Assembly (NCBI RefSeq): GCF_019733395.1
Contig: NZ_JAIHOO010000001.1
Span: 3,224,501-3,288,500 of the forward strand
Source: Lysobacter sp. BMK333-48F3
GTDB taxonomy: Bacteria; Pseudomonadota; Gammaproteobacteria; Xanthomonadales; Xanthomonadaceae
DNA: 64,000 bases
Reading direction: 5' to 3'
The translations under genes were made by a program, and so were the position numbers. The notes under the pieces were generated by a model. The model was not told the origin of the DNA. It saw only the letters and a program-made list of their open reading frames with translations, and searched no databases. Shown here one piece after another: positions 1 through 64,000 of this stretch. Position 1 is the first letter of the stretch; the number at the start of each line of letters is the position of its first letter.

Positions 1-191
1 GGTCGCGATTCCTGCAGGACGATGCCTGCAGGGTGGCATGAGTCGGCGACGATCGCGCTACCGATGCTGCAACTGCGTGTTGCGACGGCGAGGCCGTGCG
101 CCGCCGCCGACGGTGGCTATGCGGCGGCGCCAGTCGATGGCCGCGTGGACCGCAGCTTCGGCAGGGCGAGCTGCGGCGTGCGGCGATGCGG
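1..191. other. Left window edge, no gene supported
   Basis: I cannot support a gene here. Open frames on both strands are arginine/alanine-rich and look like composition artefacts of GC-rich DNA. The only structure seen is the palindrome CCTGCAGG occurring twice, at 11-18 and 25-32, which can fold into a small hairpin. A gene truncated by the window edge cannot be excluded. Confidence 0.3.
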
Positions 192-581
192 TCACTTCGC
201 CTCGATCTTGAGCGTCGCGTTCGGCGGATCGGCGAAGTCCAGGCCCTGCACTTCGATCGTCCAGGCGCCGGCGCTGTGGCGCGGATCGCTGACGGTGTTG
301 AACGACAGCGGCGTGCGCGCGCCGTCGGCGGCGGTGAATTCGAACGCCAGCACCGCATCGCCGGCCCAGACGCATTGCAGCTTCGGCGGGCAGCGCGAGT
401 CGGCGCTGACCGCGGCGAAGCGCAGGCGCGCGCCGTCGGGCAGGGCCAGGCTGTCGCCGCGCGCCAGGGCGGTCGGCTGGCCGGGCACGGCTTGGCGCGG
501 CGCGGCGCCGCCGGGGCCGGCATGGGCGCAAGCGGTCAGCGCGGCGACGGCGAACGCGAGGGCGGCGAATCTGGATTTCAT
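192..581 (-). CDS. Small putative lipoprotein of unknown function
   Basis: This is a 129-residue protein of unknown function. The start chosen (581) gives a short basic N-terminus (MKSRF), a hydrophobic stretch and a lipobox LTAC at residues 15-18, so it is probably a lipoprotein anchored in the outer membrane. An upstream in-frame ATG at 608 would place nine extra residues before the signal and is less likely. The mature part carries a compact two-cysteine motif (SRCPPKLQCVWAG, near residue 70) that could form a disulfide, followed by beta-rich sequence. It lies on the same strand as the next two exported proteins and may be co-transcribed with them. I do not recognise a characterised family. 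Confidence 0.7.
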   Translation of the reverse strand: MKSRFAALAFAVAALTACAHAGPGGAAPRQAVPGQPTALARGDSLALPDGARLRFAAVSADSRCPPKLQCVWAGDAVLAFEFTAADGARTPLSFNTVSDPRHSAGAWTIEVQGLDFADPPNATLKIEAK

Positions 582-731
582 CGGCGGCTCCGGGCGGCAG
601 GACGGCAACGAGTCTAGCCCTTGCCGGCGCGACGCTGCGCCGACGCCGTCACGGCACCGGAGTCGGTTCGCCTGCGGATCGCTTCCGGCTCCCTGCCGGC
701 TCCCTTCCCATTCCGGCGGCGACGGCGCGCG

Positions 732-1295
732 TTACCGGCCGGGTGCGGATTCCGGCCCGGTGTCGCGGCCTACGCGCAATTGCGCGCGGCCTTGCGCATC
801 CACCCGCACCCACATGCGCCGGTCGTACTCGTGTTCGCTCATCGGCTCGACCGCGCAACCGCACAGGGCTGCGGCGATGCCGGGCGCGGTATTGCTGTGC
901 GCCACCACCAGCACCGTGCCTTGCGGCCAGTCGCGGCGCAGGGCAGCGGCGAAATCGGCGGCCGGCTGTTTGGCGTCGTAGAGCGTGACCTGCAGGCCGT
1001 GCGCGGCCGCGGCCGGTGCGGCGGTGTCCTGGGTGCGGCGATAGCCGGTCGCGTACGCGGCGCGCAGCGGCGTGCGCGCGAGCGCCTCGATCAGGCGCTG
1101 CGCGCGCGCCTGACCGGCTTCGGCCAGGCCGGGGTCGCGCGGGTCGTCGGCGGCCTTCTCGGCGTGGCGCACGATCAGATAGGTGGCGCCGGCGGCGGTG
1201 TCCACCACGGTCGGTGCGTCCGGCTTGGGCGCGGTGGCGCAGGCCGACAGCAGCGCCGCGCAGGCGGCGAACGAAAGGCGGTGCAGAACGTTCAT
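732..1295 (-). CDS. Histidine phosphatase family lipoprotein
   Basis: This is a 187-residue member of the histidine phosphatase (phosphoglycerate mutase-like) superfamily. The signature RHAEK at residues 43-47 carries the phospho-accepting histidine. A second conserved histidine lies in VVAHSNT near residue 137, and a YRRTQDT segment matches the family's arginine-containing motif. The N-terminus MNVLHRL followed by LLSAC (lipobox, Cys19) indicates a lipoprotein, so the enzyme probably faces the periplasm. A start at 1325 (ten residues longer) would overlap the upstream gene's stop as ATGA, which suggests translational coupling. I prefer 1295 because it gives a standard-length lipoprotein signal. 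The substrate is unknown; relatives remove phosphate from sugars or proteins (SixA-like). Confidence 0.85.
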   Translation of the reverse strand: MNVLHRLSFAACAALLSACATAPKPDAPTVVDTAAGATYLIVRHAEKAADDPRDPGLAEAGQARAQRLIEALARTPLRAAYATGYRRTQDTAAPAAAAHGLQVTLYDAKQPAADFAAALRRDWPQGTVLVVAHSNTAPGIAAALCGCAVEPMSEHEYDRRMWVRVDAQGRAQLRVGRDTGPESAPGR

Positions 1296-1321
1296 GAGGG
1301 CATCCCGATTCGCTGGCGAGT

Positions 1322-1813
1322 TCATGGGCGCAACAGATCGGCGCCGGCCTGGGCGATGGCGCCGTCCTGCGCCGCCTGCGCGCCGGACACGCCGATCGCG
1401 CCGATCACCTGCTCGCCGAGCAGCAGGCGCACGCCGCCTTCGATGGGCAGCGCGTTAGGCAGGCCGAGCACCACCGCGTTGCCGCCTTCGAGCAGCTTCT
1501 GGTGGAAGACCGAGTCGCGGCGGTAGTTGGTGGCGTGCACGGCCTTGCCGATCGAGACCTCGACGCTGGAATTGGGCGTGCCGTCCATGCGCTGGAAGTG
1601 CAGCAGCCGGCCGGCCTCGTCGACGATCGCGATGGCGACGTTCAGGCCGTCGGCGCGGGCTTTGTCCTCGGCCGCCTGGGCGATGCGCTGCGCCGCGGCG
1701 AGGTTGAGCACGGTGCGCTGGCTCAGCTGCTGCTTGAGCGGCGTCGCCGCCGGGCTCGGCCAGGAGGCGGAGGCGAGGGCGGCAACGAGCAATACGGACG
1801 GCAGACGCAGCAT
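1322..1813 (-). CDS. Secreted GlcG/HbpS-family (DUF336) protein
   Basis: This 163-residue protein has a Sec-type signal peptide (residues 1 to about 23, ending in SPAA). A single GlcG/HbpS (DUF336) domain follows, with the family pattern of a helix, then IAIVDEAGRLLHFQRMDG and a later GGVRLLLGEQVIGAIGVSG. Family members include the haem-binding HbpS of Streptomyces and GlcG of the glycolate locus. Some bind haem or cobalamin, and many have no known role. The export signal indicates a periplasmic location. Its stop overlaps the possible upstream start of the following phosphatase gene (ATGA at 1322-1325), so the two are probably one transcript. Confidence 0.85.
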   Translation of the reverse strand: MLRLPSVLLVAALASASWPSPAATPLKQQLSQRTVLNLAAAQRIAQAAEDKARADGLNVAIAIVDEAGRLLHFQRMDGTPNSSVEVSIGKAVHATNYRRDSVFHQKLLEGGNAVVLGLPNALPIEGGVRLLLGEQVIGAIGVSGAQAAQDGAIAQAGADLLRP

Positions 1814-1939
1814 GGCGGACTCGGACCGGGAGATGGCGCGAGAGTAGCGGCGTTGCGGGCGCGAGGGCAGTGCTGTTGGTCTTGCGGGGGGAAGGAAAAG
1901 GCAACGGCAAAAGCAAAAGCAAAAGCAAATCCCCCCTGG

Positions 1940-2046
1940 CCCCCCTTTTTCAAAGGGGGGATCGATAGGTGGGTCGCAAGAGGGGGGCGATAGGTGGGGC
2001 GGCGCTGCGTGTGCGTTTTTGCTGTTGCCCCCTTTGACAAAGGGGG
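1940..2046. repeat. Paired C/G-tract hairpins, dispersed repeat
   Basis: Two hairpins with C6T3/A3G6-type arms lie between the DUF336 gene and mfd: 1940-1960 (9-bp stem, 3-nt loop) and 2028-2046 (8-bp stem). Between them a short unit (CGATAGGTGGG) occurs twice. Just upstream, the hexamer AAAAGC is repeated three times (about 1909-1926). A close relative of the hairpin sits at 24715-24746. Such elements are common between genes in Xanthomonadaceae. They could act as bidirectional transcription terminators at the end of mfd. Confidence 0.6.
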
Positions 2047-2081
2047 GCGGGCGACCGCGTAGCCGGCGCGGCGGATTTGCT

Positions 2082-5000
2082 TCAGTGCTTGGTGTCGAGC
2101 AAGGTCAGCAGGCCCTTGGCGGCGGCCAGGCGCGCCGGCGGGTCGGGCAGGTCGAGCTTGATCCTGAGCTTGTCCGGGCCGTCCATCTGGTAGAGCTTGG
2201 GCTGGCCCTGGATCATCTTGATGATCGACATCGGGTCGACGTTGGGACGTTCGACGAATTGCAGGCGGCCGCCCTTGTCGCCGAGGTCGAGCTTGCGGAT
2301 ACCCAGCGCGGTCGCGCCGAGCTTGAGTTCGGCCACCGCGAACAGATGCTTGGCCGCGTCCGGCAGCAGGCCGAAGCGGTCGATCATCTCGACCTGCAAC
2401 TCGCGCAGTTCGTCGCCGTTGCGCGCGCCGCTGATGCGCTTGTACAGGGTCAGGCGGGTGTGCACGTCGGGCAGGTAGTCTTCCGGGATCAGCGCCGGAA
2501 TATGCAGCTCGACCTCGGCGCCGCGCGCTTCGGCCGAGTCCACGTCGGGCAGCTTGCCCTGGCGGATCGAGCGCACCGCGCGCTCCAGCAGTTCGGTGTA
2601 CAGGCTGAAGCCGACCTCGGCCATCTGCCCGCTCTGGTCCTCGCCGAGCAGTTCGCCGGCGCCGCGGATTTCCAGGTCGTGGGTGGCCAGGGTGAAGCCG
2701 GCGCCCAGTTCGTCCATCGAGGCGATCGCTTCCAGGCGTTTCTGCGCGTCGGCGGTGATCGAGCGCTGGTCCGGGATCACCAGGTAGGCGTAGGCGCGGT
2801 GGTGCGAACGGCCGACCCGGCCGCGCAGCTGGTGCAACTGGGCCAGGCCGAACTTGTCGGCGCGGTTCATGATGATGGTGTTGGCGTTCGGGATGTCGAT
2901 GCCCGACTCGATGATGGTCGTGCACAGCAATACGTTGAAGCGCTGCTTGTGGAAGTCGAGCATGACGCTTTCCAGCTCGCGCTCGGCCATCTGGCCGTGG
3001 GCGATGCCGATCCGCGCTTCCGGCACCAGCTCTTCCAGCTGGCGCTTCATCCGGCCGATGCTTTCGACGTCGTTGTGCAGGAAATACACCTGGCCGCCGC
3101 GCGAGAGTTCGCGCTGGAAGGCTTCGCGCAGCTGCATGTCGTCCCAGGGCACGACGAAGGTCTGCACCGCCAGGCGGTGCGCCGGCGGGGTGGCGATGAT
3201 GCTGAGGTCGCGCAGCCCGGCCATGGCCATGTTGAGCGTGCGCGGGATCGGCGTGGCGGTCAGGGTCAGCAGGTGGACGTTGGCGCGCAGCGCTTTCAGC
3301 GCTTCCTTCTGGCGCACGCCGAAGCGCTGTTCTTCGTCGACGATGACCAGGCCCAGGTCCTTGAAGCGCACGTCGCTCTGCAGCAGGCGGTGGGTGCCGA
3401 CCACGACGTCGATCTTGCCCTCGGTCAGCTTCTCCAGTTCGGCCTTGATCTCCTTGCCGGTCTTGAAGCGCGACAGCACTTCGACCTTGAGCGGCCAGTC
3501 GGCGAAGCGGTCGCGGAAATTGCGGTAGTGCTGCTCGGCCAGCAGGGTGGTCGGCACCAGCACCGCGACCTGCTTGCCGGCGGCGGCGGCGACGAAGGCC
3601 GCGCGCACCGCCACTTCGGTCTTGCCGAAGCCGACGTCGCCGCAGACCACCCGGTCCATCGGCTGGCTGCTGGACAGGTCGCGGATCACCGCCTCGATCG
3701 AAGCGTGCTGGTCGGGGGTTTCCTCGAACGGGAACGCGGCCGCGAACGGCTCGTACATGACCCGGTCGACGTCCAGCGCCAGGCCGGCGCGGGCCTGGCG
3801 CTTGGCCTGGATCTCGAGCAGTTCGGCGGCGACGTCGCGGACCTTCTCGGCGGCCTTGCGCTTAGCTTTGGTCCACTGCTCGCCGCCCAGCGAATGCAGC
3901 GGCGCGGTTTCGACCGAGGCGCCGGAATAGCGGCTGATCAGGTGCAGTTGCGCGACCGGCACGTACAGGCGGTCGCCCTTGGCGTATTCGATTTCCAGGT
4001 ATTCGCCGGGCTGGCCGCCGGCCTCGAGCACGATCAGGCCGCGGTAGCGGCCGACGCCGTGGTCCTCGTGCACGATCGGCGCGCCTTCGGACAACTCGCC
4101 CAGGTCGCGGATGATCGCTTCGGGCTCGCGGCCGACGCGCTTGCGCCGGCGCGGTTGCGAAGCGCGTTCGGGGAACAGTTGGCGTTCGGTCAACACCGCC
4201 AGCGGCGGATGGTCGAGGGCGAAGCCGTCCTCCAGCGGCGCCACCGCGATCGCGAAGCGATCGGCGCCGTCGCGGAACCCGCGCCAGTCGGCGACCACCT
4301 GCGGGCGCAGCTGCGCGGCCTGCAGCACTTCCAGCAAGGCCTCGCGGCGGCCGGCGCTGTCGGCGGCGATCAGCACCCGGCCGGGGTAATGGCCGAGGAA
4401 GGACTTCAGCGCTTCGGCCGGCGCGGCGTCGCGCGCGGCGACCGGCAGCGCCGGCGCCGGTTGGTCGCCGAGGGCGAGGGCCCGCTCGCGCTGCGCATGG
4501 CCTTCGCCGCACAGCTCGATGCGCCGGCCCTGGTTGAGCCGTTCGCGCAGGCCGACCGGGGTCAGGTAAAGCTGGTCCGGCGGCAGCAGCGGCCGTTCGA
4601 TGTCGTGGCGGCGCTGTTCGTAGCGCTCGCCGGTGTGGCTCCAGAACTGGTCCGCGGCTTCCAGCGCGCCGTCGGCGAGCACCGGCAGGGCGGCTTCGTC
4701 GAGATAGTCGAACAGGGTCGCGGTCTGTTCGAAGAACAGCGGCAGGTAGTACTCGATGCCGGACGGCGCCAGTCCGGCCTTGAGGTCCTGGTACAGCGCG
4801 CTGCGCCGGGTGTCGAGGTCGAAGCGCTCGCGCAGCGCGTCGAGCGCGCGCTTGAGCGAGGCCTCGTCCAGCGGCACTTCGCGCCCAGGCAGCATGCGCA
4901 CCGCCTCGATCTTGTCGAGCGAGCGCTGCGACTCGGGATCGAAGGCGCGGATGGTTTCGATTTCGTCGTCGAGCAGCTCGACCCGGAACGGCGATTGCGC

Positions 5001-5528
5001 GCCCATCGGATAGACGTCGAGCAGGCCGCCGCGCACGGCGAAGTCGCCCGGGTCCAGCACCTGCGGCACGTGCCGGTAGCCGGCCGATTCGAGCCGGCGC
5101 TTTTCCGCGTCCAGGTCCAGGCGCTGGCCGACGGCCAGGTCGAAGCTGCCGCCGACCACGTGGCGGCGCGGCGCCAGCCGTTGCAGCAGGGTCTGCACCG
5201 GCACCACGACGATGCCGCGCTGGAGGCCGGGCACGCGGTGCAGCGCCGCCAGGCGCTGCGAGACGATGTCCGGGTGCGGGCTGAAGACGTCGTAGGGCAG
5301 GGTTTCCCAGTCCGGAAACGCCAACACCGGCAAAGCCGGGTCGGCGCCGAGCAGGGTGCGCAGGTCGGATTCGAGCTGGTGCGCGCCGTGGTTGTCGCGG
5401 GCGATCGCCAGCAGCGGCGCGTCGTGTTCGGCGGCGGCGCGGGCGAGCGCCCAGGCCAGGGCGGACGGCGAGGCCGGCGCGCGCCACCAGGCGCGCTGCT
5501 GGCCGGTCTTGGGCAGAAGAGAGGGCAC
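2082..5528 (-). CDS. mfd: Transcription-repair coupling factor Mfd
   Basis: This 1148-residue protein is the normal length for Mfd. The protein recognises RNA polymerase stalled at DNA damage, pushes it off, and recruits UvrA to start nucleotide excision repair. The N-terminal third is a UvrB-like module lacking helicase activity. A CarD/RID-type RNA polymerase-interacting domain follows around residues 480-560. Two RecA-like domains come next, with Walker A GDVGFGKTEVA near residue 630, the DEEQ box within VDEEQRFGVRQKE near 730, and the RQLRGRVGRS-type motif near 900. The C-terminal domain (ending DTKH) is the autoinhibitory UvrA-binding part. There are no breaks or frameshifts. Upstream lies a short 170-bp gap before the acetyltransferase gene on the same strand. 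Confidence 0.98.
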   Translation of the reverse strand: MPSLLPKTGQQRAWWRAPASPSALAWALARAAAEHDAPLLAIARDNHGAHQLESDLRTLLGADPALPVLAFPDWETLPYDVFSPHPDIVSQRLAALHRVPGLQRGIVVVPVQTLLQRLAPRRHVVGGSFDLAVGQRLDLDAEKRRLESAGYRHVPQVLDPGDFAVRGGLLDVYPMGAQSPFRVELLDDEIETIRAFDPESQRSLDKIEAVRMLPGREVPLDEASLKRALDALRERFDLDTRRSALYQDLKAGLAPSGIEYYLPLFFEQTATLFDYLDEAALPVLADGALEAADQFWSHTGERYEQRRHDIERPLLPPDQLYLTPVGLRERLNQGRRIELCGEGHAQRERALALGDQPAPALPVAARDAAPAEALKSFLGHYPGRVLIAADSAGRREALLEVLQAAQLRPQVVADWRGFRDGADRFAIAVAPLEDGFALDHPPLAVLTERQLFPERASQPRRRKRVGREPEAIIRDLGELSEGAPIVHEDHGVGRYRGLIVLEAGGQPGEYLEIEYAKGDRLYVPVAQLHLISRYSGASVETAPLHSLGGEQWTKAKRKAAEKVRDVAAELLEIQAKRQARAGLALDVDRVMYEPFAAAFPFEETPDQHASIEAVIRDLSSSQPMDRVVCGDVGFGKTEVAVRAAFVAAAAGKQVAVLVPTTLLAEQHYRNFRDRFADWPLKVEVLSRFKTGKEIKAELEKLTEGKIDVVVGTHRLLQSDVRFKDLGLVIVDEEQRFGVRQKEALKALRANVHLLTLTATPIPRTLNMAMAGLRDLSIIATPPAHRLAVQTFVVPWDDMQLREAFQRELSRGGQVYFLHNDVESIGRMKRQLEELVPEARIGIAHGQMAERELESVMLDFHKQRFNVLLCTTIIESGIDIPNANTIIMNRADKFGLAQLHQLRGRVGRSHHRAYAYLVIPDQRSITADAQKRLEAIASMDELGAGFTLATHDLEIRGAGELLGEDQSGQMAEVGFSLYTELLERAVRSIRQGKLPDVDSAEARGAEVELHIPALIPEDYLPDVHTRLTLYKRISGARNGDELRELQVEMIDRFGLLPDAAKHLFAVAELKLGATALGIRKLDLGDKGGRLQFVERPNVDPMSIIKMIQGQPKLYQMDGPDKLRIKLDLPDPPARLAAAKGLLTLLDTKH

Positions 5529-5699
5529 AGGGCAGCGTTTTTCGCGGGGGGCGCTAGGTTAGCTTTCCCCCGGGACCGCGTCACGCCGCGCGGTGCCGGC
5601 GGTCATCGCGGCCTCGGTCGCTGCGCGCGGTCCTGCGCGCGACGACGAACGCCGCGCCGCCGCGGCGCTCGATCGCGCATCCGCAGCGGAGCGATCCGC

Positions 5700-6326
5700 T
5701 CAGCCGGACGAGGGTTCGTCCCGATCGGGCTCGGCCTCGTCGCCCAGCTCCGCATCGCCCAGGCCTTCGGCCTGCGACGGCGGCTTGGCGCGCAGGTCCA
5801 GCACCACCCGGATCAATCCCGGCGAGTCCTGCTGGAATTCGCGTTCGAAGCCCAGCGACTGCGCCAGCGACAGCATCGGCGCGTTGTGCTCGAACACGTC
5901 GCCGTACAGCCGATGCACCTTCTTGCCGCGCGCCCACTTCACCAGCCGGGTCATCAGGTAGCGGCCCAGGCCCATGTTGGCGATGTAGCGGCTGACCAGG
6001 ATCGCGAACTCGGCGTCGCGGGTGCGCTCGTCGACGGCGATCCGCGCGACCGCGCCGACCAGGGCTTCGCCGGGAGGGAAGGGTTCGGCGGCGACCAGGG
6101 CGAACTCGGTGCGCGGATCGATGCGGGTGAAGCGCTCGGCCATTTCCGGCGTGAGCTCCTTCAGCGCATACAAGAAGCGCTGACGCACTTCGTCGGGCTG
6201 CAACAGGGCGAAGCCGGCCCGCAAGGGCTCGGCATCTTCGGGCCGGACCGGGCGTATCAACACCTCGCGTCCGTTGGGGAGACGCTGGCGTTCGTGCCAG
6301 GGCGGCAATCGTTCACGCGTGGCCAT
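5700..6326 (-). CDS. Stand-alone Pat-type GNAT N-acetyltransferase
   Basis: This 208-residue protein starts at MATRERLPP (ATG at 6326). One GNAT domain covers residues 20 to about 180. The segment LPNGREVLIRPVRPEDAE and the pattern LQPDEVRQRF closely resemble the C-terminal acetyltransferase domain of PatZ/Pfka-type protein lysine acetyltransferases. The acetyl-CoA loop is represented by ANMGLGRYLMTRL. The large CoA-ligase-like N-terminal region of PatZ is absent. The last 30 residues are acidic and low in complexity. Substrate and partner are not known; protein lysine acetylation is an inference from domain resemblance only. It reads in the same direction as mfd and away from the TonB receptor gene. 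Confidence 0.85.
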   Translation of the reverse strand: MATRERLPPWHERQRLPNGREVLIRPVRPEDAEPLRAGFALLQPDEVRQRFLYALKELTPEMAERFTRIDPRTEFALVAAEPFPPGEALVGAVARIAVDERTRDAEFAILVSRYIANMGLGRYLMTRLVKWARGKKVHRLYGDVFEHNAPMLSLAQSLGFEREFQQDSPGLIRVVLDLRAKPPSQAEGLGDAELGDEAEPDRDEPSSG

Positions 6327-6737
6327 GGGTTCGATAGTGGCACATTGTGACGGATTTAGCCCTTCCTCTTTGCGATGCCGGTCGGAGCTTCCCGACCGGC
6401 GGGCTGCGGCATGCCGGCGAGGCGGCAGCGGGACGAAGGGCATGGTCCCGTGCGGGGCTTCGGCGGCCTGGGTTTCTTGACGCAGTCCATGCCTGAAATG
6501 AGAATTGGTTTCATCATGGCCGGCTAAGCGCGGCCTGACAACTGCCGTTCGCCAGCCAGACCCACGCCTAATGTGCGTAGGTCGAGCCAGCCTCGCCCTC
6601 ATCTCCCCGCCCGGACGTCCCGCCGGCGGCCCGTTCGCATGCTCCGTCCGCCGTCCTGCGCGCTCGTCGCGCGGGGCGGGGGTGCGCCTGCGCGGCGGCC
6701 GCGGCGCGGGCGCACGGGCCGTCCGCGGAACCCGTCC
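6327..6737. other. Intergenic region between divergent acetyltransferase and TonB receptor genes
   Basis: This 411-bp divergent promoter region holds a Fur-like operator (6499-6513). The rest is GC-rich with no convincing gene. The open frame running into the receptor gene from 6573 is arginine/proline-rich and is better read as untranslated leader. Confidence 0.5.
6499..6513 (+). promoter_or_regulatory. Putative Fur box upstream of the TonB receptor
   Basis: TGAGAATTGGTTTCA matches the Fur 7-1-7 model (TGATAAT-N-ATTATCA) at 10 of 14 positions. It sits in an AT-rich patch that stands out from the GC-rich surroundings. It lies about 225 bp before the receptor start. This suggests iron-dependent repression of the receptor, as is usual for siderophore receptors. 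Confidence 0.5.
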
Positions 6738-8822
6738 ATGCCTGCAAAAATGTGCTTTTCCCCGCTCGCCCTCGGTCTCGCCGCCGTCGTGCTCGCCGTG
6801 TCCGCGCCGGCGCGCGCCGACGACGAGGCCACCCGCCTGGATGCGGTGGTGGTGGTCGCCGACCGCGCCAGCACCGCGACCAAGACCGATACGCGCCTGA
6901 TCGAAACGCCGCAGTCGATCAGCGTGATCGGCATGGAGCAGGCCGCCGACCGCGGCGCGCAGAACCTGCAGGAAGTCCTGCGCTACTCGGCCGGCGCGGT
7001 GGCCGAGGCCTACGGCCTGGACACCCGCAGCGACGTGGCGCTGGTGCGCGGTTTCTCGCCGGTATCGTTCCTCGACGGCATGACCCGCCAGATCGGCTCC
7101 AGCCTGGTGCCGCGGCCCGAGCTGTACACCCTGGAGCGGCTGGAACTGCTGCGCGGCCCCTCGTCGATGCTGTACGGCGCCGGCGGCTCCGGCGGCGTGC
7201 TCAACCAGGTCAGCAAGCGCCCGCAGTTCCAGCGCGCCGGCGAAATCGGCCTGAGCCTGGGCAGCCACCAGCGCCGGCAGCTGCAGTTCGACCTCACCGG
7301 CCCGCTCGACGCCGCCGGCACCCTGGCCGGGCGCATCGTCGGCGTGGCCCGCGATGCGCAACTGCAGACCGATCGCCTGCCCGACGATCGCCGGGTGCTG
7401 GCGCCGTCGCTGACCTGGCGTCCGTCGGACGCCACCACGCTGAGCTTGCTCGGCCTGTGGCAGCACGACCGCAGCGGGTCCAGCCAGCAGTTCCTGCCGG
7501 TCGTGGCGACCCTGCACGCGCCGCCCGGCCGGCGCCTGCCTTCGCACCGCCTGCTCGGCGAGCCGCAGGCCGACCGCCTCGACAGTCGCCAGTCCAGCGC
7601 CGCGCTGCTGTTCGAACACGCCTTCTCCGACGCGCTGCGGCTCAACAGCGCACTGCGTTACGCCCGTTCGCGCACGCGCTTCACCGAGATCTATCCGGAC
7701 GTGTACTCCAATCCGGCCGATCCTTTCATCGACCCGGCCAAGCGGGTGCTGGCGCGTTCGGCGTACATCAGCAATCCCGACATCGCCACCCTGACCAGCG
7801 ACCACAACCTGCAGGCCGAGTTCGCCACCGGCGCGCTGCGCCACACCGTGCTCGCCGGCATCGACTACCTGCGCTTCCGCCAGACCGCCACCACCGGCTT
7901 CGGCGCGACCACGCCGATCGACGCCTACGCGCCGGTGTACGGCGATTTCGTCCTGCCCGCATTGAGCCGGCAGCCGCGCCAGGACCAGAGCCAGCTCGGC
8001 GTGTACCTGCAGGACCAGATCCGCTGGGGCCGGGCGACCGCGGTGCTCGGCGCGCGCCGCGACCGCGCCCGCACCCAGGTCGAAGGCCAGGCGCAGATCG
8101 AGGACTACGCGACCAGCTACCGCGCCGGCCTGATCGTCGACGCCGGGCGCGGTTTCTCGCCCTACCTCAGCTACAGCGAGTCGTTCCTGCCGATCGGCAG
8201 CCTGGATTTCTTCAACCAGCCGTTCAAGCCGCAACGCGGGCGCCAGTACGAACTGGGCCTGAAATGGCAGCCGCGCGCGCAGACCCTGCTGACCCTGGCC
8301 GCTTACGACATCCGCGAAAAGAACCGCCAGACCAACGACCCGGAGAACGTGCTCAACTCGGTGCAGACCGGCGAAGTCAGCGCCAAGGGCGTCGAGTTCG
8401 AGGCCAGCCATCGCTTCGACGGCGGCTTCTACCTCACCGCCAGCTACAGCCATAACCGCGCCGAGGTCGCGCGCAGCAACTTCGCTGCGGAGGTTGGCCG
8501 CCAACTCGCCGACGTGCCCAAGCGCCTGGCCTCGGCCTGGGGCGTGAAGCAGTTCGACTGGGGCGACGACGGCCGCATCCGCCTGGGCCTGGGCCTGCGC
8601 GAGGTCGGCCCGACCCTGTCGATCGGCGGCAACGGCCAACTGCGCACGCCGGGCTACACCCTGGCCGACGCGCTGGTCGCGTTCGAGCGCCCGCAGTGGT
8701 CGTTCGCGCTGAACCTGACCAACCTCGCCGACAAGCAGTACTACGCGCCGTGCCGGGCCTTCGGCGATTGCTTCACCGGCAACGGCCGCAACGTCACCGG
8801 GACGGTGACCTACCGGTTCTGA
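6738..8822 (+). CDS. TonB-dependent siderophore receptor
   Basis: This 694-residue outer-membrane receptor takes up ferric siderophores using energy from TonB. The start chosen is MPAKMCFSP (6738), followed by a signal peptide cleaved near residue 28 (ARA). The plug domain begins with TDTRLIETPQSISVIG and contains the conserved LRGPSSMLYGAGGSGGVLN segment near residues 135-155. The 22-strand barrel follows and ends in VTGTVTYRF, with the C-terminal aromatic residue needed for barrel insertion. Length and motifs fit the siderophore-receptor subfamily. No siderophore synthesis, tonB or inner-membrane transporter gene lies nearby, so it is an orphan receptor, possibly for a foreign siderophore. 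A Fur-like box upstream suggests iron control. Confidence 0.93.
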   Translation: MPAKMCFSPLALGLAAVVLAVSAPARADDEATRLDAVVVVADRASTATKTDTRLIETPQSISVIGMEQAADRGAQNLQEVLRYSAGAVAEAYGLDTRSDVALVRGFSPVSFLDGMTRQIGSSLVPRPELYTLERLELLRGPSSMLYGAGGSGGVLNQVSKRPQFQRAGEIGLSLGSHQRRQLQFDLTGPLDAAGTLAGRIVGVARDAQLQTDRLPDDRRVLAPSLTWRPSDATTLSLLGLWQHDRSGSSQQFLPVVATLHAPPGRRLPSHRLLGEPQADRLDSRQSSAALLFEHAFSDALRLNSALRYARSRTRFTEIYPDVYSNPADPFIDPAKRVLARSAYISNPDIATLTSDHNLQAEFATGALRHTVLAGIDYLRFRQTATTGFGATTPIDAYAPVYGDFVLPALSRQPRQDQSQLGVYLQDQIRWGRATAVLGARRDRARTQVEGQAQIEDYATSYRAGLIVDAGRGFSPYLSYSESFLPIGSLDFFNQPFKPQRGRQYELGLKWQPRAQTLLTLAAYDIREKNRQTNDPENVLNSVQTGEVSAKGVEFEASHRFDGGFYLTASYSHNRAEVARSNFAAEVGRQLADVPKRLASAWGVKQFDWGDDGRIRLGLGLREVGPTLSIGGNGQLRTPGYTLADALVAFERPQWSFALNLTNLADKQYYAPCRAFGDCFTGNGRNVTGTVTYRF

Positions 8823-8971
8823 AGCCGGCTTGTGCGGCGGCCGGGCCACGCCGGCCGCCGCGGGGCGCCCCCGCCGCGGCCGATGCCCGCGAGCCCCGGC
8901 TTTCGGCCCTAAACCGCCAGCATCGGCAATGCTAGACTCCGCCGCTTGAAACCCGAAGGAGCAGTTCAGTC

Positions 8972-9886
8972 ATGGCAGGTGGTGGTGATTCGACCCGCGC
9001 GATTCTGTTCGCGCTAGGCGCCAATTTCGCGATCGCGGTGTCCAAGGGCGTGGCGGCGTTCTTCACCGGCTCCAGTGCGATGCTGGCCGAGACCGTCCAC
9101 TCGCTGGCCGACTGCGGCAACCAGGGCCTGCTGATCCTGGGCCTGAAGCAGTCCAAGCGCCCGCCGTCGCCGGACTACCCGTTGGGCTACGGCAAGGCGA
9201 TCTATTTCTGGTCGTTCCTGGTCGCGGTGATGCTGTTCACCGTCGGCGGCATGTTCTCGCTGTACGAAGGCATCCACAAACTGCAGCACCCCGAACCGCT
9301 GAAGCAGTGGTGGTGGGCGGCCGGCGTGCTGACCTTCGGCATCGTCGCCGAGGCGATCTCGATGCGCGCCTGCCTGCAGGAAGTGGCCAAGGCCCGCGGC
9401 CAGCGCACCTTGTGGCAATGGTTCCGCGAAAGCCGCCAGGCCGAACTGGTGGTGATCTTCGGCGAAGACCTCGCCGCGCTGCTGGGCCTGGTGCTGGCGC
9501 TGGCCGCGGTGATCATGACCGTGGTCACCGGCAACCCGATCTGGGACGCCATCGGCACCGTCAGCATCGGCGCGCTGCTGATCATCGTCGCGGTGTTCGT
9601 CGCGATCGAGGTCAAGGCGATGCTGATCGGCCAGAGCGTGGACCCGCTGCGCCAGCAGCAGATCCGCGAGTTCCTCGACGCGCGCCCGGAAGTGGCGCGG
9701 GTGATCAGCGTGATCACCCTGCAGCTGGGCAACGAGGTGATGGTCTCGGTGCAGGCGCAGATGCGCGAAGAGCACAGCGTGGCCGGGCTGACCGAGCAGA
9801 TCAACACGGTCGAACGGGCGATGAAGCAGGCCTTCCCGGAAGTGCGCTGGAGCTTCTTCGAGCCCGACGTCGCGCGCGGCGACTGA
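8972..9886 (+). CDS. Cation diffusion facilitator, SLC30A9-like
   Basis: This 304-residue inner-membrane protein of the CDF family exports divalent metal, probably zinc, in exchange for protons. About six membrane segments are visible. The metal-site motif of helix 2 reads ETVHSLADCGNQ (residues 35-46), and a second acidic motif lies in FGEDLAALLG near residue 165. The segments YPLGYGKAIYFWSF and YEGIHKLQHPEP resemble the ZnT9/SLC30A9 branch of the family more than FieF. A cytoplasmic C-terminal domain follows from about residue 215. A good ribosome-binding site (GAAGGAG) lies about 15 nt before the ATG. A strong terminator follows at 9915-9946. Confidence 0.92.
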   Translation: MAGGGDSTRAILFALGANFAIAVSKGVAAFFTGSSAMLAETVHSLADCGNQGLLILGLKQSKRPPSPDYPLGYGKAIYFWSFLVAVMLFTVGGMFSLYEGIHKLQHPEPLKQWWWAAGVLTFGIVAEAISMRACLQEVAKARGQRTLWQWFRESRQAELVVIFGEDLAALLGLVLALAAVIMTVVTGNPIWDAIGTVSIGALLIIVAVFVAIEVKAMLIGQSVDPLRQQQIREFLDARPEVARVISVITLQLGNEVMVSVQAQMREEHSVAGLTEQINTVERAMKQAFPEVRWSFFEPDVARGD

Positions 9887-9914
9887 AGACCGCCTTTCGC
9901 GGGCGGTCCGAACG

Positions 9915-9946
9915 GGCCGGAAGCGCACTGCGCTTCCGGCCTTTTT
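9915..9946 (+). terminator. Intrinsic terminator after the CDF gene
   Basis: There is a perfect 12-bp stem, GGCCGGAAGCGC (9915-9926) with its complement at 9930-9941, a 3-nt loop and a run of five T. It cleanly ends the CDF transcript. Confidence 0.9.
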
Positions 9947-9989
9947 GTTGGCGATAATCGTCCCGACGACGACGGATGGACCCCGAACG

Positions 9990-11024
9990 ATGAAGACCGG
10001 CCAAGCGGTATTGCTGTCGATGGCGATCGTGGCGGCCGCTGCGGCGGCCCTGGGCGGGGTGGGCTACCTGGCCTATCGGCAACTCGACGACAACGTGGCG
10101 CAACCCAGCCGGGCGGGGCTTGAAGATGCCGCCGGCGAAGCGCGCAGCGCGGCCGGGCCGTCGGCAGGGGACAGCGGCAAGGGCGGCGGCTGCGCGATCC
10201 AGGACCCGGACGCGAGCGCCCGCGCGGTGCTGGCGCCGGTGGCCGCCGCGGTCCAGGCCAGCCAGCGGCCGGTGGCGCGGATCGAGCTGAGCGAACTGAA
10301 AACCGATGCGCCGCGATCGAGCAAGGTCGGCGGCCGCGCCTATTGGGCGGCCGGGCGCGACTATCCGCGCGATCCACAGGGCCGGCCGCTGTTCCTGCTG
10401 GCGCAGATCGATTTCGCCGAACTGCCGGCGATGCCGGGCTACCCGCGCCAGGGGCTGTTGCAGTTCTTCGTCGCCGCCGACGATTACTACGGCGCCGGTC
10501 TGGATCGCGCCCACGGCGAGGACCGCATGCAGGCGCTGACCGAGCCGCGCGGTTTCCGCGTCGTGTACTGGCCGCGCATCGACGCCGCCGCGGTCGCGCC
10601 GCCGGCCGAGGCGCTGAAGGGCGAGGGCCTGCCGTTCGATCCGGCCCGGCCGCGGCGGATCCGTTTCGTCGCCGACCACGAGACCATCGGCGGCAACGAC
10701 GCCGGTTTCGAGCGCGTGCTGGGGCGCGAGGTCGACGGCCTGATCGCCGACTACCGCAAGCTCCATCCGGACGCCGACGCCGAGGAACTCGGCGACGACG
10801 TCGCCGCCTACCTGGAGCGCGCCGGGCACAAGCTCGGCGGCTACCCGGATTTCACCCAGTCCGACCCGCGCGCCGCCGGCGACCGGCGCGTGCTGCTGTT
10901 GCAACTCGACAGCGACGAGGCGCTGATGTGGGGCGATTCGGGCATCGCCAACTTCTTCATCGACCCCGACGACCTGGCCCGCGCCGACTTCAGCCGCGTC
11001 GCCTACCACTGGGACTGTTACTGA
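9990..11024 (+). CDS. DUF1963-family protein with N-terminal membrane anchor
   Basis: This is a 344-residue protein starting at MKTGQAVLL (ATG at 9990). Residues 7-29 form one hydrophobic segment that could be an uncleaved anchor or a signal. From about residue 100 the sequence matches the DUF1963 (YwqG-like) pattern: LFLLAQIDFAELP, a QFFVAADDYYG segment, and near the C-terminus RVLLLQLDSDEALMWGDSG followed by NFFIDPDDLARADFSRVAYHWDCY. Cytosolic DUF1963 proteins are widespread and mostly of unknown function, so a membrane-anchored form is a variant. The next gene starts only 7 bp after its stop, so the two are probably one transcript. Confidence 0.85.
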   Translation: MKTGQAVLLSMAIVAAAAAALGGVGYLAYRQLDDNVAQPSRAGLEDAAGEARSAAGPSAGDSGKGGGCAIQDPDASARAVLAPVAAAVQASQRPVARIELSELKTDAPRSSKVGGRAYWAAGRDYPRDPQGRPLFLLAQIDFAELPAMPGYPRQGLLQFFVAADDYYGAGLDRAHGEDRMQALTEPRGFRVVYWPRIDAAAVAPPAEALKGEGLPFDPARPRRIRFVADHETIGGNDAGFERVLGREVDGLIADYRKLHPDADAEELGDDVAAYLERAGHKLGGYPDFTQSDPRAAGDRRVLLLQLDSDEALMWGDSGIANFFIDPDDLARADFSRVAYHWDCY

Positions 11025-11031
11025 GTCCGCG

Positions 11032-11523
11032 ATGGCGCAGCCCGCAACCGAATCAGCGCGTCTGCGCCGGTACCGCACCAGCGACCGCGCGGCCTGCCTG
11101 GCGTTGTTTTCCGGCAACGTGCCGGAGTATTTCGCCGAACTCGAACGCGCCGACTTCGTCGCCACTCTCGACGACATCGCCGACTACTGGGTGCTGGAAG
11201 CGCCCGGTGAGGGCGTGGTCGCCTGCGGCGGCTATGCGCCGGTCGAGCGGGAACCCCGCACGGCGGCGTTGTGCTGGGGCATGGTGCGGCGCGACCTGCA
11301 CCGGCGCGGGCTGGGCGAACGCCTGCTGCGCGAACGCCTGCGACGCCTGGATCGCGATCCGGCCTATGCCCGGGTGTTGCTGGAAACCACCCAGCACAGC
11401 TGCGGCTTCTACGCCCGCTACGGCTTCGTCGCGGTGCGCGAGGTGCGCGACGGCTTCGCCCCGGGATTCGATCTGGTCGAGATGCGCCGCGCCACGCCGC
11501 ACGCGGACCCAGCGCGGCGATAA
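11032..11523 (+). CDS. GNAT family N-acetyltransferase
   Basis: This 163-residue protein has a single GNAT domain. It starts LRRYRTSDRAACLALF, as is typical for the first strand and helix of the fold. The acetyl-CoA-binding motif appears as RRDLHRRGLGERLLRERLRRL (loop near residues 85-95). The final strands include CGFYARYGFVAVREV, a common ending in this family. Substrate is unknown. It is closely spaced behind the DUF1963 gene and followed directly by a long perfect palindrome that can serve as transcription stop. Confidence 0.9.
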   Translation: MAQPATESARLRRYRTSDRAACLALFSGNVPEYFAELERADFVATLDDIADYWVLEAPGEGVVACGGYAPVEREPRTAALCWGMVRRDLHRRGLGERLLRERLRRLDRDPAYARVLLETTQHSCGFYARYGFVAVREVRDGFAPGFDLVEMRRATPHADPARR

Positions 11524-11547
11524 CGGCCGGAGGCGCGCCTCCGGCCG
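11524..11547. terminator. Perfect 24-bp palindrome, putative bidirectional terminator
   Basis: The 24 bp from 11524 to 11547 are a perfect palindrome built on CGGCCGGAGGCG and its complement. It lies between the convergent GNAT gene (plus) and Cys-rich peptide gene (minus). No T-tract follows, so termination efficiency is uncertain. Confidence 0.6.
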
Positions 11548-11574
11548 TCGATCCGGGCGGAGACCCCGCTCAGA

Positions 11575-11781
11575 TCAGGGCAGCACGCAGCCGCAACGGC
11601 GATAGCAGTTGTAGTAGTCGACCCAGCAGCGGGTGCCGCCGCTGTTTTCGCAGTTGGTCAGCGCGGTTTCGCAACCCAGCCGGCAGGTGTTGTTGCAGGC
11701 GAACGCGCCGGCGCTGCTGGCGATGGTCATGCCGAAGGCGAACGCGCACACGGCGAGAAAACCGATCTTCTTCCTGATCAT
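11575..11781 (-). CDS. Secreted 8-cysteine mini-protein
   Basis: This is a 68-residue protein, MIRKKIGFLAV at the start, with a clear Sec signal peptide (residues 1 to about 26-28, ending SAGAFA). The mature part of about 40 residues holds eight cysteines, at 29, 33, 37, 44, 52, 59, 63 and 65. Spacing is C-x3-C-x3-C-x6-C-x7-C-x6-C-x3-C-x-C, enough for four disulfide bonds. A good ribosome-binding site (GAGAGGGA) precedes the ATG at 11781; an upstream start at 11808 would add nine residues and lacks such a site. I do not recognise the family. A structured periplasmic or secreted peptide (toxin, inhibitor or adhesion helper) is possible but unproven. Confidence 0.75.
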   Translation of the reverse strand: MIRKKIGFLAVCAFAFGMTIASSAGAFACNNTCRLGCETALTNCENSGGTRCWVDYYNCYRRCGCVLP

Positions 11782-12040
11782 GCGAAATCCCTCTCTTCCG
11801 CCCGTCATTGGGCGGCGCCGTGATACGACGCCGGCTGCGGCCGATGCAAGCGGCCCGGTGCGCGCCTGCGGCTGCCGGCGGTCCGGCGGCCTGGCGAAAA
11901 TCCGCGGCGGGAGGGCAAGGCCCAGGCTGCGCGGCGTGGCCGCGACGGCGCGGGAGCGCGCCGGGCGGCCAGTAAGGAGCCTGCGCCAAGCGTGCGTTCG
12001 GACGCGATTTTCGCTGCGTTGCAGCGCGTCGCTGCGCGGC

Positions 12041-12901
12041 TCAGTCGGGCCGCTTGAGCCAGTTCAACGCGCCCTCGGCGGCGTCGGTCTCGCCCAGGGT
12101 GCGGGCCAGCGCCGGCAGCGCCGCGGACAAGGTCGCGTCCAACTGCCAGGGCGCGTTGAGCAGCAACAGGCCGCTGCCGTTCATGCGCAGCGGCGAATCG
12201 TCGGCGCGCACCAGCAGTTCGACGGTCAGGATCGACTTGGCCGGCAACGCCGCGGCGCGGCGGTAGAACGGCTGCAGCGCGCGCCGGCGCTTGATCGGGT
12301 ACCACAGCGCGTAACAGCCCTGCGGCCAGCGGGCCAGGCCCTCGCGCAGCGCCGCCAGGGCGGTGTCGAACTCGTCGAGCTGGGCTTCGTAGGGCGGGTC
12401 GATCAGGACCAGGCCGCGGTTGTAGCGGGCCGCGCCGATCTTCGGCGGCAGCAGCGCCTTCATCGCCGCATAGCCGTCGCGGGCGTGCACGGCCATGCGC
12501 GGGTCGGCGTGGAAATGCTGTTTGAGCTGGCCGGCTTCTTCCGGCTGCAGCTCGCAGGCGGCGATGCGGTCGTCTTCGCGCAGGGCGTGGGCCAGCAGCC
12601 AGGGCGACCCCGGGTAGGCGGCCGGGCCGTGCACGCTGCGGCAGGCCCGCACCGCGGCCAGGTAACGCGCGATCGCCGGCTGCTTCGGCGCCTCGGCGAT
12701 CAGCCGCCCGATCCCGCCCTCGGCCTCGCCGGTGCGCTGGGCCGAATTGCCGTCCAGCGGATACAGCCCGCGCCCGGCGTGGGTGTCCAGCGCGAACACC
12801 GGCGCCGGCTTGACGGTCAGCGCGTCGCACAGGGCCAGCAGGGCGACGTGTTTGAGCACATCGGCGTGGTTGCCGGCGTGGAAGGCGTGGCGGTAGTTCA
12901 T
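12041..12901 (-). CDS. rlmJ: 23S rRNA (adenine(2030)-N6)-methyltransferase RlmJ
   Basis: This 286-residue protein matches RlmJ (YhiR) in length and sequence pattern. It methylates A2030 of 23S rRNA using S-adenosylmethionine. Visible landmarks are the start MNYRHAFHAGNHADVLKH, the cofactor motif LDTHAGRGLY near residues 38-47, and the catalytic LIDPPYEAQ near residue 165. The LWYPIKRRRAL segment is also typical. The ATG at 12901 is only nine bases from a repeat element that fills the gap to creB, so its promoter must lie inside or beyond that element. Confidence 0.95.
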   Translation of the reverse strand: MNYRHAFHAGNHADVLKHVALLALCDALTVKPAPVFALDTHAGRGLYPLDGNSAQRTGEAEGGIGRLIAEAPKQPAIARYLAAVRACRSVHGPAAYPGSPWLLAHALREDDRIAACELQPEEAGQLKQHFHADPRMAVHARDGYAAMKALLPPKIGAARYNRGLVLIDPPYEAQLDEFDTALAALREGLARWPQGCYALWYPIKRRRALQPFYRRAAALPAKSILTVELLVRADDSPLRMNGSGLLLLNAPWQLDATLSAALPALARTLGETDAAEGALNWLKRPD

Positions 12902-12910
12902 TGGGGGGCC

Positions 12911-13084
12911 GGGAATGGGGAATCGGGAATGGGGAATCGGAAAAGCGAAGCGCGGCTTGGCCGGGCCATTATGAGGCCATGAGGATCGGGCCGTTTTTCG
13001 CCTGAAGCGACATCCGCCGGCCCGGCGAGGCATCATGAGCGACGCCAGCGCTTTCCGATTCCCCATTCCCGATTCCCCATTCCC
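12911..13084. repeat. Terminal-inverted-repeat element between rlmJ and creB
   Basis: Two near-identical arms of about 36 bp face each other: 12911-12947 (plus sense, GGGAATGGGGAATC repeated) and 13049-13084 (its complement). They enclose about 100 bp that include a GGCC-rich core. There is no coding capacity for a transposase. The arms consist of G3-4 runs separated by 3-4 bases, so they can form G-quadruplexes. The element occupies the whole gap between the divergent rlmJ and creB starts. It looks like a miniature inverted-repeat element or a REPIN-like pair. Confidence 0.7.
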
Positions 13085-13090
13085 CGCCCC

Positions 13091-13765
13091 ATGCGCATCC
13101 TCCTGGTAGAAGACGAATCCGCCATCGCCGACACCGTGCTGTACGCCCTGCGTGCGGAAGGCTACGAGGCGGTGCATTGCCTGACCGGGGGCGAGGCGCT
13201 GCGCGAGGCGGCGCGGGTGGCGTTCGACCTGGCGGTGCTGGACGTCGGCCTGCCCGACATCGGCGGCTTCGCCTTGTGCCGCGAGTTGCGCCGCGAGCGC
13301 GATCTGCCGGTGATCTTCCTGACCGCGCAGAACGCCGAGGCCGACCGCATCCTCGGCCTGGAGATCGGCGCCGACGATTACGTGACCAAGCCGTTCTCGC
13401 CGCGCGAGCTGGCGACCCGGGTGCGGGTGGTGCTGCGCCGGGTGCGGCCCGGCGGCGGCGAGGCGGCGCCGGCCGAGGACGGCTTCGTCCACGACCCCGA
13501 GGGCAAGCGGATCCGCTACCGCGGCCAGGCGCTGGACCTGACCCGCTACGAATACGGCCTGCTGGCGGCGTTGTTGCAGCGGCCGGGCGCGGTGCTGTCG
13601 CGCGCGCAGCTGATGGACCGGGTCTGGGGCGACGCGCTGGACAGCGGCGACCGCACCGTCGACACCCATATCAAGACCCTGCGCGCCAAGCTGCGCGAGG
13701 TCGCCGCCGACGCCGACCCGATCCGCACCCATCGCGGCCTGGGTTACTCGCTCGACAACGGTTGA
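13091..13765 (+). CDS. creB: Response regulator CreB
   Basis: This 224-residue OmpR/PhoB-type response regulator controls the Cre regulon (creD and, in relatives, beta-lactamase and metabolic genes). The receiver domain has the acidic pair at 8-9 (VED), phospho-acceptor Asp51 (VLDVGLPD) and Lys100 (VTKPFSPRE). The winged-helix DNA-binding domain ends with VDTHIKTLRAKLRE and THRGLGYSLDNG, which is nearly the CreB signature. No Shine-Dalgarno sequence is visible before the ATG because the inverted-repeat element runs to within six bases of it. creC follows after 13 bp. The expected target creD, with a perfect cre box, lies at 21.3 kb. Confidence 0.93.
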   Translation: MRILLVEDESAIADTVLYALRAEGYEAVHCLTGGEALREAARVAFDLAVLDVGLPDIGGFALCRELRRERDLPVIFLTAQNAEADRILGLEIGADDYVTKPFSPRELATRVRVVLRRVRPGGGEAAPAEDGFVHDPEGKRIRYRGQALDLTRYEYGLLAALLQRPGAVLSRAQLMDRVWGDALDSGDRTVDTHIKTLRAKLREVAADADPIRTHRGLGYSLDNG

Positions 13766-13778
13766 GCCGGAGCCGGCG

Positions 13779-15227
13779 ATGCGCATCGGCCTGCGGATCT
13801 TCCTCGGCTACTTCCTGATCGTCGCGGTCGCGGCCTTCCTGCTGGCGCGGGTGTTCGTGGCCGAGGTCAAGCCCGGCGTGCGCCAGGCGATGGAAGACAC
13901 CCTGGTCGACACCGCCAACGTGCTGGCCGAGCTGGCCACCGACGATTTCCTCGCCGGGCGCATCGACCGCGGCGATTTCGCCAAGCGGGTGCGCTCGCTC
14001 GACGGCCGCGACGTCGGCGCGGCGATCTGGGGCTTCCGCAAGCCGGAAACCAGCTACCGCGTGTACGTGACCGATGCGCGCGGCATCGTCGTGTTCGACA
14101 GCAGCGGCGCCGCGGTCGGCCAGGACTATTCGCGCTGGAACGACGTCTACCTGACCTTGCGCGGGCGCTACGGCGCGCGCTCCAGCGCGGTCGATCCGGC
14201 GCGTCCGGACGACACCGTGATGCACGTGGCCGCGCCGATCCGCGACGAGCGCGGGCGGGTGATCGGTTCGCTGACCGTGGCCAAGCCGAACGCCGCGATC
14301 GCGCCGTTCATCGCCCGCAGCCAGGCGGTGGTGACGCGCTGGGGTTTCGTGCTGATGGGCGCGGCGCTGGCGGTCGGGGTGATCGTGTCGTGGTGGCTGT
14401 CGCGCCAGATCGGCCTGCTGCGGCGTTACGCGCAGGCGGTCACCGCCGGCAAGCGCGCCGATCCGCCGCACGCCGCCGGCGAGTTCGGCGAACTCGGCCA
14501 GGCCCTGGAGACCATGCGCGCGCGCCTGGAGGGCAAGCAGTACGTCGAACAGTACGTGCACACCCTGACCCACGAAATGAAAAGCCCGCTGGCGGCGATC
14601 CGCGGCAGCGCCGAACTGCTGGAATCGCCGCCCGGCGACGCGCCGATGCCCGACGCCGACCGCGCCCGCTTCGCCGGCAGCATCCGCCGCCAGGCCGAGC
14701 GCCTGGCGCAGATGATCGACAAGCTGCTGGCGCTGGCCGCGGTCGAGCATCGCCAGCGCCTGGAGCGGCCGGAGCCGGTGGCGTTGGCGGCGATCGCGCG
14801 CGAGGCCGCCGAGCAATGCGCGCAGCGGATCGAAAGCGCCGGCGCGCGTTTGCTGCTGGACCTGGACCCGAGCCTGCCGCCGGTGCGCGGCGACGCCTTC
14901 CTGTTGCGCCAGGCATTGATCAACCTGCTCGACAACGCCGCCGATTTCTCGCCGCCGGGCGGGGAGATCGCGCTGCGCCTGCAGGCGGTCGGCGAGGCGC
15001 AGCGGATCGAAGTCGGCGATCGCGGGCCGGGGGTGCCGGACTATGCCCTGGGGCGGGTGTTCGAGCGGTTCTATTCGCTGCCGCGGCCGGCCGGCGGCAG
15101 CCGCAGCAGCGGCCTGGGCCTGTGCTTCGTCGCCGAGGTGGCGTCGCTGCACGGCGGCGTGGCCGAGCTGCGCAACCGCGGCGACGGCGAGAGCGGGGCG
15201 ATCGCCGGGATGTCGATCCCGGGGTAG
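13779..15227 (+). CDS. creC: Sensor histidine kinase CreC
   Basis: This 482-residue inner-membrane kinase phosphorylates CreB. Two membrane segments (residues 7-28 and about 187-208) flank a periplasmic sensing domain. A HAMP-like linker follows. The phospho-acceptor His265 lies in THEMKSPLAAIRG, and the ATP-binding domain shows the N box (LLDNAADFSPPG), then VGDRGPGVPD and RSSGLGLCFV. The N-terminus MRIGLRIFLGYFLIVAVAAF is characteristic of CreC. It is 13 bp downstream of creB and co-transcribed with it. The signal sensed is not settled in any organism; peptidoglycan stress is reported for Stenotrophomonas and Aeromonas relatives. Confidence 0.93.
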   Translation: MRIGLRIFLGYFLIVAVAAFLLARVFVAEVKPGVRQAMEDTLVDTANVLAELATDDFLAGRIDRGDFAKRVRSLDGRDVGAAIWGFRKPETSYRVYVTDARGIVVFDSSGAAVGQDYSRWNDVYLTLRGRYGARSSAVDPARPDDTVMHVAAPIRDERGRVIGSLTVAKPNAAIAPFIARSQAVVTRWGFVLMGAALAVGVIVSWWLSRQIGLLRRYAQAVTAGKRADPPHAAGEFGELGQALETMRARLEGKQYVEQYVHTLTHEMKSPLAAIRGSAELLESPPGDAPMPDADRARFAGSIRRQAERLAQMIDKLLALAAVEHRQRLERPEPVALAAIAREAAEQCAQRIESAGARLLLDLDPSLPPVRGDAFLLRQALINLLDNAADFSPPGGEIALRLQAVGEAQRIEVGDRGPGVPDYALGRVFERFYSLPRPAGGSRSSGLGLCFVAEVASLHGGVAELRNRGDGESGAIAGMSIPG

Positions 15228-15242
15228 CCGGAGCGCGGGCCG

Positions 15243-15358
15243 TGTAGGAGCGGCGCCCCACAGGGATTTTTTCCGGCTGTTTTGTCGCAGCTACCGGGCT
15301 TCGGACCGCGGCGTGGTAGTTCGCGGCTTCGGTGGTCGCGGCTTACGCCGCTCCTACA
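15243..15358. repeat. TAGGAGCGGCG palindromic repeat, copy 1
   Basis: Inverted arms TGTAGGAGCGGCG (from 15243) and CGCCGCTCCTACA (to 15358) flank about 90 bp. It is one copy of a dispersed family also seen at 24406-24597, 24630-24680, 40995-41167 and 62379-62403. It lies in the convergent gap between creC and the EAL gene. Confidence 0.75.
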
Positions 15359-15389
15359 GAGGCGGTTACGCCGCTGCAGGGACGCCGGA

Positions 15390-16184
15390 TCACAGGGCGC
15401 GGCGATCGATCGCGCGTCCGCCGACGGCGGCCCATACGTCGGGCGCGGGCTGCGGCCAGCGGCCGACCTGGGCGCGGGCGTACAGATAGCCTTGCTGCAG
15501 CACGATCCCCATCGCTTTGAGCTGGGCCGCGTCGGCCTGGGTTTCCACGCCCTCGGCGATCAGGGCGATGCCCAGTTGCGCGGCGATCGAGACCAGGCCG
15601 GCGACGATCACCTGGCGGGGACGGTCGGCGGCGATGCCGCGGACCAGGCCGATGTCGATCTTGAGCAGGTCCGGCGGGCAATCGGCGAGCAGCGCCAGGC
15701 CGGCATAGCCGGCGCCGAAGTCGTCGATCGCGGTGGCGTAGCCCCAATCGCGCAGCGACCGTTGCGCTCGGCTCCAGGCGTTGCGCGCGATCGGACAGGA
15801 CTCGGGGAACTCGAACACGATGCGCTGGCCGTCCAGGCCCAGCGACTGCGCCTGGCGGTGCAGCTCGTGCAAGGCGATCGGGTCGCCGAGCATCGACGAA
15901 CCGAGGTTGATCGACAGCCGCTGTCCGCCGGGCATGTGCGCGGCGGCGCGCAGGGCCGCGCGCGCCAGGCGCCGTTCCAGGTCGGCGCGCGCCGGCGCGT
16001 CCAGGCCGGCGAACAAGGCCGCGGCGCCGTCGCTGCCGGCGCGCCGCCCCAGCGCTTCGTAGGCGAACACCTCGCGCCGGGCGAGATCGACGATGGGCTG
16101 GAAGGCGATCGCGAACGCGCCCGAAACGGCGCAACGCCGGCTCGCGGACTGGGCCGAACGCGGCGGCAGGGGTACGGCGCTCAT
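15390..16184 (-). CDS. EAL-domain cyclic-di-GMP phosphodiesterase
   Basis: This 264-residue protein is almost entirely one EAL domain, which hydrolyses cyclic-di-GMP. The catalytic signature residues all appear present: Glu in YEALGR, Asn in SINLGS, Glu in VFEFPES, the Asp pair in IDDFGAGY, Lys in LLKIDI, Glu in AEGVET and Gln in LQQGYLYARA. It should therefore be active rather than a degenerate sensor. No signal peptide or sensory domain precedes it, so it acts in the cytoplasm. Its ATG (16184) overlaps the stop of the usher-like gene as ATGA, so it is the last, translationally coupled gene of the pilus operon. This implies local c-di-GMP control of pilus assembly or of the switch away from it. 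Confidence 0.92.
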   Translation of the reverse strand: MSAVPLPPRSAQSASRRCAVSGAFAIAFQPIVDLARREVFAYEALGRRAGSDGAAALFAGLDAPARADLERRLARAALRAAAHMPGGQRLSINLGSSMLGDPIALHELHRQAQSLGLDGQRIVFEFPESCPIARNAWSRAQRSLRDWGYATAIDDFGAGYAGLALLADCPPDLLKIDIGLVRGIAADRPRQVIVAGLVSIAAQLGIALIAEGVETQADAAQLKAMGIVLQQGYLYARAQVGRWPQPAPDVWAAVGGRAIDRRAL

Positions 16185-18217
16185 CGCGGCCGTACCGCCG
16201 GAATGTCGACCCGCGCGTTGCGCCGCACCGTCACCTCGATGCGGCGGCGGGCGAACTGTTCGCGCACCGACCACGGCAACGGCAGGTTGTCGGCGATCAC
16301 CTCCAGGGTGTGTTCGCCGACCGAGACGCGCGGAAAGGAGAATTCGCCGTTGCTGTCGGTGCGCACCGCGTAGCGGCCGTCCAGGACCACGGTGACGGCG
16401 GCTGCGGCCTGTTCGGAGGCGGCGCGCACGCCGTCGTCGTTGTCGTCCAGGAACAGCGAGCCGGCGATGCCGCCGGTGGCCGCGCCCGGCGCGCCGCCGA
16501 GCACCGCCTGGCTGCGGCCGCGCTGGCGGTCGTAGCGCAGGCTGAGCAGCGCCGAGCGTTCGCGCGGCAAGGCCAGGAACGGCGATTCGATCGCCAGCGG
16601 GTCCAGCGCGAACGGCGAGCGCTGGCGGCCGCGGCTCTGGTACACGGCCAGGTTGAGCGACCAGCGCGGCGCGATGCGCCAGTCCAGGCCGAGGTTGAGG
16701 TCGGTGCCGCGCAGCGCGCTGGCGCCGTCGCCGTAGGTCCAGCGCGCGTTGCCGTCCAGGCTGACCCGCGAACCCAGGGCCAGGCCGCCGTAGAAGGCCA
16801 GGGTGGCGGTGCGGGTCGAACCGAGTTCGGCGTCGGCGATCTCGCCGTAGCCCAGCGACACCGACAGCCGCCGGCCGGCGCGCAAGGGCAGCGCCTGATC
16901 GAGGCTGGCCTGCCAGCTGCGGCCGGCGCCGGCGCCGTCGGCGTGGTCGAACTGCAGCCGGGTCTGGCCCCAGTCGCCGGCGCGGTCGGCGAACAACTGC
17001 ACCGCATGCGCGTTGCCGTCGGCGTGGCGCAGGCTGAGGCTGGCGCCGTAGCCGATGCGGCTGCTGGTCTGGTAACGCGCGTAAGCGGTGGCGTACTGGC
17101 CGTCGAAGCCGTCGCCGCCGATCGAGCGGATGTCGTCGATGCCGGCGTTCCACTGCCAGCGTCCGTACTGGTAGCCGATGCGGTAGTAGCCGCCGCGCAC
17201 GTCCTGATTGATCGGCAGCGCGCCCCAGGCCAGTCCCGGGTCGAGCGAGAACACGCCGTAGTTGTGGCGGTAGCGGCCGCGCCTGGCGCTGGCGTCGATC
17301 CAGGCGCCGGCGGCGTCGCGGCCGTCGCTGCGGCTGCCGAGCAGATTGAACTGGACGCTGTCGTTGGCCGAGTGCCAGGCGCCGGCCCAGTGCGCGGCCT
17401 GACTGTCGCCGGAAGCGAAGCCGATGTCGCCGCGGCCGTCGGCGACGATCCGGCCGCCGCTGCCGAGCAGCGCCAGCGACTGGCTCCAGGCCGCGCCGCT
17501 GCGCCACTGCACGCCGGCCGCGGCGACCCGGCCGTCGCCGGGGTCGAAGCCGATCATGCGCCGGCCGTCGTAGACGCCGGCGCGGCCGAACGCGGCGTAG
17601 GCGGTGGTGCCGCTGGCGTCCTGCCGCCACTGGGTGCTGGCGCCGGCCAGCGGCGCGGTCGGCAGGAAGAACCGGTACTGGTTGCGTTGCAGCTCCGGCG
17701 CGGGGGTGTTGAGCACGCCCAGGCCGTTGTCCAGGCGCCAGCCGCCGTCGAGGTAGAGGTTGCGCTGCCACAGCGTGGCCAGCCCGCCCCAGTCGCGGCC
17801 GTCGCCGTCTTCGCCGTGCAGGCGATCGCTGCGGAACAGGTTCGCGTCCAGCGACAGGCTGCCGTGGTCGGCGGTTTCCCAGAAGCCGCCGGCCGAGAGG
17901 CCGTGCTCGTCGTAGCTGCGCTCGCCGCGTTCGCTGCGCGCCAGGTGCAGCTCGACCCGCAGCGCGCGCGGCGGACCGTCGTCGGCGGGCGCTTCGTCCT
18001 CGTCCGGCGGCAACGGCGCCAGCGCCTGCGGCGCGATGATGCGGTCGCGGTACGCGCCCGGGTCGGGCGCGGTCTGCGCCATCGCGACCGGCGCGACGAA
18101 CAGGGCGCCGGCGATGGACCAGGCCAGCCGGCGCAGCATCGGCCGGCTGACGCCAAGCCGGCTGACGCCAAGCAAGTCCACGCCAGGCCAATCCACGATG
18201 GGTGGGACTGGCCTCAT
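16181..18217 (-). CDS. Usher-like outer-membrane barrel protein of the pilus operon
   Basis: This 678-residue exported protein has a signal ending near MAQ (residue 48 from the ATG at 18217). A downstream in-frame ATG (MLRRLAW, about 18142) is an alternative start. The body is rich in alternating aromatic and polar residues, as in a beta-barrel. The last 90 residues form an SdrD-B/carboxypeptidase-regulatory-like beta domain (GSLFLDDNDDGVRAASEQ, then VVLDGRYAVRTDSNGEFSFP). Its place after a periplasmic chaperone gene, and the C-terminal domain, point to the usher that translocates pilin subunits. Classical ushers are about 800 or more residues, so this is short. Both ends overlap neighbours by ATGA. 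A homologue search is needed to place the family. Confidence 0.7.
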   Translation of the reverse strand: MRPVPPIVDWPGVDLLGVSRLGVSRPMLRRLAWSIAGALFVAPVAMAQTAPDPGAYRDRIIAPQALAPLPPDEDEAPADDGPPRALRVELHLARSERGERSYDEHGLSAGGFWETADHGSLSLDANLFRSDRLHGEDGDGRDWGGLATLWQRNLYLDGGWRLDNGLGVLNTPAPELQRNQYRFFLPTAPLAGASTQWRQDASGTTAYAAFGRAGVYDGRRMIGFDPGDGRVAAAGVQWRSGAAWSQSLALLGSGGRIVADGRGDIGFASGDSQAAHWAGAWHSANDSVQFNLLGSRSDGRDAAGAWIDASARRGRYRHNYGVFSLDPGLAWGALPINQDVRGGYYRIGYQYGRWQWNAGIDDIRSIGGDGFDGQYATAYARYQTSSRIGYGASLSLRHADGNAHAVQLFADRAGDWGQTRLQFDHADGAGAGRSWQASLDQALPLRAGRRLSVSLGYGEIADAELGSTRTATLAFYGGLALGSRVSLDGNARWTYGDGASALRGTDLNLGLDWRIAPRWSLNLAVYQSRGRQRSPFALDPLAIESPFLALPRERSALLSLRYDRQRGRSQAVLGGAPGAATGGIAGSLFLDDNDDGVRAASEQAAAAVTVVLDGRYAVRTDSNGEFSFPRVSVGEHTLEVIADNLPLPWSVREQFARRRIEVTVRRNARVDIPAVRPR

Positions 18218-19008
18218 CGGGCCAGCACGGCGTCGAGCTCGAGCCGCTGCTTGTCCCAGTCCAGGGCGCCCTTGAGCCGCAAGGGATAGGCCACCGGCGG
18301 CGCCGGCGTGGCCGGGTCGTCGCCCTGCGGCTGCAATGCGATCAGCCGCGTTTCGCCGGGCAGGATCGGCAGGTTGGACGGTGCGAAGGCGAGCTTGCGG
18401 CCCTGCGCGTCGGTGCCGTCGATCAGGCCTTCCAGGCGCGAATGGGCGTTGCCGGCGTTGTGCACTTCCAGCACCGGCAGATCGCGGCCGTCGATCCGCT
18501 CGACCCGGCTGGCGCGGGTCTGCAATCGCGCCGCGGCATCGCCGACGGCCAGGTAGACGATGATGCCGATCCGTCCCGACACCGGCAGCGCCACCGCGCC
18601 GCGCACGGTTTCCGGCTCGCCTTCCAGCAGGATCGCGAAGCGGCACTCGCCGGCCGGCGCGTCGGCCGGCACCGCGACCTCGAAGCGATAGCGCCGCTTG
18701 CCCTGCGCGCCGACCTCGATCTGCGCCGCTTCCAGGCCGACCCACGGCCGGCAGCTGCCCGGGGCGAGGGCTTCGTCGAAGATCGCCGCGCCCTGCGCGT
18801 CCAGGCGCCAGTCGGCGGTCTTGAGCGTGTAGCGCGCCGCGGCCGGCGACAGGTTGGAGATCTCGACCACGTTGCGGTAGGTGGTGCCGGGCTTGGCCGA
18901 GTCTTCGAAGCGCGGCGGCGAGACCAGGGCCGAAAAGCCCTGCGCGGCGGCGCAGACGGGCAGGAGCGCGAACAGCGCGGCGAGGGCGCGCAGGCGGGCG
19001 AGGCGCAT
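18214..19008 (-). CDS. Periplasmic pilus-assembly chaperone
   Basis: This is a 264-residue PapD-like chaperone. A signal peptide (MRLARLRALAALFALLPVCAAAQ) is followed by an immunoglobulin-like domain containing FSALVSPPRFEDSAKPG and VVEISNLSPAAARYTLKTADW. A second beta domain includes RIGIIVYLAV and the GETRLIAL segment. Chaperones of this fold bind pilin subunits in the periplasm and donate the missing strand. The start at 19008 follows the stop of the preceding gene with a one-base TGATG overlap, and its own stop overlaps the usher start (ATGA). The cysteine pair in the first domain (PGSCRPW and AGECRF) may form a disulfide. It is more divergent than chaperones of classical type 1 pili. Confidence 0.8.
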   Translation of the reverse strand: MRLARLRALAALFALLPVCAAAQGFSALVSPPRFEDSAKPGTTYRNVVEISNLSPAAARYTLKTADWRLDAQGAAIFDEALAPGSCRPWVGLEAAQIEVGAQGKRRYRFEVAVPADAPAGECRFAILLEGEPETVRGAVALPVSGRIGIIVYLAVGDAAARLQTRASRVERIDGRDLPVLEVHNAGNAHSRLEGLIDGTDAQGRKLAFAPSNLPILPGETRLIALQPQGDDPATPAPPVAYPLRLKGALDWDKQRLELDAVLAR

Positions 19009-19466
19009 CACGGGGTGTCCAGGTCGATTTCGAAGGAGAAATGCAGTTGTTCGGCGCGCGCCAGGCGCTGGCCGTCGGCTTGCAGGCTCAGGCGCACGGT
19101 GTCCTCGAGCAGGCCGGCCGGCAGCGGGCCGGCGTAGACCAGGGCGCGCTCGCCGGCGCGCAGCGCGCCCGGCAGCAGGCGGCCGCGAGTGGTCCACTCG
19201 GCCAGGATCGGACCGGACGGCGAAGCGGGCAGGGTCATGTAGACGCGGCCCTGGCGGCCCTGCCACGGCGACAGGTCCAGGCGCACCAGCACGGTCAAGG
19301 CGCCGGACACGGTCTGGCGCGCGTTGCGGCCGGGCACGGCGTCGTCCCAGCGCATCTGCACGTCGTTGTCGAGCACCTGGCTGGCGCTGTCGTCGACGCG
19401 GAAGGTCGCGGCCGGGGCCAGGCCGGCGCACAGCCACAGCAGCACGATCGCAAGCGCGCGGCTCAT
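19008..19466 (-). CDS. Small secreted subunit of the pilus operon
   Basis: This 152-residue protein has a signal peptide (MSRALAIVLLWLCAGLAPAA) and a compact beta-rich mature part (TFRVDDSASQVLDNDVQMRW at the start). It lies between the second pilin and the chaperone, overlapping both (ATGA upstream, TGATG downstream), so its amount is tied to theirs. Position and size suggest a minor pilin or an accessory periplasmic factor. I recognise no specific family. The segment LSPWQGRQGRVYMTLP and the C-terminal HFSFEIDLDTP may help find relatives. Confidence 0.75.
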   Translation of the reverse strand: MSRALAIVLLWLCAGLAPAATFRVDDSASQVLDNDVQMRWDDAVPGRNARQTVSGALTVLVRLDLSPWQGRQGRVYMTLPASPSGPILAEWTTRGRLLPGALRAGERALVYAGPLPAGLLEDTVRLSLQADGQRLARAEQLHFSFEIDLDTP

Positions 19467-20155
19467 GGCGCGCTCAGGGTGTAGACCACCCGCCCGGTGT
19501 AGGTGCCGGCGGCGACCACCGCGTCGTTGCTGTAGCGGAAACGGTGACAGCTTTCGCGCCAGGTGTTGGCCGGGAAGCTGGCCAGGGTCTGCACGCCGCC
19601 GTTGAAGCTGCCGGCCGGGATCGGCTGGGCGTCGGTGTCGCCGTTGCCGCTGCTGGCCCAGGCGATCTGGGTGAAGGGAATGCTGTCGCCGCTGCCGTTG
19701 CCGAGATTGGCCGGCGAAGAGACGGTCAGGCTGGCCGAACCGGTGGTGGTCGAACGGCGGTAGAAGCCGCCGACGTAGACCTCGTTGGGCACGTTGCAGA
19801 AGGTGTAGCCGTCGTAATGGCTGGTGGTCTGGGTGCCGTCGCTGGTCATCAACTGATCGCTGCCGTTGCCGAGCTGGGCGGCCGGCACGGTCACCGAGAC
19901 CTTGTTGAGCGTGCCGCCGGAACCCGGCGTGCCCCCGCCTTGGTAGGTGCCGGTGAATACGCCGTTGCCGACGCGCAGGTAGACCGCGCGCGTGCCGGGC
20001 GAGATGGTGACCACGAAAGCCTGGGCGGCGCCGAACCACAGCGCGGCCAGCGGCAACAGGGCCCAGCGGGACGTGCGGCTCTTGATCGGATTGATCTTGA
20101 TCGCGCTGATCTTGATCGGGCTGATCTGGCGGATTGCGCGCAGCGACGGCGTCAT
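19463..20155 (-). CDS. Second pilin-like subunit
   Basis: This 230-residue protein has a long, unusual N-terminus. Repeated Ile-Lys units (ISPIKISAIKINPIK, residues 11-25) are encoded by a short DNA repeat (TTGATCG units, about 20080-20130), followed by a normal hydrophobic signal ending AQAF. The mature part shares with the major pilin the motif of a strand ending YLRVGNG, and LNKVSVTVPAAQLGNGS. This resembles the major pilin's FLRVGSG and IAFAVPAANVGNG, so the two are paralogues. It is larger and has a cysteine pair (FCNVPN, SCHRF), as is common in tip or adaptor subunits. The gap to the major pilin contains two strong hairpins. I read it as a minor or tip pilin. Confidence 0.75.
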   Translation of the reverse strand: MTPSLRAIRQISPIKISAIKINPIKSRTSRWALLPLAALWFGAAQAFVVTISPGTRAVYLRVGNGVFTGTYQGGGTPGSGGTLNKVSVTVPAAQLGNGSDQLMTSDGTQTTSHYDGYTFCNVPNEVYVGGFYRRSTTTGSASLTVSSPANLGNGSGDSIPFTQIAWASSGNGDTDAQPIPAGSFNGGVQTLASFPANTWRESCHRFRYSNDAVVAAGTYTGRVVYTLSAP

Positions 20156-20186
20156 GACGGCGGTTCCGGTGCGGAGGCGGAGACGT

Positions 20187-20242
20187 CCTCCCGCGGCGGA
20201 CCGCGGGAGGCGGTGGCGTAGCGGGCGGCGCCAGGCGCCGCC
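20187..20242 (-). promoter_or_regulatory. Double hairpin between major pilin and downstream pilus genes
   Basis: Two perfect stem-loops lie just after the major pilin stop: 20187-20210 (10-bp stem CCTCCCGCGG, 4-nt loop) and 20224-20242 (9-bp stem, 1-nt nominal loop). Neither has a T-tract. By analogy with pap-type operons they may stabilise the major pilin mRNA or partly stop transcription, so the major subunit is made in excess. Confidence 0.65.
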
Positions 20243-20252
20243 GGCTCGCCGC

Positions 20253-20870
20253 TTACGGCATCGAAGCGGTGTAGGTGACGCGGCTGTTGTTGGCGTTGAC
20301 GCCGCCGTACACGCCCGGGGCGACGACGTTGTTGTTGAGGTAGGTGTAGGTCCAACGCGCGCTGCGGTTGACCACCTTGCCGCTGGCCGGGGCGATGGTC
20401 AGCGGGGCCGAGGCGCCGTCGGTCAGCGTCGGCGCCGGCAGGGCGGCGGTGTCGCTGGCAGTGGCGATCTGGCTGTAGGAAATGGTGTCGCCGGCGGCGC
20501 CGTTGCTGAGCGCGCCCAGCGCGGTCGCGCCGAGGGTGATGTTGCCGTTGTTGCCGACCACCTTGGCGGTGACCTCGCCGTTGCCCAGGTCGCCGGAGGT
20601 CGCGGTCGCGGTCACGGCGGCGCCGTTGCCGACGTTGGCGGCCGGGACCGCGAAGGCGATCTGGTTGACCGTGGCGGTGGTGGTGTAGTCGGCGCCGCTG
20701 CCGACGCGCAGGAACAGGATCTTCGGAATCGTGATCTGGAAGTCGAGCTTGGCGGCGGCGGTCAGCGGGGTGGCGCTGCCGGTGCTGTACTGCGATTCGG
20801 CCTGGGCGAGCAGCGGCGCGCCGGCCAGCAGGGCGACGGCCAGAAGAGAGGTCGGAAGCTTGCGCATCAT
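20253..20870 (-). CDS. Major pilin-like subunit
   Basis: This 205-residue protein starts at MMRKLPTSL (20870, or 20867 for the second Met). Its signal peptide ends LLAQAES. The mature part is a Ser/Thr/Ala/Gly/Asn-rich beta protein with two repeats of a VGNG/LGNG motif (AANVGNGAAV, SGDLGNGEV). It starts with LDFQITIPKILFLRVG, reminiscent of the donor-strand and first-strand region of CS1/alpha-type fimbrial subunits. It has no cysteines, unlike type 1 pilins. First position in the operon, directly behind a sigma-54 promoter and followed by two hairpins, suggests it is the abundant shaft subunit. Confidence 0.75.
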   Translation of the reverse strand: MMRKLPTSLLAVALLAGAPLLAQAESQYSTGSATPLTAAAKLDFQITIPKILFLRVGSGADYTTTATVNQIAFAVPAANVGNGAAVTATATSGDLGNGEVTAKVVGNNGNITLGATALGALSNGAAGDTISYSQIATASDTAALPAPTLTDGASAPLTIAPASGKVVNRSARWTYTYLNNNVVAPGVYGGVNANNSRVTYTASMP

Positions 20871-20923
20871 GCGGTGTCCAAAGGAGGTGGGCGGCCGGGG
20901 CTCCGGACGCTGAGGGCAGGCAA

Positions 20924-20941
20924 AAGCATGTTCCGTGCCAA
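20924..20941 (-). promoter_or_regulatory. Sigma-54 promoter of the pilus operon
   Basis: On the minus strand, TTGGCACGGAACATGCTT matches the sigma-54 consensus TGGCACG-N4-TTGCW with one mismatch. The GG (-24) and GC (-12) are exactly ten bases apart. It lies about 55 bp before the major pilin ATG. An AT-rich tract (about 20945-21010) upstream could hold an enhancer-binding-protein or IHF site. Expression would then need an NtrC-family activator, none of which is encoded here. Confidence 0.7.
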
Positions 20942-21262
20942 GAAATGTGATCGATAGCTCATTGAAATTGTTAACAGCAAGTGATTTTTGCGTGAGAAGA
21001 AGTGAGTCAGAAGCTGACCCCAGGCGTCGGTTTGCGTCTTTTCGGGCCAGGATCGGCACGTCCGCAGGCCCTTAGCGGTCAGAAAACCGGGCGATAACGG
21101 CCTGTACGCCGAAGATCGCGTCGTTTCCCAATTCAGATTTATGAAGGCGGCGGAGGCGGCCGACCGCTGCGCCGCGGCGCCGGACGGGTAGCGAAAGCAG
21201 GGCCGAAACCTGGCGTCCGTGCCGGGGCGGTGGTCCGGCCGCGCATCGCGTCGCGTGCGTGC

Positions 21263-21278
21263 TTCACCGCTGCTTCAC
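21263..21278 (+). promoter_or_regulatory. cre box (CreB-binding site) of creD
   Basis: TTCAC-CGCTGC-TTCAC is a perfect match to the cre/blr tag TTCAC-N6-TTCAC bound by phosphorylated CreB. It is 81 bp before the creD ATG. By simple counting, the chance of a perfect copy in the 150 bp before creD is about 0.0003. Confidence 0.85.
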
Positions 21279-21358
21279 TGCCGCCACACCGCCGGGCCAT
21301 CGCCTCTACGCACGGGCTGCGCAAGCTGCGCTCCGAGTTCGTAACCAGGAGCAAGACC

Positions 21359-22762
21359 ATGCGGGTGTGGCTGAAGATGTTGTTGGTGCTGGGGATGACC
21401 CTGGCGATCCTGATTCCGCTGCTGATGATCGGCGGGATCATCGACGAGCGGCAGGGCTATCGCGCCGAGGCGGTGAACAAGATCGCGCGCAGCTACGCCG
21501 GCGCGCAGGCGTTTTCCGGGCCGGTGCTGGTGGTGCCGTACGAGGACACCTGGATCGAGCAGCAGAAGGACCTCGACGGCGCGATCAAGCAGGTGCGCCG
21601 CCGCGAGCTCGGTCACTGGACCTTCTTCCCCAACAAGCTCGACGTCGACGGCGAACTGCTGCCGCGGGTGCGCCAGCTCGGCCTGCACAAGGTGCGGGTA
21701 TACGACTGGGCCGGCAGCGCGCGCGCCGACTTCAGCGCGACGATTCCGGCCGAGCCGGCGGCCGACCCGGTCCGCAACGGCCGGGTGCGCAGCATCGGCC
21801 GGCCGTGGATCAGCTACGCCTTCACCGACGTGCGCGGCCTGCGCGCGCCGAAGCTGCGCTTGAACGGGGTCGAGGCGGCGATCGAGGACGGCCTGGGCGC
21901 GCGCGACGGCGGCGGCATCCATGCCCGCCTGGCGATCCCGGCGCCGGGCGCCCAGTTGCGCCTGAACACCGAGCTGAGCTTCGTCCTCGGCGGCACCGAA
22001 TCGCTGGCCCTGGTGCCGCTGGGCAAGAACAACCGCTTCGCCCTGCATTCCAAGTGGCCGCACCCCAACTACGGCGGCAGCTTCCCGCCCAGCTCGGACG
22101 ACATCGGCAAGGACGGCTTCCGCGCCGAATGGCAAGTGGCTTCGGTGGCGACCAACGCCCAGCGCCAGTACCTGGCCGGCACCGTGCTGCCGGCCGTGCA
22201 CCTGGCCCGCGACGAGGCGGCCAACGAGCCCGGCGGCGAGATCAACGCGGTGCAGGTGACGCTGAAGGACCCGGTCAACGTCTACAGCCAGGCCGATCGC
22301 GCGACCAAGTACGGCCTGCTGTTCGTGCTGCTGACCTTCGTCGGCTTCTTCATGTTCGAACTGATCAAGCAACTGCGCATCCACCCGATCCAGTACGGCC
22401 TGGTCGGCCTGGCGCTGGCGATCTTCTTCCTGTTGCTGGTCAGCCTCAGCGAGCACATCGCCTTCGGCCAGGCCTATCTGGCGGCGAGCGCGGCCTGCAT
22501 CGGCCTGCTGGTGTTCTACCTGAGCGCGGTGCTGCGCAGCCTGGTGCGCGCGCTGGGCTTCGGCGCCATGCTGACCACGCTGTACGGCGCCCTGTACGGG
22601 CTGCTGGTGTCGGAGGACAACGCCCTGGTGCTCGGCGCCGGCCTGCTGTTCCTGATCCTGGCCACGATCATGGCGGTGACCCGCAAGGTCGACTGGTATC
22701 AGCTCGGCGGCGGCCTGCCGCGGCGCGCGCCGGTGCCGGACCCGCCGGTCGGCCCGGCCTGA
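21359..22762 (+). CDS. creD: Inner-membrane protein CreD
   Basis: This 467-residue protein matches CreD. One N-terminal membrane segment (residues 3-25, ending PLLMIGGIIDERQGYR) precedes a large periplasmic domain. Then come four to five membrane helices from about residue 315 (FVLLTFVGFFMFELIK, IQYGLVGLALAIFFLLLVSLSEH, and further helices). The biochemical role is unknown; it is the strongest CreBC target in several bacteria and affects envelope stability. The ATG at 21359 has a ribosome-binding site (CAGGAG) 8 nt before it; longer open frames upstream are arginine-rich leader. It lies 6 kb from creBC, with the pilus operon between them, but keeps a perfect cre box. Confidence 0.93.
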   Translation: MRVWLKMLLVLGMTLAILIPLLMIGGIIDERQGYRAEAVNKIARSYAGAQAFSGPVLVVPYEDTWIEQQKDLDGAIKQVRRRELGHWTFFPNKLDVDGELLPRVRQLGLHKVRVYDWAGSARADFSATIPAEPAADPVRNGRVRSIGRPWISYAFTDVRGLRAPKLRLNGVEAAIEDGLGARDGGGIHARLAIPAPGAQLRLNTELSFVLGGTESLALVPLGKNNRFALHSKWPHPNYGGSFPPSSDDIGKDGFRAEWQVASVATNAQRQYLAGTVLPAVHLARDEAANEPGGEINAVQVTLKDPVNVYSQADRATKYGLLFVLLTFVGFFMFELIKQLRIHPIQYGLVGLALAIFFLLLVSLSEHIAFGQAYLAASAACIGLLVFYLSAVLRSLVRALGFGAMLTTLYGALYGLLVSEDNALVLGAGLLFLILATIMAVTRKVDWYQLGGGLPRRAPVPDPPVGPA

Positions 22763-22880
22763 GCCCCCGCGCTGCGCCCGGAGGCCCCGGGCGCAGCGCA
22801 ACGGCGGTTGCGCAAACCTTGATACAGAAAAAATCGCGCCAGGGACGGCGCAGCGCACCGGCGCTGACTAAGATGGAGCG

Positions 22881-23489
22881 ATGAAAAAGCCGATGCCCGT
22901 AATCCGCAGTTTCGCTGGAGTGGAAATCGCCCCGCATCTGCCGGCATTGGCCGAACTGCGCATGCGGGTGTTCCGCGAATGGCCGTATCTGTACGACGGC
23001 GACGCGCAGTACGAGGAGCGGTACCTGCGCACCTATCGCGACTCCTGGCGCAGCGTGGTGGTGCTGGCCTTCGACGGCGGCCGGGTGGTCGGCGCCTCGA
23101 CCGGGCTGCCGCTGAGCGACGAGACCGACGAGATCCGCGCCGCCTTCGACGGCCACCTGGTCCAGGTCGAGCACGTGTTCTACTGCGGCGAATCGGTGCT
23201 GCTGCCGGAGTATCGCGGGCTCGGCGTCGGCCACCGTTTCTTCGATCTGCGCGAGGCGCACGCGCGCGCGCTAGGCGACCTGCGCTGGACCACGTTCTGC
23301 TCGGTCGAGCGCGACCCCGACGACCCGCGCCGGCCGGCGTTCCATCGCGGCAACGAGGTCTTCTGGCGCAAGCGCGGCTATACCCATCGTCCCGAACTGC
23401 GCGCCCACCTGAGCTGGAGCGAGATCGGCTGCGGCGAACAGCCGCATACCCTGAGTTTCTGGCTGCGGCCGTTGGAGCGAGCGCGATGA
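22881..23489 (+). CDS. GNAT family N-acetyltransferase
   Basis: This 202-residue protein is a GNAT-fold enzyme. Landmarks are ALAELRMRVFREWPYLY in the first helix, VVVLAFDGGRVVGASTGLP in strands 2-3, and the acetyl-CoA loop LPEYRGLGVGHRFFDLREAHA near residues 112-132. The last strands include KRGYTHRPELRAHLSW. It has no signal peptide, so it is cytosolic. Its stop overlaps the start of the nitrilase-family gene (ATGA at 23486-23489), so the two are translationally coupled and probably act in one pathway. Joint GNAT-nitrilase pairs are known in several bacteria, but I know of no proven substrate. Confidence 0.9.
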   Translation: MKKPMPVIRSFAGVEIAPHLPALAELRMRVFREWPYLYDGDAQYEERYLRTYRDSWRSVVVLAFDGGRVVGASTGLPLSDETDEIRAAFDGHLVQVEHVFYCGESVLLPEYRGLGVGHRFFDLREAHARALGDLRWTTFCSVERDPDDPRRPAFHRGNEVFWRKRGYTHRPELRAHLSWSEIGCGEQPHTLSFWLRPLERAR

Positions 23490-24379
23490 GAGTGGCGGTG
23501 GCCAAGTACCGGATCGGCGCGCCGCGCGATTTCGCCGAGTTCGCCGACAAGCAGGCGCAGTGGCTGGCCGAGGCGCGCGCCGGCGGCGCGCAGGTGGCGG
23601 TGTTGCCGGAGTATCTGTCGCTGGAGCTGGGCGCGACCTTCGGCGCGGCGACCCAGGGCGATCTGCACGCTTCGCTGGTCGCCACCCAGGCCTATCACGG
23701 CGCCTGGCTGGAACTGTTCGGCCTGCTCGCGCGCGAACTGCGCCTGCACGTGGTCGCCGGCAGTTTTCTGTTCGATCCCGGGCACGGCCGTTATCGCAAT
23801 CGCAGCTACGCCTTCGCGCCCGACGGCGGGCGGGTGTGGCAGGACAAGCTGCAGCTGACCGGGTTCGAAAAGCGCGCCGGGGTGATCGAGGCCGGCAACG
23901 AATTGAGCGCCTTCGCCCTGGGCGCGGCGCGCGCGGGCATCGCGATCTGCTACGACATCGAGTTCCCGCTGCCGGTGCGCGCGCAATGCGAGGCCGGCGC
24001 GCGGCTGCTGCTGGCGCCGAGCTGCACCGACACCGACGCCGGCGCGACCCGGGTGCGGGTCGGCTGCCTGGCGCGGGCGCTGGAGAACCGCTGCTTCGTC
24101 GCCCAGGCGGTCACCGCGGGCGACGCGGCCTGGAGCCCGGCGCTGGACGTCAACACCGGCGAGGCCGCGGTGTACGCGCCGATGGACGTGGGCCTGCCGG
24201 CCGACGGCGTGCTGGCGCAGACCCGCGGCGGACAACGCTGGGCCTATGCCGACCTGGACTTCGCCGCGCTCGAGGCCAGCCGCGCGCAGGCGCAGGTCGC
24301 CAACGACCGCGACTGGCCCGGCCAGCACGCCCCGGCGATCGCGCGGGCGAGGTTGCAGGGCTGGGAGCCGCGGGGCTGA
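23486..24379 (+). CDS. Carbon-nitrogen hydrolase (nitrilase superfamily)
   Basis: This 297-residue amidohydrolase has the full catalytic set Glu42 (LPEYLS), Lys122 (WQDKLQLTGFEK) and Cys156 (AICYDIEFP). It should hydrolyse a non-peptide C-N bond such as an amide, carbamoyl or nitrile. The overall pattern resembles the branch of the superfamily found beside or fused to GNAT domains. It is coupled to the preceding acetyltransferase by an ATGA overlap. Specificity cannot be read from sequence. A palindromic repeat starts 27 bp after the stop. Confidence 0.92.
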   Translation: MRVAVAKYRIGAPRDFAEFADKQAQWLAEARAGGAQVAVLPEYLSLELGATFGAATQGDLHASLVATQAYHGAWLELFGLLARELRLHVVAGSFLFDPGHGRYRNRSYAFAPDGGRVWQDKLQLTGFEKRAGVIEAGNELSAFALGAARAGIAICYDIEFPLPVRAQCEAGARLLLAPSCTDTDAGATRVRVGCLARALENRCFVAQAVTAGDAAWSPALDVNTGEAAVYAPMDVGLPADGVLAQTRGGQRWAYADLDFAALEASRAQAQVANDRDWPGQHAPAIARARLQGWEPRG

Positions 24380-24405
24380 TCCACGGTCGTCGCGCAACCC
24401 GCGCG

Positions 24406-24597
24406 CCTGTAGGAGCGGCGTCCCACGGGGATTTGCTCCGGTCATGAGCCGCCCATCGAAATGACGTGCGCAAGCGCGGCCGCAAGAAGCCTGCATGCAC
24501 GAGGCTGTTCAAGCCAGCGCCTAGTGTTCGAATCGCTTCGGCAGCGGACGTGGTATGGCCTCGCTTCGGTTGTCGCGGCTGACGCCGCTCCTACAGG
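24406..24597. repeat. TAGGAGCGGCG palindromic repeat, copies 2 and 3
   Basis: Arms CCTGTAGGAGCGGCG (24406) and CGCCGCTCCTACAGG (to 24597) enclose about 160 bp. A further inverted half with GACGCCGCTCCTACC follows at 24630-24680, preceded by the associated GTGACCGGAGGAAATCCC segment. The 438-bp gap between the nitrilase and PAP2 genes holds only these repeats, the C/G-tract hairpin at 24715-24746 and the heptamer array. Confidence 0.75.
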
Positions 24598-24714
24598 GGC
24601 AGGCCGACGGCGCCGCGAGATCGGAGCAGGGCGGTCGCGGCTTGTGACCGGAGGAAATCCCGTGGGACGCCGCTCCTACCCCGGCTGCGCGCTCCCCCCG
24701 AGGCAGCATCGCCT

Positions 24715-24746
24715 TTCCCCCCTTTGCAAAAGGGGGCAGGGGGGAT
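24715..24746. repeat. C/G-tract hairpin repeat
   Basis: CCCCCTTT, a 3-nt loop and AAAGGGGG form an 8-bp stem (about 24718-24736), followed by another G6 run. It is a relative of the pair at 1940-2046. It lies between the convergent nitrilase and PAP2 genes and could terminate transcription from both sides. Confidence 0.6.
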
Positions 24747-24752
24747 TTGCTC

Positions 24753-24815
24753 TTCCCGATTCCCGATTCCCGATTCCCGATTCCCGATTCCCGATTCCCG
24801 ATTCCCGATTCCCGG
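24753..24815. repeat. Heptamer tandem array, nine copies of TTCCCGA
   Basis: There are nine head-to-tail copies of TTCCCGA (63 bp, last base changed), ending two bases before the PAP2 stop codon at 24818. On the minus strand, which is the PAP2 sense strand, it reads as GGGAATC units, so the 3' end of that mRNA could fold into a G-quadruplex. Confidence 0.9.
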
Positions 24816-24817
24816 CC

Positions 24818-25366
24818 TCACCACAACGACACGCCGGGCACCAGCCACAACGACAGCCCGGCCAGCGCGCTGCCGATCGCGGTCGCGGCGAGCACGTCGC
24901 TGGGGTAATGCAGGCCCAGCACCACGCGCGAGGCGGCGACGCTGGCGGTGAACGGGATCAGCAACCAGGCCAGGATCGGGTAGTGGGCCATCGCGACCAG
25001 GCTGAAGGCGACGGCATGCAGGGTGTGGCCGGAGGGAAAGCTGAACTCGTCCAGCGGCGCGACCCAGGCGTGGATGCGCTGGTCGGAGGCGAACGGACGC
25101 GGACGCCGGGTCCAGCGCTTGAGCAGTTTGTACAGCGCCAGCGCGATCACCCCGGTCGCGGCCAGGTGCAGCGAGGCGCGCAGGCCGTCGTAACCGTCGG
25201 CGACGATCAGGCCGGCCATCAGCGAGTACCAGAACACGCCGTCGCCGAGCCGGCTGATCGCGGCGAAGTAGGCGCGCGAACCGTTGCGTTCGCCGAGCCG
25301 GTTGGCGCGCAGGCACCAGCCGGATTCGCCGTCGCTGAGGCGTTTGCGCAAGGGCATGCGGTTCAT
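24818..25366 (-). CDS. PAP2-family phosphatase, membrane bound
   Basis: This 182-residue membrane protein has all three PAP2 signature motifs: KLLKRWTRRPRP (motif 1, near residues 79-90), FPSGHT (motif 2, near 113), and SRVVLGLHYPSDV (motif 3, near 148-160). Four to five membrane segments are visible. Such enzymes remove phosphate from lipids or undecaprenyl pyrophosphate at the periplasmic face. Its start overlaps the stop of the preceding glycosyltransferase gene as ATGA, so the two are coupled and may act together in a glycolipid pathway. A G-rich heptamer array directly follows the stop. Confidence 0.93.
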   Translation of the reverse strand: MNRMPLRKRLSDGESGWCLRANRLGERNGSRAYFAAISRLGDGVFWYSLMAGLIVADGYDGLRASLHLAATGVIALALYKLLKRWTRRPRPFASDQRIHAWVAPLDEFSFPSGHTLHAVAFSLVAMAHYPILAWLLIPFTASVAASRVVLGLHYPSDVLAATAIGSALAGLSLWLVPGVSLW

Positions 25367-26598
25367 GCGACCTCCTGGGGCGGTTTGCCGGGAGCGGTGG
25401 GGGGAGCGACGGTTTCGGCCGCGGGCCGAGCGGCGGTTTCGGCGCCGTCGTCGCTGCGGCGCGGGCGCCCGGGCGTGTTGCGTTCGGCCAGGCCGCGCAG
25501 CAGGGCATCGAAGTCGGCCGCGACCTGTTCCGGGCGCAGGCCGGCGATTGCTTCGCGGCCGGCGCGCGCCATCGCCGCGCGCAGCGCGTCGTCGCCGCCG
25601 ATCCGCACCGCCGCGGCGACGAAGCCGGCGTCGTCGCCGTCGGCGATCGCCGCGCCGTCGACGCCGTCGCGCAGGTGTTCGTGGGCGGCGCCGTAGTCGA
25701 AGGCCACCGTCGGCACCCCGCTGGCCATCGCTTCCAGGGTGACGTTGCCGAAGGTCTCGCTGTGGCTGGGGAACAGGAACAGGTCGCCGCTGGCGAAATG
25801 GCTGGCCAGGGCGGGGCCGCGCTGCAGGCCGCAGAAGATGAAGTCCGGGTTGTCGCGCTGCAGCTTCTCGCGCGAAGGCCCGTCGCCGACCCAGACGAAG
25901 CGCGCCTGCGGCCGTTGCGCCTGTAGCGAGCGGAACGCGCGCACCGCCAGGTCGAGATTCTTCTCCGGGGCGACCCGGCCGACGTAGATCGCCGCCAAGC
26001 CGTCCTCGCCCAGGCCCCAGTCGCGGCGCAGCGCGGCGCTGCGTCGGTGCGGGGCGAACAGCGCGGTATCGACCGCGCGCGGCAGCCGCACCACGTCTTC
26101 GAAGCGGCGCGCGCGCAGGAACTCGACCAGCTCGCGGGTCGGCACCAGGGTCGCGTCGGCGCCGTTATGGAAGCGGCGCATCCAGTCCAGGGCGACGCCA
26201 CCGAGCCAGGGCGCGCCGTAGTCGCGCATGTACTCGTCGAAGCGGGTGTGGAAGCCGGTCGCGGCGGGGATGCCGAGCCGGCGCGCGGCGCGCAGCGCCG
26301 ACCAGCCCAGCGGGCCTTCGGTGGCGACGTAGATCGCGTCCGGACGCTGCCGGGTCCAGGCCGCGCGCAGGCGGCCGGCGCAGGGCAGGCCGAAGCGCAG
26401 CCCCGGATAACGCGGCAGCGGCAGGCCGCGCACCAGCAACTCCTGCCCCGGGCCCCGGGCTGGGTCGCCGGCCTGGCGCGGCCGCACCAGCTCGACCGCG
26501 TGACCGCGCTCGCGCAGACCCTGTTCCAAACCCTGGACGGTCAGGGCGACGCCGTTGATCTCCGGCGGATAGGTCTCGGTGACGATCGCGTAGCGCAT
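25363..26598 (-). CDS. Glycosyltransferase, GT4 family (GT-B fold)
   Basis: This 411-residue retaining glycosyltransferase starts MRYAIVTETYPPEINGVALT, the classic N-terminus of the GT4 group with a glycine loop for the acceptor. The sugar-nucleotide domain shows YVGRVAPEKNLDLAVRAF and the paired-glutamate motif SHSETFGNVTLEAMASGVP (residues about 295-313). It resembles transferases that add mannose or glucose to lipid acceptors such as diacylglycerol. The last 40 residues are low-complexity Ala/Pro/Arg. It is translationally coupled to the PAP2 phosphatase and divergent from opgDH. The donor and acceptor are unknown. Confidence 0.92.
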   Translation of the reverse strand: MRYAIVTETYPPEINGVALTVQGLEQGLRERGHAVELVRPRQAGDPARGPGQELLVRGLPLPRYPGLRFGLPCAGRLRAAWTRQRPDAIYVATEGPLGWSALRAARRLGIPAATGFHTRFDEYMRDYGAPWLGGVALDWMRRFHNGADATLVPTRELVEFLRARRFEDVVRLPRAVDTALFAPHRRSAALRRDWGLGEDGLAAIYVGRVAPEKNLDLAVRAFRSLQAQRPQARFVWVGDGPSREKLQRDNPDFIFCGLQRGPALASHFASGDLFLFPSHSETFGNVTLEAMASGVPTVAFDYGAAHEHLRDGVDGAAIADGDDAGFVAAAVRIGGDDALRAAMARAGREAIAGLRPEQVAADFDALLRGLAERNTPGRPRRSDDGAETAARPAAETVAPPTAPGKPPQEVA

Positions 26599-26798
26599 GC
26601 GCGGCTCCCGGTTTGGGCAAGCCTGGGCGCGCGGCATGTCCCGGCGATGGCGCCGGCATGACCGTGGCATGACGCGGGCCGGGGCCGACTTCGAGACCGT
26701 GACGCAAAGCGCATTTGCCCGCCGCGGAACGGGTCGGGCCCGGGCCGTCAATGCCGGCACACTGGGGTCACGTTCCGGAGTGTTAACAACCCGATCCC

Positions 26799-26804
26799 TA
26801 CAAT
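26799..26804 (+). promoter_or_regulatory. Possible -10 box of opgDH
   Basis: TACAAT lies 33 bp before the opgD start in a locally AT-richer stretch (GTTAACAAC just upstream). I do not see a good -35 at 17 bp, so this is a weak call. Confidence 0.3.
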
Positions 26805-26836
26805 CGCCCGATTCATTGGATCCGGATCCCCCGCCG

Positions 26837-28357
26837 GTGCACCGACGCGAGCTACTCAAAACCGGGCTGTCGTTGCCTTGGCTGGGCCTGGGCGCGGCCT
26901 CGCCGTGGGCGGCGCTGGCCGCGGCCGGGCCGGCGCGCCCGTTCGGCCCGGACACGGTGCCTGCGCTGGCGCGCGCGCTGGCCGCGAAACCCTACCGCGC
27001 CGGCGACAGCGAGCTGCCGCCGGCGCTGGCCGCGATCCCCTACGACCGCTACCGCGACATCCGTTTCGACCCGGCGCAGGCGCTGTGGAAGGCCGAGCGG
27101 CTGCCGTTCCAGCTGCAGTGCTTCCACCGCGGCTTCCTGTTCAAGCAGCGGGTCGACGTGCACCTGGTCGAAGCCGGGCAGGCCACGCCGCTGGTGTACC
27201 GGCCGCAGATGTTCAGCTTCGGCGCCGCGCCCAAGCCGCAGCAGGACGACCTGGGCTTCGCCGGTTTCCGCATCCACGGCCCGATCAACCGCGCCGACTA
27301 CTACGACGAAGTCGCCGCCTTCCTCGGCGCCAGCTATTTCCGCGCGGTCGCCAAGGACCTGCTGTACGGCCTGTCGGCGCGCGGCCTGGCGCTGAACACC
27401 GGCGCCGGCCAGGACGAGGAGTTCCCGGCGTTCACCGGTTTCTGGATCGAACGGCCGGCGCGGCGCGCGCGCAGCATCGTGGTCCACGCCTTGCTCGACA
27501 GCCCCAGCGTGGCGGGGGCGATGCGGTTTTCGATCACCCCCGGCACCGAGACCGTGTTCGACACGCAGTTGCGGTTGTACCCGCGCGTGGCCCTGCAGCG
27601 GGTCGGCATCGCGCCGTTGACCAGCATGTACCACTTCGACGCGGCCAACCGGGTCGGCATCGACGACTTCCGTCCTTCGGTGCACGACTCCGACGGCTTG
27701 GCGTTGTACAACGGCGCCGGCGAGCAGATCTGGCGCCCGCTGCACAATCCGCGCGCATTGCAGGAAAGCGCGTTCCAGGACCGACGCCCGCGCGGTTTCG
27801 GCCTGATGCAGCGCAAGCGCGCCTTCGCCGACTACGCCGATGCCGAGGCGCATTACGAGCGCCGGCCCAGCCTGTGGGTGGAGCCGCTCGGCGATTGGGG
27901 CGAGGGCGCGGTGCACCTGATCGAGATTCCGACCGGCGACGAATACCACGACAACATCGTCGCCTTCTGGCGCCCGCGCGCGGCGCTGGCGGCCGGCCGC
28001 GAACACCGTTACGACTACCGCCTGCACTGGTGCGCGCGCCACGCCTGGAAGCCGGAGCTGGCGAGCGTCGCCGGCACCCGCATCGGCGCCGGCCGCGACG
28101 GCGCGCGGCGGGTGGTGATCGACCTGGAGGGCGGCCGCCTGGCCGCGCTCGGCCGCGACGCGCGCTTGCGCGCGTCGGTGTGGGCCTCGGCCGGCCGCGT
28201 CGTCGACGCGGTCGCGCACGCCAACGCCGGCACCGGCGGCTGGCGCATGGCCTTCGAATTGCAACCGCAGGACGCGCGCGCGATCGAATTGCGCGCCGTG
28301 CTCGAAGACGAGCGCGGTCCTGTTTCCGAAACCTGGCTTTATCGTTGGACCGCATGA
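26837..28357 (+). CDS. opgD: Periplasmic glucan biosynthesis protein OpgD, Tat-exported
   Basis: This 506-residue protein belongs to the OpgD/OpgG family that shapes osmoregulated periplasmic glucans. The start is a GTG at 26837, giving [19 protein letters not shown]. The RRELLK twin-arginine motif means Tat export and favours OpgD over the Sec-exported OpgG. The body shows the family pattern [25 protein letters not shown], and in the C-terminal domain FAGRIHGPIN-like and [20 protein letters not shown] segments. Its stop overlaps the start of opgH (ATGA at 28354-28357), so the operon is opgD-opgH rather than the enterobacterial opgG-opgH. Confidence 0.93.
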
Positions 28358-30273
28358 ATCCCACCGTCGCTCCGTTGCACCGTCCCAGTTCCGTGCCGTT
28401 CGAGGCCTTGCCGCCGGAGTCGCCGTTGGCGATGCCCGTGCAGACGCTGTCCGCCGGCGCGCTGTCGCGGGCGCCGCTGCCGACCGTGCCCAGCGCGATG
28501 GCCTGGCGCCGCCTGTACGTGATCGGCGGCGCCGCGCTGCTGACCCTGGTCGCGGCCTATCAGATCCTGCGCGTGCTCTACGTCGGCGGGCTGAATCTGC
28601 TCGAAGGCGTGCTGTTGCTGCTGTTCGTGTTCCTGTTCGCCTGGATCGCGCTGGCCTTCACCAGCGCCTTGGCCGGTTTCGCCCTGATCCTGTCGCGGCG
28701 GCGTTGGCGGCTGGGCCTGAAGCAGGACGGCGAACTGCCCGCGCTGGGCGAACGCACCGCCTTGCTGGCGCCGACCTACAACGAGGACCCCGAGCGGCTG
28801 ATGGCCGGCCTGCAGGCGATCTACGAATCGGTCGCCGCCACCGGCCAGCTCGACCGCTTCGACTTCTTCATCCTCAGCGACACCACCAAGGAACCGATCC
28901 GCCAGGCCGAGATCCGCGCGTTCCAGGCGCTGCGCGAGCGCACCGGCGGCCAGGCGCGGATCTTCTATCGCCGGCGCAAGAACAACGCCGAGCGCAAGGC
29001 CGGCAACATCGCCGAGTGGGTGCGCCGCTTCGGCGCGGCCTATCCGCACATGCTGATCCTCGACGCCGACAGCCTGATGACCGGCGAGGTCATCGTGAAG
29101 CTGTCCGGAGCGATGGAGCGGCATCCGGACGTGGCCCTGATCCAGACCCTGCCGATGATCGTCAACGGCCAGACCCTGTTCGCGCGCATGCAGCAGTTCG
29201 CCGGCCGCGTGTACGGCCCGGTGATCGCCTACGGCATCGCCTGGTGGCACGGCGCGGAAAGCAATTACTGGGGCCACAACGCGATCATCCGCACCCGCGC
29301 CTTCGCCGATCACGCCGGCCTGCCCGAACTGCGCGGCCGGCGCCCGTTCGGCGGCACTGTGCTCAGCCACGATTTCGTCGAGGCCGCGTTGATGCGCCGC
29401 GGCGGCTGGGCCCTGCACATGGTGCCGGGCCTGGTCGGCAGCTACGAGGAAGGTCCGCCGTCGCTGACCGACATGCTGGTGCGCGACCGGCGCTGGTGCC
29501 AGGGCAATCTGCAGCACACCGCGGTGCTGCCGGCGCGCGGCCTGCACTGGATCAATCGCCTGCACCTGCTGATCGGCATCGGCCATTACTTCACCGCGCC
29601 GATGTGGGCGATGCTGATGCTGATCGGCCTGGCGATTCCGCTCGACCACGCCGGTTTCTTCAACTGGGACAGCGTGCGCTTGCCGGGCTTCTCGCCCAGC
29701 GCCTACTGGCGCGACCAGGACCCGGACCGGGTGCTGTGGGTGTTCGTGGCGACCATGGCGGTGCTGCTGGCGCCGAAGTTCATGGCCTACCTGGCCCTGC
29801 TGACCGATCCGGAAACCCGGCGCGGCTGCGGCGGCGCGGTGCGCGCCTTCGTCAGCATGATCTTCGAGACCCTGCTGGCGGCGCTGATGGCGCCGATCAC
29901 CATGTACGTGCAGTCGCGCGGCGTGGCCGAAGTGCTGGCCGGCAAGGACTCGGGCTGGGAGTCGCAGCGCCGCGACGACGGCAGCCTGCCGCTGTCGGGG
30001 CTGATCCGCAGCTACGGCGGGCTGAGCCTGCTCGGCTTGTTGATCGGCTCGATGGCTTATGTGATTTCGCCGCCGCTGGCGGCGTGGATGTCGCCGGTGA
30101 TCCTGGGCCTGGTCGTGTCGATCCCGGTGGTCGCGTTCACTTCTTCGCGCGCGCCGGGGCTGTTCCTGCGCAAGCTCGGGATCTTCCGCATCCCGGAGGA
30201 AATCGCCCCGCCGCCGGTGCTGGTGCGGGCGCGGCAGTTGCGCATCGAGGCGGCCCAGCGTTCCTCAGCCTGA
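28354..30273 (+). CDS. opgH: Glucans biosynthesis glucosyltransferase OpgH
   Basis: This 639-residue inner-membrane GT2-type enzyme polymerises the beta-glucan backbone from UDP-glucose and moves it to the periplasm. Membrane segments lie near residues 50-70 and 85-110 and then in the C-terminal half. The catalytic domain shows [11 protein letters not shown], the DxD-like ILDADSLM near residue 237, [15 protein letters not shown], and the processive signature [12 protein letters not shown] near residue 388. In Xanthomonas the homologue was named HrpM for its role in plant interaction. It is translationally coupled to opgD. No terminator with a clear T-tract follows. Confidence 0.96.
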
Positions 30274-30343
30274 GTCACGGATCGGCCGCGGCCCGGGCGG
30301 CCGCGGGCGTTTGCGCGGTGCGGCGAGGGGCTATGCTCGGCGC

Positions 30344-32056
<1,713 letters not shown>

Positions 32057-32093
32057 GCCGGGCGCAGGCGCGCCTCGCCGCGGACCGGTCGGC

Positions 32094-33623
32094 TTACGAC
32101 GCCAGCAGCTTCAGCGCGATCCCCAACCCGGCCATGTCCTGCGGTTCGCCCTCCAGGTCGGCGCGGATCAGCGGCCGCGACTCCAGCCAGCGCCTGGACA
32201 CGGTCAGGGTCAGGGTGCCGCCGTCGGCGTGAGCGTCGAGCTGCGGGATCGGATCGGACTCGTGGGCGCGGTGCAGCAGCACCGCCAGGCGCAGCAGAGC
32301 CGAGCTGCGCCGGACCGCGGCGAGCAGGCGGTCGGGCAGGGCCTCGAAGGCGGACTTGGGAATGCCGCGGCGGTGGGTGCGCACTAGCGCGGCGAGGAAT
32401 TGCTGCTGCTGGCGCGAGAAGCCGGAGATGTCCGAATTCTCGATCACGTAGGAGCTGTGCACGTGGTACTGGCTGTGGGCGATGGCCAGGCCGAGCTCGT
32501 GCAGGCGCGCGGCGCGCTGCAGCATCAGCCGGTCGTCGGCGTCCAGGCTCCAGCCCTTGGCGACCTGGTCGAACAGTCGCATCAGGGTCGCCTCGACCCG
32601 CGCCGACTGCTGCTCGTCGATGCCGTAGCGCTTGACCAGGGCCGCGACCGCCGCGTCGCGCGGATCGTCGGCGCCGCCGCGGCCGAGCATGTCGTACAGC
32701 ACGCCCTCGCGCATCGCCGCCTTGCTGACCGCCATGCGCTGCAGGCCGAGCACGTTGAACGCGGCCTCCAGGATCAGGATGCCGCCGGCGATGATCGGCC
32801 GGCGGTCGGCCGACAGGCCGGGCAGGTCGATGGCCTCGATGCGCTCGGCCTGGAGCAGGCGCTCGCGCAGCTGCGGCAGGGCTTCGGCGGTGACCGCGCC
32901 CTTGGTCAGCTTCATCGCCGCGCAGATCTCGCCGATCGCCTTGTTGGTGCCGGACGAGCCCAGCGCCTCGTGCCAGCCCAGCGCGCGGTAGGTGCCGGCG
33001 AACTGCTGGAACTCGGCCGAGACTTCGTTCAGCGCGTCGCGCCATTTCTTCTTCGACAGCTTGCCGTTTTCGAAGAAGCGGCGGGTGCTGGCGACGCAGC
33101 CGACCTGCAGGCTCTCGCGCTCGATCGCCTCGAAGCCGCTGCCGACGATGCATTCGGTGGAGCCGCCGCCGATGTCGATCACCAGCCGGCGCTCGCCGGG
33201 CTTGGACGGCTGAGCGTGGGCCACGCCGAGGTAGATCAGGCGCGCCTCTTCGCGGCCGGAAACGACTTCGATGGCGTGGCCCAGGGCCGATTCGGCAGGC
33301 ATCAGGAAGGCCTGCGGCGCGGCCAGGCGGCGCACGGTATTGGTCGCGATCGCGCGCACCCGCTGCGGCGGCACGTCGCGGATGCGCTGGCCGAAGCGCG
33401 ACAGGCAATCCAGCGCGCGCTGGCGCACTTCCGGCGCCAGGCCGCCCTTGCGGTCCAGGCCTTCGGCCAGGCGCACGGTCTCGCGCAGGCGGTCGACGGT
33501 GCGCAACTGGCCCAGCACGTAACGCGCGACCACCATGTGGAAACTGTTCGACCCCAGGTCGACGGCGGCGAGCAGGTCGCCGTCCTGGAGCGGCAGGCGG
33601 GTGGTCGGGAACAGGTTATTCAT
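32094..33623 (-). CDS. ppx: Exopolyphosphatase Ppx
   Basis: This 509-residue Ppx/GppA family enzyme releases phosphate from the ends of polyphosphate chains. The ASKHA fold is seen in AAVDLGSNSFHMVVAR (phosphate 1 loop, residues 19-34) and RRLVIDIGGGSTECIVG (phosphate 2 loop, near 142). The C-terminal HD-like domain (about residues 310-500) is typical of long Ppx rather than short GppA forms. It is the last gene of the phoB-phoR-ppk-ppx series, 16 bp after ppk, so synthesis and breakdown of polyphosphate share one transcript. Confidence 0.96.
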   Translation of the reverse strand: MNNLFPTTRLPLQDGDLLAAVDLGSNSFHMVVARYVLGQLRTVDRLRETVRLAEGLDRKGGLAPEVRQRALDCLSRFGQRIRDVPPQRVRAIATNTVRRLAAPQAFLMPAESALGHAIEVVSGREEARLIYLGVAHAQPSKPGERRLVIDIGGGSTECIVGSGFEAIERESLQVGCVASTRRFFENGKLSKKKWRDALNEVSAEFQQFAGTYRALGWHEALGSSGTNKAIGEICAAMKLTKGAVTAEALPQLRERLLQAERIEAIDLPGLSADRRPIIAGGILILEAAFNVLGLQRMAVSKAAMREGVLYDMLGRGGADDPRDAAVAALVKRYGIDEQQSARVEATLMRLFDQVAKGWSLDADDRLMLQRAARLHELGLAIAHSQYHVHSSYVIENSDISGFSRQQQQFLAALVRTHRRGIPKSAFEALPDRLLAAVRRSSALLRLAVLLHRAHESDPIPQLDAHADGGTLTLTVSRRWLESRPLIRADLEGEPQDMAGLGIALKLLAS

Positions 33624-33639
33624 GGCGCGGAATTTTCGA

Positions 33640-35724
33640 CTATCCGCACAGTTTGGCCAACAGGGTGGCCTGGGCCGAGTGCGGCATCGCGCCGTCCTCG
33701 GGCGCCACCCGCTGGTAGCGCCCGTCGGCGCCGAGCTGCCAGGCGTTGAGGTTGTCGTTCAAGTAATTGGCCAGCGCCTCCTCATAGACCCGCGCGCGCA
33801 GGTCCGAATCCAGGATCGGAAAACCGGTTTCGACCCGGCGCAGCAGGTTGCGCTCCAGCCAGTCGGCGCTGGAGCAGAACAGGTCCGGGGCGCCGTCGTT
33901 GGCGAACCAGTAGACCCGGTGGTGTTCGAGGAAGCGGCCGACGATCGAGCGCACCCGGATGTTGTCGGACACGCCTTCCACGCCCGGGCGCAGGGTGCAG
34001 GCGCCGCGCACGATCAAGTCGATCTGGACCCCGGCCTGCGAGGCCTGGTACAGGGCGCGGATCACCTGCGGCTCGTTCAAGGCGTTCATCTTGGCCACGA
34101 TCCGCGCCGGCTTGCCGGCGCGGGCGTGCTTGGTCTCGCGATCGATCCGCTTGAGCACCCCTGCGTGCAGGGTGAACGGCGATTGCAGCAGGCACTTGAG
34201 CTTCAGCGACGGCGCCAGGCCGGACAGCTGCTGGAAGATCAGGTGCACGTCGTTGCCGATGTCCGGGTCGGCGGTGATCAGGCCGAAGTCGGTGTAGGCG
34301 CGCGCGGTGCCGCTGTGGTAGTTGCCGGTGCCCAGGTGCACGTAGCGTTTGAGCTTGCGGCCCTCGCGGCGCACGATCAGCAGCATCTTGGCGTGGGTCT
34401 TGTAGCCGACCACGCCGTACACCACCTGCACCCCGGCCTCCTGCAGCCGGTCGGCTAGGCCCAGGTTGGCCTCCTCGTCGAAGCGCGCGCGCAGTTCGAC
34501 CACCACGGTGACGTCCTTGCCGTTGCGCGCGGCCTGGACCAGCTGCTCGACGATCGGCGAATCCTTGCCGGCGCGGTACAGGGTCTGCTTGATCGCCAGC
34601 ACGTTCGGGTCTTCGGCGGCCTGGCGGATCAGCTCCAGCACCGGCGCGAACGAATCGAAGGGGTGGTGCAGCAGCAGGTCGCCGTCGGCGACGGTATCGA
34701 AAATGCTGTCGATGCCGGCCGGCACGCGCTGCTGGTAGGAGGGGAACTTCAGCTCCGGGCGCTGCACCAGATCGTAGACCTGGATCACCCGGTTGAGGTT
34801 GACCGGGCCGTTGATGCGGTAGACCGCGTTCTCGGGCAGGTCGAAGTTCTCCAGCAGGGTGCGCACGATCGGCTTGGGGCACTGCTCGGCGATCTCCAGC
34901 CGCACCGCGCGCAGGTAGCCGCGGCCGATCAGCTCGTCGCGCAGGGCCAGGGCGATGTTGTCGACCTCTTCCTCGTCGACCAGCAGCTCGGAGTTGCGGG
35001 TGACCCGGAACTGGTAGGCGCCCTTGACCTCCATGCCCGGGAACAGCTCGTCGACGAAGGTCGACAGCACCGAGGACAGGAATACGAAGTCGTGCTTGCC
35101 GCCGGACACGTTCTCTGGCAGCTGGATGATCCGCGGCAGCGAGCGCGGCGCGCGCACGATGGCCAGGTTGCCGGCGCGGCCGAACGCGTCCTTGCCCTTG
35201 AGCACGACGACGATGTTGAGCGACTTGTTGAGGATCTTCGGGAACGGATGCGCCGGGTCCAGCCCCAGCGGCGACAGCACCGGCATGATCTCGTCGCGGA
35301 AATAGGCGCGCAGCCAGCGGGTCTGGCGCGCGTTCCAGGAATTGCGGCCGAGCACGCGCACGCCGGCGTCCGACAGCGCCGGGCGCAGCACCTCGTTCCA
35401 GCATTCGTACTGGGCCTTGACCAGCTCGGCGGCGCGCTCGTGGATGTGCGAGAGCACGGTCTGCGGCGCCAGCCCGTCCGGGCCCGGCGCCAGGCCGAGG
35501 TCCTGGGCGTGGCGCAGGGTGCCGGCGCGGATCTCGAAGAACTCGTCGAGATTGGTGCAGGAGATGCACAGGTACTTCAGCCGCTCCAGCAGCGGCACCT
35601 GCGGGTCCTGGGCCTGGGCCAGGACGCGGAAGTTGAAGTCCAGCTGCGACAGCTCGCGGTTGAAGTACAGCGCGCTGTCGCGCAGCGGGTCGGTGTCCAG
35701 CGGTGTTTCCGTCATCGCGTTCAT
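33640..35724 (-). CDS. ppk1: Polyphosphate kinase Ppk1
   Basis: This 694-residue enzyme makes inorganic polyphosphate from ATP. It is the normal length for Ppk1. Visible landmarks are YFNRELSQLDFNFRVLAQA at the N-terminal domain, VVVELRARFDEEANL near residue 385, and the autophosphorylated histidine within HLGTGNYHSGTAR near 448. The C-terminal region carries LFCSSADWLERNL. The start at 35724 (MNAMTETPL) may alternatively be the second Met, nine bases on. It follows phoR by 18 bp. Placement with phoBR suggests induction when phosphate is low. Confidence 0.97.
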   Translation of the reverse strand: MNAMTETPLDTDPLRDSALYFNRELSQLDFNFRVLAQAQDPQVPLLERLKYLCISCTNLDEFFEIRAGTLRHAQDLGLAPGPDGLAPQTVLSHIHERAAELVKAQYECWNEVLRPALSDAGVRVLGRNSWNARQTRWLRAYFRDEIMPVLSPLGLDPAHPFPKILNKSLNIVVVLKGKDAFGRAGNLAIVRAPRSLPRIIQLPENVSGGKHDFVFLSSVLSTFVDELFPGMEVKGAYQFRVTRNSELLVDEEEVDNIALALRDELIGRGYLRAVRLEIAEQCPKPIVRTLLENFDLPENAVYRINGPVNLNRVIQVYDLVQRPELKFPSYQQRVPAGIDSIFDTVADGDLLLHHPFDSFAPVLELIRQAAEDPNVLAIKQTLYRAGKDSPIVEQLVQAARNGKDVTVVVELRARFDEEANLGLADRLQEAGVQVVYGVVGYKTHAKMLLIVRREGRKLKRYVHLGTGNYHSGTARAYTDFGLITADPDIGNDVHLIFQQLSGLAPSLKLKCLLQSPFTLHAGVLKRIDRETKHARAGKPARIVAKMNALNEPQVIRALYQASQAGVQIDLIVRGACTLRPGVEGVSDNIRVRSIVGRFLEHHRVYWFANDGAPDLFCSSADWLERNLLRRVETGFPILDSDLRARVYEEALANYLNDNLNAWQLGADGRYQRVAPEDGAMPHSAQATLLAKLCG

Positions 35725-35742
35725 GGCGCTACAGCGGCGGTC

Positions 35743-37098
35743 CTAGGGCAGTGCTTCGGGAAGAGTATCGGAATAGCCGTCGTAGGCGTCGCGACGGCGC
35801 AGCCGGTCGGCGCCGAAATGGCAGGCGAAGGTGCTGCCGCGGCCGACTTCGCTGGCGATTTCCAGCCGCGCCTGGTGCAGGTTCAGCACGTGCTTGACGA
35901 TCGACAGGCCCAGGCCGGTGCCGCCGCTTTCGCGCGAGCGGCTGGTGGACACGCGATAGAAACGCTCGGTGATCCGCGGCAGGTGCGCGGCGGGAATGCC
36001 GTAGCCGCTGTCGACCACCTCCAGCACCGCGCCGCGCGCCAGGCCGTCGCTTTCGGGACGGAAGCGGATGCGGATGGTGCCGCCGGCCGGGGTGTAGCGG
36101 ATCGCGTTGCTGACCAGGTTGGAAAAGGCGCTGTGCAGTTCCTTGTTGGAGCCGAACAGGTCGACCCCGGCCAGGTCGTCCATCGCGATCTCGTGCCGGC
36201 CTTGGCTCAGGGCGTTGGCCTCGCGCCTCAGCGTGGCCAGCATCGAGGCCATCGCCACGGTCTCCTCGCCGGCCAGCCCGTCCTGCGATTCCAGCCGCGA
36301 CAGGGTCAGCAGGTCCTCGACCAGTTGGGTCATGCGCTGCGACTGGCGCTGCATTTCGGCCAGCATCGGCGCCCAGTCCGGGTGCTCTTCCGGATCGAGC
36401 ATGTCCAGGTAGCCGTGGACCACGGTCAGCGGGGTGCGCAGCTCGTGCGAGACGTTGGCGACGAAGTCGCGGCGCATCTGCTCCAGCTGCAGCAACCGGC
36501 TGACGTCGCGCGCGACCAGCAGCCACAGGTTCTCCGAATACGGGATCAGGCGCAGGCTCAGGGTGATCGCCGGATTCCACGGCGAGGCCGCTTCCAGCGG
36601 CTCGGCGTTGCGCCCGGAGGCCAGCCAGTGCGCCAGTTGCAGCGGCTGCAGGCGCTGCACCACCGGCGCGCCGATGTCGCGCGGATAGCGCAGCCCGAAC
36701 AGGCCGTTGGCGGCTTCGTTGAACCATTGGATGCGCTGGCTGTTGCGCTCGACCACCACGATCGCGTCGGGCATCGCCGCCGCGGCCGCGCGGTAGGCGC
36801 GCAGCATTTCGATCAGGCGGCGCTTGCGCCCGCGCATCTCGGCCTGGCTGCGGTGGAGCAGGCGGTCCAGTTCGTTCCAGATCCCTTCGCCCAGCGGCGG
36901 GGTCAGGCGCTGGCGCGCGGTCAGCCGGATCAGCACCCGGCGCAGACGCCAGTAATGCCAGGCGACCACGCCCAGGGCGGCGGCGGTGACCACCGGCCAG
37001 GGATGGCCGATCAGAACGCCGAGTACGGCCGCAGCGACCAGGATCAGCGCGAGCTGACCCAGGGTGCGGAACCAGGCGGAGCGTGCGCGGGGCGGCAT
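35743..37098 (-). CDS. phoR: Phosphate regulon sensor kinase PhoR
   Basis: This 451-residue kinase phosphorylates PhoB when phosphate is scarce. Two adjacent membrane segments (residues about 10-45) carry almost no periplasmic loop, which is the PhoR layout. A PAS domain covers about 100-200. His near residue 217 sits in NVSHELRTPLTVVHGYLDML. The ATP-binding domain has NLVSNAIRYTPAGG, VVDSGYGIPAAHLPRITERFYRV and SRESGGTGLGLSIVKHV. phoB lies 9 bp upstream on the same transcript. Confidence 0.96.
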   Translation of the reverse strand: MPPRARSAWFRTLGQLALILVAAAVLGVLIGHPWPVVTAAALGVVAWHYWRLRRVLIRLTARQRLTPPLGEGIWNELDRLLHRSQAEMRGRKRRLIEMLRAYRAAAAAMPDAIVVVERNSQRIQWFNEAANGLFGLRYPRDIGAPVVQRLQPLQLAHWLASGRNAEPLEAASPWNPAITLSLRLIPYSENLWLLVARDVSRLLQLEQMRRDFVANVSHELRTPLTVVHGYLDMLDPEEHPDWAPMLAEMQRQSQRMTQLVEDLLTLSRLESQDGLAGEETVAMASMLATLRREANALSQGRHEIAMDDLAGVDLFGSNKELHSAFSNLVSNAIRYTPAGGTIRIRFRPESDGLARGAVLEVVDSGYGIPAAHLPRITERFYRVSTSRSRESGGTGLGLSIVKHVLNLHQARLEIASEVGRGSTFACHFGADRLRRRDAYDGYSDTLPEALP

Positions 37099-37107
37099 AC
37101 CCCCAGC

Positions 37108-37815
37108 TTACGCGGCGAGCGAAGCGGAAAAACGATACCCGGCGCCACGAACGGTCTGGACCATGCCATCCAGGCGGTGCGGCTCCAGGGTCTTGCGCAG
37201 TCGGCGGATGTGCACGTCGACGGTGCGCTCCTCGACGTAGACGCTGCCGCCCCAGACGTGGTCGAGCAGTTGGGTGCGCGAGTAGACCCGCTCGGGGTGG
37301 GTCATGAAGAAATGCAGCAGCCGGTACTCGGTCGGGCCGATCTGCACCGGCTGGTCGCCGCCGTCGGCCTGGGCGAACACCCGGTGCGCGGCGCCGTCGA
37401 TGCGCAGCGGGCCGACGCCGACGCTGCCGTCCTCGTCGTCCTCGCGCGAGCGGCGCAGCACCGCGCGGATCCGCGCCAGCAGTTCGCGCGCCGAGAACGG
37501 CTTGACCACGTAGTCGTCGACCCCGGCCTCGAGCCCGCCGACCCGGTCGTTCTCTTCGCCGCGGGCGGTGAGCATGATGATCGGGATCTCGCGGGTCAGC
37601 GATTCCTTGCGCCAGCGCCGGGCCAGCTCCAGGCCGCTGGTGCCGGGCAGCATCCAGTCGAGCAGGATCAGGTCCGGCACCCGGTCGGCGATCGCCGCCT
37701 GGGCCTCGCGGGCGTCGCCGGCATGGACCGGCTCGTACTCGCCCTTGCGCAGGGCGAAGGACACCATGTCGCGGATGGCGGGTTCGTCTTCGACTATCAG
37801 GATGCGCTTCTGCAC
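37108..37815 (-). CDS. phoB: Phosphate regulon response regulator PhoB
   Basis: This 235-residue OmpR-class regulator activates phosphate-starvation genes. The receiver domain has the acidic residues in IVEDEPAI, phospho-acceptor Asp near 53 ([10 protein letters not shown]) and Lys in [16 protein letters not shown]. The winged-helix domain includes [21 protein letters not shown] and the recognition-helix region [19 protein letters not shown]. It is the first gene of the four-gene operon. A putative Pho box lies 59-76 bp upstream, consistent with autoregulation. Confidence 0.96.
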
Positions 37816-37873
37816 ACGGTCACCGGGGGAGGCTGGGGAGGGCCTTGAAACCGCGTCAGTACACTACCGTTTT

Positions 37874-37891
37874 ATGACTGCTCCGTGACAT
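37874..37891 (-). promoter_or_regulatory. Putative Pho box upstream of phoB
   Basis: On the minus strand ATGTCACGGAGCAGTCAT is two 7-bp direct repeats with a 4-bp spacer. It matches CTGTCAT-N4-CTGTCAT at 11 of 14 positions. It is placed 59-76 bp before the phoB start. The remainder of the 296-bp gap to the BepA-like gene (37816-38111) shows only GC-rich palindromes and no gene. Confidence 0.65.
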
Positions 37892-38111
37892 GGGACGGGC
37901 GGTCTTGAGCGGACTGTGATCGCCAGCGTCGCCGCCGCGGCGCGGAGGGAAACCCCCGGGGGGTGGGGCTTGCGCGGATCAGGCGCCAGTTTCGCCGGCG
38001 ATGACGGCGCGATCGGCGACGCTCGAGTTTGGCCGCCAGATGACATGGGCATGGCAGTCGGCCGCGCGCCGGCGCGGCCGCCGGCGGCAGGGCGCCGCGC
38101 AGGGAGGCCGG

Positions 38112-39740
38112 TTACTGGCGCCGCAGGTCCTCGTCGCGCACGCCCTGGCGGCGCAGTTCCAGCACGGTCGGGGTGATCGCGGCGATGCGCGCCTCGATCC
38201 GGGCGCGGGCGTAGTAGTCCAGGTCGGGCTTGCGCTTGAGGTTGTTGAGCTGGACCAGGGCCTGTTCCGGCCGGCCGCGCAGGTAGGCGGCCTCGGCATA
38301 GGCCTCGCCGGCGCGGATCGCGTCGCCGGCGATCTCGCAGGCGCGGGCGTAGGTCTGCTGCAGCAGCGGGTCTTCGCCGCCGCCGCCGAGCAGGGGCCGC
38401 AGCACCGCCTGGGCGCGTTGGCCGGCGGCCGGCGTATTGCGGTCGGTCAGGACCTTGGCGTAGCCCAGGGCGACGGCGCGGTTGTTCGGGGTCTGCCGCA
38501 GCAGGGCCTCGAAGCGGGCGTCGGCGGCCGCGGTCTGGCCGGCCTGGGCCTGCGCCTCGGCCAGGGCCAGGCTCAGCCACATTTGCCCGGGGTGCTTGCG
38601 CAGCAGCGTCTCCAGCGCCGGCACCGCGGCGCCGGGCTGATTGCTGCGCATCTGCGCCAGGGCCATGCCGTAGCGCTGGGCGTCGCTCTGGGTGCCCAGG
38701 CGTTCGTATTCGCGCACCGCGTCGCGCGGCGAATTGGCGCTGAGCACGCGGATCCGCTCGCGGGCGAAATCGAACACGCCGGTGCCGCCCGCGGTCAGGG
38801 CCTGGTCGCTGATCCGGATGCCGCTGGGCAGCAGCGGGTTGTCGCTGCTGTCGGGCAGGCTGAAGGGCGTCTTGGGAATGCGCTCGACCCGGGTCGCGTC
38901 CGGCGTGGCGGTGATCGCGGTGACGCTGTTCTTGGCCGCGATCTGCTCGGCGCGCTCCTTGGCCTCGCTGATCCGGGTGGTGGTGACCGGGTGGGTCATC
39001 AGATAGTCCGGCGTCTCGCCGTACCAGTTGGCCTTGTTGCTGCGCGAGACCAGCTGCATGCGGGCGAAGAAATCGGCCATCGCGGTGGTGTCGTAGTGGC
39101 TGCGCGACAGGGTCTGGATGCCGATCCGGTCGGCCTCGGACTCGTTGGAGCGGGTGTAGTTGATCTGCCTTTGCTGCATCAGGCCCATGCCGGAGCTGAC
39201 CGCGGCCATGGTCGCGTCGTCGCTGGAATTGCCGCCGGCGGCCTGGGCGGCGACGATCGCGCCGAGCATCGCCAGCAGGATCGGCAACTGGTCGCGCTGG
39301 GCGCGTTCGACCCCGCGCAGCACGTGCTGTTGGGTGACGTGGGCGATTTCGTGCGACAGCACCGCGGCGACTTCGTCCTCGCGCTCGGCGGTCAGGACCA
39401 GGCCGGAGTTGACCCCGATATAGCCGCCGAGGGTGGCGAAGGCGTTGATCTGGCGCTCGCGCAGCATGAAGAAATTGAACGGCTGGCGCGGCTTGTCGCT
39501 GTTGGCGGCCAGGCGCGTGCCCAGCATCTCCACCCAACTGTCGACCAGCGGGTCTTCGAGCAGGTAATCGTAATGGCGCAACTGGGCCAGCATCATCGCG
39601 CCGTACTGGCGCTGCTTGGCCGGGGTCAGCAGTTCGCCGGCCGAGGAACCGATGTCCGGCAGCTTGGATTCCTGCGCGTCGGCGCAGAGGCTGCCGAGGG
39701 CGAGGGTGACGGCGGCGGTGAGCAGGGCGATGCGGCGCAA
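38112..39740 (-). CDS. bepA: BepA-like M48 periplasmic metalloprotease with TPR domain
   Basis: This 542-residue exported zinc protease resembles BepA (YfgC), which works on outer-membrane proteins such as LptD. The start is probably TTG at 39740, giving LRRIALLTAAVTLALGSLC and a signal ending ADA; GAGGA sits 7 bp before it. A longer ATG frame from 39854 has a proline/arginine-rich leader and is unlikely. The zinc motif SHEIAHVTQQH lies near residues 127-137, and the third ligand is in NESEADRIG near 190. TPR-like helices fill residues about 330-520. It is transcribed from its own region and faces away from grxC. Confidence 0.88.
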   Translation of the reverse strand: MRRIALLTAAVTLALGSLCADAQESKLPDIGSSAGELLTPAKQRQYGAMMLAQLRHYDYLLEDPLVDSWVEMLGTRLAANSDKPRQPFNFFMLRERQINAFATLGGYIGVNSGLVLTAEREDEVAAVLSHEIAHVTQQHVLRGVERAQRDQLPILLAMLGAIVAAQAAGGNSSDDATMAAVSSGMGLMQQRQINYTRSNESEADRIGIQTLSRSHYDTTAMADFFARMQLVSRSNKANWYGETPDYLMTHPVTTTRISEAKERAEQIAAKNSVTAITATPDATRVERIPKTPFSLPDSSDNPLLPSGIRISDQALTAGGTGVFDFARERIRVLSANSPRDAVREYERLGTQSDAQRYGMALAQMRSNQPGAAVPALETLLRKHPGQMWLSLALAEAQAQAGQTAAADARFEALLRQTPNNRAVALGYAKVLTDRNTPAAGQRAQAVLRPLLGGGGEDPLLQQTYARACEIAGDAIRAGEAYAEAAYLRGRPEQALVQLNNLKRKPDLDYYARARIEARIAAITPTVLELRRQGVRDEDLRRQ

Positions 39741-40118
39741 GCGGTGGTCCTCGGGCCGGCGGGGCCGGTCGGCTGGGTGCGGCGACGCGGCTGGAGTACG
39801 CGCGCAGCGGATGCATGGCAGGATGCCGCCCGGATCGGCGGACGGCGTGAACACGGTGTTAACTTCGGCGCCTCGTCTTCGGTGCGTTCACCCTGGGATC
39901 GGTAGCGTCGGCAAGCCGGCATCCGATCGAAGACGGCCGCGGCGGTTGCGCGCGGCCGGTATCCTTCTTGCAGACGCCTTGTTCCGGACGCCGGCGTATC
40001 GAATGCCGGTGGAGTGCGTTCCGCCGGCGAACTTTAAACTCGCCGGGTCTGCGCCCATGTTTCGAGCGCAAGCCTTCGACCGCAAGCGCACCCCAGAGTT
40101 CAGGCAGGAGAAACCGTT
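39741..40118. other. Divergent region between bepA-like gene and glutaredoxin gene
   Basis: These 378 bp hold no gene I can support. A patch CTTTAAACT at 40032-40040 could include a -10 box (TTTAAA) for grxC. A one-mismatch cre-like pair (GTGAA-N6-GTTAA, 39847-39862) is within chance expectation. Confidence 0.35.
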
Positions 40119-40394
40119 TTGAGCGACACCGCCCCCAGCACGCCCGAAATCCTCATCTACACCACCGCGATCTGCCCCTACTGCGTCGCCGCCAAGAACT
40201 TCCTCAAGAGCAAAGGCCAGCAGTGGACCGAGGTCCGGATCGACCTGGAGCCGGGCGAGCGCGAGAAGATGGTCGCCCGCACCCAGCGCACCAGTGTGCC
40301 GCAGATCTTCATCGGCCAGACCCATGTCGGCGGTTACGACGACATGATCGCGCTGCACCGCGCCGGCGGCCTGGAGCCGTTGCTGGCGGGGTGA
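40119..40394 (+). CDS. grxC: Glutaredoxin (GrxC type)
   Basis: This 91-residue dithiol glutaredoxin reduces disulfides with glutathione. The active site CPYC is at residues 19-22 in TTAICPYCVAAKNFL. The cis-proline region reads TSVPQIFIGQTHVGGYDDM. The start is TTG at 40119, supported by AGGAG 9 bp upstream; no in-frame ATG fits. An 8-bp hairpin (CAGGCGGC and its complement, 40407-40425) follows the stop and may end the transcript. Confidence 0.95.
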   Translation: MSDTAPSTPEILIYTTAICPYCVAAKNFLKSKGQQWTEVRIDLEPGEREKMVARTQRTSVPQIFIGQTHVGGYDDMIALHRAGGLEPLLAG

Positions 40395-40575
40395 GCGAGC
40401 GCGCCCAGGCGGCACCGCCGCCTGCGCTCGCGAACGCCCGGCCAGGGATGGCCGGGCCGGACGATCCGGAGCCGGCCAAGTCGCGCCAGGGACGGCATGC
40501 GCGGCGGTTCATTCTCCGCGCCCAGCCCCTCTATGCCATAGCTTCTTATCCAAGCTTCTTACCCAAGGACCCCGC

Positions 40576-40989
40576 GTGAGCCATCCCCCCGCCGACGACG
40601 CCGCCTCGTCGCAGCAAGACCGAGTCGCCGAATTCACCGCGTTCCGCAAGCGCATGAACGAACGCATCCTGGCCGAACCCAACCAGGTCGTGCGCCGCTT
40701 CTTCGCCCTCGACACCCAGACCTACCAGGCCGGTGCGCTGGACGTGAAGACCAAGGAGCTGCTGGGCCTGGTCGCCTCGCTGGTGCTGCGATGCGACGAC
40801 TGCATCAGCTACCACGTCGCCCAGTGCAAGGAAGCGGGGGTGAACCGCGACGAAATGTTCGAGACCTTCTCGGTCGGCCTGGTGGTCGGCGGCTCGATCG
40901 TGATCCCGCATCTGCGCCGCGCGGTCGATTTCCTCGACCGGCTCGAACAGGGCGAGGCCCAGGCCCCGGCCGGCCACGACCACGGCTGA
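40576..40989 (+). CDS. Carboxymuconolactone decarboxylase/AhpD-like protein
   Basis: This 137-residue helical protein of the CMD/AhpD superfamily has the redox pair CDDC in VLRCDDCISYHVAQCKEAG (residues about 74-77) and the following histidine. This is the AhpD-type thiol site rather than the decarboxylase site. Proteins of this kind can act as alkylhydroperoxidase. The start is GTG at 40576 with AAGGA 8 bp before it. It sits downstream of glutaredoxin, which fits a thiol-redox theme, although 181 bp separate them. The C-terminus ends in a short His-rich tail (GHDHG). Confidence 0.88.
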   Translation: MSHPPADDAASSQQDRVAEFTAFRKRMNERILAEPNQVVRRFFALDTQTYQAGALDVKTKELLGLVASLVLRCDDCISYHVAQCKEAGVNRDEMFETFSVGLVVGGSIVIPHLRRAVDFLDRLEQGEAQAPAGHDHG

Positions 40990-40994
40990 ATCCC

Positions 40995-41167
40995 CTGTAG
41001 GAGCGGCGTAAGCCGCGACCCCGAAGCCCGGTGCCTCCGTTTTGCGACGGCGGGACCGGGTTTTCGCGTCTTGAGAGGCCGCGAGACTGGCGCCATGCCG
41101 CAGGGCGGCCGCCTGCGCGGTCGCGACTTGTGACCGGAGGAGATCCCTGTGGGGCGCCGCTCCTACC
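40995..41167. repeat. TAGGAGCGGCG palindromic repeat, copy 4
   Basis: CTGTAGGAGCGGCGTAAGCCG starts the element at 40995. The opposite arm, GGGGCGCCGCTCCTACC, ends near 41167 and is preceded by the same GTGACCGGAGGAGATCCC stretch seen at 24.6 kb. It fills much of the 371-bp gap before the isocitrate dehydrogenase gene. The remaining stretch carries the AT-rich leader GCATAATTGTGCGG (41281), a possible promoter. Confidence 0.7.
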
Positions 41168-41360
41168 CTTTGGCGAGCGCCCGAAGCCGCCCGGCTTGGC
41201 CGAATCGGGCCGCTGGGGGCGAAACCGGCCATCCGACCTTGGTCCAGTACGGCCGCGAATGCAGGGCGGGACGGCTTCCGGCATAATTGTGCGGTTAACA
41301 CTTTCGTTTCGTGCGCCGCGCCACAGCGCCGCGCGCCCTACCGCTGGAAGAACCTTTCTC

Positions 41361-42374
41361 ATGACGCAAACGATTACGGTCATCCGTGGCGACGGCATCG
41401 GCCCCGAGATCATGGACGCGACCTTGCACGTGCTCGACGCGATGAACGTCGGCCTGTCCTACGAGTTCGCCGACGCCGGCCTGGTTGCGCTGGAAAAGCA
41501 CGGCGAGCTGCTGCCGCAAGCCACCATGGATTCGATCCGCAAGAACCGCATCGCGCTGAAGAGCCCGCTGACCACCCCGGTCGGCGAGGGCTTCAGCTCG
41601 ATCAACGTCGAGCTGCGCAAGCGCTTCGACCTGTACGCCAACGTGCGTCCGGCCAAGTCGTTCCCGAACACCAAGTCGCGCTTCCCCTCGGGCGTGGACC
41701 TGATCACCGTGCGCGAGAACACCGAAGGCGCGTACATCGGCGAAGGCCAGTCGCTGTCGGAAGACGGCGAAGTCGCGACCCTGACCCAGAAGATCACCCG
41801 TCGCGGTTCCGATCGCATCGTCCGCTACGCCTTCGACCTGGCCCGCAAGACCGGCCGCAAGAAGGTCACCGTGGTGCACAAGGCCAACATCCTGAAGTCG
41901 ACCTCGGGCCTGTTCCTGAAGACCGCGCGCGAAGTGGCGCAGCAGTATCCGGACATCCAGTGCAACGAGATGATCGTCGACAACACCTGCATGCAGCTGG
42001 TGATGCGTCCGGAGCAGTTCGACATCATCGTCACCACCAACCTGTTCGGCGACATCATCTCCGACCTGTGCGCCGGCCTGGTCGGCGGCCTGGGCCTGGC
42101 CCCGGGCGCGAACATCGGCACCGACGCGGCGATCTTCGAGGCTGTGCACGGCTCGGCGCCGGACATCGCTGGCAAGGGCATCGCCAACCCCTGCGCGCTG
42201 CTGCTCGGCGCGGCGCAGATGCTCGATCACCTGGGCCAGCCGGACAAGGCGACCAAGCTGCGCGACGCCATCGTCGCCACCCTGGAAGCCAAGGATTCGC
42301 TGACCCCGGACCTGGGCGGCGAAGCCGACACCCTGACCTTCGCCAAGGCCATCGCCCGCCGCGCCGCGGCCTGA
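41361..42374 (+). CDS. Isocitrate dehydrogenase, NAD-dependent type
   Basis: This 337-residue decarboxylating dehydrogenase starts MTQTITVIRGDGIGPEIMD. It belongs to the isocitrate/isopropylmalate dehydrogenase family. The substrate loop is SSINVELRKRFDLYANVRPAKS (residues about 74-95) and DLITVRENTEGAYIGEGQ follows, which fits isocitrate rather than isopropylmalate. The metal-binding Asp lies in TNLFGDIISDLCAG. The short monofunctional form, and GSAPDIAGKGIANP without the NADP-type residues, suggest NAD use as in Xanthomonas. GGAAG precedes the ATG by about 10 bp. A strong terminator follows at 42401. Confidence 0.94.
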   Translation: MTQTITVIRGDGIGPEIMDATLHVLDAMNVGLSYEFADAGLVALEKHGELLPQATMDSIRKNRIALKSPLTTPVGEGFSSINVELRKRFDLYANVRPAKSFPNTKSRFPSGVDLITVRENTEGAYIGEGQSLSEDGEVATLTQKITRRGSDRIVRYAFDLARKTGRKKVTVVHKANILKSTSGLFLKTAREVAQQYPDIQCNEMIVDNTCMQLVMRPEQFDIIVTTNLFGDIISDLCAGLVGGLGLAPGANIGTDAAIFEAVHGSAPDIAGKGIANPCALLLGAAQMLDHLGQPDKATKLRDAIVATLEAKDSLTPDLGGEADTLTFAKAIARRAAA

Positions 42375-42400
42375 GCGACACCGCCCGCTGCGATCGACGA

Positions 42401-42431
42401 CGGGGCGCCTTCGGGCGCCCCGTTCGTTTTT
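42401..42431 (+). terminator. Intrinsic terminator after isocitrate dehydrogenase
   Basis: A 9-bp GC stem (42401-42409 with 42414-42422) is closed by a TTCG tetraloop and followed by GTTCGTTTTT. Confidence 0.92.
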
Positions 42432-42601
42432 GCGGCGCGCCGCACGCCTGCGCGCGGCCCGCGGCGCTAGGCTCCTGCGGCGAGATTCCGGCAGGTCGCC
42501 GTCGACTGCCCGAAGGGGCCGCGCGCGCATTCAAGCCCGTCACCGCTGGGGAGCGGCGGCGGCCCCGCATCCCGGCGGTCAGGTTCGCATCGAGGAACGA
42601 C

Positions 42602-42835
42602 ATGAAGATCAGGAAGATGAAGGGCAAGGCCTTGGCGTTGCTGGCGATCGCGCTGATGGCGGCGGCCGGCACCGTCGCCGCGATCCCGCCGCGCAGCACC
42701 TGCACCGCGGAAAACCAGGGCCAGCGGGTCAAGGAATACGGCGCCAACGGCACCTCGCGCATCTACCAGTGCGAAGACGGGGTGTGGTTGCTGTATGCGA
42801 TCTGCGATTACCGCGGCTGCGTCATCGTGATCTGA
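42602..42835 (+). CDS. Secreted 4-cysteine mini-protein, paralogue A
   Basis: This 77-residue protein has a Sec signal peptide (MKIRKMKGKALALLAIALM, cleavage near VAA at residues 25-27). The mature peptide of about 50 residues contains four cysteines (STCTAEN, YQCEDG, AICDY, GCVIVI) and ends in the hydrophobic CVIVI. A ribosome-binding site GAGGAA lies 7 bp before the ATG at 42602. It is about 70% identical by eye to the gene 119 bp downstream, so the two are a tandem duplication. I recognise no family. The fold is probably a small disulfide-bonded beta structure in the periplasm or outside the cell. Confidence 0.75.
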   Translation: MKIRKMKGKALALLAIALMAAAGTVAAIPPRSTCTAENQGQRVKEYGANGTSRIYQCEDGVWLLYAICDYRGCVIVI

Positions 42836-42954
42836 GCGATCGCGGCATGAGACCGGCAGGACGCCGTCGACTGCCGAGCGCGCCGCCAGGCGCGCCACGG
42901 GCGCCGCATCGCGACGCGCCTTTCCGGCGGCACCTTGTATGCATTGAGGCATCC

Positions 42955-43191
42955 ATGAAGATCAGGACGATGAAGGGCAAGGCGATCGCATTCGTGGCGA
43001 TCGTGTTGATGAGCGCCGCCGGTACCGTCGCCGCGATTCCGGCGCCGGGCACCTGCACCGCGGAAAACCAGGGCCAGCGGGTCACCGAACGCTCCTGGGA
43101 CGGCAGCTCGCGGATCTATCTGTGCGACGAAGGCGTGTGGCAGACCTACGCGATCTGCGACCGCTACGGCCGCTGCGTCATCGTGATCTGA
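42955..43191 (+). CDS. Secreted 4-cysteine mini-protein, paralogue B
   Basis: This 78-residue paralogue of the preceding gene has signal MKIRTMKGKAIAFVAIVLM and the shared core GTCTAENQGQRV. It has four cysteines in the same positions and the same ending RCVIVI. Residues differ mainly in the loop after QGQRV (TERSWDGSS versus KEYGANGTS). The start at 42955 has GAGGC nearby. Conservation of signal, cysteines and C-terminus but not of the central loop suggests selection on structure, with a variable surface. A terminator follows at 43261. Confidence 0.75.
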   Translation: MKIRTMKGKAIAFVAIVLMSAAGTVAAIPAPGTCTAENQGQRVTERSWDGSSRIYLCDEGVWQTYAICDRYGRCVIVI

Positions 43192-43260
43192 GCCCTCGCG
43201 CCGGCGCTCCGGGCCGTCTGCAACACGGCGGCCCGGCGCCGGCCGGCCAACGCGATATCG

Positions 43261-43287
43261 ACGGGGCGCCTGCGGGCGCCCCGTTTT
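43261..43287 (+). terminator. Intrinsic terminator after the mini-protein pair
   Basis: A 10-bp stem (ACGGGGCGCC at 43261-43270 with 43275-43284) and loop TGCG are followed by TTTCGTT. It is nearly identical to the terminator at 42401, as if duplicated with the local genes. Confidence 0.85.
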
Positions 43288-43295
43288 CGTTGGCC

Positions 43296-43571
43296 GCCGC
43301 CCTCATCCGCCCTGCGGGCACCTTCTCGGCTCTGCACTTCCTGCGGTCGCCGCAAGCGGGAGAAGGGAAGAGCAGAAGCGATGTAGGGGGGCGGCTGGCA
43401 GAAGGGGAGAGGACCGCCGCGTATCGCCCCCTCTCCCGCTTGCGGGAGAGGGCTGGGGTGAGGGTGGGGCGAAAGCCTCCAGGCCAGGCTAAAGCCCTGG
43501 GCCGACACCAAACCCCAATCCCCAATCCCCAATCCCGAATCCCGAATCCCGAATCCCGAATCCCGAATCCC
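43296..43571. repeat. Composite intergenic repeat: hairpins and heptamer array
   Basis: This part of the 460-bp gap before nhaC holds a strong hairpin at 43429-43452 (CCCTCTCCCGC arm, 11-bp stem) within the widespread CTGGGGTGAGGGT-type repeat. A related hairpin lies at about 43322-43364. A heptamer array at 43513-43571 has three CCCCAAT then five CCCGAAT units, with 59 bp in total. On the minus strand the array reads GGGATTC, capable of forming a G-quadruplex. I see no gene in it. Confidence 0.8.
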
Positions 43572-43651
43572 AGCTTTCCACCCCCGGCACTCGACATTCG
43601 TGATGCTGCGCTGCAAAATCGCCCAGTTTTCTATTCCATTCGGATGAAGAG

Positions 43652-44995
43652 ATGAATGATCCGTCCCGCCCCGGCGCGCCCCTCTCGCCGAGCGCGCTGG
43701 CGCTGAGCCCGCTGCTGGTGTTCCTGGCCCTGTTCTTCGGCGCCGGGCTGTACTTCACCGCGCACGGCGATGCGATGGGCTTCTATCAGCTGCACGCGCC
43801 GGTGGCGATCCTGCCGGCGCTGGCGCTGGCCGCCTTCATCGCCTGGCGGCGCGGGATCAAGCCGCTGGACACCCTGCTGCAGGGCATGGGCGACCACAAC
43901 GTGGTGCTGATGTGCCTGATCTTCCTGCTCGCCGGCGGCTTCGTCGAAGTGTCCAAGGCGATCGGCGCGGTCGACGCGATCGTCGCGCTCGGGGTCGGCA
44001 ACGTGCATCCGGCGCTGCTGCTGCCGGCGCTGTTCGTGGTCGCCGGCTTCATCTCGATGTCGCTGGGCACTTCGATGGGCACGATCGCCGCGGTCGCGCC
44101 CATCGCGTTGGGCGTGTCCGACGCCTCCGGCCTAGACCGCGCCCTGGTGCTGGGCGCGGTGATCGGCGGCGCCACCTTCGGCGACAACCTGTCGGTGATC
44201 TCCGATACCGCGATCGTCGCCAGCCGCACCCAGGGCTGCACCATGCGCGAGAAGTTCCGCGAGAACTTCAAGCTGGCCCTGCCGGCGGCGCTGGCGACCC
44301 TGGTGCTGCTCGGTTTCCTCGGCGAGACCGCGCCGGTGGAAACGCCGGATCCGGTCTCGCCGTGGCTGATCCTGCCCTATCTGATCGTGCTCGGCCTGGC
44401 CATCGCCGGGATCGACGTGATCATCGTGCTGAGCCTGGGCCTGGTGGTGGCCGGCCTGTTCGGCGTGTTCTTCGCCGAGGACTTCGGTTTCGCCGCCTAC
44501 ACCAGCCATATCTGGGACGGCTTCGAGAGCATGGTCGAGATCACCCTGCTGTCCTTGCTGGTCGGCGGCCTGGGCGCGCTGATGAAGGCGGCCGGCGGGC
44601 TGGCCTGGTTGGCCCAGGTGATCGGCAAGTTCGCCCGTGGCCACCGCAGCCGCCGCGCCGGCGAGATCAGCATCGCCGCGCTGTCGGCGACCACCGACGT
44701 GTTCACCGCCAACAACACGGTCGCGATCCTGATCAGCGGCGGCCTGGCCCGCGACGTCGCCCAGCAGCACGGCGTGCCGCCGGCGCGCGCGGCCAGCGTG
44801 CTCGACATCTTCGCCTGCGTGACCCAGGGCGTGCTGCCCTACGGCGCGCAGATCCTGCTCGCCGCGTCGCTGAGCAAGGTCTCGCCGCTGCAACTGGTCG
44901 GCAACGTCCACTACAGCTGGCTGCTCGGCGGGATCACCCTGGTGGCGATGCTGTGGCCTGCGCGCAAGCGCGCGGCCGAGGCGGCGGCGGGCTGA
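43652..44995 (+). CDS. nhaC: Na+/H+ antiporter, NhaC family
   Basis: This 447-residue inner-membrane protein has about twelve hydrophobic segments and the NhaC pattern. Landmarks are GMGDHNVVLMCLIFLLAGGFVE, SMSLGTSMGTIAAVAPIALG and VIGGATFGDNLSVISDTAI (the conserved GDNLSPISDTT-like motif near residues 172-185). In the second half ATTDVFTANNTVAILISGGLARD is typical. It exchanges sodium and protons across the membrane and serves pH and salt balance. It stands alone, behind a long repeat-filled gap, and faces mltD tail to tail. Confidence 0.93.
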   Translation: MNDPSRPGAPLSPSALALSPLLVFLALFFGAGLYFTAHGDAMGFYQLHAPVAILPALALAAFIAWRRGIKPLDTLLQGMGDHNVVLMCLIFLLAGGFVEVSKAIGAVDAIVALGVGNVHPALLLPALFVVAGFISMSLGTSMGTIAAVAPIALGVSDASGLDRALVLGAVIGGATFGDNLSVISDTAIVASRTQGCTMREKFRENFKLALPAALATLVLLGFLGETAPVETPDPVSPWLILPYLIVLGLAIAGIDVIIVLSLGLVVAGLFGVFFAEDFGFAAYTSHIWDGFESMVEITLLSLLVGGLGALMKAAGGLAWLAQVIGKFARGHRSRRAGEISIAALSATTDVFTANNTVAILISGGLARDVAQQHGVPPARAASVLDIFACVTQGVLPYGAQILLAASLSKVSPLQLVGNVHYSWLLGGITLVAMLWPARKRAAEAAAG

Positions 44996-45145
44996 GCGCG
45001 CTGGCGCGCCAGGCGCAGCGCGCGAGCGATTCGCCCCAACCCGGCCGACCGTCTGCGTGGGGACGGGCAATAGGCAAGGACCGCGCCGATCGCCTGCGGC
45101 GCTGACCCGGTTCGCTGCCGCCGCCGGTTCCGGCCCGGCCGGGGT

Positions 45146-46381
45146 TCAGTCCTGCTTGCGCCCTGGCGCGTCGATCAGCAAGGCCTGGCCCGGCTTGAGC
45201 ACGGCCTTGGGACTCAGGCCGTTGCGCTGCAGCAGGTCGGCGACGCGGATCCGGTAGCGCTTGGCGATGGTCCAGGCATTGTCGCCGCGGCCGACGGTAT
45301 GGCGGCGGCCGGCGCCGGGCTCGCCCGGCGGCGCGGCGTCGGCTGAGGTACGGGTGAGCGGGGCGTCGGCGGCGGAGCCTTCGATGGCGCTGGCCGGGCT
45401 CGAGGGCAGCGCGCCTTCGGCCACGGCCACCTCGGCCGCGACCGGCCCGGGCGAGCCGATCGCCGGCTTGGCCACCGCCAGCAACGGCGCGCGCTTGCCG
45501 CCGGCGCGGGCGATGCGGCCGTCGCGGAAGGCCGGGTTCAGGCGCAGCAGCCGGGCCGGGTCCTGGTCGGTGCGCGCGGCCCACTCGCCGATGCTGTCGA
45601 CGTCGGCCGGCACCTGCACCGCCTCCAGCCGCGGCACCGGGCGGTCCAGCGCGGCCAGCCACTCGTCGCGGTCGTCGGCCTGTTCCATCAGGCAGGACAG
45701 GGCGTGCAGCTTGCGCACATAGGCGGTGGTGATCTCGGACAGGCCGCTGAGGCTGTCGTGGCGGGTCTGGGCGATCGGCGTGCCGGCGCGCCGGACCGCG
45801 TTGAGCACCCGGTACTCGCCGGCGTTGTAGGCCATCACCGTCAGCCGCCAGTCGCCGCCGAACATGCCGTGCAAGGTCTTGAGGTAGCGCACCGCGGCCT
45901 GGGTCGACTCGACCGGCGACAGGCGGCCGTCGTAGCCCTCGCGGATCGGCACGCGATGGTTGCGCGCGGTCATCGCGATCATCTGCCACAGCCCGGCCGG
46001 GCCGGCGGCGCTGCGCGCGCCGGGGCGGTAGCCGCTTTCGACGAACGGAATCAGCGCGTACTCGGTCGGCAGGCTGGCCTCGCGCAGCGCGTCGACCACG
46101 TAGCCGAACAGCGGCAGCAGGTCGTCGTCGGAACGGGCCAGGCGCTTGGGCGCGGTGGCGAAGTGCTGGCGCCAGCGGCTGCTGACCCCGGGCTCGCAGC
46201 TCGGGTCGGCCAGGCCCTCGCGGAAGCGGCGGTAGATCTCGCGGCCGTTGCGGGTGCTGGCGGCGGCCTCGTCGGCGGCGGGCTCGGCCGCAGCCGCCGG
46301 CGCGGCGCCGAGGGCGAGCGCGCAGGCCAGGGCCGCGCCCAGGGCGAGCCGGCGGACGCCGTGCGAGGCGGCCGCGTTCAC
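45146..46381 (-). CDS. mltD: Membrane-bound lytic murein transglycosylase D
   Basis: This 411-residue peptidoglycan lyase cuts glycan strands to give anhydro-muropeptides. The start is GTG at 46381 (VNAAASHGVRRLALG), overlapping the gloB stop. A signal peptide ending AAAAEP follows. The transglycosylase domain has the catalytic Glu in IPFVESGYRPGARSAAGPAG (near residue 121), then LWQMIAMTARNHR and MAYNAGEYRVLN. A LysM domain at residues about 355-405 (HTVGRGDNAWTIAKRYRI) binds the cell wall. E. coli MltD has two LysM repeats, and I see one here. Position next to gloB, rnhA and dnaQ repeats the order known from E. coli. Confidence 0.93.
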   Translation of the reverse strand: MNAAASHGVRRLALGAALACALALGAAPAAAAEPAADEAAASTRNGREIYRRFREGLADPSCEPGVSSRWRQHFATAPKRLARSDDDLLPLFGYVVDALREASLPTEYALIPFVESGYRPGARSAAGPAGLWQMIAMTARNHRVPIREGYDGRLSPVESTQAAVRYLKTLHGMFGGDWRLTVMAYNAGEYRVLNAVRRAGTPIAQTRHDSLSGLSEITTAYVRKLHALSCLMEQADDRDEWLAALDRPVPRLEAVQVPADVDSIGEWAARTDQDPARLLRLNPAFRDGRIARAGGKRAPLLAVAKPAIGSPGPVAAEVAVAEGALPSSPASAIEGSAADAPLTRTSADAAPPGEPGAGRRHTVGRGDNAWTIAKRYRIRVADLLQRNGLSPKAVLKPGQALLIDAPGRKQD

Positions 46382-47166
46382 GCCTGGAACCCGTCTTTCC
46401 AGCGCCGCAATTCGGCGAAGGCTTCTACCTCGTCGGCCGGCGCGCGGCCGAGCCGGGCGGTCAGCGAACGCAGCACCGCGGCTTCGCGGCTGCGCAGGAA
46501 GGGGTTGGTCGCGCGCTCCTCGGCGAGCGAGCTGGGAACCGAGGGGCGTCCGGCGTTGCGCATGGTCTGGGCCTGTTCGATGCGGCGCCGCAGCGCCGGA
46601 TTGTCGGGTTCGACCACGCGCGCGAAGGCGGCGTTGGCCAGGGTGTATTCGTGTCCGCAACAGACCCGGGTGTCGTCCGGCAGGGCGGCCAGCCGGGTCA
46701 GCGAGCTCAGCATCTGCGCGGCGGTACCTTCGAACAAGCGGCCGCAGCCCAGGCTGAACAAGGTGTCGCCGCTGAACAGCAGGCGCTGCCCGTCGCTGCC
46801 GCTGCGGTCCAGGTAATAGGCGACGTGGCTGCGGGTGTGGCCGGGCACGGCCAGGACCTGCAGGGTCCAGCCGGCGACATGGACCCGAACCCCGTCGTCG
46901 ACCCGCACCGTGGCCTGGTCGATGCGTTCGTCGTCGGGAGCGAACACCGGCAGGCCGGGCCAGCGCTCGCACAGCGCGGCGGTGCCGCCGATGTGGTCGT
47001 TGTGGTGGTGGGTCAGCAGGACCCCGACCGGGCGCAGGCCGTTGGCGGCCGCGGCCAGCACCGGCGCGGCGTCGCCCGGATCGACGATCAGCGCGGTCTC
47101 GTCGTCGCTGCCGCACAGGGCCCAGATGTAGTTGTCGCTGAGGGCGGGCAGGGCGAGCAGCCGCAT
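46378..47166 (-). CDS. gloB: Hydroxyacylglutathione hydrolase (glyoxalase II)
   Basis: This 262-residue metallo-beta-lactamase-fold enzyme hydrolyses S-lactoylglutathione, the second step of methylglyoxal detoxification. The metal motif THHHNDHIGG lies at residues 53-62, further ligands in VPGHTRSHVAYY and FSGDTLFSLGCGRLFEGT, and the last histidine in CCGHEYTLANAAFA. The C-terminal glutathione-binding region (ERATNPFLRS) is present. Its stop overlaps the mltD start (GTGA). It is divergent from the yafS-like methyltransferase across a 299-bp region in which I see no gene. Confidence 0.96.
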   Translation of the reverse strand: MRLLALPALSDNYIWALCGSDDETALIVDPGDAAPVLAAAANGLRPVGVLLTHHHNDHIGGTAALCERWPGLPVFAPDDERIDQATVRVDDGVRVHVAGWTLQVLAVPGHTRSHVAYYLDRSGSDGQRLLFSGDTLFSLGCGRLFEGTAAQMLSSLTRLAALPDDTRVCCGHEYTLANAAFARVVEPDNPALRRRIEQAQTMRNAGRPSVPSSLAEERATNPFLRSREAAVLRSLTARLGRAPADEVEAFAELRRWKDGFQA

Positions 47167-47465
47167 CGTCGGTCTCCTGGCGGACGCCGGCGGCGCGCCG
47201 TCGGCGTGGGCGGGTGGCTGGGCTGGTCCGGCCGGCGCCGCAGGCGCACAGTCCGGGCGAGCGCCCGCCGCGGTCGGGGCCGGCCCAGGGCCGGCCGCCG
47301 GTCGGTACGCGGGGAGGGCGGCTCGTCGCCGCCGGCGATGGCCGGACCACGCCGGCGTAACCGCGATCTGCGACCATGGCGGCGAACTCCGGCTCCGTCC
47401 GGGCGCCGCTTTCGGCGCCGCCGACGGTCCCCGCCAGTTCCGCCCCGTCCCTGCGAGACGCGACC

Positions 47466-48176
47466 ATGCCCGCCCTGTCCCACGGCCGTCAACCCGAAGT
47501 CGACCCCGCCGGCGCCCTGCGCTGGTTCGGCGAGGTCGCTGGGCAAGGCCTGCTCGAGGTCGAGGCGGCGGCGATGAGCCGGGTCCTGGCGGCCAGTCCG
47601 GCCTTGCCCTGGGCCTGGTTCGGGTTGCCCGCGGCGTCGGCGCCGGGCGGGCGCGGGGTGGCCCTGCGCCGCAGCCGCTACGGCTTCGACGGCGCGGTCC
47701 GCTGCCGGCTGCCGCTGCCGCTGGCCAGCGAGGCCTTCGGCGCGGTCCTGCTGCAGCACGTGTTCGACGACGGCGCCGACCCGCGGCCGTTGCTGAGCGA
47801 ATGCGCGCGGATCCTGGCCCCGGGCGGGCGGCTGTGGCTGGCGACCCTGAACCCCTGGAGCCCCTACCGGCTGCGCTGGGCGCGTAGCGGCCTGATCGCC
47901 CGCGACGCCGGCCACTGGCAGGCGATGCTGCGCAGCTCGGGCTTTTCCTCCGATGCGGTCAGCCTGCAATGGCTGGGGCCGCGCTGGCGGGTCGCCCACG
48001 GCGACGCCGGGGTGGCCGCGGCCGATGTGTTCCGCGCCGGAGTCGCGCTGACCCTGACCAAGCGCGTGCATGCGGCGATTCCGCCGCCGCGGCTGCAGGT
48101 GCTGCGCTGGCAGGGCAGCGGCGGATTGATTCCGCGCGCCCAGCGCGGCTCGACCCGGGGCGCGCAACGGCGATAA
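47466..48176 (+). CDS. YafS-like SAM-dependent methyltransferase
   Basis: This 236-residue class I methyltransferase-type protein starts at MPALSHGRQ (47466). A longer frame from 47376 adds thirty Ser/Ala/Pro-rich residues. The region [23 protein letters not shown] (near residues 112-134) is the post-motif II segment of the fold. The usual glycine-rich motif I is poorly conserved ([15 protein letters not shown]), so cofactor binding is uncertain. Its place between gloB and rnhA matches E. coli yafS. The function is unknown in either organism. The gene ends 31 bp before rnhA and reads the same way. Confidence 0.85.
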
Positions 48177-48207
48177 TGTCCGGCTGCCGTTCAAGAGAAA
48201 CCGCTGC

Positions 48208-48678
48208 GTGAGCCAAACCAGTCCGGGCGCCGACAAGCTCGTGGAAATCAACACCGACGGCGCCTGCCTCGGCAACCCCGGCCCCGGCGGCTGGGCCGCG
48301 CTGCTGCGCTACAAGGGGCGCGAGCGCGAGCTGTCCGGCGGCGAGCCGGACACCACCAACAACCGCATGGAGCTGATGGGCGCGATCATGGGCCTGGAAG
48401 CGCTCAACGAACCGTGCAAGGTGGTGCTGACCACCGACTCGCAGTACGTGCGCCAGGGCATCACCCAGTGGATCAACAACTGGGTGCGCAAGGGCTGGAA
48501 GACCGCCGGCGGCGACCCGGTCAAGAACCGCGACCTGTGGGAGCGCCTGCACGCCGCGAGCCTGCGCCATTCGATCGAGTGGAAGTGGGTCAAGGGCCAT
48601 TCCGGCGACCCGGACAACGAGCGCGTGGACACGCTGGCGCGGGTGCAGGCGGAGCGGCTGCGGCCCTACCGACCGTAA
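48208..48678 (+). CDS. rnhA: Ribonuclease HI
   Basis: This 156-residue RNase HI removes RNA from RNA-DNA hybrids. The four catalytic acidic residues are visible: Asp in [16 protein letters not shown], Glu in [10 protein letters not shown], Asp in [11 protein letters not shown], and Asp in NERVDTLAR. The [14 protein letters not shown] handle segment is typical. The start is GTG at 48208 ([19 protein letters not shown]). It is followed by a tandem hairpin array and then dnaQ. Confidence 0.97.
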
Positions 48679-48710
48679 TGCATCAACGAGCGAAGACCGG
48701 GAGCGGCGCA

Positions 48711-48830
48711 GAGCAACCTCGCACGCGACGAGGTCGCCTAGTGCCGAGCAACCTCGCACGCGACGAGGCCGCCTAGTGCCGAGCAACCTCGCACGCGACG
48801 AGGTCGCCTGGCGACGAGCAACCTCCCGCA
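48711..48830. repeat. 35-bp tandem hairpin array between rnhA and dnaQ
   Basis: There are three 35-bp units (48711-48745, 48746-48780, 48781-48815) plus a 15-bp partial fourth. Units 1 and 2 differ at one base. Each unit contains ACCTCG, a 7-nt spacer and CGAGGT, giving a small hairpin. It fills the gap between rnhA and dnaQ and could affect read-through. Confidence 0.85.
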
Positions 48831-48862
48831 CGCTCGCTCCCGGCATCTGAGACAATCCCCCC

Positions 48863-49597
48863 ATGCGCCAAATCATCCTGGACACCGAAACCACCGGCCT
48901 GAGCTGGGAGCGCGGCAACCGCGTGGTCGAAATCGGCTGCGTCGAGTTCGTCGAGCGCCGCCCGACCGGCCGCACCTATCACCAGTACATCAAGCCCGAT
49001 TGCGAGTTCGAGGCCGGCGCGCAGGAAGTCACCGGCCTGTCGCTGGAGCGGCTGGCCAACGAACCGCGCATGGAAGCGGTGGTCGAGGAGTTCCTGGCCT
49101 TCATCCAGGGCGCCGAGCTGATCATCCACAACGCGGCCTTCGACGTCGGCTTCCTCAACAACGAGCTGTCGATCTGCGGCGCCCAGTACGGCAAGCTCGG
49201 CGACCACGTCAGCAACATCGAGGACTCGCTGCTGCTGGCGCGGCAGCGCTTCCCCGGCCAGCGCAATTCGCTGGACGCGCTGTGCAAGCGGCTGGGCGTG
49301 GACAACTCGCACCGCCAGCTGCACGGCGCGCTGCTCGACGCCCAGATCCTCGGCGAGGTCTACATCGCCCTGACCTCGGGCCAGGAAGAGATCGGCTTCG
49401 GCGACACTGCGGTGGCGGCGCAGGACGCCCAGGTCAGCCTCCAGGTCGACCTCGGCGCGGCGCGGCCGCGGGTGGTGGTGCACGCCGACGAACTGGCCGC
49501 GCACCGCGCGCGGCTGGAAAAGCTGCGCAAGAAGGCCGGCAAGTGCGTGTGGGACCAGGTCCTGCCGGAACCGGCGCTGGAAGCGGCCGAGGCCTGA
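48863..49597 (+). CDS. dnaQ: DNA polymerase III epsilon subunit (proofreading exonuclease)
   Basis: This 244-residue proofreading 3'-5' exonuclease shows Exo I ILDTETTGLSW (residues 5-15), Exo II HNAAFDVGFLNNEL near 93, and Exo III epsilon HRQLHGALLDAQILGEVY near 155. The C-terminal tail (LEKLRKKAGKCVWDQ) would contact the alpha subunit. It follows rnhA on the same strand, as in many gammaproteobacteria, with the hairpin array between them. Confidence 0.97.
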   Translation: MRQIILDTETTGLSWERGNRVVEIGCVEFVERRPTGRTYHQYIKPDCEFEAGAQEVTGLSLERLANEPRMEAVVEEFLAFIQGAELIIHNAAFDVGFLNNELSICGAQYGKLGDHVSNIEDSLLLARQRFPGQRNSLDALCKRLGVDNSHRQLHGALLDAQILGEVYIALTSGQEEIGFGDTAVAAQDAQVSLQVDLGAARPRVVVHADELAAHRARLEKLRKKAGKCVWDQVLPEPALEAAEA

Positions 49598-49716
49598 GCG
49601 CGCGAGCCGCGCACGCAAAGCGCGCGCCGGTCCGCGGCGCGGCTTTGGAAATGTTTGGAATTTCTTGGTTCTTCGGGCGCTCGTCTAAAAACGCCCGTCG
49701 GCCGGGCCGGCGCGGC

Positions 49717-50421
49717 TCAGTGGCTGCGCACCAGCACCACGGTGACGTTGTCCGAACCGCCGCCGTCCAGGGCCGCGGCGACCAGCGAATCGACGCATTC
49801 CTGCGCGCTGCAATCGTTGTGCGCCAGCACCCGGGCGATGCTGCGGTCGTCGACCTCTTCGGTCAGGCCGTCGCTGCACAGCAGCAACTGCATGCCCGAG
49901 CGCAGTTCGCCGGTCATGGTCTCGACGTTGAGATTGCGCGGGTCGGTCACTCCCAGCGCCTGGGTCACCACGTTGCGGTGCGGATGGCTGCGCGCCTGTT
50001 CGTGGGTGATCGCGCCGTTGGCGATCAGCTCCTGGACGTAGCTGTGGTCCTGCGAGAGCTGGGCCAGATGGCCGTCGCGCCACAGGTAGACCCGGCTGTC
50101 GCCGACCCAGGCCACTTCGAAGCGGTTGCCGGCGATGCGCGCGGCGACCACGGTGGTGCCCATCGGCAGGGCTTCGTTGCGCCGCCGCGACATGCGGATG
50201 ATCTCTTCGTCGGCGATCCGGATCGCCTGCGCCAGCGCGGTGCCGTTGCGCACTTCGCGCACGATCACCTCGCGCGCCAGCGCGCTGGCGACCTCGCCGT
50301 ATTCGTGGCCGCCCATGCCGTCGGCGACCAGCCACAGCCCGAGTTCGCTGTCACCGTAGTAGGTGTCTTCGTTGAGTTCGCGGCGCAGGCCGACGTGCGT
50401 GAGGTGTCCGAATTCGATCAT
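49717..50421 (-). CDS. PP2C-type serine/threonine phosphatase
   Basis: This 234-residue metal-dependent phosphatase has the PP2C motifs FGHLTHVGLRRELNEDTYY, LWLVADGMGGHEYGEVAS, GTTVVAARI, WVGDSRVYLWRDGHL, LLLCSDGLTEEV and GGGSDNVTVVLVR in the proper order. The ATG at 50421 starts directly at the first strand; longer frames upstream are unlikely. It resembles stand-alone Stp/PrpC phosphatases that reverse Ser/Thr kinase action. No kinase gene is adjacent, so its partner is elsewhere. No gene is visible in the 336-bp stretch between it and tRNA-Ser, apart from the tRNA terminator. Confidence 0.95.
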   Translation of the reverse strand: MIEFGHLTHVGLRRELNEDTYYGDSELGLWLVADGMGGHEYGEVASALAREVIVREVRNGTALAQAIRIADEEIIRMSRRRNEALPMGTTVVAARIAGNRFEVAWVGDSRVYLWRDGHLAQLSQDHSYVQELIANGAITHEQARSHPHRNVVTQALGVTDPRNLNVETMTGELRSGMQLLLCSDGLTEEVDDRSIARVLAHNDCSAQECVDSLVAAALDGGGSDNVTVVLVRSH

Positions 50422-50716
50422 CTGCCGGTCGTGCCGTTCGCGTCCGTCGTGTGCGCCAATGCAATGAACGGAATCATCGCGGTCCAGCGGCCGCGTAGCA
50501 AGAAAGCGTGATCCCTGCACGGCTTCATGCACGAGGGTGGATGAAGGCCGTGTATGCGTTCGATAACGTGGCCCGGCTGCAGGCGTGAGTCGCGTGCCTG
50601 CAAGCGGGGTAGCCGGCAGCCTGGCCCGCGCCGGCCGAACCGGCGATGAAGCCCGCCTCGCTGCCGGACTGGCCGCACGCTCGCGTGGACGAGCGTGTCG
50701 CCGGGACCGGCGCCGG

Positions 50717-50744
50717 AAAACAAAACGGGCCCCGAGGGGCCCGT
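50717..50744 (-). terminator. Terminator of tRNA-Ser
   Basis: On the minus strand an 8-bp stem (ACGGGCCC and its complement, 50725-50732 and 50737-50744) with loop CTCG is followed by TTTTGTTTT. It lies 13 bp after the tRNA. Confidence 0.9.
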
Positions 50745-50757
50745 CGTGTTGCGTATC

Positions 50758-50848
<91 letters not shown>

Positions 50849-50867
50849 GGGTGCGTGCGAGCCGAGA

Positions 50868-50896
50868 ATGATACGGGGTGCCGCGCCCGCCGACAA
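50868..50896 (-). promoter_or_regulatory. Sigma-70 promoter of tRNA-Ser
   Basis: TTGTCG (-35, 50896-50891), a 17-bp spacer and TATCAT (-10, 50873-50868) predict a start near 50861, about 13 nt before the tRNA. Confidence 0.6.
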
Positions 50897-50978
50897 GCGC
50901 TTCGTGCCGGGCCGCCCGGCGACCCGGATCGTCGCGGGCTACACTAGCCGCCCCTACGCTGACGAACGGCTGCGCGAC

Positions 50979-51386
50979 ATGTCCGAAATCCTGGTTCCGG
51001 TGTCCTTTGGCGAACTGCTCGACAAGATCGCGATCCTGCAGATCAAGTCCGAGCGCATGAGCGACGAGGCCAAGCTGGCCAACGTGCGCAACGAGCTGAC
51101 CGCGCTGGAGAAGACCTGGATGGCGCACCCGGCCGCCGGCCACGACATCGTCCGCCTGCGCGCCGACCTCAAGGCGGTCAACGAGCGCCTGTGGGTGATC
51201 GAGGACGACATCCGGATCAAGGAAAAGCGCCAGGAATTCGACGCCGAGTTCATCCGCCTGGCGCGCTCGGTCTACGTCGAGAACGACGAGCGCGCGCGGG
51301 TCAAGAAGCAGATCAACATCGCCCTGGGCTCGACCTACGTCGAAGAGAAGTCCTACCAGGACTACGGCAGCGGCCCGATCGGCTGA
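50979..51386 (+). CDS. DUF6165-type protein of unknown function
   Basis: This is a 135-residue, charged, mostly helical cytosolic protein starting MSEILVPVSFGELLDKIAILQIK. The pattern of this N-terminus and LWVIEDDIRIKEKRQEFDAEFI matches a conserved family of unknown function (remembered as DUF6165) that is often near sugar or LPS genes. A coiled-coil tendency is visible at residues 20-110. A lipopolysaccharide glycosyltransferase and Kdo kinase lie 1-2 kb away. It is divergent from tRNA-Ser. Confidence 0.8.
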   Translation: MSEILVPVSFGELLDKIAILQIKSERMSDEAKLANVRNELTALEKTWMAHPAAGHDIVRLRADLKAVNERLWVIEDDIRIKEKRQEFDAEFIRLARSVYVENDERARVKKQINIALGSTYVEEKSYQDYGSGPIG

Positions 51387-51414
51387 GCGCCGCGCCGCGG
51401 GCCGCGCCCGCGGC

Positions 51415-52002
51415 TCAGTGGCGGCGCGGATCCAGCGCCGCCTCGTACAGGCGTTGCTGCAGGCTGGCCGGATGAGTGGCCGCGTCCGGCCAAGCCGGCT
51501 CGCTGCGGCCGCGGGTCGGCGCGGCGATCCCGAGCCCGGCGAACAGGCGGGCGAAATCGCCCGCCGCGGCCGGGTCGGCGCGGCCGAGTTCGCCGAGCAG
51601 GGCCTCGATCAGGTGCCGGCCCGGCAACAGTTGGAAGCGCCCCCGGGCCTCGAGCTTGACGATCGGCGCCTCGTGCAGCGAGCGCTGCTCCGGGCCGTGC
51701 CAATAGCCGATCACCTCGCCCTCGTCGTTCTCGATCACGAAGCTGATGTAGGCGCTGACGCCCTCGATCGCGGCGCAGCGCGCGCGCACCATCGGATCGG
51801 CCAGGTCGGCGCGGCTCAGATAGCCCTCCGGGTCGAGCAGGGCGGGCTGGTAGTCGTGATCGATCACCGTGCAGCCCAGTTCGGCGAGCAACTGCAGCAA
51901 CGGCGGATGCTGGCGCCGCCACAGGCGCAGCAGCGCCTCCAGGTCGGCGGGCAGGGAACCGGGCGGCGGCGCGTGGAAACCGGCGTAGGCGGCCGAAGCC
52001 AT
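51415..52002 (-). CDS. Hypothetical protein, possibly SUKH/SMI1-like
   Basis: This is a 195-residue soluble protein without signal or membrane segments. It starts MASAAYAGFHAPPPG with helical LEALLRLWRRQHPPLLQLLAELG. The middle part, SFVIENDEGEVIGYWHGPEQ, then PIVKLEARGRFQLLPGRHLIEALL, is vaguely like SMI1/KNR4 (SUKH) immunity-type proteins, but I would not rely on this. No toxin gene lies next to it. It is convergent with the DUF6165 gene, and the GT9 gene lies behind it on the same strand with a terminator between. Confidence 0.7.
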   Translation of the reverse strand: MASAAYAGFHAPPPGSLPADLEALLRLWRRQHPPLLQLLAELGCTVIDHDYQPALLDPEGYLSRADLADPMVRARCAAIEGVSAYISFVIENDEGEVIGYWHGPEQRSLHEAPIVKLEARGRFQLLPGRHLIEALLGELGRADPAAAGDFARLFAGLGIAAPTRGRSEPAWPDAATHPASLQQRLYEAALDPRRH

Positions 52003-52077
52003 GGGCAGCGTCTCGTTGGGGACGGTTCAACGTCGCATCGGGCCGTGTCGGTCAGACGACACCGCACCTTCGTTAAC

Positions 52078-52122
52078 GCAAAACCCGGCCGATTCAGGCC
52101 GCGCCAGCGGTCCGGCCGGGTT
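52078..52122 (-). terminator. Putative terminator after the GT9 gene
   Basis: On the minus strand AACCCGGCCG (52122-52113) pairs with CGGCCGGGTT (52091-52082), with a 21-nt loop, followed by TTTTG. The stem is strong but the loop long. It lies 96 bp beyond the GT9 stop. Confidence 0.55.
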
Positions 52123-52217
52123 GCGTCGGGGAATTAGGCGGGCAGGGTATACGTACCCGTATGGAGTAGAAACTCGGCCAGCGCCGGCCGGCGGCTGGCC
52201 CGGCCGCTGGCCCGTGC

Positions 52218-53303
52218 TCAGGCGCCCGCTTGCGCCGGGTGGTCGGCGCGGTAGCGCTCGAACGCGGCGATGCCGTCCTCGACCGTGATCAGGTCCATGA
52301 CCCCGTCGTGCTCGATCTTGCGGCCCCAGCCGATTTCGGCCGCGGGCTTGCCCAGGTACTTGCGCGCGGCGTCGTCGTAGCGGTCGGCGCAATAACGGCG
52401 GTCGCTGTAGGGCCCGCTGCGCGCCGGATTGCTGGCCGCGTGCAGGCCCAGCACCTTGGTGCCCATGGCGTTGGCGATGTGCATCGGCCCGGAGTCGGGG
52501 GTCATCAGCAACTGGCCGCGCTCGAGCAAGGCCGGCAGTTGCTTGAGCGTGTCCTTGCCGACCAGGTCAAGCGCGGGATGGCGCATCGCGGCCAGGATGG
52601 CGTCGGCGGTGTCGCGTTCGAGCTGGCTGCGGCCGCCGCACAGCACCACCCGCCAGCCGCGGTCGGCGGCGTGGTCGGCGACCGCGGCATAGCGTTCGTT
52701 GCGCCAGTTGCGCAGCACGTGGCTGGAGCAGGGCGAGATCAGCAGGGTCGGCACGCCGTCCTGCGGCCACTGCGCCCGCGCCCATTCGCGCGCCTCGTCG
52801 GGCACCGGCAGGTCCCAGCGCACTTCGGTCTGGCGCAGCCCCAGCGGTTCGCAGAAGCTGCCGATCGCGTCGAGCACGTGGATGCCTGGGCGATCGGCGA
52901 TGCGTTCGTTGACGAACAGGCCGTGCAGGTCCTTGGAGCGGGCGCGGTCGTAGCCGACCCGGCGCCGGGCCGGAACGAAGGCCGACAGCAGGTTGGCGCG
53001 CGCGGCGACCTGCATCTGCAACAGCGCCTCGAAGCGCCCGTCGGGCAGTTCGCGCTGGCGCAGCGCGCGGCCGACGGCGCGCATGCCGGCCAAGCCGGTC
53101 TTCTTGTCGTACTCGACGAACTCGACCCCCTCCAGGCCGTCGAGCAGGCGTCGTTCGCCCTTGCCGATCAGCCACACGATCGAGGCCTGCGGGCGCGCCG
53201 CGCGCAGGGTCCGCACCAGCGGCACGACATGGGTCACGTCGCCCAGCGCCGACAGGCGCAGCAGGCATAGGGAAGGCGAAGAACTGAGAGGCGATTGGCT
53301 CAC
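52218..53303 (-). CDS. LPS-type glycosyltransferase family 9 protein
   Basis: This 361-residue GT-B enzyme of the heptosyltransferase family has the N-terminal motif [22 protein letters not shown] (residues about 15-36). The C-terminal donor site shows [52 protein letters not shown] and [22 protein letters not shown], with the Asp-Ser-Gly-Pro-His-Ile-Ala motif typical of GT9. It probably adds a heptose-like sugar to LPS core. The start is taken as GTG 53303 ([22 protein letters not shown]); this leaves only 21 bp to the divergent kinase gene. Confidence 0.93.
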
Positions 53304-53324
53304 GTGCTTGTTAGACTCGGACGG

Positions 53325-54074
53325 ATGACGGGTTATGACGCCGCCGAGGGACTGACGCCGTACCGCGACGACAGCGGCTACGGTGCGATTCTGTTCGACC
53401 GCGAGCGGGTGCAGCAAGCGCTGCCGGAGTGGTTCTCGCCCGCGCACTGGGGCGCCAAGGCGCGTCCGGTCGACAGCGGCGGCCGCGGCGGGGCCTGGTT
53501 CGTGGACGCGCCGTTCGGCCAGGCGGTGCTGCGGCGCTACCTGCGCGGCGGCCTGGTCGCGCGCTTCAACCGCGACCGCTACTGGTGGCAAGGCGCCCAC
53601 CGCACCCGCAGTTTCGCCGAGTTCCGCCTGACCCGCGAGGTCGCGCGCAAGGGTCTGCCGGTGCCGATGCCGGTCGCGGCCTGGTACCGGCGTGACGGGC
53701 TGCACTATTACGCGGCGATCCTGATCGAGCGCCTGAACGACGTGCGCTCGCTGGCCGACCGCGCCGCGGTCGCCGGCGACGGCGCGCCCTGGGAGGAGGC
53801 CGGCCGGCTGATCGCGCGCTGCCACCGCGCCGGGCTCGACCACGCCGACCTCAACGCCACCAATCTGCTGTTCGACAGCGGCGGCCGCGGCTGGGTCATC
53901 GACCTGGACCGCGGCGCGATCCGGATCCCGGCCACCGCCTGGCGCGAGCGCAATCTGGCCCGGCTGCTGCGTTCGCTGCAGAAGCTGCGCGGCGCGCGCT
54001 CGCCGGCCGAGGTCGAGCGCGATTTCGCCCGACTGCGCACGGCCTATGACCGCGCCTGGGAACGTGGTTACTGA
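53325..54074 (+). CDS. kdkA: 3-deoxy-D-manno-octulosonic acid (Kdo) kinase
   Basis: This 249-residue lipopolysaccharide kinase transfers phosphate from ATP to O-4 of Kdo, needed when the inner core has only one Kdo. It begins [20 protein letters not shown]. Features are the nucleotide region [10 protein letters not shown], the lysine-bearing [20 protein letters not shown], the catalytic loop [11 protein letters not shown] and the metal motif [10 protein letters not shown]. Length agrees with KdkA of Xanthomonas and Haemophilus. It is divergent from GT9, and together they form an LPS-core pair. The next gene, MBL, starts 30 bp downstream. Confidence 0.95.
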
Positions 54075-54104
54075 AAGAGTGTTCGGTCAAAGGCGAGGGT
54101 GGGC

Positions 54105-54860
54105 ATGAGTTGGCGGTTGCGTCTGCACGGCGTCGGCAATGCGTCGGCGGTGGAATTGGGTTCGGCGATGGCGACGCTGGAGCGCGACGGCGAGCCGTGG
54201 CTGACCGTCGACTGCGGCGGCGAAGGCCTGACCGCGTATCTGGCCCACTACGGCCGGATGCCCGAAGCGCTGTTCGTCACCCACACCCACCTCGATCACG
54301 TCGCCGGCTTCGAGCGCTTGTTCGTCGCCCACTATTTCGATCCGGCGAAGCGCGGCAAGGTGCGCCTGTACGTGCCGGCGCCGGTGGTGCCCTTGCTGCA
54401 CCAGCGCGTGGCCGACTACCCCAACGTGCTGGCCGAGGGCGGGGTGAACTTCTGGGATGCGTTCCAACTGGTTCCGGTCAGCGGCCATTTCTGGCACGAC
54501 GGCCAGCGCCTGGAAGTGTTCGCCACCCGCCACCATTGGCCCGACAGCGCCTTCGGCCTGCGTCTGCGCGGCAGCGCGATCTGGACCGGCGACACCCGGC
54601 CGATTCCCGAGGTATTGGCCAAATACGCCGACGCCGGCGAACTGATCGCCCACGACTGCGCCCTGCACGGCAACCCCTCGCACAGCGGCATCGAGGACCT
54701 GGAGCGCGAATACCCGCGCGAGTTGCTGAACCGCTGCGTCCTGTACCACTACGGCAGCCGCGAGGAAGGCGACGTGCTGGCCGCGCGGGGGTATCGTGTG
54801 GGCAGGCCGGGCGAGGTGATCGAGCTGGCCGAGCCCCATCAGACCCAGGTGCCGTCCTAG
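54105..54860 (+). CDS. MBL-fold metallo-hydrolase
   Basis: This 251-residue metallo-beta-lactamase-fold protein has HTHLDH (residues about 62-67) as the metal motif, RHHWPDSAFG with further histidine, and WTGDTRPIPEVL with the bridging aspartate. The late histidine sits in VLYHYGSREEG. The fold is close to RNase Z and phosphodiesterase-like MBL proteins, but no long RNase Z arm is present. An alternative GTG at 54099 adds two residues. It overlaps no gene but ends exactly at the moaA start (stop TAG 54858-54860, GTG 54861). Confidence 0.88.
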   Translation: MSWRLRLHGVGNASAVELGSAMATLERDGEPWLTVDCGGEGLTAYLAHYGRMPEALFVTHTHLDHVAGFERLFVAHYFDPAKRGKVRLYVPAPVVPLLHQRVADYPNVLAEGGVNFWDAFQLVPVSGHFWHDGQRLEVFATRHHWPDSAFGLRLRGSAIWTGDTRPIPEVLAKYADAGELIAHDCALHGNPSHSGIEDLEREYPRELLNRCVLYHYGSREEGDVLAARGYRVGRPGEVIELAEPHQTQVPS

Positions 54861-55919
54861 GTGAATGCCGTCGCAGCGCAGGAGCTTGCCGCACGGGCCG
54901 CTGGCGAAGCGGCGCCGGCGCTGCCGCTCGACCGGCTCGGCCGGCCGCTGCGCGACCTGCGCCTGTCGCTGATCGAGGCCTGCAATTTCCGCTGTCCGTA
55001 TTGCATGCCGGCCGATCGGGTCGGCGACGACTACGGCCTGGACGCGGCCGGGCGGCTGAGCTTCGACGAGATCGAAACCCTGGTGCGCGGCTTCGTCCGC
55101 ATCGGGGTCAGCAAGCTGCGCCTGACCGGCGGCGAACCCCTGCTGCGCAAGCGCCTGCCCGAACTGATCGCGCGCCTGGCGGCGATCCCCGGCCTGGACG
55201 ATCTGGCCCTGACCACCAACGGCTCGTTGCTGGCGCGACAGGCCAAGGCCCTGCGCGAGGCCGGCCTGCGCCGTCTCACCGTCAGCCTGGACGCGCTCGA
55301 CCCGGCCTTGTTCCGGCGCCTGTCCGGCGGCCGCGGCGAGGTCGCGCAGGTGCTGGCCGGGATCGATGCGGCGCATGCGGCCGGGTTCGGGCCGATCAAG
55401 CTCAATTGCGTGGTCCAGCACGGGGTCAACGAAGACCAGGTGCTGCCGCTGGTCGAGCGCTTCCGCGCCGGCGGCGACGTGCTGCGCTTCATCGAATACA
55501 TGGACGTCGGCAACTGCAACGGCTGGAGCCAGGCCGGCGTCGTGCCCTCGCAGGCGCTGCGCGACCGGATCCATGCGCGCTGGCCGTTGCGCGCGCTCGA
55601 CGCCAACTACCGCGGCGAAGTCGCCTCGCGCTACGGCTTCGTCGACGGCGCCGGCGAGATCGGCTTCGTCTCCTCGATCAGCGCGCCGTTCTGCGGCGAC
55701 TGCCATCGAGCCCGGGTCTCCGCCGACGGTCGTCTGTACACCTGTCTGTTCGCCGCCGAAGGCAGCGATCTGCGCCCGCCGCTGGCCCAGGGCGAGGACG
55801 CCTTCGCCGCCCACCTGGCCCGGCTGTGGTCGCAACGCGGCGACCGCTACAGCGAGTTGCGCGCCGCCGACGCGCCGCGCCCGCGCCGGCATGTGGAGAT
55901 GTTCCTGATCGGCGGTTGA
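54861..55919 (+). CDS. moaA: GTP 3',8-cyclase MoaA
   Basis: This 352-residue radical-SAM enzyme starts molybdenum cofactor synthesis by converting GTP to 3',8-cyclo-GTP. The N-terminal cluster motif is CNFRCPYC (residues about 41-48) and the second cluster is CGDCHRARVSADGRLYTCL near residues 275-295. LRLTGGEPLLRKRLPELI and LTTNGSLLARQA fit SAM and GTP binding. The C-terminal double glycine (FLIGG), required for activity, is present. The start is GTG at 54861, directly abutting the preceding stop. Confidence 0.97.
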   Translation: MNAVAAQELAARAAGEAAPALPLDRLGRPLRDLRLSLIEACNFRCPYCMPADRVGDDYGLDAAGRLSFDEIETLVRGFVRIGVSKLRLTGGEPLLRKRLPELIARLAAIPGLDDLALTTNGSLLARQAKALREAGLRRLTVSLDALDPALFRRLSGGRGEVAQVLAGIDAAHAAGFGPIKLNCVVQHGVNEDQVLPLVERFRAGGDVLRFIEYMDVGNCNGWSQAGVVPSQALRDRIHARWPLRALDANYRGEVASRYGFVDGAGEIGFVSSISAPFCGDCHRARVSADGRLYTCLFAAEGSDLRPPLAQGEDAFAAHLARLWSQRGDRYSELRAADAPRPRRHVEMFLIGG

Positions 55920-55960
55920 GCGCTGCGGCGCGGGCCGTGCGGAGCGGGCACAATCCAGGC

Positions 55961-56683
55961 ATGAACGCGATCGCCGCTGCGCATGTCCAGCCGACCGGGG
56001 CGCAGCGATTGCGCAGCCAGGGTTTCCTGCTCTGGCCGGGCGCGCTGTCCGGCGCGGACCTGGCGCGGGCGGGCGCGCAGGCCGATGCGGCGGTGCAGGG
56101 GCTCGACGAGGCCGAGGCGGGCAGCCGCGATCTGCTCGCCCACGCCGGTTGCGCGGCCTGGGTCGCGCCCTTGCGGCGCCTGCTGGCGGCGTCGGACGTG
56201 CTCGACGCGGACGCCGTCGCGGTGCAAGCCAGCTTGTTCCGCAAGAGCGCGTCGCGTAACTGGAAGGTCGCCTGGCACCAGGATCTCTCGGTGCCGGTCG
56301 CCGAGCGCATCGAACATCCGCAGTTGCGCGGCTGGTCGCGCAAGCAGGGGTTGGATTTCGTCCAGCCGCCGGTGGGATTGCTGGCACGGCTGACCGTGGT
56401 GCGCCTGCACCTGGATCCCTGCGGCGGCGGCGACGGTCCGCTGCGGGTGGTGCCGGGCTCGCACCGGCACGGGCGTTTGCGCGCATCGCAGGCGCAGGCA
56501 TTGCGCGCCGGCGCGGGCGAAACCGAATGCAGCGCGCAGCCCGGCGATCTGCTTATCATGCAACCCTTGCTGCTGCATGCCTCGTCCAAGGCGGTCCGAC
56601 CGCAGGGCCGGCGGCGGGTGCTGCATTTTCTGTTCGGACCGCGCGAGCCGGGGTACGGACTACGCTGGAGTGTGACGATTTGA
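55961..56683 (+). CDS. Phytanoyl-CoA dioxygenase family protein
   Basis: This 240-residue Fe(II)/2-oxoglutarate dioxygenase-like protein shows the first metal ligands in AWHQDLSV (His and Asp near residue 109), the distal His in [11 protein letters not shown] near 206, and the 2-oxoglutarate Arg in [21 protein letters not shown] is typical of the family. The iron site is therefore intact. It sits between moaA and moaC. Its TGA overlaps the moaC TTG start (TTGA at 56680-56683), so it is expressed with the Mo-cofactor genes, although no dioxygenase step is known in that pathway. The substrate is unknown. Confidence 0.9.
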
Positions 56684-57372
56684 GCGCCGATTCCGCCCTG
56701 ACCCATATCGATCGCGACGGCCGTCCGGCGATGGTCGACGTGTCCGCCAAGGCGACCACCGCGCGCGAAGCCGCGGCGCGTTGCCGGGTGACGTTTCCGG
56801 CCGCGGTCGCCGCGCAGTTGCGCGCCAGCGGGCTGCGCAGCAAGAAGGGCGCGGTGATCGACACCGCGATCGTCGCCGGCACGATGGCGGTCAAGCGCAC
56901 CCACGAGCTGATTCCGTTCTGCCATCCGCTGCCGATCGACGGCTGCCGGATCGCCATCGACTGGGACGGCGAACGCAGCCTGGCGATCGATTGCGCGGTG
57001 CGCACCACCCATCGCACCGGGGTCGAGATGGAAGCGTTGACCGGGGCCACGGTCGCGGCGCTGACCGTGTACGACATGTGCAAGGCCTTGTCGCATGCGA
57101 TCGTGCTCGGCCCGGCGCGGCTGCTCGGCAAGCGCGGCGGCAAGCGCGATTTCGGCCGCAGCGGATTCGCCGAGGACGCCATCGCGGCGGCGAAGCCGCG
57201 CCAAAGCGCCGCGAAGCGGGCGGCTGTGGCCAAGCCCGCTACCGTCAAGCCTGCCGCAGCCAAGCCTGCCGCGGCCAAGCTTGTCGCAGCCAAGCCCGCT
57301 GCAGGCAAACGCGTTGCCGGCAAGCCGGGCCCGGCGCGGCCGGCGCGTGCGCGTCGCGGAGGCGCCGCATGA
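56680..57372 (+). CDS. moaC: Cyclic pyranopterin monophosphate synthase MoaC with H1-like tail
   Basis: This 230-residue protein carries MoaC at residues 1-165, converting 3',8-cyclo-GTP to cyclic pyranopterin monophosphate. The start is TTG at 56680, giving [22 protein letters not shown] as in other MoaC proteins. The active-site motifs are [13 protein letters not shown] (residues 72-84), GVEMEAL (114-120) and [10 protein letters not shown] (131-140). MoaC is normally about 160 residues. Here residues 170-230 form an Ala/Lys/Pro/Arg tail with [12 protein letters not shown] repeats like histone H1. moaD overlaps its end (ATGA). Confidence 0.95.
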
Positions 57373-57611
57373 GCCGTCTGACCGTGCTGTATTTCGCCAG
57401 CCTGCGCGACGCCGCCGGCGTCGCCAGCGAAACCGTCGACGCCGACGCGGCCGATCTGCGCGCGTTGTACCAAGTCTTGCGCGCGCGCCACGGTTTCGCC
57501 CTGCCGGTGGAGCGGCTGCGGGTCGCGGTCGACGGCGCCTTCGCGCGCTGGGACGACGCGCCGCGCGCGGGCAGCGAAGTTGCCTTCATTCCGCCGGTGT
57601 CGGGAGGCTGA
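57369..57611 (+). CDS. moaD: Molybdopterin synthase small subunit MoaD
   Basis: This 80-residue ubiquitin-fold protein carries sulfur as a C-terminal thiocarboxylate for molybdopterin synthesis. It starts [17 protein letters not shown] and ends PPVSGG, with the obligatory double glycine. [20 protein letters not shown] is the usual middle. Start and end are tightly spaced with neighbours: ATGA overlap with moaC and a 3-bp gap to moaE. No moeB-type activating enzyme gene is in the window. Confidence 0.96.
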
Positions 57612-57614
57612 GCG

Positions 57615-58037
57615 ATGACCCGGTTCCGATTGTCCGAGCAAGCCTTCGACATCGCGCCGCTGCGCGAGCGCCTGCTCAGCGAACGCGCCGGCGCCTACGC
57701 CAGCTTCGAAGGCTGGGTGCGCGACCACCACGGCGGCCGCGCGGTGGCCGGCCTGCGCTACGAGAGCTATGCCGCCCTGGCCGCGGCCGAAGGCGAGCGG
57801 GTGCTGGACGAGGCGCTGGAGAAATTCGCCATCGTCGAAGCCTGCTGCGTGCACCGGGTCGGCGAGCTGGCGATCGGCGAACTGGCGGTGTGGGTCGGGG
57901 TCAGCGCCGCGCACCGCGACGCCGCCTTCGCCGCCTGCCGCTACATCATCGACGAGACCAAGCGGCGGGTGCCGATCTGGAAGCACGAGCGCTACGCCGA
58001 CGGCGCCGCCGACTGGCTGCATCCCGAACCGCCGTAA
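57615..58037 (+). CDS. moaE: Molybdopterin synthase large subunit MoaE
   Basis: This 140-residue catalytic subunit of molybdopterin synthase has the family motifs GAYASFEGWVRDHHGGRAVAG near the N-terminus and LRYESYAALAAAEG. The active-site region CVHRVGELAIGELAVWVGVSA follows, then RYIIDETKRRVPIWKHERYADG, with the catalytic lysines in DETKRRVPIWKHE. It forms a heterotetramer with MoaD. It is the last gene of the moaA-PhyH-moaC-moaD-moaE run. Confidence 0.97.
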   Translation: MTRFRLSEQAFDIAPLRERLLSERAGAYASFEGWVRDHHGGRAVAGLRYESYAALAAAEGERVLDEALEKFAIVEACCVHRVGELAIGELAVWVGVSAAHRDAAFAACRYIIDETKRRVPIWKHERYADGAADWLHPEPP

Positions 58038-58146
58038 ACGCGGTCGCGCGAATGCGACGCAGGTGCGCGGCCGCTGGCCGGCGTTACGCTAGGCTCCGCT
58101 CGACGCCGTCGCGCGCTGTCGCGAACCTCATCGGAGCCGGACCGCC

Positions 58147-59148
58147 ATGCGCTTGCGATCCCTGGGACTGGGCCTGTATCTGCTGATCGCGCCTGCGGCC
58201 GCGGGCGAACTGCTGGTCGGCAACAAGGCGGCCGACACGGTCTGGCGCCTGTCGCTGGACGACGGCCGCAAGCTCGGCGAATTCGCCAGCGGCCACGGCC
58301 CGCACGAAATCGCGGTCGACGGTGCGCTGGCGGTGGTCGCCGATTACGGCGACAAGGACGCGCCCGGACATACCCTGACCGTGCTCGATCTGCAGGCAAG
58401 GCAAGCGCCGCGGCGGATCGAGCTGGGCCGCCATGGCCGCCCGCACGGCCTGCGCTTCCTGCCCGGCGGGCGCGAATTGCTGGTCACCACCGAGGCCAGC
58501 GCGCACTTGCTTCGGGTCGACGTCGCCAGCGGCCGGATCGTCGCCGAGATCGCGCTCGGCGAGGGCCGCGGCCACATGGTCGCGCTGAGCGCCGACGGCG
58601 CCAGCGCCTACGTCAGCAAGATCGACCGCGGCAGCCTCAGCCGCATCGACCTGGACGACAACCGCAAGACTGCCGAAGTCGCCGCCGGGGCCGGCGCCGA
58701 AGGCCTGGCGGTGCGGCCCGGCAGCGGCGAAATCTGGGTCGGCAACCGCGACGCGGGTACGGTGACGGTGCACGACCCGCGCGACCTGTCGGTTCGCGCG
58801 ACCCTGGACAGCCCCGGCTTTCCGATCCGGGTTGCGTTCACCGCCGACGGCCGCTACGCCCTGGTCAGCAACGCGCGCGCGGCGACGCTGTCGGTGTTCG
58901 ACGCGCGACGCAAGCGCCTGCAGGCGCGCATCGCCTTGGCGCGCGAGGGCGCGCAGTACCGCGACACGCTGCTCGGCCGGGCCGCGTTGCCGATCGGGGT
59001 CGTCGCCGATCCGCAGCGGCCGCGCGTCTATGTCGCGATCAGCGGCGGCGACGAGATCGCGGTGATCGACCGTCGCCGCTGGCGGGTGACGGCGCGTTGG
59101 CCGACCGGACGCGAGCCCGATGCGCTGGCGCTGACGGCGGCGCCCTGA
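58147..59148 (+). CDS. Exported YncE-like beta-propeller protein
   Basis: This 333-residue protein has a signal peptide (MRLRSLGLGLYLLIAPAAAG) and about seven repeats of the YncE/cytochrome-cd1-like beta-propeller. Examples are ELLVGNKAADTVWRLSLDDG, AYVSKIDRGSLSRIDLDDN, EIWVGNRDAGTVTVHDPRD and YALVSNARAATLSVFDARR. The repeat unit is about 42-46 residues. It should be periplasmic. Such propellers can bind small molecules or proteins; the role here is unknown. It has 108 bp before the ATG and runs convergent to the AraC regulator. Confidence 0.88.
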   Translation: MRLRSLGLGLYLLIAPAAAGELLVGNKAADTVWRLSLDDGRKLGEFASGHGPHEIAVDGALAVVADYGDKDAPGHTLTVLDLQARQAPRRIELGRHGRPHGLRFLPGGRELLVTTEASAHLLRVDVASGRIVAEIALGEGRGHMVALSADGASAYVSKIDRGSLSRIDLDDNRKTAEVAAGAGAEGLAVRPGSGEIWVGNRDAGTVTVHDPRDLSVRATLDSPGFPIRVAFTADGRYALVSNARAATLSVFDARRKRLQARIALAREGAQYRDTLLGRAALPIGVVADPQRPRVYVAISGGDEIAVIDRRRWRVTARWPTGREPDALALTAAP

Positions 59149-59157
59149 GCGGTTTCT

Positions 59158-60135
59158 TCAGGCGTCGAGCGCGACCGTCGCTTCGCCCTGGCGCGCGGCG
59201 CCCGGGGTGATGCCGAGCACGCGCTTGAACGCGCGCGAAAACGCGGCTTCGGACTGGTAGCCCAGTTGCTCGGCGATGTCGGCGACGGCGCGGTCGCCTT
59301 CGCGCAGCCAGGTCAGGGCGATGTGCATGCGCCAGCGCGCCAGGTATTGCATCGCCGGCTCGCCGACCAGTTGGTGGAAACGCGCGGCGAAGGCCGAGCG
59401 CGACATCGCCGCGACTTGCGCCATCGCCGCCAGGGTCCAGGCGCGCGCCGGTTCGCGGTGGATCTGGGCGATCGCGCGGCCGATCTGGCGGTCCTGCAGG
59501 GCGCCCAGCCAACCGCTGCGCGCGGCCGGATCGCGTTCGATCCAGGTGCGGATGGCCTGGATCACCAGGATGTCGGCCAAGCGGGTGATCACGGTTTCGC
59601 TGCCGGGGCGCAGCTCGCTCGCTTCGCTGGCGACGAAGCGCAGGGTGCTGCGCAGCCAGTCGCTGCGCGGACCGTCGTCGGCGTCGTCGCGGCCGACGTG
59701 CACGACCTGCGGCAGCAGGCCGATCAGCCGCTGCGCGGCGGGATGGTCGAAACGCACCACCGCGCACAGCAGCCGCGCCGGCGCGCCGCCGCCGCCGAGG
59801 CGGATCACCTCGTAGCGCTCGCCGGCCTGCGCTCGCGGCAGATCGAACAAGGGCGTGGCGAGTACGCCCGGCCGGCTGCACAGGCGATGGCCGAGGCCGT
59901 GCGGGACCAGCAACAGGTCGAACGGCCGCAGCGGCAGCGGCGCGCGGCCGTCGAGCTCCAGCCAGCATTCGCCCTGGGTGACCACGTGCAGCATCAGGCA
60001 CTGCGGCATCGCCGGCAGGGCCAGCCCCCAGGGTTCGCTGAACTCCGAGCTGCAATAGAACGCGCCGCTCATGCGCAGCGAGTGCAGGGCTTCGCCGAGC
60101 GGATCGAGCGGCGACCAGACGTCGGGGGCGGGCAT
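59158..60135 (-). CDS. AraC-family transcriptional regulator
   Basis: This 325-residue protein (start MPAPDVWSPLDPLGEAL, ATG at 60135) has an N-terminal cupin-type sensor, residues about 10-190, with GECWLELDGRAPLPLRPFDLLLVPHG. A C-terminal AraC/XylS DNA-binding domain with two helix-turn-helix units follows: LAAMAQVAAMSRSAFAARFHQLVGEPAMQYL and VADIAEQLGYQSEAAFSRAFKRVLGITP. It is divergent from an NmrA-type oxidoreductase gene 258 bp away, the usual arrangement of regulator and target. Confidence 0.94.
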   Translation of the reverse strand: MPAPDVWSPLDPLGEALHSLRMSGAFYCSSEFSEPWGLALPAMPQCLMLHVVTQGECWLELDGRAPLPLRPFDLLLVPHGLGHRLCSRPGVLATPLFDLPRAQAGERYEVIRLGGGGAPARLLCAVVRFDHPAAQRLIGLLPQVVHVGRDDADDGPRSDWLRSTLRFVASEASELRPGSETVITRLADILVIQAIRTWIERDPAARSGWLGALQDRQIGRAIAQIHREPARAWTLAAMAQVAAMSRSAFAARFHQLVGEPAMQYLARWRMHIALTWLREGDRAVADIAEQLGYQSEAAFSRAFKRVLGITPGAARQGEATVALDA

Positions 60136-60393
60136 GGGGGGAGTGTGGGGCGCCGCGGTCGCCCAGGGCAAGGCGTCGACGCTGAGGAGACAGAAGACAG
60201 CGGCTGCGGGATTCCGAGTCCGCGCTCCCGCCCTCCTGGACGCGCGATCAAGAATCCGCGACGCCCCGGCATGGGCCGGCGGCGGCCGCGGGACGAGAGT
60301 GGGCGGCAACGAAGGCGAGCCCGCGACACGGTTCTCGCGCTGCTGGTTCCTCGTTTCTTTCCCCTCGTTCCCAGCCCCAACAGGAGTTCCGCC

Positions 60394-61281
60394 ATGTACG
60401 TCGTCATGGGCGCCACCGGCCACACCGGGCGAGCCATCGTCCACCATCTGCTGCGCGCCGGCGTGCCGGTGCGCGCGCTCGGCCGCAACCGGCAACGCCT
60501 GGCGCCGCTGGCCGCGGCCGGCGCTGAGGTCCGCGCCGGCGATCCGGCCGATGCGGAGTTTCTCGCCGACGCCTTCCGCGGCGCCGCGGCGGCCTATACC
60601 TTGCTGCCGTACGAGATCTCGGCGCCGGGCTATCACGTCGCCCAGGACCGCCAGGGCGAGGCGATCGCGCGCGCCCTGCACAGCAGCCGGCTGCGCCATT
60701 GCATCGCCCTGAGCAGCCTCGGCGCCGATCTGGAACAAGGCACCGGGCCGATCCTGAGCATGCGCCGGCAGGAGCAGCGTTTGAGCGCGATCGACCGACT
60801 CGATCTGCTGGTGTTGCGCGCCGGCGCGTTCATGGAGAACTTCCACGGCGCGCTCGGTTCGATCCGCGCCTGCGGCTGGGTCGGCGACGCGTTCGCGCCG
60901 GACGCGCCGCTACCGATGATCGCCGCGCGCGATATCGCCGAAACCGCGGCCTGGGCCTTGCTGGCGCGGCGTTGGCGCGGGGTGGAGGTGCGCGAGGTGC
61001 TCGGCGAGCGCGACCTGAGCCATGCCCAGGCCACCGCGATCCTGGGCGAGCGCCTGGGGCGGCCCGACCTGGAGTACCGGCAACTGGACGCGGGCGATGC
61101 GGTGGACGCGCTGGTCGGCGCCGGCTTCGCCCCGGACCTGGCCGCGGCCTATGTCGAGCTGGCGCACAGCATCAACGCCGGGCTGATCCGGTCGCTGCAG
61201 GGGCGCAATGCGACCAACACCACGCCGACCCGGTTCGAAGACTTCGCCGCGGAGCTGGCGCAGGCCTGGCGGGCGATGTGA
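60394..61281 (+). CDS. NAD(P)-binding NmrA/SDR-type protein
   Basis: This 295-residue atypical short-chain dehydrogenase has an N-terminal Rossmann motif MYVVMGATGHTGRAIVHHLL (glycine-rich GATGHTG, residues 6-12), a basic residue after strand 2 (RALGRNRQRL) favouring NADP(H), and IALSSLGADLEQGTGP. The usual Tyr-x3-Lys active site is absent, as in NmrA-like sensors. It has a good ribosome-binding site (CAGGAG) 8 bp upstream. It is likely controlled by the divergent AraC regulator. Function may be redox sensing or quinone/alcohol reduction; I cannot decide from the sequence. Confidence 0.9.
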   Translation: MYVVMGATGHTGRAIVHHLLRAGVPVRALGRNRQRLAPLAAAGAEVRAGDPADAEFLADAFRGAAAAYTLLPYEISAPGYHVAQDRQGEAIARALHSSRLRHCIALSSLGADLEQGTGPILSMRRQEQRLSAIDRLDLLVLRAGAFMENFHGALGSIRACGWVGDAFAPDAPLPMIAARDIAETAAWALLARRWRGVEVREVLGERDLSHAQATAILGERLGRPDLEYRQLDAGDAVDALVGAGFAPDLAAAYVELAHSINAGLIRSLQGRNATNTTPTRFEDFAAELAQAWRAM

Positions 61282-61338
61282 GGGGAGAGGCGCGCGACGT
61301 AGGTGCGGTCGGGCGTTTTCGGGCCCGGAAAAGGCGGC

Positions 61339-61442
61339 GGCCCCGCAAGCGTGACTCCGGCGCCCGAATCAGTCGATACCGTTGCTGCCTTCCGGCCCTG
61401 GCGGGGTTTTCGACCTATCGTCGCGGAGGCGCCAACGGGGCC
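61339..61442 (-). ncRNA. ffs: Signal recognition particle RNA (4.5S, small bacterial type)
   Basis: On the minus strand a 104-nt RNA has complementary ends GGCCCCG (61442-61436) and CGGGGCC (61345-61339). Its apical hairpin carries the invariant SRP motif GCCAGGGCCGGAAGGCAGCA (near 61400-61381). This is the Ffh-binding domain IV. The size fits the 4.5S type of gammaproteobacteria, without an Alu domain. It stands alone between the NmrA and metallophosphoesterase genes; a T4 run follows it. Confidence 0.95.
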
Positions 61443-61596
61443 ACCATAGACTCGGCGATGCGCGGGCGCGTCGCGAGGCCCGGCATTCTGCCTGAGCCCC
61501 CGCCGCGACGCAATCGCGGCGGGGGCCGGCGTTCAGCGCGGCGGTCCTGGCATGCGGCGGCGCGAGGGATGGGCCGTTCGGCCGTAGAATCGGCGC

Positions 61597-62331
61597 ATGC
61601 GCCTGGCAGTGCTCTCCGATATCCACGGCAACCTCGCCGCGCTCGAGGCGGTGATCGCCGATTTCCGCGCCCGCGGCGTCGAGCGCGCGCTCGACCTGGG
61701 CGACCTGCTGTCCGGGCCGCTGCAAGCGCGCGAAACCGCCGACCGCCTGATCGGCCTGGGCTGGCCGACCATCGCCGGCAATCACGAGCGCCAGGTGCTG
61801 AACGACCCGCCCGAGCGCATGAGCGCCTCCGACCGCCATGCCGCCGGCGAATTGCGCGCCGACCAGCGCGATTGGCTGCGCAGTCTGCCGCCGAGCCTGC
61901 GCCTGGACGATGAGGTGCTGCTGGTGCACGGCACCCCGGCCAGCGACCTGGAATGTTTTCTGGAAACCGTCGATGCCGGCGGCATGCGCGCGGCCAGCGC
62001 CGCGGAAGTCGCCCGGCGCGCCGGCGCCGATCCGGCGCGGCTGATCCTGTGCGGCCACACCCACGTGCCGCGCGCCGTGCGGCTCGACGACGGCCGCCTG
62101 ATCGTCAATCCCGGCAGCGTCGGCCTGCAGGCCTACGCCGGCGAACACCCGCATCCGCACCGGGTCGAGAACGGCACGCCGCAGGCGCGTTACGCCATCG
62201 TCGAACGCGACGCCCGCGGCTGGCATGCGCAACTGCTGCAGGTCGATTACGACTGGGGCGCGGCGGCGGCGCTGGCCCGGCGCAACGGCCGCGAAGATTG
62301 GGCCCGCGCGCTGCTGACCGGCCGGGTCTAG
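61597..62331 (+). CDS. Metallophosphoesterase family protein
   Basis: This 244-residue calcineurin-like phosphoesterase has the metal-binding order DIHGN (LSDIHGNLAALEA), GDLLSGP, GNHE (IAGNHERQVL), VHGTP and GHTH (LCGHTHVPRA). It should hold a di-metal site. The closest type is the YfcE/diadenosine-tetraphosphatase-like branch; the substrate is unknown. NPGSVGLQAYAG is the usual family end of the core. No partner gene is adjacent. Confidence 0.93.
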   Translation: MRLAVLSDIHGNLAALEAVIADFRARGVERALDLGDLLSGPLQARETADRLIGLGWPTIAGNHERQVLNDPPERMSASDRHAAGELRADQRDWLRSLPPSLRLDDEVLLVHGTPASDLECFLETVDAGGMRAASAAEVARRAGADPARLILCGHTHVPRAVRLDDGRLIVNPGSVGLQAYAGEHPHPHRVENGTPQARYAIVERDARGWHAQLLQVDYDWGAAAALARRNGREDWARALLTGRV

Positions 62332-62378
62332 ACGCCCGCAACGGTTCATCGCGCGCTGGTTCCCTTCGCCGGCTCGCT

Positions 62379-62403
62379 GCAGGAGCGGCGTAAGCCGCGA
62401 CAC
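62379..62403. repeat. TAGGAGCGGCG-type repeat, half copy
   Basis: CTGCAGGAGCGGCGTAAGCCG is a single arm of the dispersed family seen at 15.2, 24.4 and 41.0 kb, with one base changed (TGCAGG for TGTAGG). No opposite arm is visible nearby. Confidence 0.6.
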
Positions 62404-62599
62404 GGGACGCGCAGCGCCCGCACCGCCCTTCGCCCCTCGAAATCGAAGCAAGCGCTTTCAGAGCAAGGCGCACGTCCTGTGCGCCGCCCCTGGGATTCGC
62501 GATCGTTCCTACGGCCGCCGTTTGGCGGATTCGTCGGCGCAACAGCCGCCGAGTCTTCGCTCTGAGCTGCGGCGCGATCCACGATCGCAACGGTTCACA

Positions 62600-63874
62600 T
62601 CAACGCTGCACCACGAACGTCGCCGCGGTCGCGTTCAAGGTGTTGCACTGCTCGAACAACAAGCGGTCGCGGTTGACCGTGGCATAGGACTCGTGCCGGC
62701 CCATCAGCTGGCAGGACTGCCACTTCACGAACGGCATGTCGCCGTTGCGCGGGCGGTAGGTGACCGGGAACGACACCGGGCCGACCGAGGATACGTGCGA
62801 CCAGGCCGCGTCGGTGCAGCTGATGAAGGTCAGGCTGCCGTTCTTGGCGTCCCAGCCGCAGTTGAGCAGCTTGCTGCTGGTCGAACGCAGCTCGAAGCGC
62901 ACGCCGATCACCACCAGGGTCTTGACCGTGTTGGAATGGCTCTGCGCCGGCAGGTCGAAGAACACCGACGGCACCTGCGGGTCGGTATTGGTGTGGATCC
63001 ACGAGCCGCCGTAGACGTTGATGTAGCCGCCCTTGGCGAAGCGCAGCAGGGTGCCGCTCTTGTACTCGAACTTGCAGTCGCGGAACCAGAAATTGAGAAA
63101 CTGGTCCTGCTGGGAGAATTCCGGCGACATGCCCGAGTGCAGGAAGGCGTCGCTCAACACCACGTCGTTGGTCAGGTGGCAGCGGTTGAACGACCACTCC
63201 GAATTGAGGTTGGAATCGCTGGGGCCGTCCAGGCCGATGATGCGCTCCCACGGCCCGCGCCATTCGACGTCGTCGAAGGCGAAGTCCTGGTTGGAATCGT
63301 TGACCGCCGACCAGGCGAACAGCCAGCTCAGGCCGGCGCGTGCCGAACGGAAGCCGATCTCGCGCACCCGGAACTGGCGCAGGCGGCCGGCCGCGGTCAT
63401 CAGGTTGTTGTTGAAACGGTCGCCGCTGACCAGCGGCGCGTCGAACAGGATTTCCGAGCTGCGCTTGCCCTGGCCTTCGATCACGTAGTTGCGCAGTTGC
63501 GGGCCGACCATCGGCAGCAGCGCGTCGGCCTTGGTCACCCGGTACACGCCGGCGGGGAAGTACAGATGATGGGTCAGCCAGCCGTTGCTGTTGACCGAAG
63601 CGAACACCGCATCGCGCGCGCGCTCGATCGCCGCGGTGTCGTCGGTGCTGCCGTTGCCGAGCGCGCCGTGGTCCTTGACGTTGACCCGGCCGTCGGCCGG
63701 CAGCGCCAGGGTGCCGACAGCGGCGGCGGTGCGGCGCGGCGTCGGCGCGACGGCCGCGGCGGCGGCCGCACCGGCGCCGGCGGTGGCCGCGGCCATCAGG
63801 CCGGCGGCGCCGATCAGCTGGCGGCGCGAACGCGAAGTCGGAGTGGCGTCGTTGCCGGAAGATTTCTTGCTCAT
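62600..63874 (-). CDS. Tat-exported right-handed beta-helix protein (pectate-lyase-3-like)
   Basis: This 424-residue protein starts at MSKKSSGNDATP (63874, with AAGGA before it). A twin-arginine signal reads SRSRRQLIGAAGLM. The mature protein begins with the pectate-lyase-superfamily motif VNVKDHGALGNGSTDDTAAIERA, then YFPAGVYRVTKADALL, which starts a parallel beta-helix. Later repeats include NFWFRDCKFEYKSGTLL and GYINVYGGSWIHTN. Such proteins are polysaccharide lyases, hydrolases or phage-tail-like fibres. A lyase active site is not evident, so the substrate is unknown. It is the last gene in the window and no neighbour clarifies its role. Confidence 0.85.
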   Translation of the reverse strand: MSKKSSGNDATPTSRSRRQLIGAAGLMAAATAGAGAAAAAAVAPTPRRTAAAVGTLALPADGRVNVKDHGALGNGSTDDTAAIERARDAVFASVNSNGWLTHHLYFPAGVYRVTKADALLPMVGPQLRNYVIEGQGKRSSEILFDAPLVSGDRFNNNLMTAAGRLRQFRVREIGFRSARAGLSWLFAWSAVNDSNQDFAFDDVEWRGPWERIIGLDGPSDSNLNSEWSFNRCHLTNDVVLSDAFLHSGMSPEFSQQDQFLNFWFRDCKFEYKSGTLLRFAKGGYINVYGGSWIHTNTDPQVPSVFFDLPAQSHSNTVKTLVVIGVRFELRSTSSKLLNCGWDAKNGSLTFISCTDAAWSHVSSVGPVSFPVTYRPRNGDMPFVKWQSCQLMGRHESYATVNRDRLLFEQCNTLNATAATFVVQR

Positions 63875-64000
63875 GAGAATCCTTGTGTAGTGGATGCGCC
63901 CGCAAGGGCGAGGGCCGCGACGGCGGCGGGGGCGAACGCGGGTGGAGCCGGTCCGTCGCAAGCCGCGCGCAATCTAGGCGCGACGCCTCGATGGAATTGC

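Follow-up and report, generated by a model that had tools for sequence, protein, structure and literature searches.

The operon described here occupies positions 15390-20941 of a 64 kb window, the whole stretch of DNA that was analysed, from the soil bacterium Lysobacter sp. BMK333-48F3. It is made up of six minus-strand genes, g1 to g6 (Table 1), and the chain proposed in an earlier sequence-only reading of this DNA was recovered with every gene in its place. A gap of 97 nt separates g1 from g2. The four following junctions (g2/g3, g3/g4, g4/g5 and g5/g6) overlap by 4, 1, 4 and 4 nt, respectively, in agreement with the overlaps of 1-4 bases read previously.

Table 1 Genes and predicted control elements of the operon (positions in the window)
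Feature	Position	Strand	Description
g1	20253-20870	-	205 aa; putative major pilin
g2	19463-20155	-	230 aa; second putative pilin
g3	19008-19466	-	152 aa; orphan family; possible minor subunit or assembly factor
g4	18214-19008	-	264 aa; PapD-like periplasmic chaperone (fold prediction)
g5	16181-18217	-	678 aa; usher-like outer-membrane barrel with one C-terminal Ig-like domain (predicted)
g6	15390-16184	-	264 aa; stand-alone EAL protein, putative c-di-GMP phosphodiesterase
Sigma-54 -24/-12 promoter TGGCACGGAACATGCT	20925-20940	-	Predicted; conserved in 24/26 loci
CRP/Clp-like palindrome TGAGC-N6-TCACA	20946-20961	.	8/10 positions; ends 5 nt upstream of the -24 element

Sampling of 149 family genomes showed the conserved block g1-g5 in 23, a count lowered from 24 by the removal of a 46-residue match (G084), and 26 distinct loci were examined, with L047 and L050 excluded as copies of L025 and L033 because their contigs are equally long. 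The order of the five genes is identical in all 26 family loci and 59 of the 78 junctions between g2 and g5 overlap by 1 or 4 nt; the blocks occupy differing chromosomal sites. Among the class-level matches 14 more distant gammaproteobacterial regions were examined, of which two with only a weak g4 (L119 and L120) were left out. In most of the resulting 12 loci the block is re-ordered or re-oriented. An order-level search with g5 gave matches in 34 of 200 genomes, full length in four of the 34, the weak matches being mostly to the Ig-like domain alone. The plasmid search returned one distant relative of g4 (Deinococcus, 26%) and none of g5.

Proteins g1 and g2 are homologous to each other (hhalign probability 99.6) and both have conserved C-termini, that of g1 being ...YTASMP. 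By eye, g1 carries an N-terminal export signal. It has no cysteine past residue 30 and was found in 26/26 family loci, in all of which the g2 orthologue has at least two cysteines. The small protein g3, with an export signal likewise recognised by eye, was found in 26/26 family and 10/12 distant loci; comparison with the g2 and g4 profiles detected no relation. No Pfam pilus family was found in the 26 members each of g1, g2, g3 and g4, and at E values up to 1 none of the 26 g1 and 26 g2 members matched the SCPU-domain pilins (PF05229). NCBIfam holds no family for g1-g5 of the window; over both collections no family covers g1-g4, and g5 matches weakly, at its C-terminus. No pilus protein was retrieved from PDB sequences, whether the query was g4, g5 or a profile of g1, g2, g4 or g5; the matches obtained were due to chance or, with g5, to the Ig-like C-domain found in bacterial adhesins. 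The sequence-only reading had named g1 and g2 pilins while remarking that the subunits do not resemble classical type 1 pilins. The remark was right, as no Pfam pilus family was recovered, and the mutual homology of g1 and g2 supports a pilin-like nature. The Pfam HMM search proposed along with that reading returned the EAL family for g6 and neither a chaperone, an usher nor a pilin family for the block genes.

The AF2 model of g4 (pLDDT 84.3) is predicted to adopt the two-Ig fold of PapD-like chaperones. In Foldseek the pilus chaperone CfaA ranked first (E 1.6e-8), followed by WxLIP (rank 2), CEP192 (rank 3), CsuC (rank 6) and EcpB (rank 19). In the VIA search WxLIP ranked first and CfaA, CsuC and EcpB also matched; in both searches these three align with g4 across both domains. 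Among the 26 g4 members no Pfam pilus-chaperone family appeared at E up to 1; the ten Pfam families listed, the best of them at 0.0046, are all weak matches and include no pilus chaperone. Residues R33 and R146 are invariant in the g4 alignment and are candidates for anchoring a subunit. PapD-like two-domain folds also exist outside pilus assembly, as WxLIP and CEP192 among the g4 matches illustrate.

Classical ushers consist of a 24-strand barrel, an N-domain, a plug and two C-domains. The model of g5 (pLDDT 68; other four models 42-58) has 26 predicted strands between residues 85 and 565 and one C-terminal Ig-like domain. Neither an N-terminal nor a plug domain is visible in this model of middling confidence: about 37 low-confidence mature residues precede the barrel, and no insert between strands exceeds 23 residues. 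FimD and PapC ushers occupy Foldseek ranks 1-12 (E 7e-13 to 1.2e-8), with TM scores of 0.30-0.39 by query length, and in VIA unrelated barrels tie with ushers. None of the 26 g5 members matched the usher family PF00577 or the PROSITE usher signature. In 25 genomes searched, PF00577 had matches in seven, all away from the module, and was not found in 18; the genome of strain BMK333-48F3 has a separate PF00577 usher elsewhere. The predicted folds of both proteins support the chaperone and usher-like barrel assigned earlier, because g4 is PapD-like and the best Foldseek matches of g5 are the ushers FimD and PapC. The block g1-g5 looks like an unclassified, stripped-down relative of the chaperone-usher systems.

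Upstream of g1, the predicted sigma-54 site TGGCACGGAACATGCT keeps the consensus spacing between GG and GC and has a single mismatch, in the -12 element. With a consensus and weights set by us, it is the sole site scoring at least 15.5/17.5 on both strands of the 64 kb window, and over all loci examined such matches occur at a rate of about 0.01 per 250 nt. A near-consensus site lies 67 to 189 nt before g1 in 24 of the 26 family loci, and this conservation in orthologous loci supports the promoter with exact -24/-12 spacing read earlier. The genome has seven PF00158 matches at E 5e-50 or better. FleQ (PF06490), considered as a c-di-GMP-responsive enhancer-binding protein, gave no match in it, in a search whose control matched only 2 of 14 genomes. 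At the level of titles and abstract openings, the open-licence literature matches listed included no comparable chaperone-usher operon under sigma-54 control.

CRP/Clp-like palindromes, which are absent from the sequence-only reading, precede the sigma-54 site with at least 8/10 positions in 15 of 24 loci, whereas shuffled sequences gave 1.2 on average and at most 4; the test was made on related loci and followed a 6-mer screen which had suggested the palindrome. The copy in the window scores only 8/10, and two other 8/10 sites are present in the 64 kb. Besides this upstream palindrome, the genome encodes a Clp/CRP protein (NCBIfam name CRP), whose best PDB match is 3iwz (E 3e-114), which we take to be the X. 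campestris CLP. Clp may bind at 20946-20961.

The only Pfam family matched by g6 is PF00563 (2.9e-46). In an alignment with BlrP1 and 6ifq the protein keeps E43, N93, E125, D154, D155, K175, E211 and Q231, residues which we take to be catalytic. It was correctly read before as an EAL protein with all catalytic residues and no sensor domain; with its metal- and substrate-binding residues in place, it is a putative c-di-GMP phosphodiesterase. The accompanying idea of a translation-coupled EAL gene as part of a self-contained unit does not hold in general: an EAL gene follows g5 in 4 of the 26 loci and overlaps it in two (the window and L025, by 4 nt), and the other 22 loci have none immediately adjoining the block. 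The gene is a lineage add-on. Protein g6 shares 45-47% identity with the EAL proteins of L026 and L027. The EAL protein of L049 was rejected as a g6 orthologue, being a GAF-EAL protein in another clade.

Taken together, g1-g5 is probably a divergent chaperone-usher-type surface-fibre operon under sigma-54 and CRP/Clp-like control, with the EAL gene added in the Lysobacter lineage. The exported, pilin-like g1 and g2 would be the subunits of the fibre. The PapD-like g4 would carry them through the periplasm and the usher-like g5 would export and stack them at the outer membrane, with g3 acting as a small subunit or assembly factor. The sigma-54 promoter would transcribe the operon, expression of which would therefore need RpoN and an enhancer-binding protein, and the adjacent CRP/Clp-like site may provide a second control. 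The stand-alone phosphodiesterase, presumably added at the 3' end so as to overlap g5, probably lowers c-di-GMP while the fibre is made. Because c-di-GMP inhibits Clp in Lysobacter, a feedback loop could be closed through the EAL protein. High c-di-GMP would free the promoter of Clp, the operon would be made, the EAL protein would lower c-di-GMP and Clp would return; the direction of the Clp effect on the operon is a guess. A bolder version, which we regard as rather unlikely, sees a separate, undescribed chaperone-usher clade. Its usher would be a barrel that has lost the plug and the chaperone-docking N-domain and retains one C-domain, docking having passed to g3. Sigma-54 and c-di-GMP-inhibited Clp would gate the operon and a co-translated EAL protein would close the loop in Lysobacter, so that fibre export would tune its own licensing signal.

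The block might instead assemble no pilus at all. In that case g5 would be a porin or a barrel for export, g4 a general WxLIP-like protein with an Ig-like fold, located in the periplasm or at the cell surface, and g1 and g2 matrix proteins that are exported without polymerising by donor-strand exchange. No sequence family backs an usher or a chaperone here, and the g5 pLDDT of 68, its low TM scores to ushers, the tie with unrelated barrels in VIA and the high ranks of WxLIP and CEP192 for g4 all count against the chaperone-usher interpretation. We nevertheless consider a block without pilus assembly unlikely: ushers fill the first twelve Foldseek ranks for g5, pilus chaperones match both domains of g4, and chaperone, barrel and homologous pilin-like proteins occur together in 11 of the 12 distant loci. 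Still less probable is transcription of the operon mainly from a sigma-70-type promoter with CRP/Clp rather than from the -24/-12 motif. Locus L033 would fit this, having no sigma-54 site, two 9/10 CRP-like sites and, by eye, a sigma-70-like TTGACA-N17-TAGATT; so would the distant loci: where the sequence covers the stretch directly before their first gene, it contains no sigma-54 site, and 4 of 12 have a CRP-like site at a module start. Against it stand the near-consensus site of 24 family loci and its uniqueness in the window.

A more serious competitor, to which we give a real though less than even chance, makes the EAL gene a passenger captured beside a finished pilus operon, its enzyme acting on the global c-di-GMP pool or on a target other than this pilus. 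The gene adjoins the block in only four loci and is missing from L048, inside the same clade; relatives of g6 with 39-43% identity are encoded off-module in G069, G139, G147 and G035. In Klebsiella, FimK reportedly reduces expression of type 3 fimbriae, which are a different pilus (PMC9487511). On the other hand, two lineages have an EAL gene adjoining g5, the pilus-linked EAL proteins can form one clade (support only 68/51), and in the window and L025 the 4-nt overlap ties expression of the EAL gene to that of the pilus.

If the chaperone-usher interpretation of g1-g5 is true, annotation pipelines miss a pilus-like family, four of whose five core genes are covered by no Pfam or NCBIfam family, and the block is the only usher-type system detected in 18 of the 25 genomes searched. 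A barrel devoid of plug and N-domain would test which parts of an usher are essential. A promoter combining sigma-54 and a Clp-like site would offer a compact case for joint control of a surface fibre by c-di-GMP and RpoN, Lysobacter being a genus investigated for biological control.

Among known systems, class 5/alpha pili (CFA/I, CfaA) and the E. coli common pilus (EcpB) come close in the fold of g4. They differ in that no PDB sequence match links them to the block and g5 has no visible N-terminal or plug domain; both also have large tip adhesins, and none of the six genes is of such a size. CsuC of the archaic Csu pili is likewise among the best folds for g4, whereas at E values up to 1 the block genes match no Pfam family of ushers, chaperones or pilins. 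In Foldseek the g5 barrel is matched best by FimD and PapC of type 1 and P pili; yet g5 has neither the usher signature (0/26) nor a visible plug insert, and its model has one C-terminal domain against the two of FimD and PapC. As in the window, an EAL gene closes chaperone-usher operons of Klebsiella: Fim2K of fim2A-fim2K has an EAL domain and no HTH (PMC3419637), and FimK is an EAL protein whose gene ends the fim operon (PMC9487511). An EAL gene at the end of a chaperone-usher operon is hence not new. The Klebsiella operons comprise gamma-1 type pilus genes, in contrast to the unclassified pilus block, overlapping genes and sigma-54 promoter found here; the type 1-like pilus genes with a PF00577 usher of a FimK/Fim2K-type operon were not found in the block. 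The degenerate Clp site has a parallel in X. campestris, where xagA carries TGTGA-N6-TCGAT and alteration of this site prevented Clp binding and raised reporter levels (PMC3528676); the gene is a different one, and the Clp site at the present operon is putative.

The six genes, encoding two putative pilins (g1, g2), a small, putatively exported protein (g3), a predicted PapD-like chaperone (g4), a predicted usher-like barrel (g5) and an EAL protein (g6), were described by the sequence-only reading as a minus-strand chain with overlaps at the last four junctions. The re-read overlaps agree, and the operon observation is real. Export signals are present in g1–g5 as judged by eye only. A Pfam search recovered g6 as an EAL protein (2.9e-46), but placed none of g1–g5 in a chaperone-usher family: g1–g4 of the window gave no match at E values up to 1, for g5 the C-terminal Ig-like domain alone gave weak hits, the best of them to CarboxypepD_reg at 2.8e-5, under the cut-off, and pilus, usher and pilus-chaperone families were absent across 26 orthologues of each of g1–g5. 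NCBIfam returned zero matches for the window's g1–g5. A PF00577 usher is also encoded in the own genome, far outside the window.

Coordinates and layout of the features discussed
Feature	Location	Remark
g1–g6	window 15390-20870 (minus)	six genes
g1/g2 junction		97-nt gap
g2/g3 junction		overlap 4 nt
g3/g4 junction		overlap 1 nt
g4/g5 junction		overlap 4 nt
g5/g6 junction		overlap 4 nt
Sigma-54 site	window 20925-20940 (minus)	TGGCACGGAACATGCT, one mismatch to consensus
Operon between creC and creD	window 13091-22762	on the strand opposite to them
Murein transglycosylase D match	window 45146-47467	residues 452-598 of 773-aa frame; sub-cut-off for family
PF00577 usher	G000:C1:1754069-1755496	
L033 upstream region	9657 and up	
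GAF-EAL gene	L049:9142-10488	
CRP-like sites, L108	module start	two, 10/10
CRP-like site, L109	before g5	
CRP-like sites, L115	before g5 and before pilins	
CRP-like site, L107	26 nt into g1 open frame	ahead of conserved part
Distant g4-like protein	L146:5926-6822	Deinococcus plasmid NZ_CP026517.1

The core g1–g5 is a conserved, unclassified chaperone-usher-like module with a conserved sigma-54 promoter ahead of it. A g5 relative matching most of its length is encoded in 23 of 149 sampled family genomes, own genome included (a 24th match, of 46 residues, was not counted). The surroundings of these relatives and a further set of loci gave 26 distinct family loci; all 26 keep the order g1-g2-g3-g4-g5 on a single strand, and 59 of the 78 junctions spanning g2 to g5 overlap by 1 or 4 nt, with starts chosen by script. 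The neighbours, surveyed over 20 adjoining frames, vary by genome, being creC/creD in the window and, by Pfam, ribosomal protein S2, DNA gyrase B, glycerol-3-phosphate acyltransferase or peptidase M24 in others. The distance from creC to creD is 6.1 kb in the window versus about 0.2-0.65 kb in six relatives without the module there, two of which (L144, L145) carry it at another place. Because the neighbours differ and creC and creD lie close together where the module is absent, the block is a unit present at several sites.

The sigma-54 promoter sequence claimed before g1 was found, and is the only site in the 64 kb window scoring at least 15.5 of 17.5 with the weights applied. Such sites occur within 250 nt of g1 in 24/26 family loci, the exceptions being L033 and L045, and 20 of the 26 reach at least 16.5; across all loci there are 35 per 806,314 positions, module sites counted in. 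L033 has lost the site and carries upstream of g1 two 9/10 CRP-like sites and, by eye, a sigma-70-like promoter, possibly a promoter swap. Seven sigma-54 activator domains are encoded in the own genome at E 5e-50 or better.

Among 321 genomes of the class, own included, g4 was matched in 16 and g5 in 26, many of the latter by the Ig-like domain alone. Fourteen regions were read, and the module was present at 12 loci in 11 genomes, with g4 and g5 in 12/12, g3 in 10/12 and pilin homologues in 11/12 (L109 stops at a contig edge). In these distant gammaproteobacteria (L107-L118) gene order is rearranged, g5 being opposite in strand to g4 at 8/12 loci; L114 and L118 have additional pilin copies, and g3 was not detected in them. 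Where the upstream stretch was covered (L109 and L116 end ahead of the first pilin gene; L112 covers 198 nt), no sigma-54 site lies directly upstream of the first gene; some modules contain such sites internally, as in L112, where one scoring 16.5 falls within the second pilin frame. Phylum-wide, g4 was matched in 7 of 398 genomes, one of which is the own genome; four of the seven matches are weak, and these four come from a single family. The Deinococcus g4-like protein shows 26% identity, and its adjoining genes are annotated as hypothetical.

A 6-mer screen upstream of the sigma-54 site found AATGTG, CGTCAC and GTCACA enriched, and therefore the known CRP/Clp palindrome TGTGA-N6-TCACA was tested. 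In 15/24 loci the 160 nt preceding the sigma-54 site contain it at 8/10 or better, whereas 200 approximate dinucleotide shuffles gave 1.2 such loci on average and 4 at most; these statistics overstate independence, because the palindrome was tested once the screen had been made and the loci are relatives of one another. Eight of the 24 reach at least 9/10, and at 7/10 the contrast is smaller (21 loci versus a shuffle mean of 8.7, maximum 15). Of 2408 tiles from other parts of these sequences, 11 score at least 8, and all ten sites of at least 9/10, two of them in L033, fall 76-273 nt upstream of g1. The window's own site (8/10) ends 5 nt ahead of the -24 element; 8/10 is also reached at two other window places. 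Four of the 12 distant loci (L107, L108, L109, L115) have a 9/10 or 10/10 site at the module start, and CRP-type control may, on these few loci, be older than sigma-54 control. The own genome encodes a Clp/CRP protein (NCBIfam name, CRP) whose best PDB match is 3iwz, X. campestris CLP (E 3e-114). In Lysobacter, c-di-GMP inhibits Clp. In X. campestris, xagA is preceded by a degenerate Clp site; once this site was altered, Clp no longer bound and the reporter signal rose (PMC3528676).

The EAL gene's coupling to the usher proved not to be general among relatives. It adjoins g5 in 4/26 family loci, overlapping it in the window and L025 and lying 29 nt away in L026 and 44 nt in L027. In the g5 tree these four form one clade with L048 (support 100/99), which is without the EAL gene. 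The EAL tree weakly permits a single origin of the four (68/51; 66% of bootstrap trees), and relatives located elsewhere in other genomes branch close to them. Given the g5 clade and the weak EAL tree, the gene was either gained once and then lost in one lineage, or gained twice. Its coupling to g5 is a local addition to the module, and Klebsiella fim2 offers a precedent (PMC3419637). A feedback loop through Clp is a proposal, not a result. The GAF-EAL gene of L049, which starts some 251 nt beyond g5 in the same orientation, was set aside as belonging to a different EAL clade.
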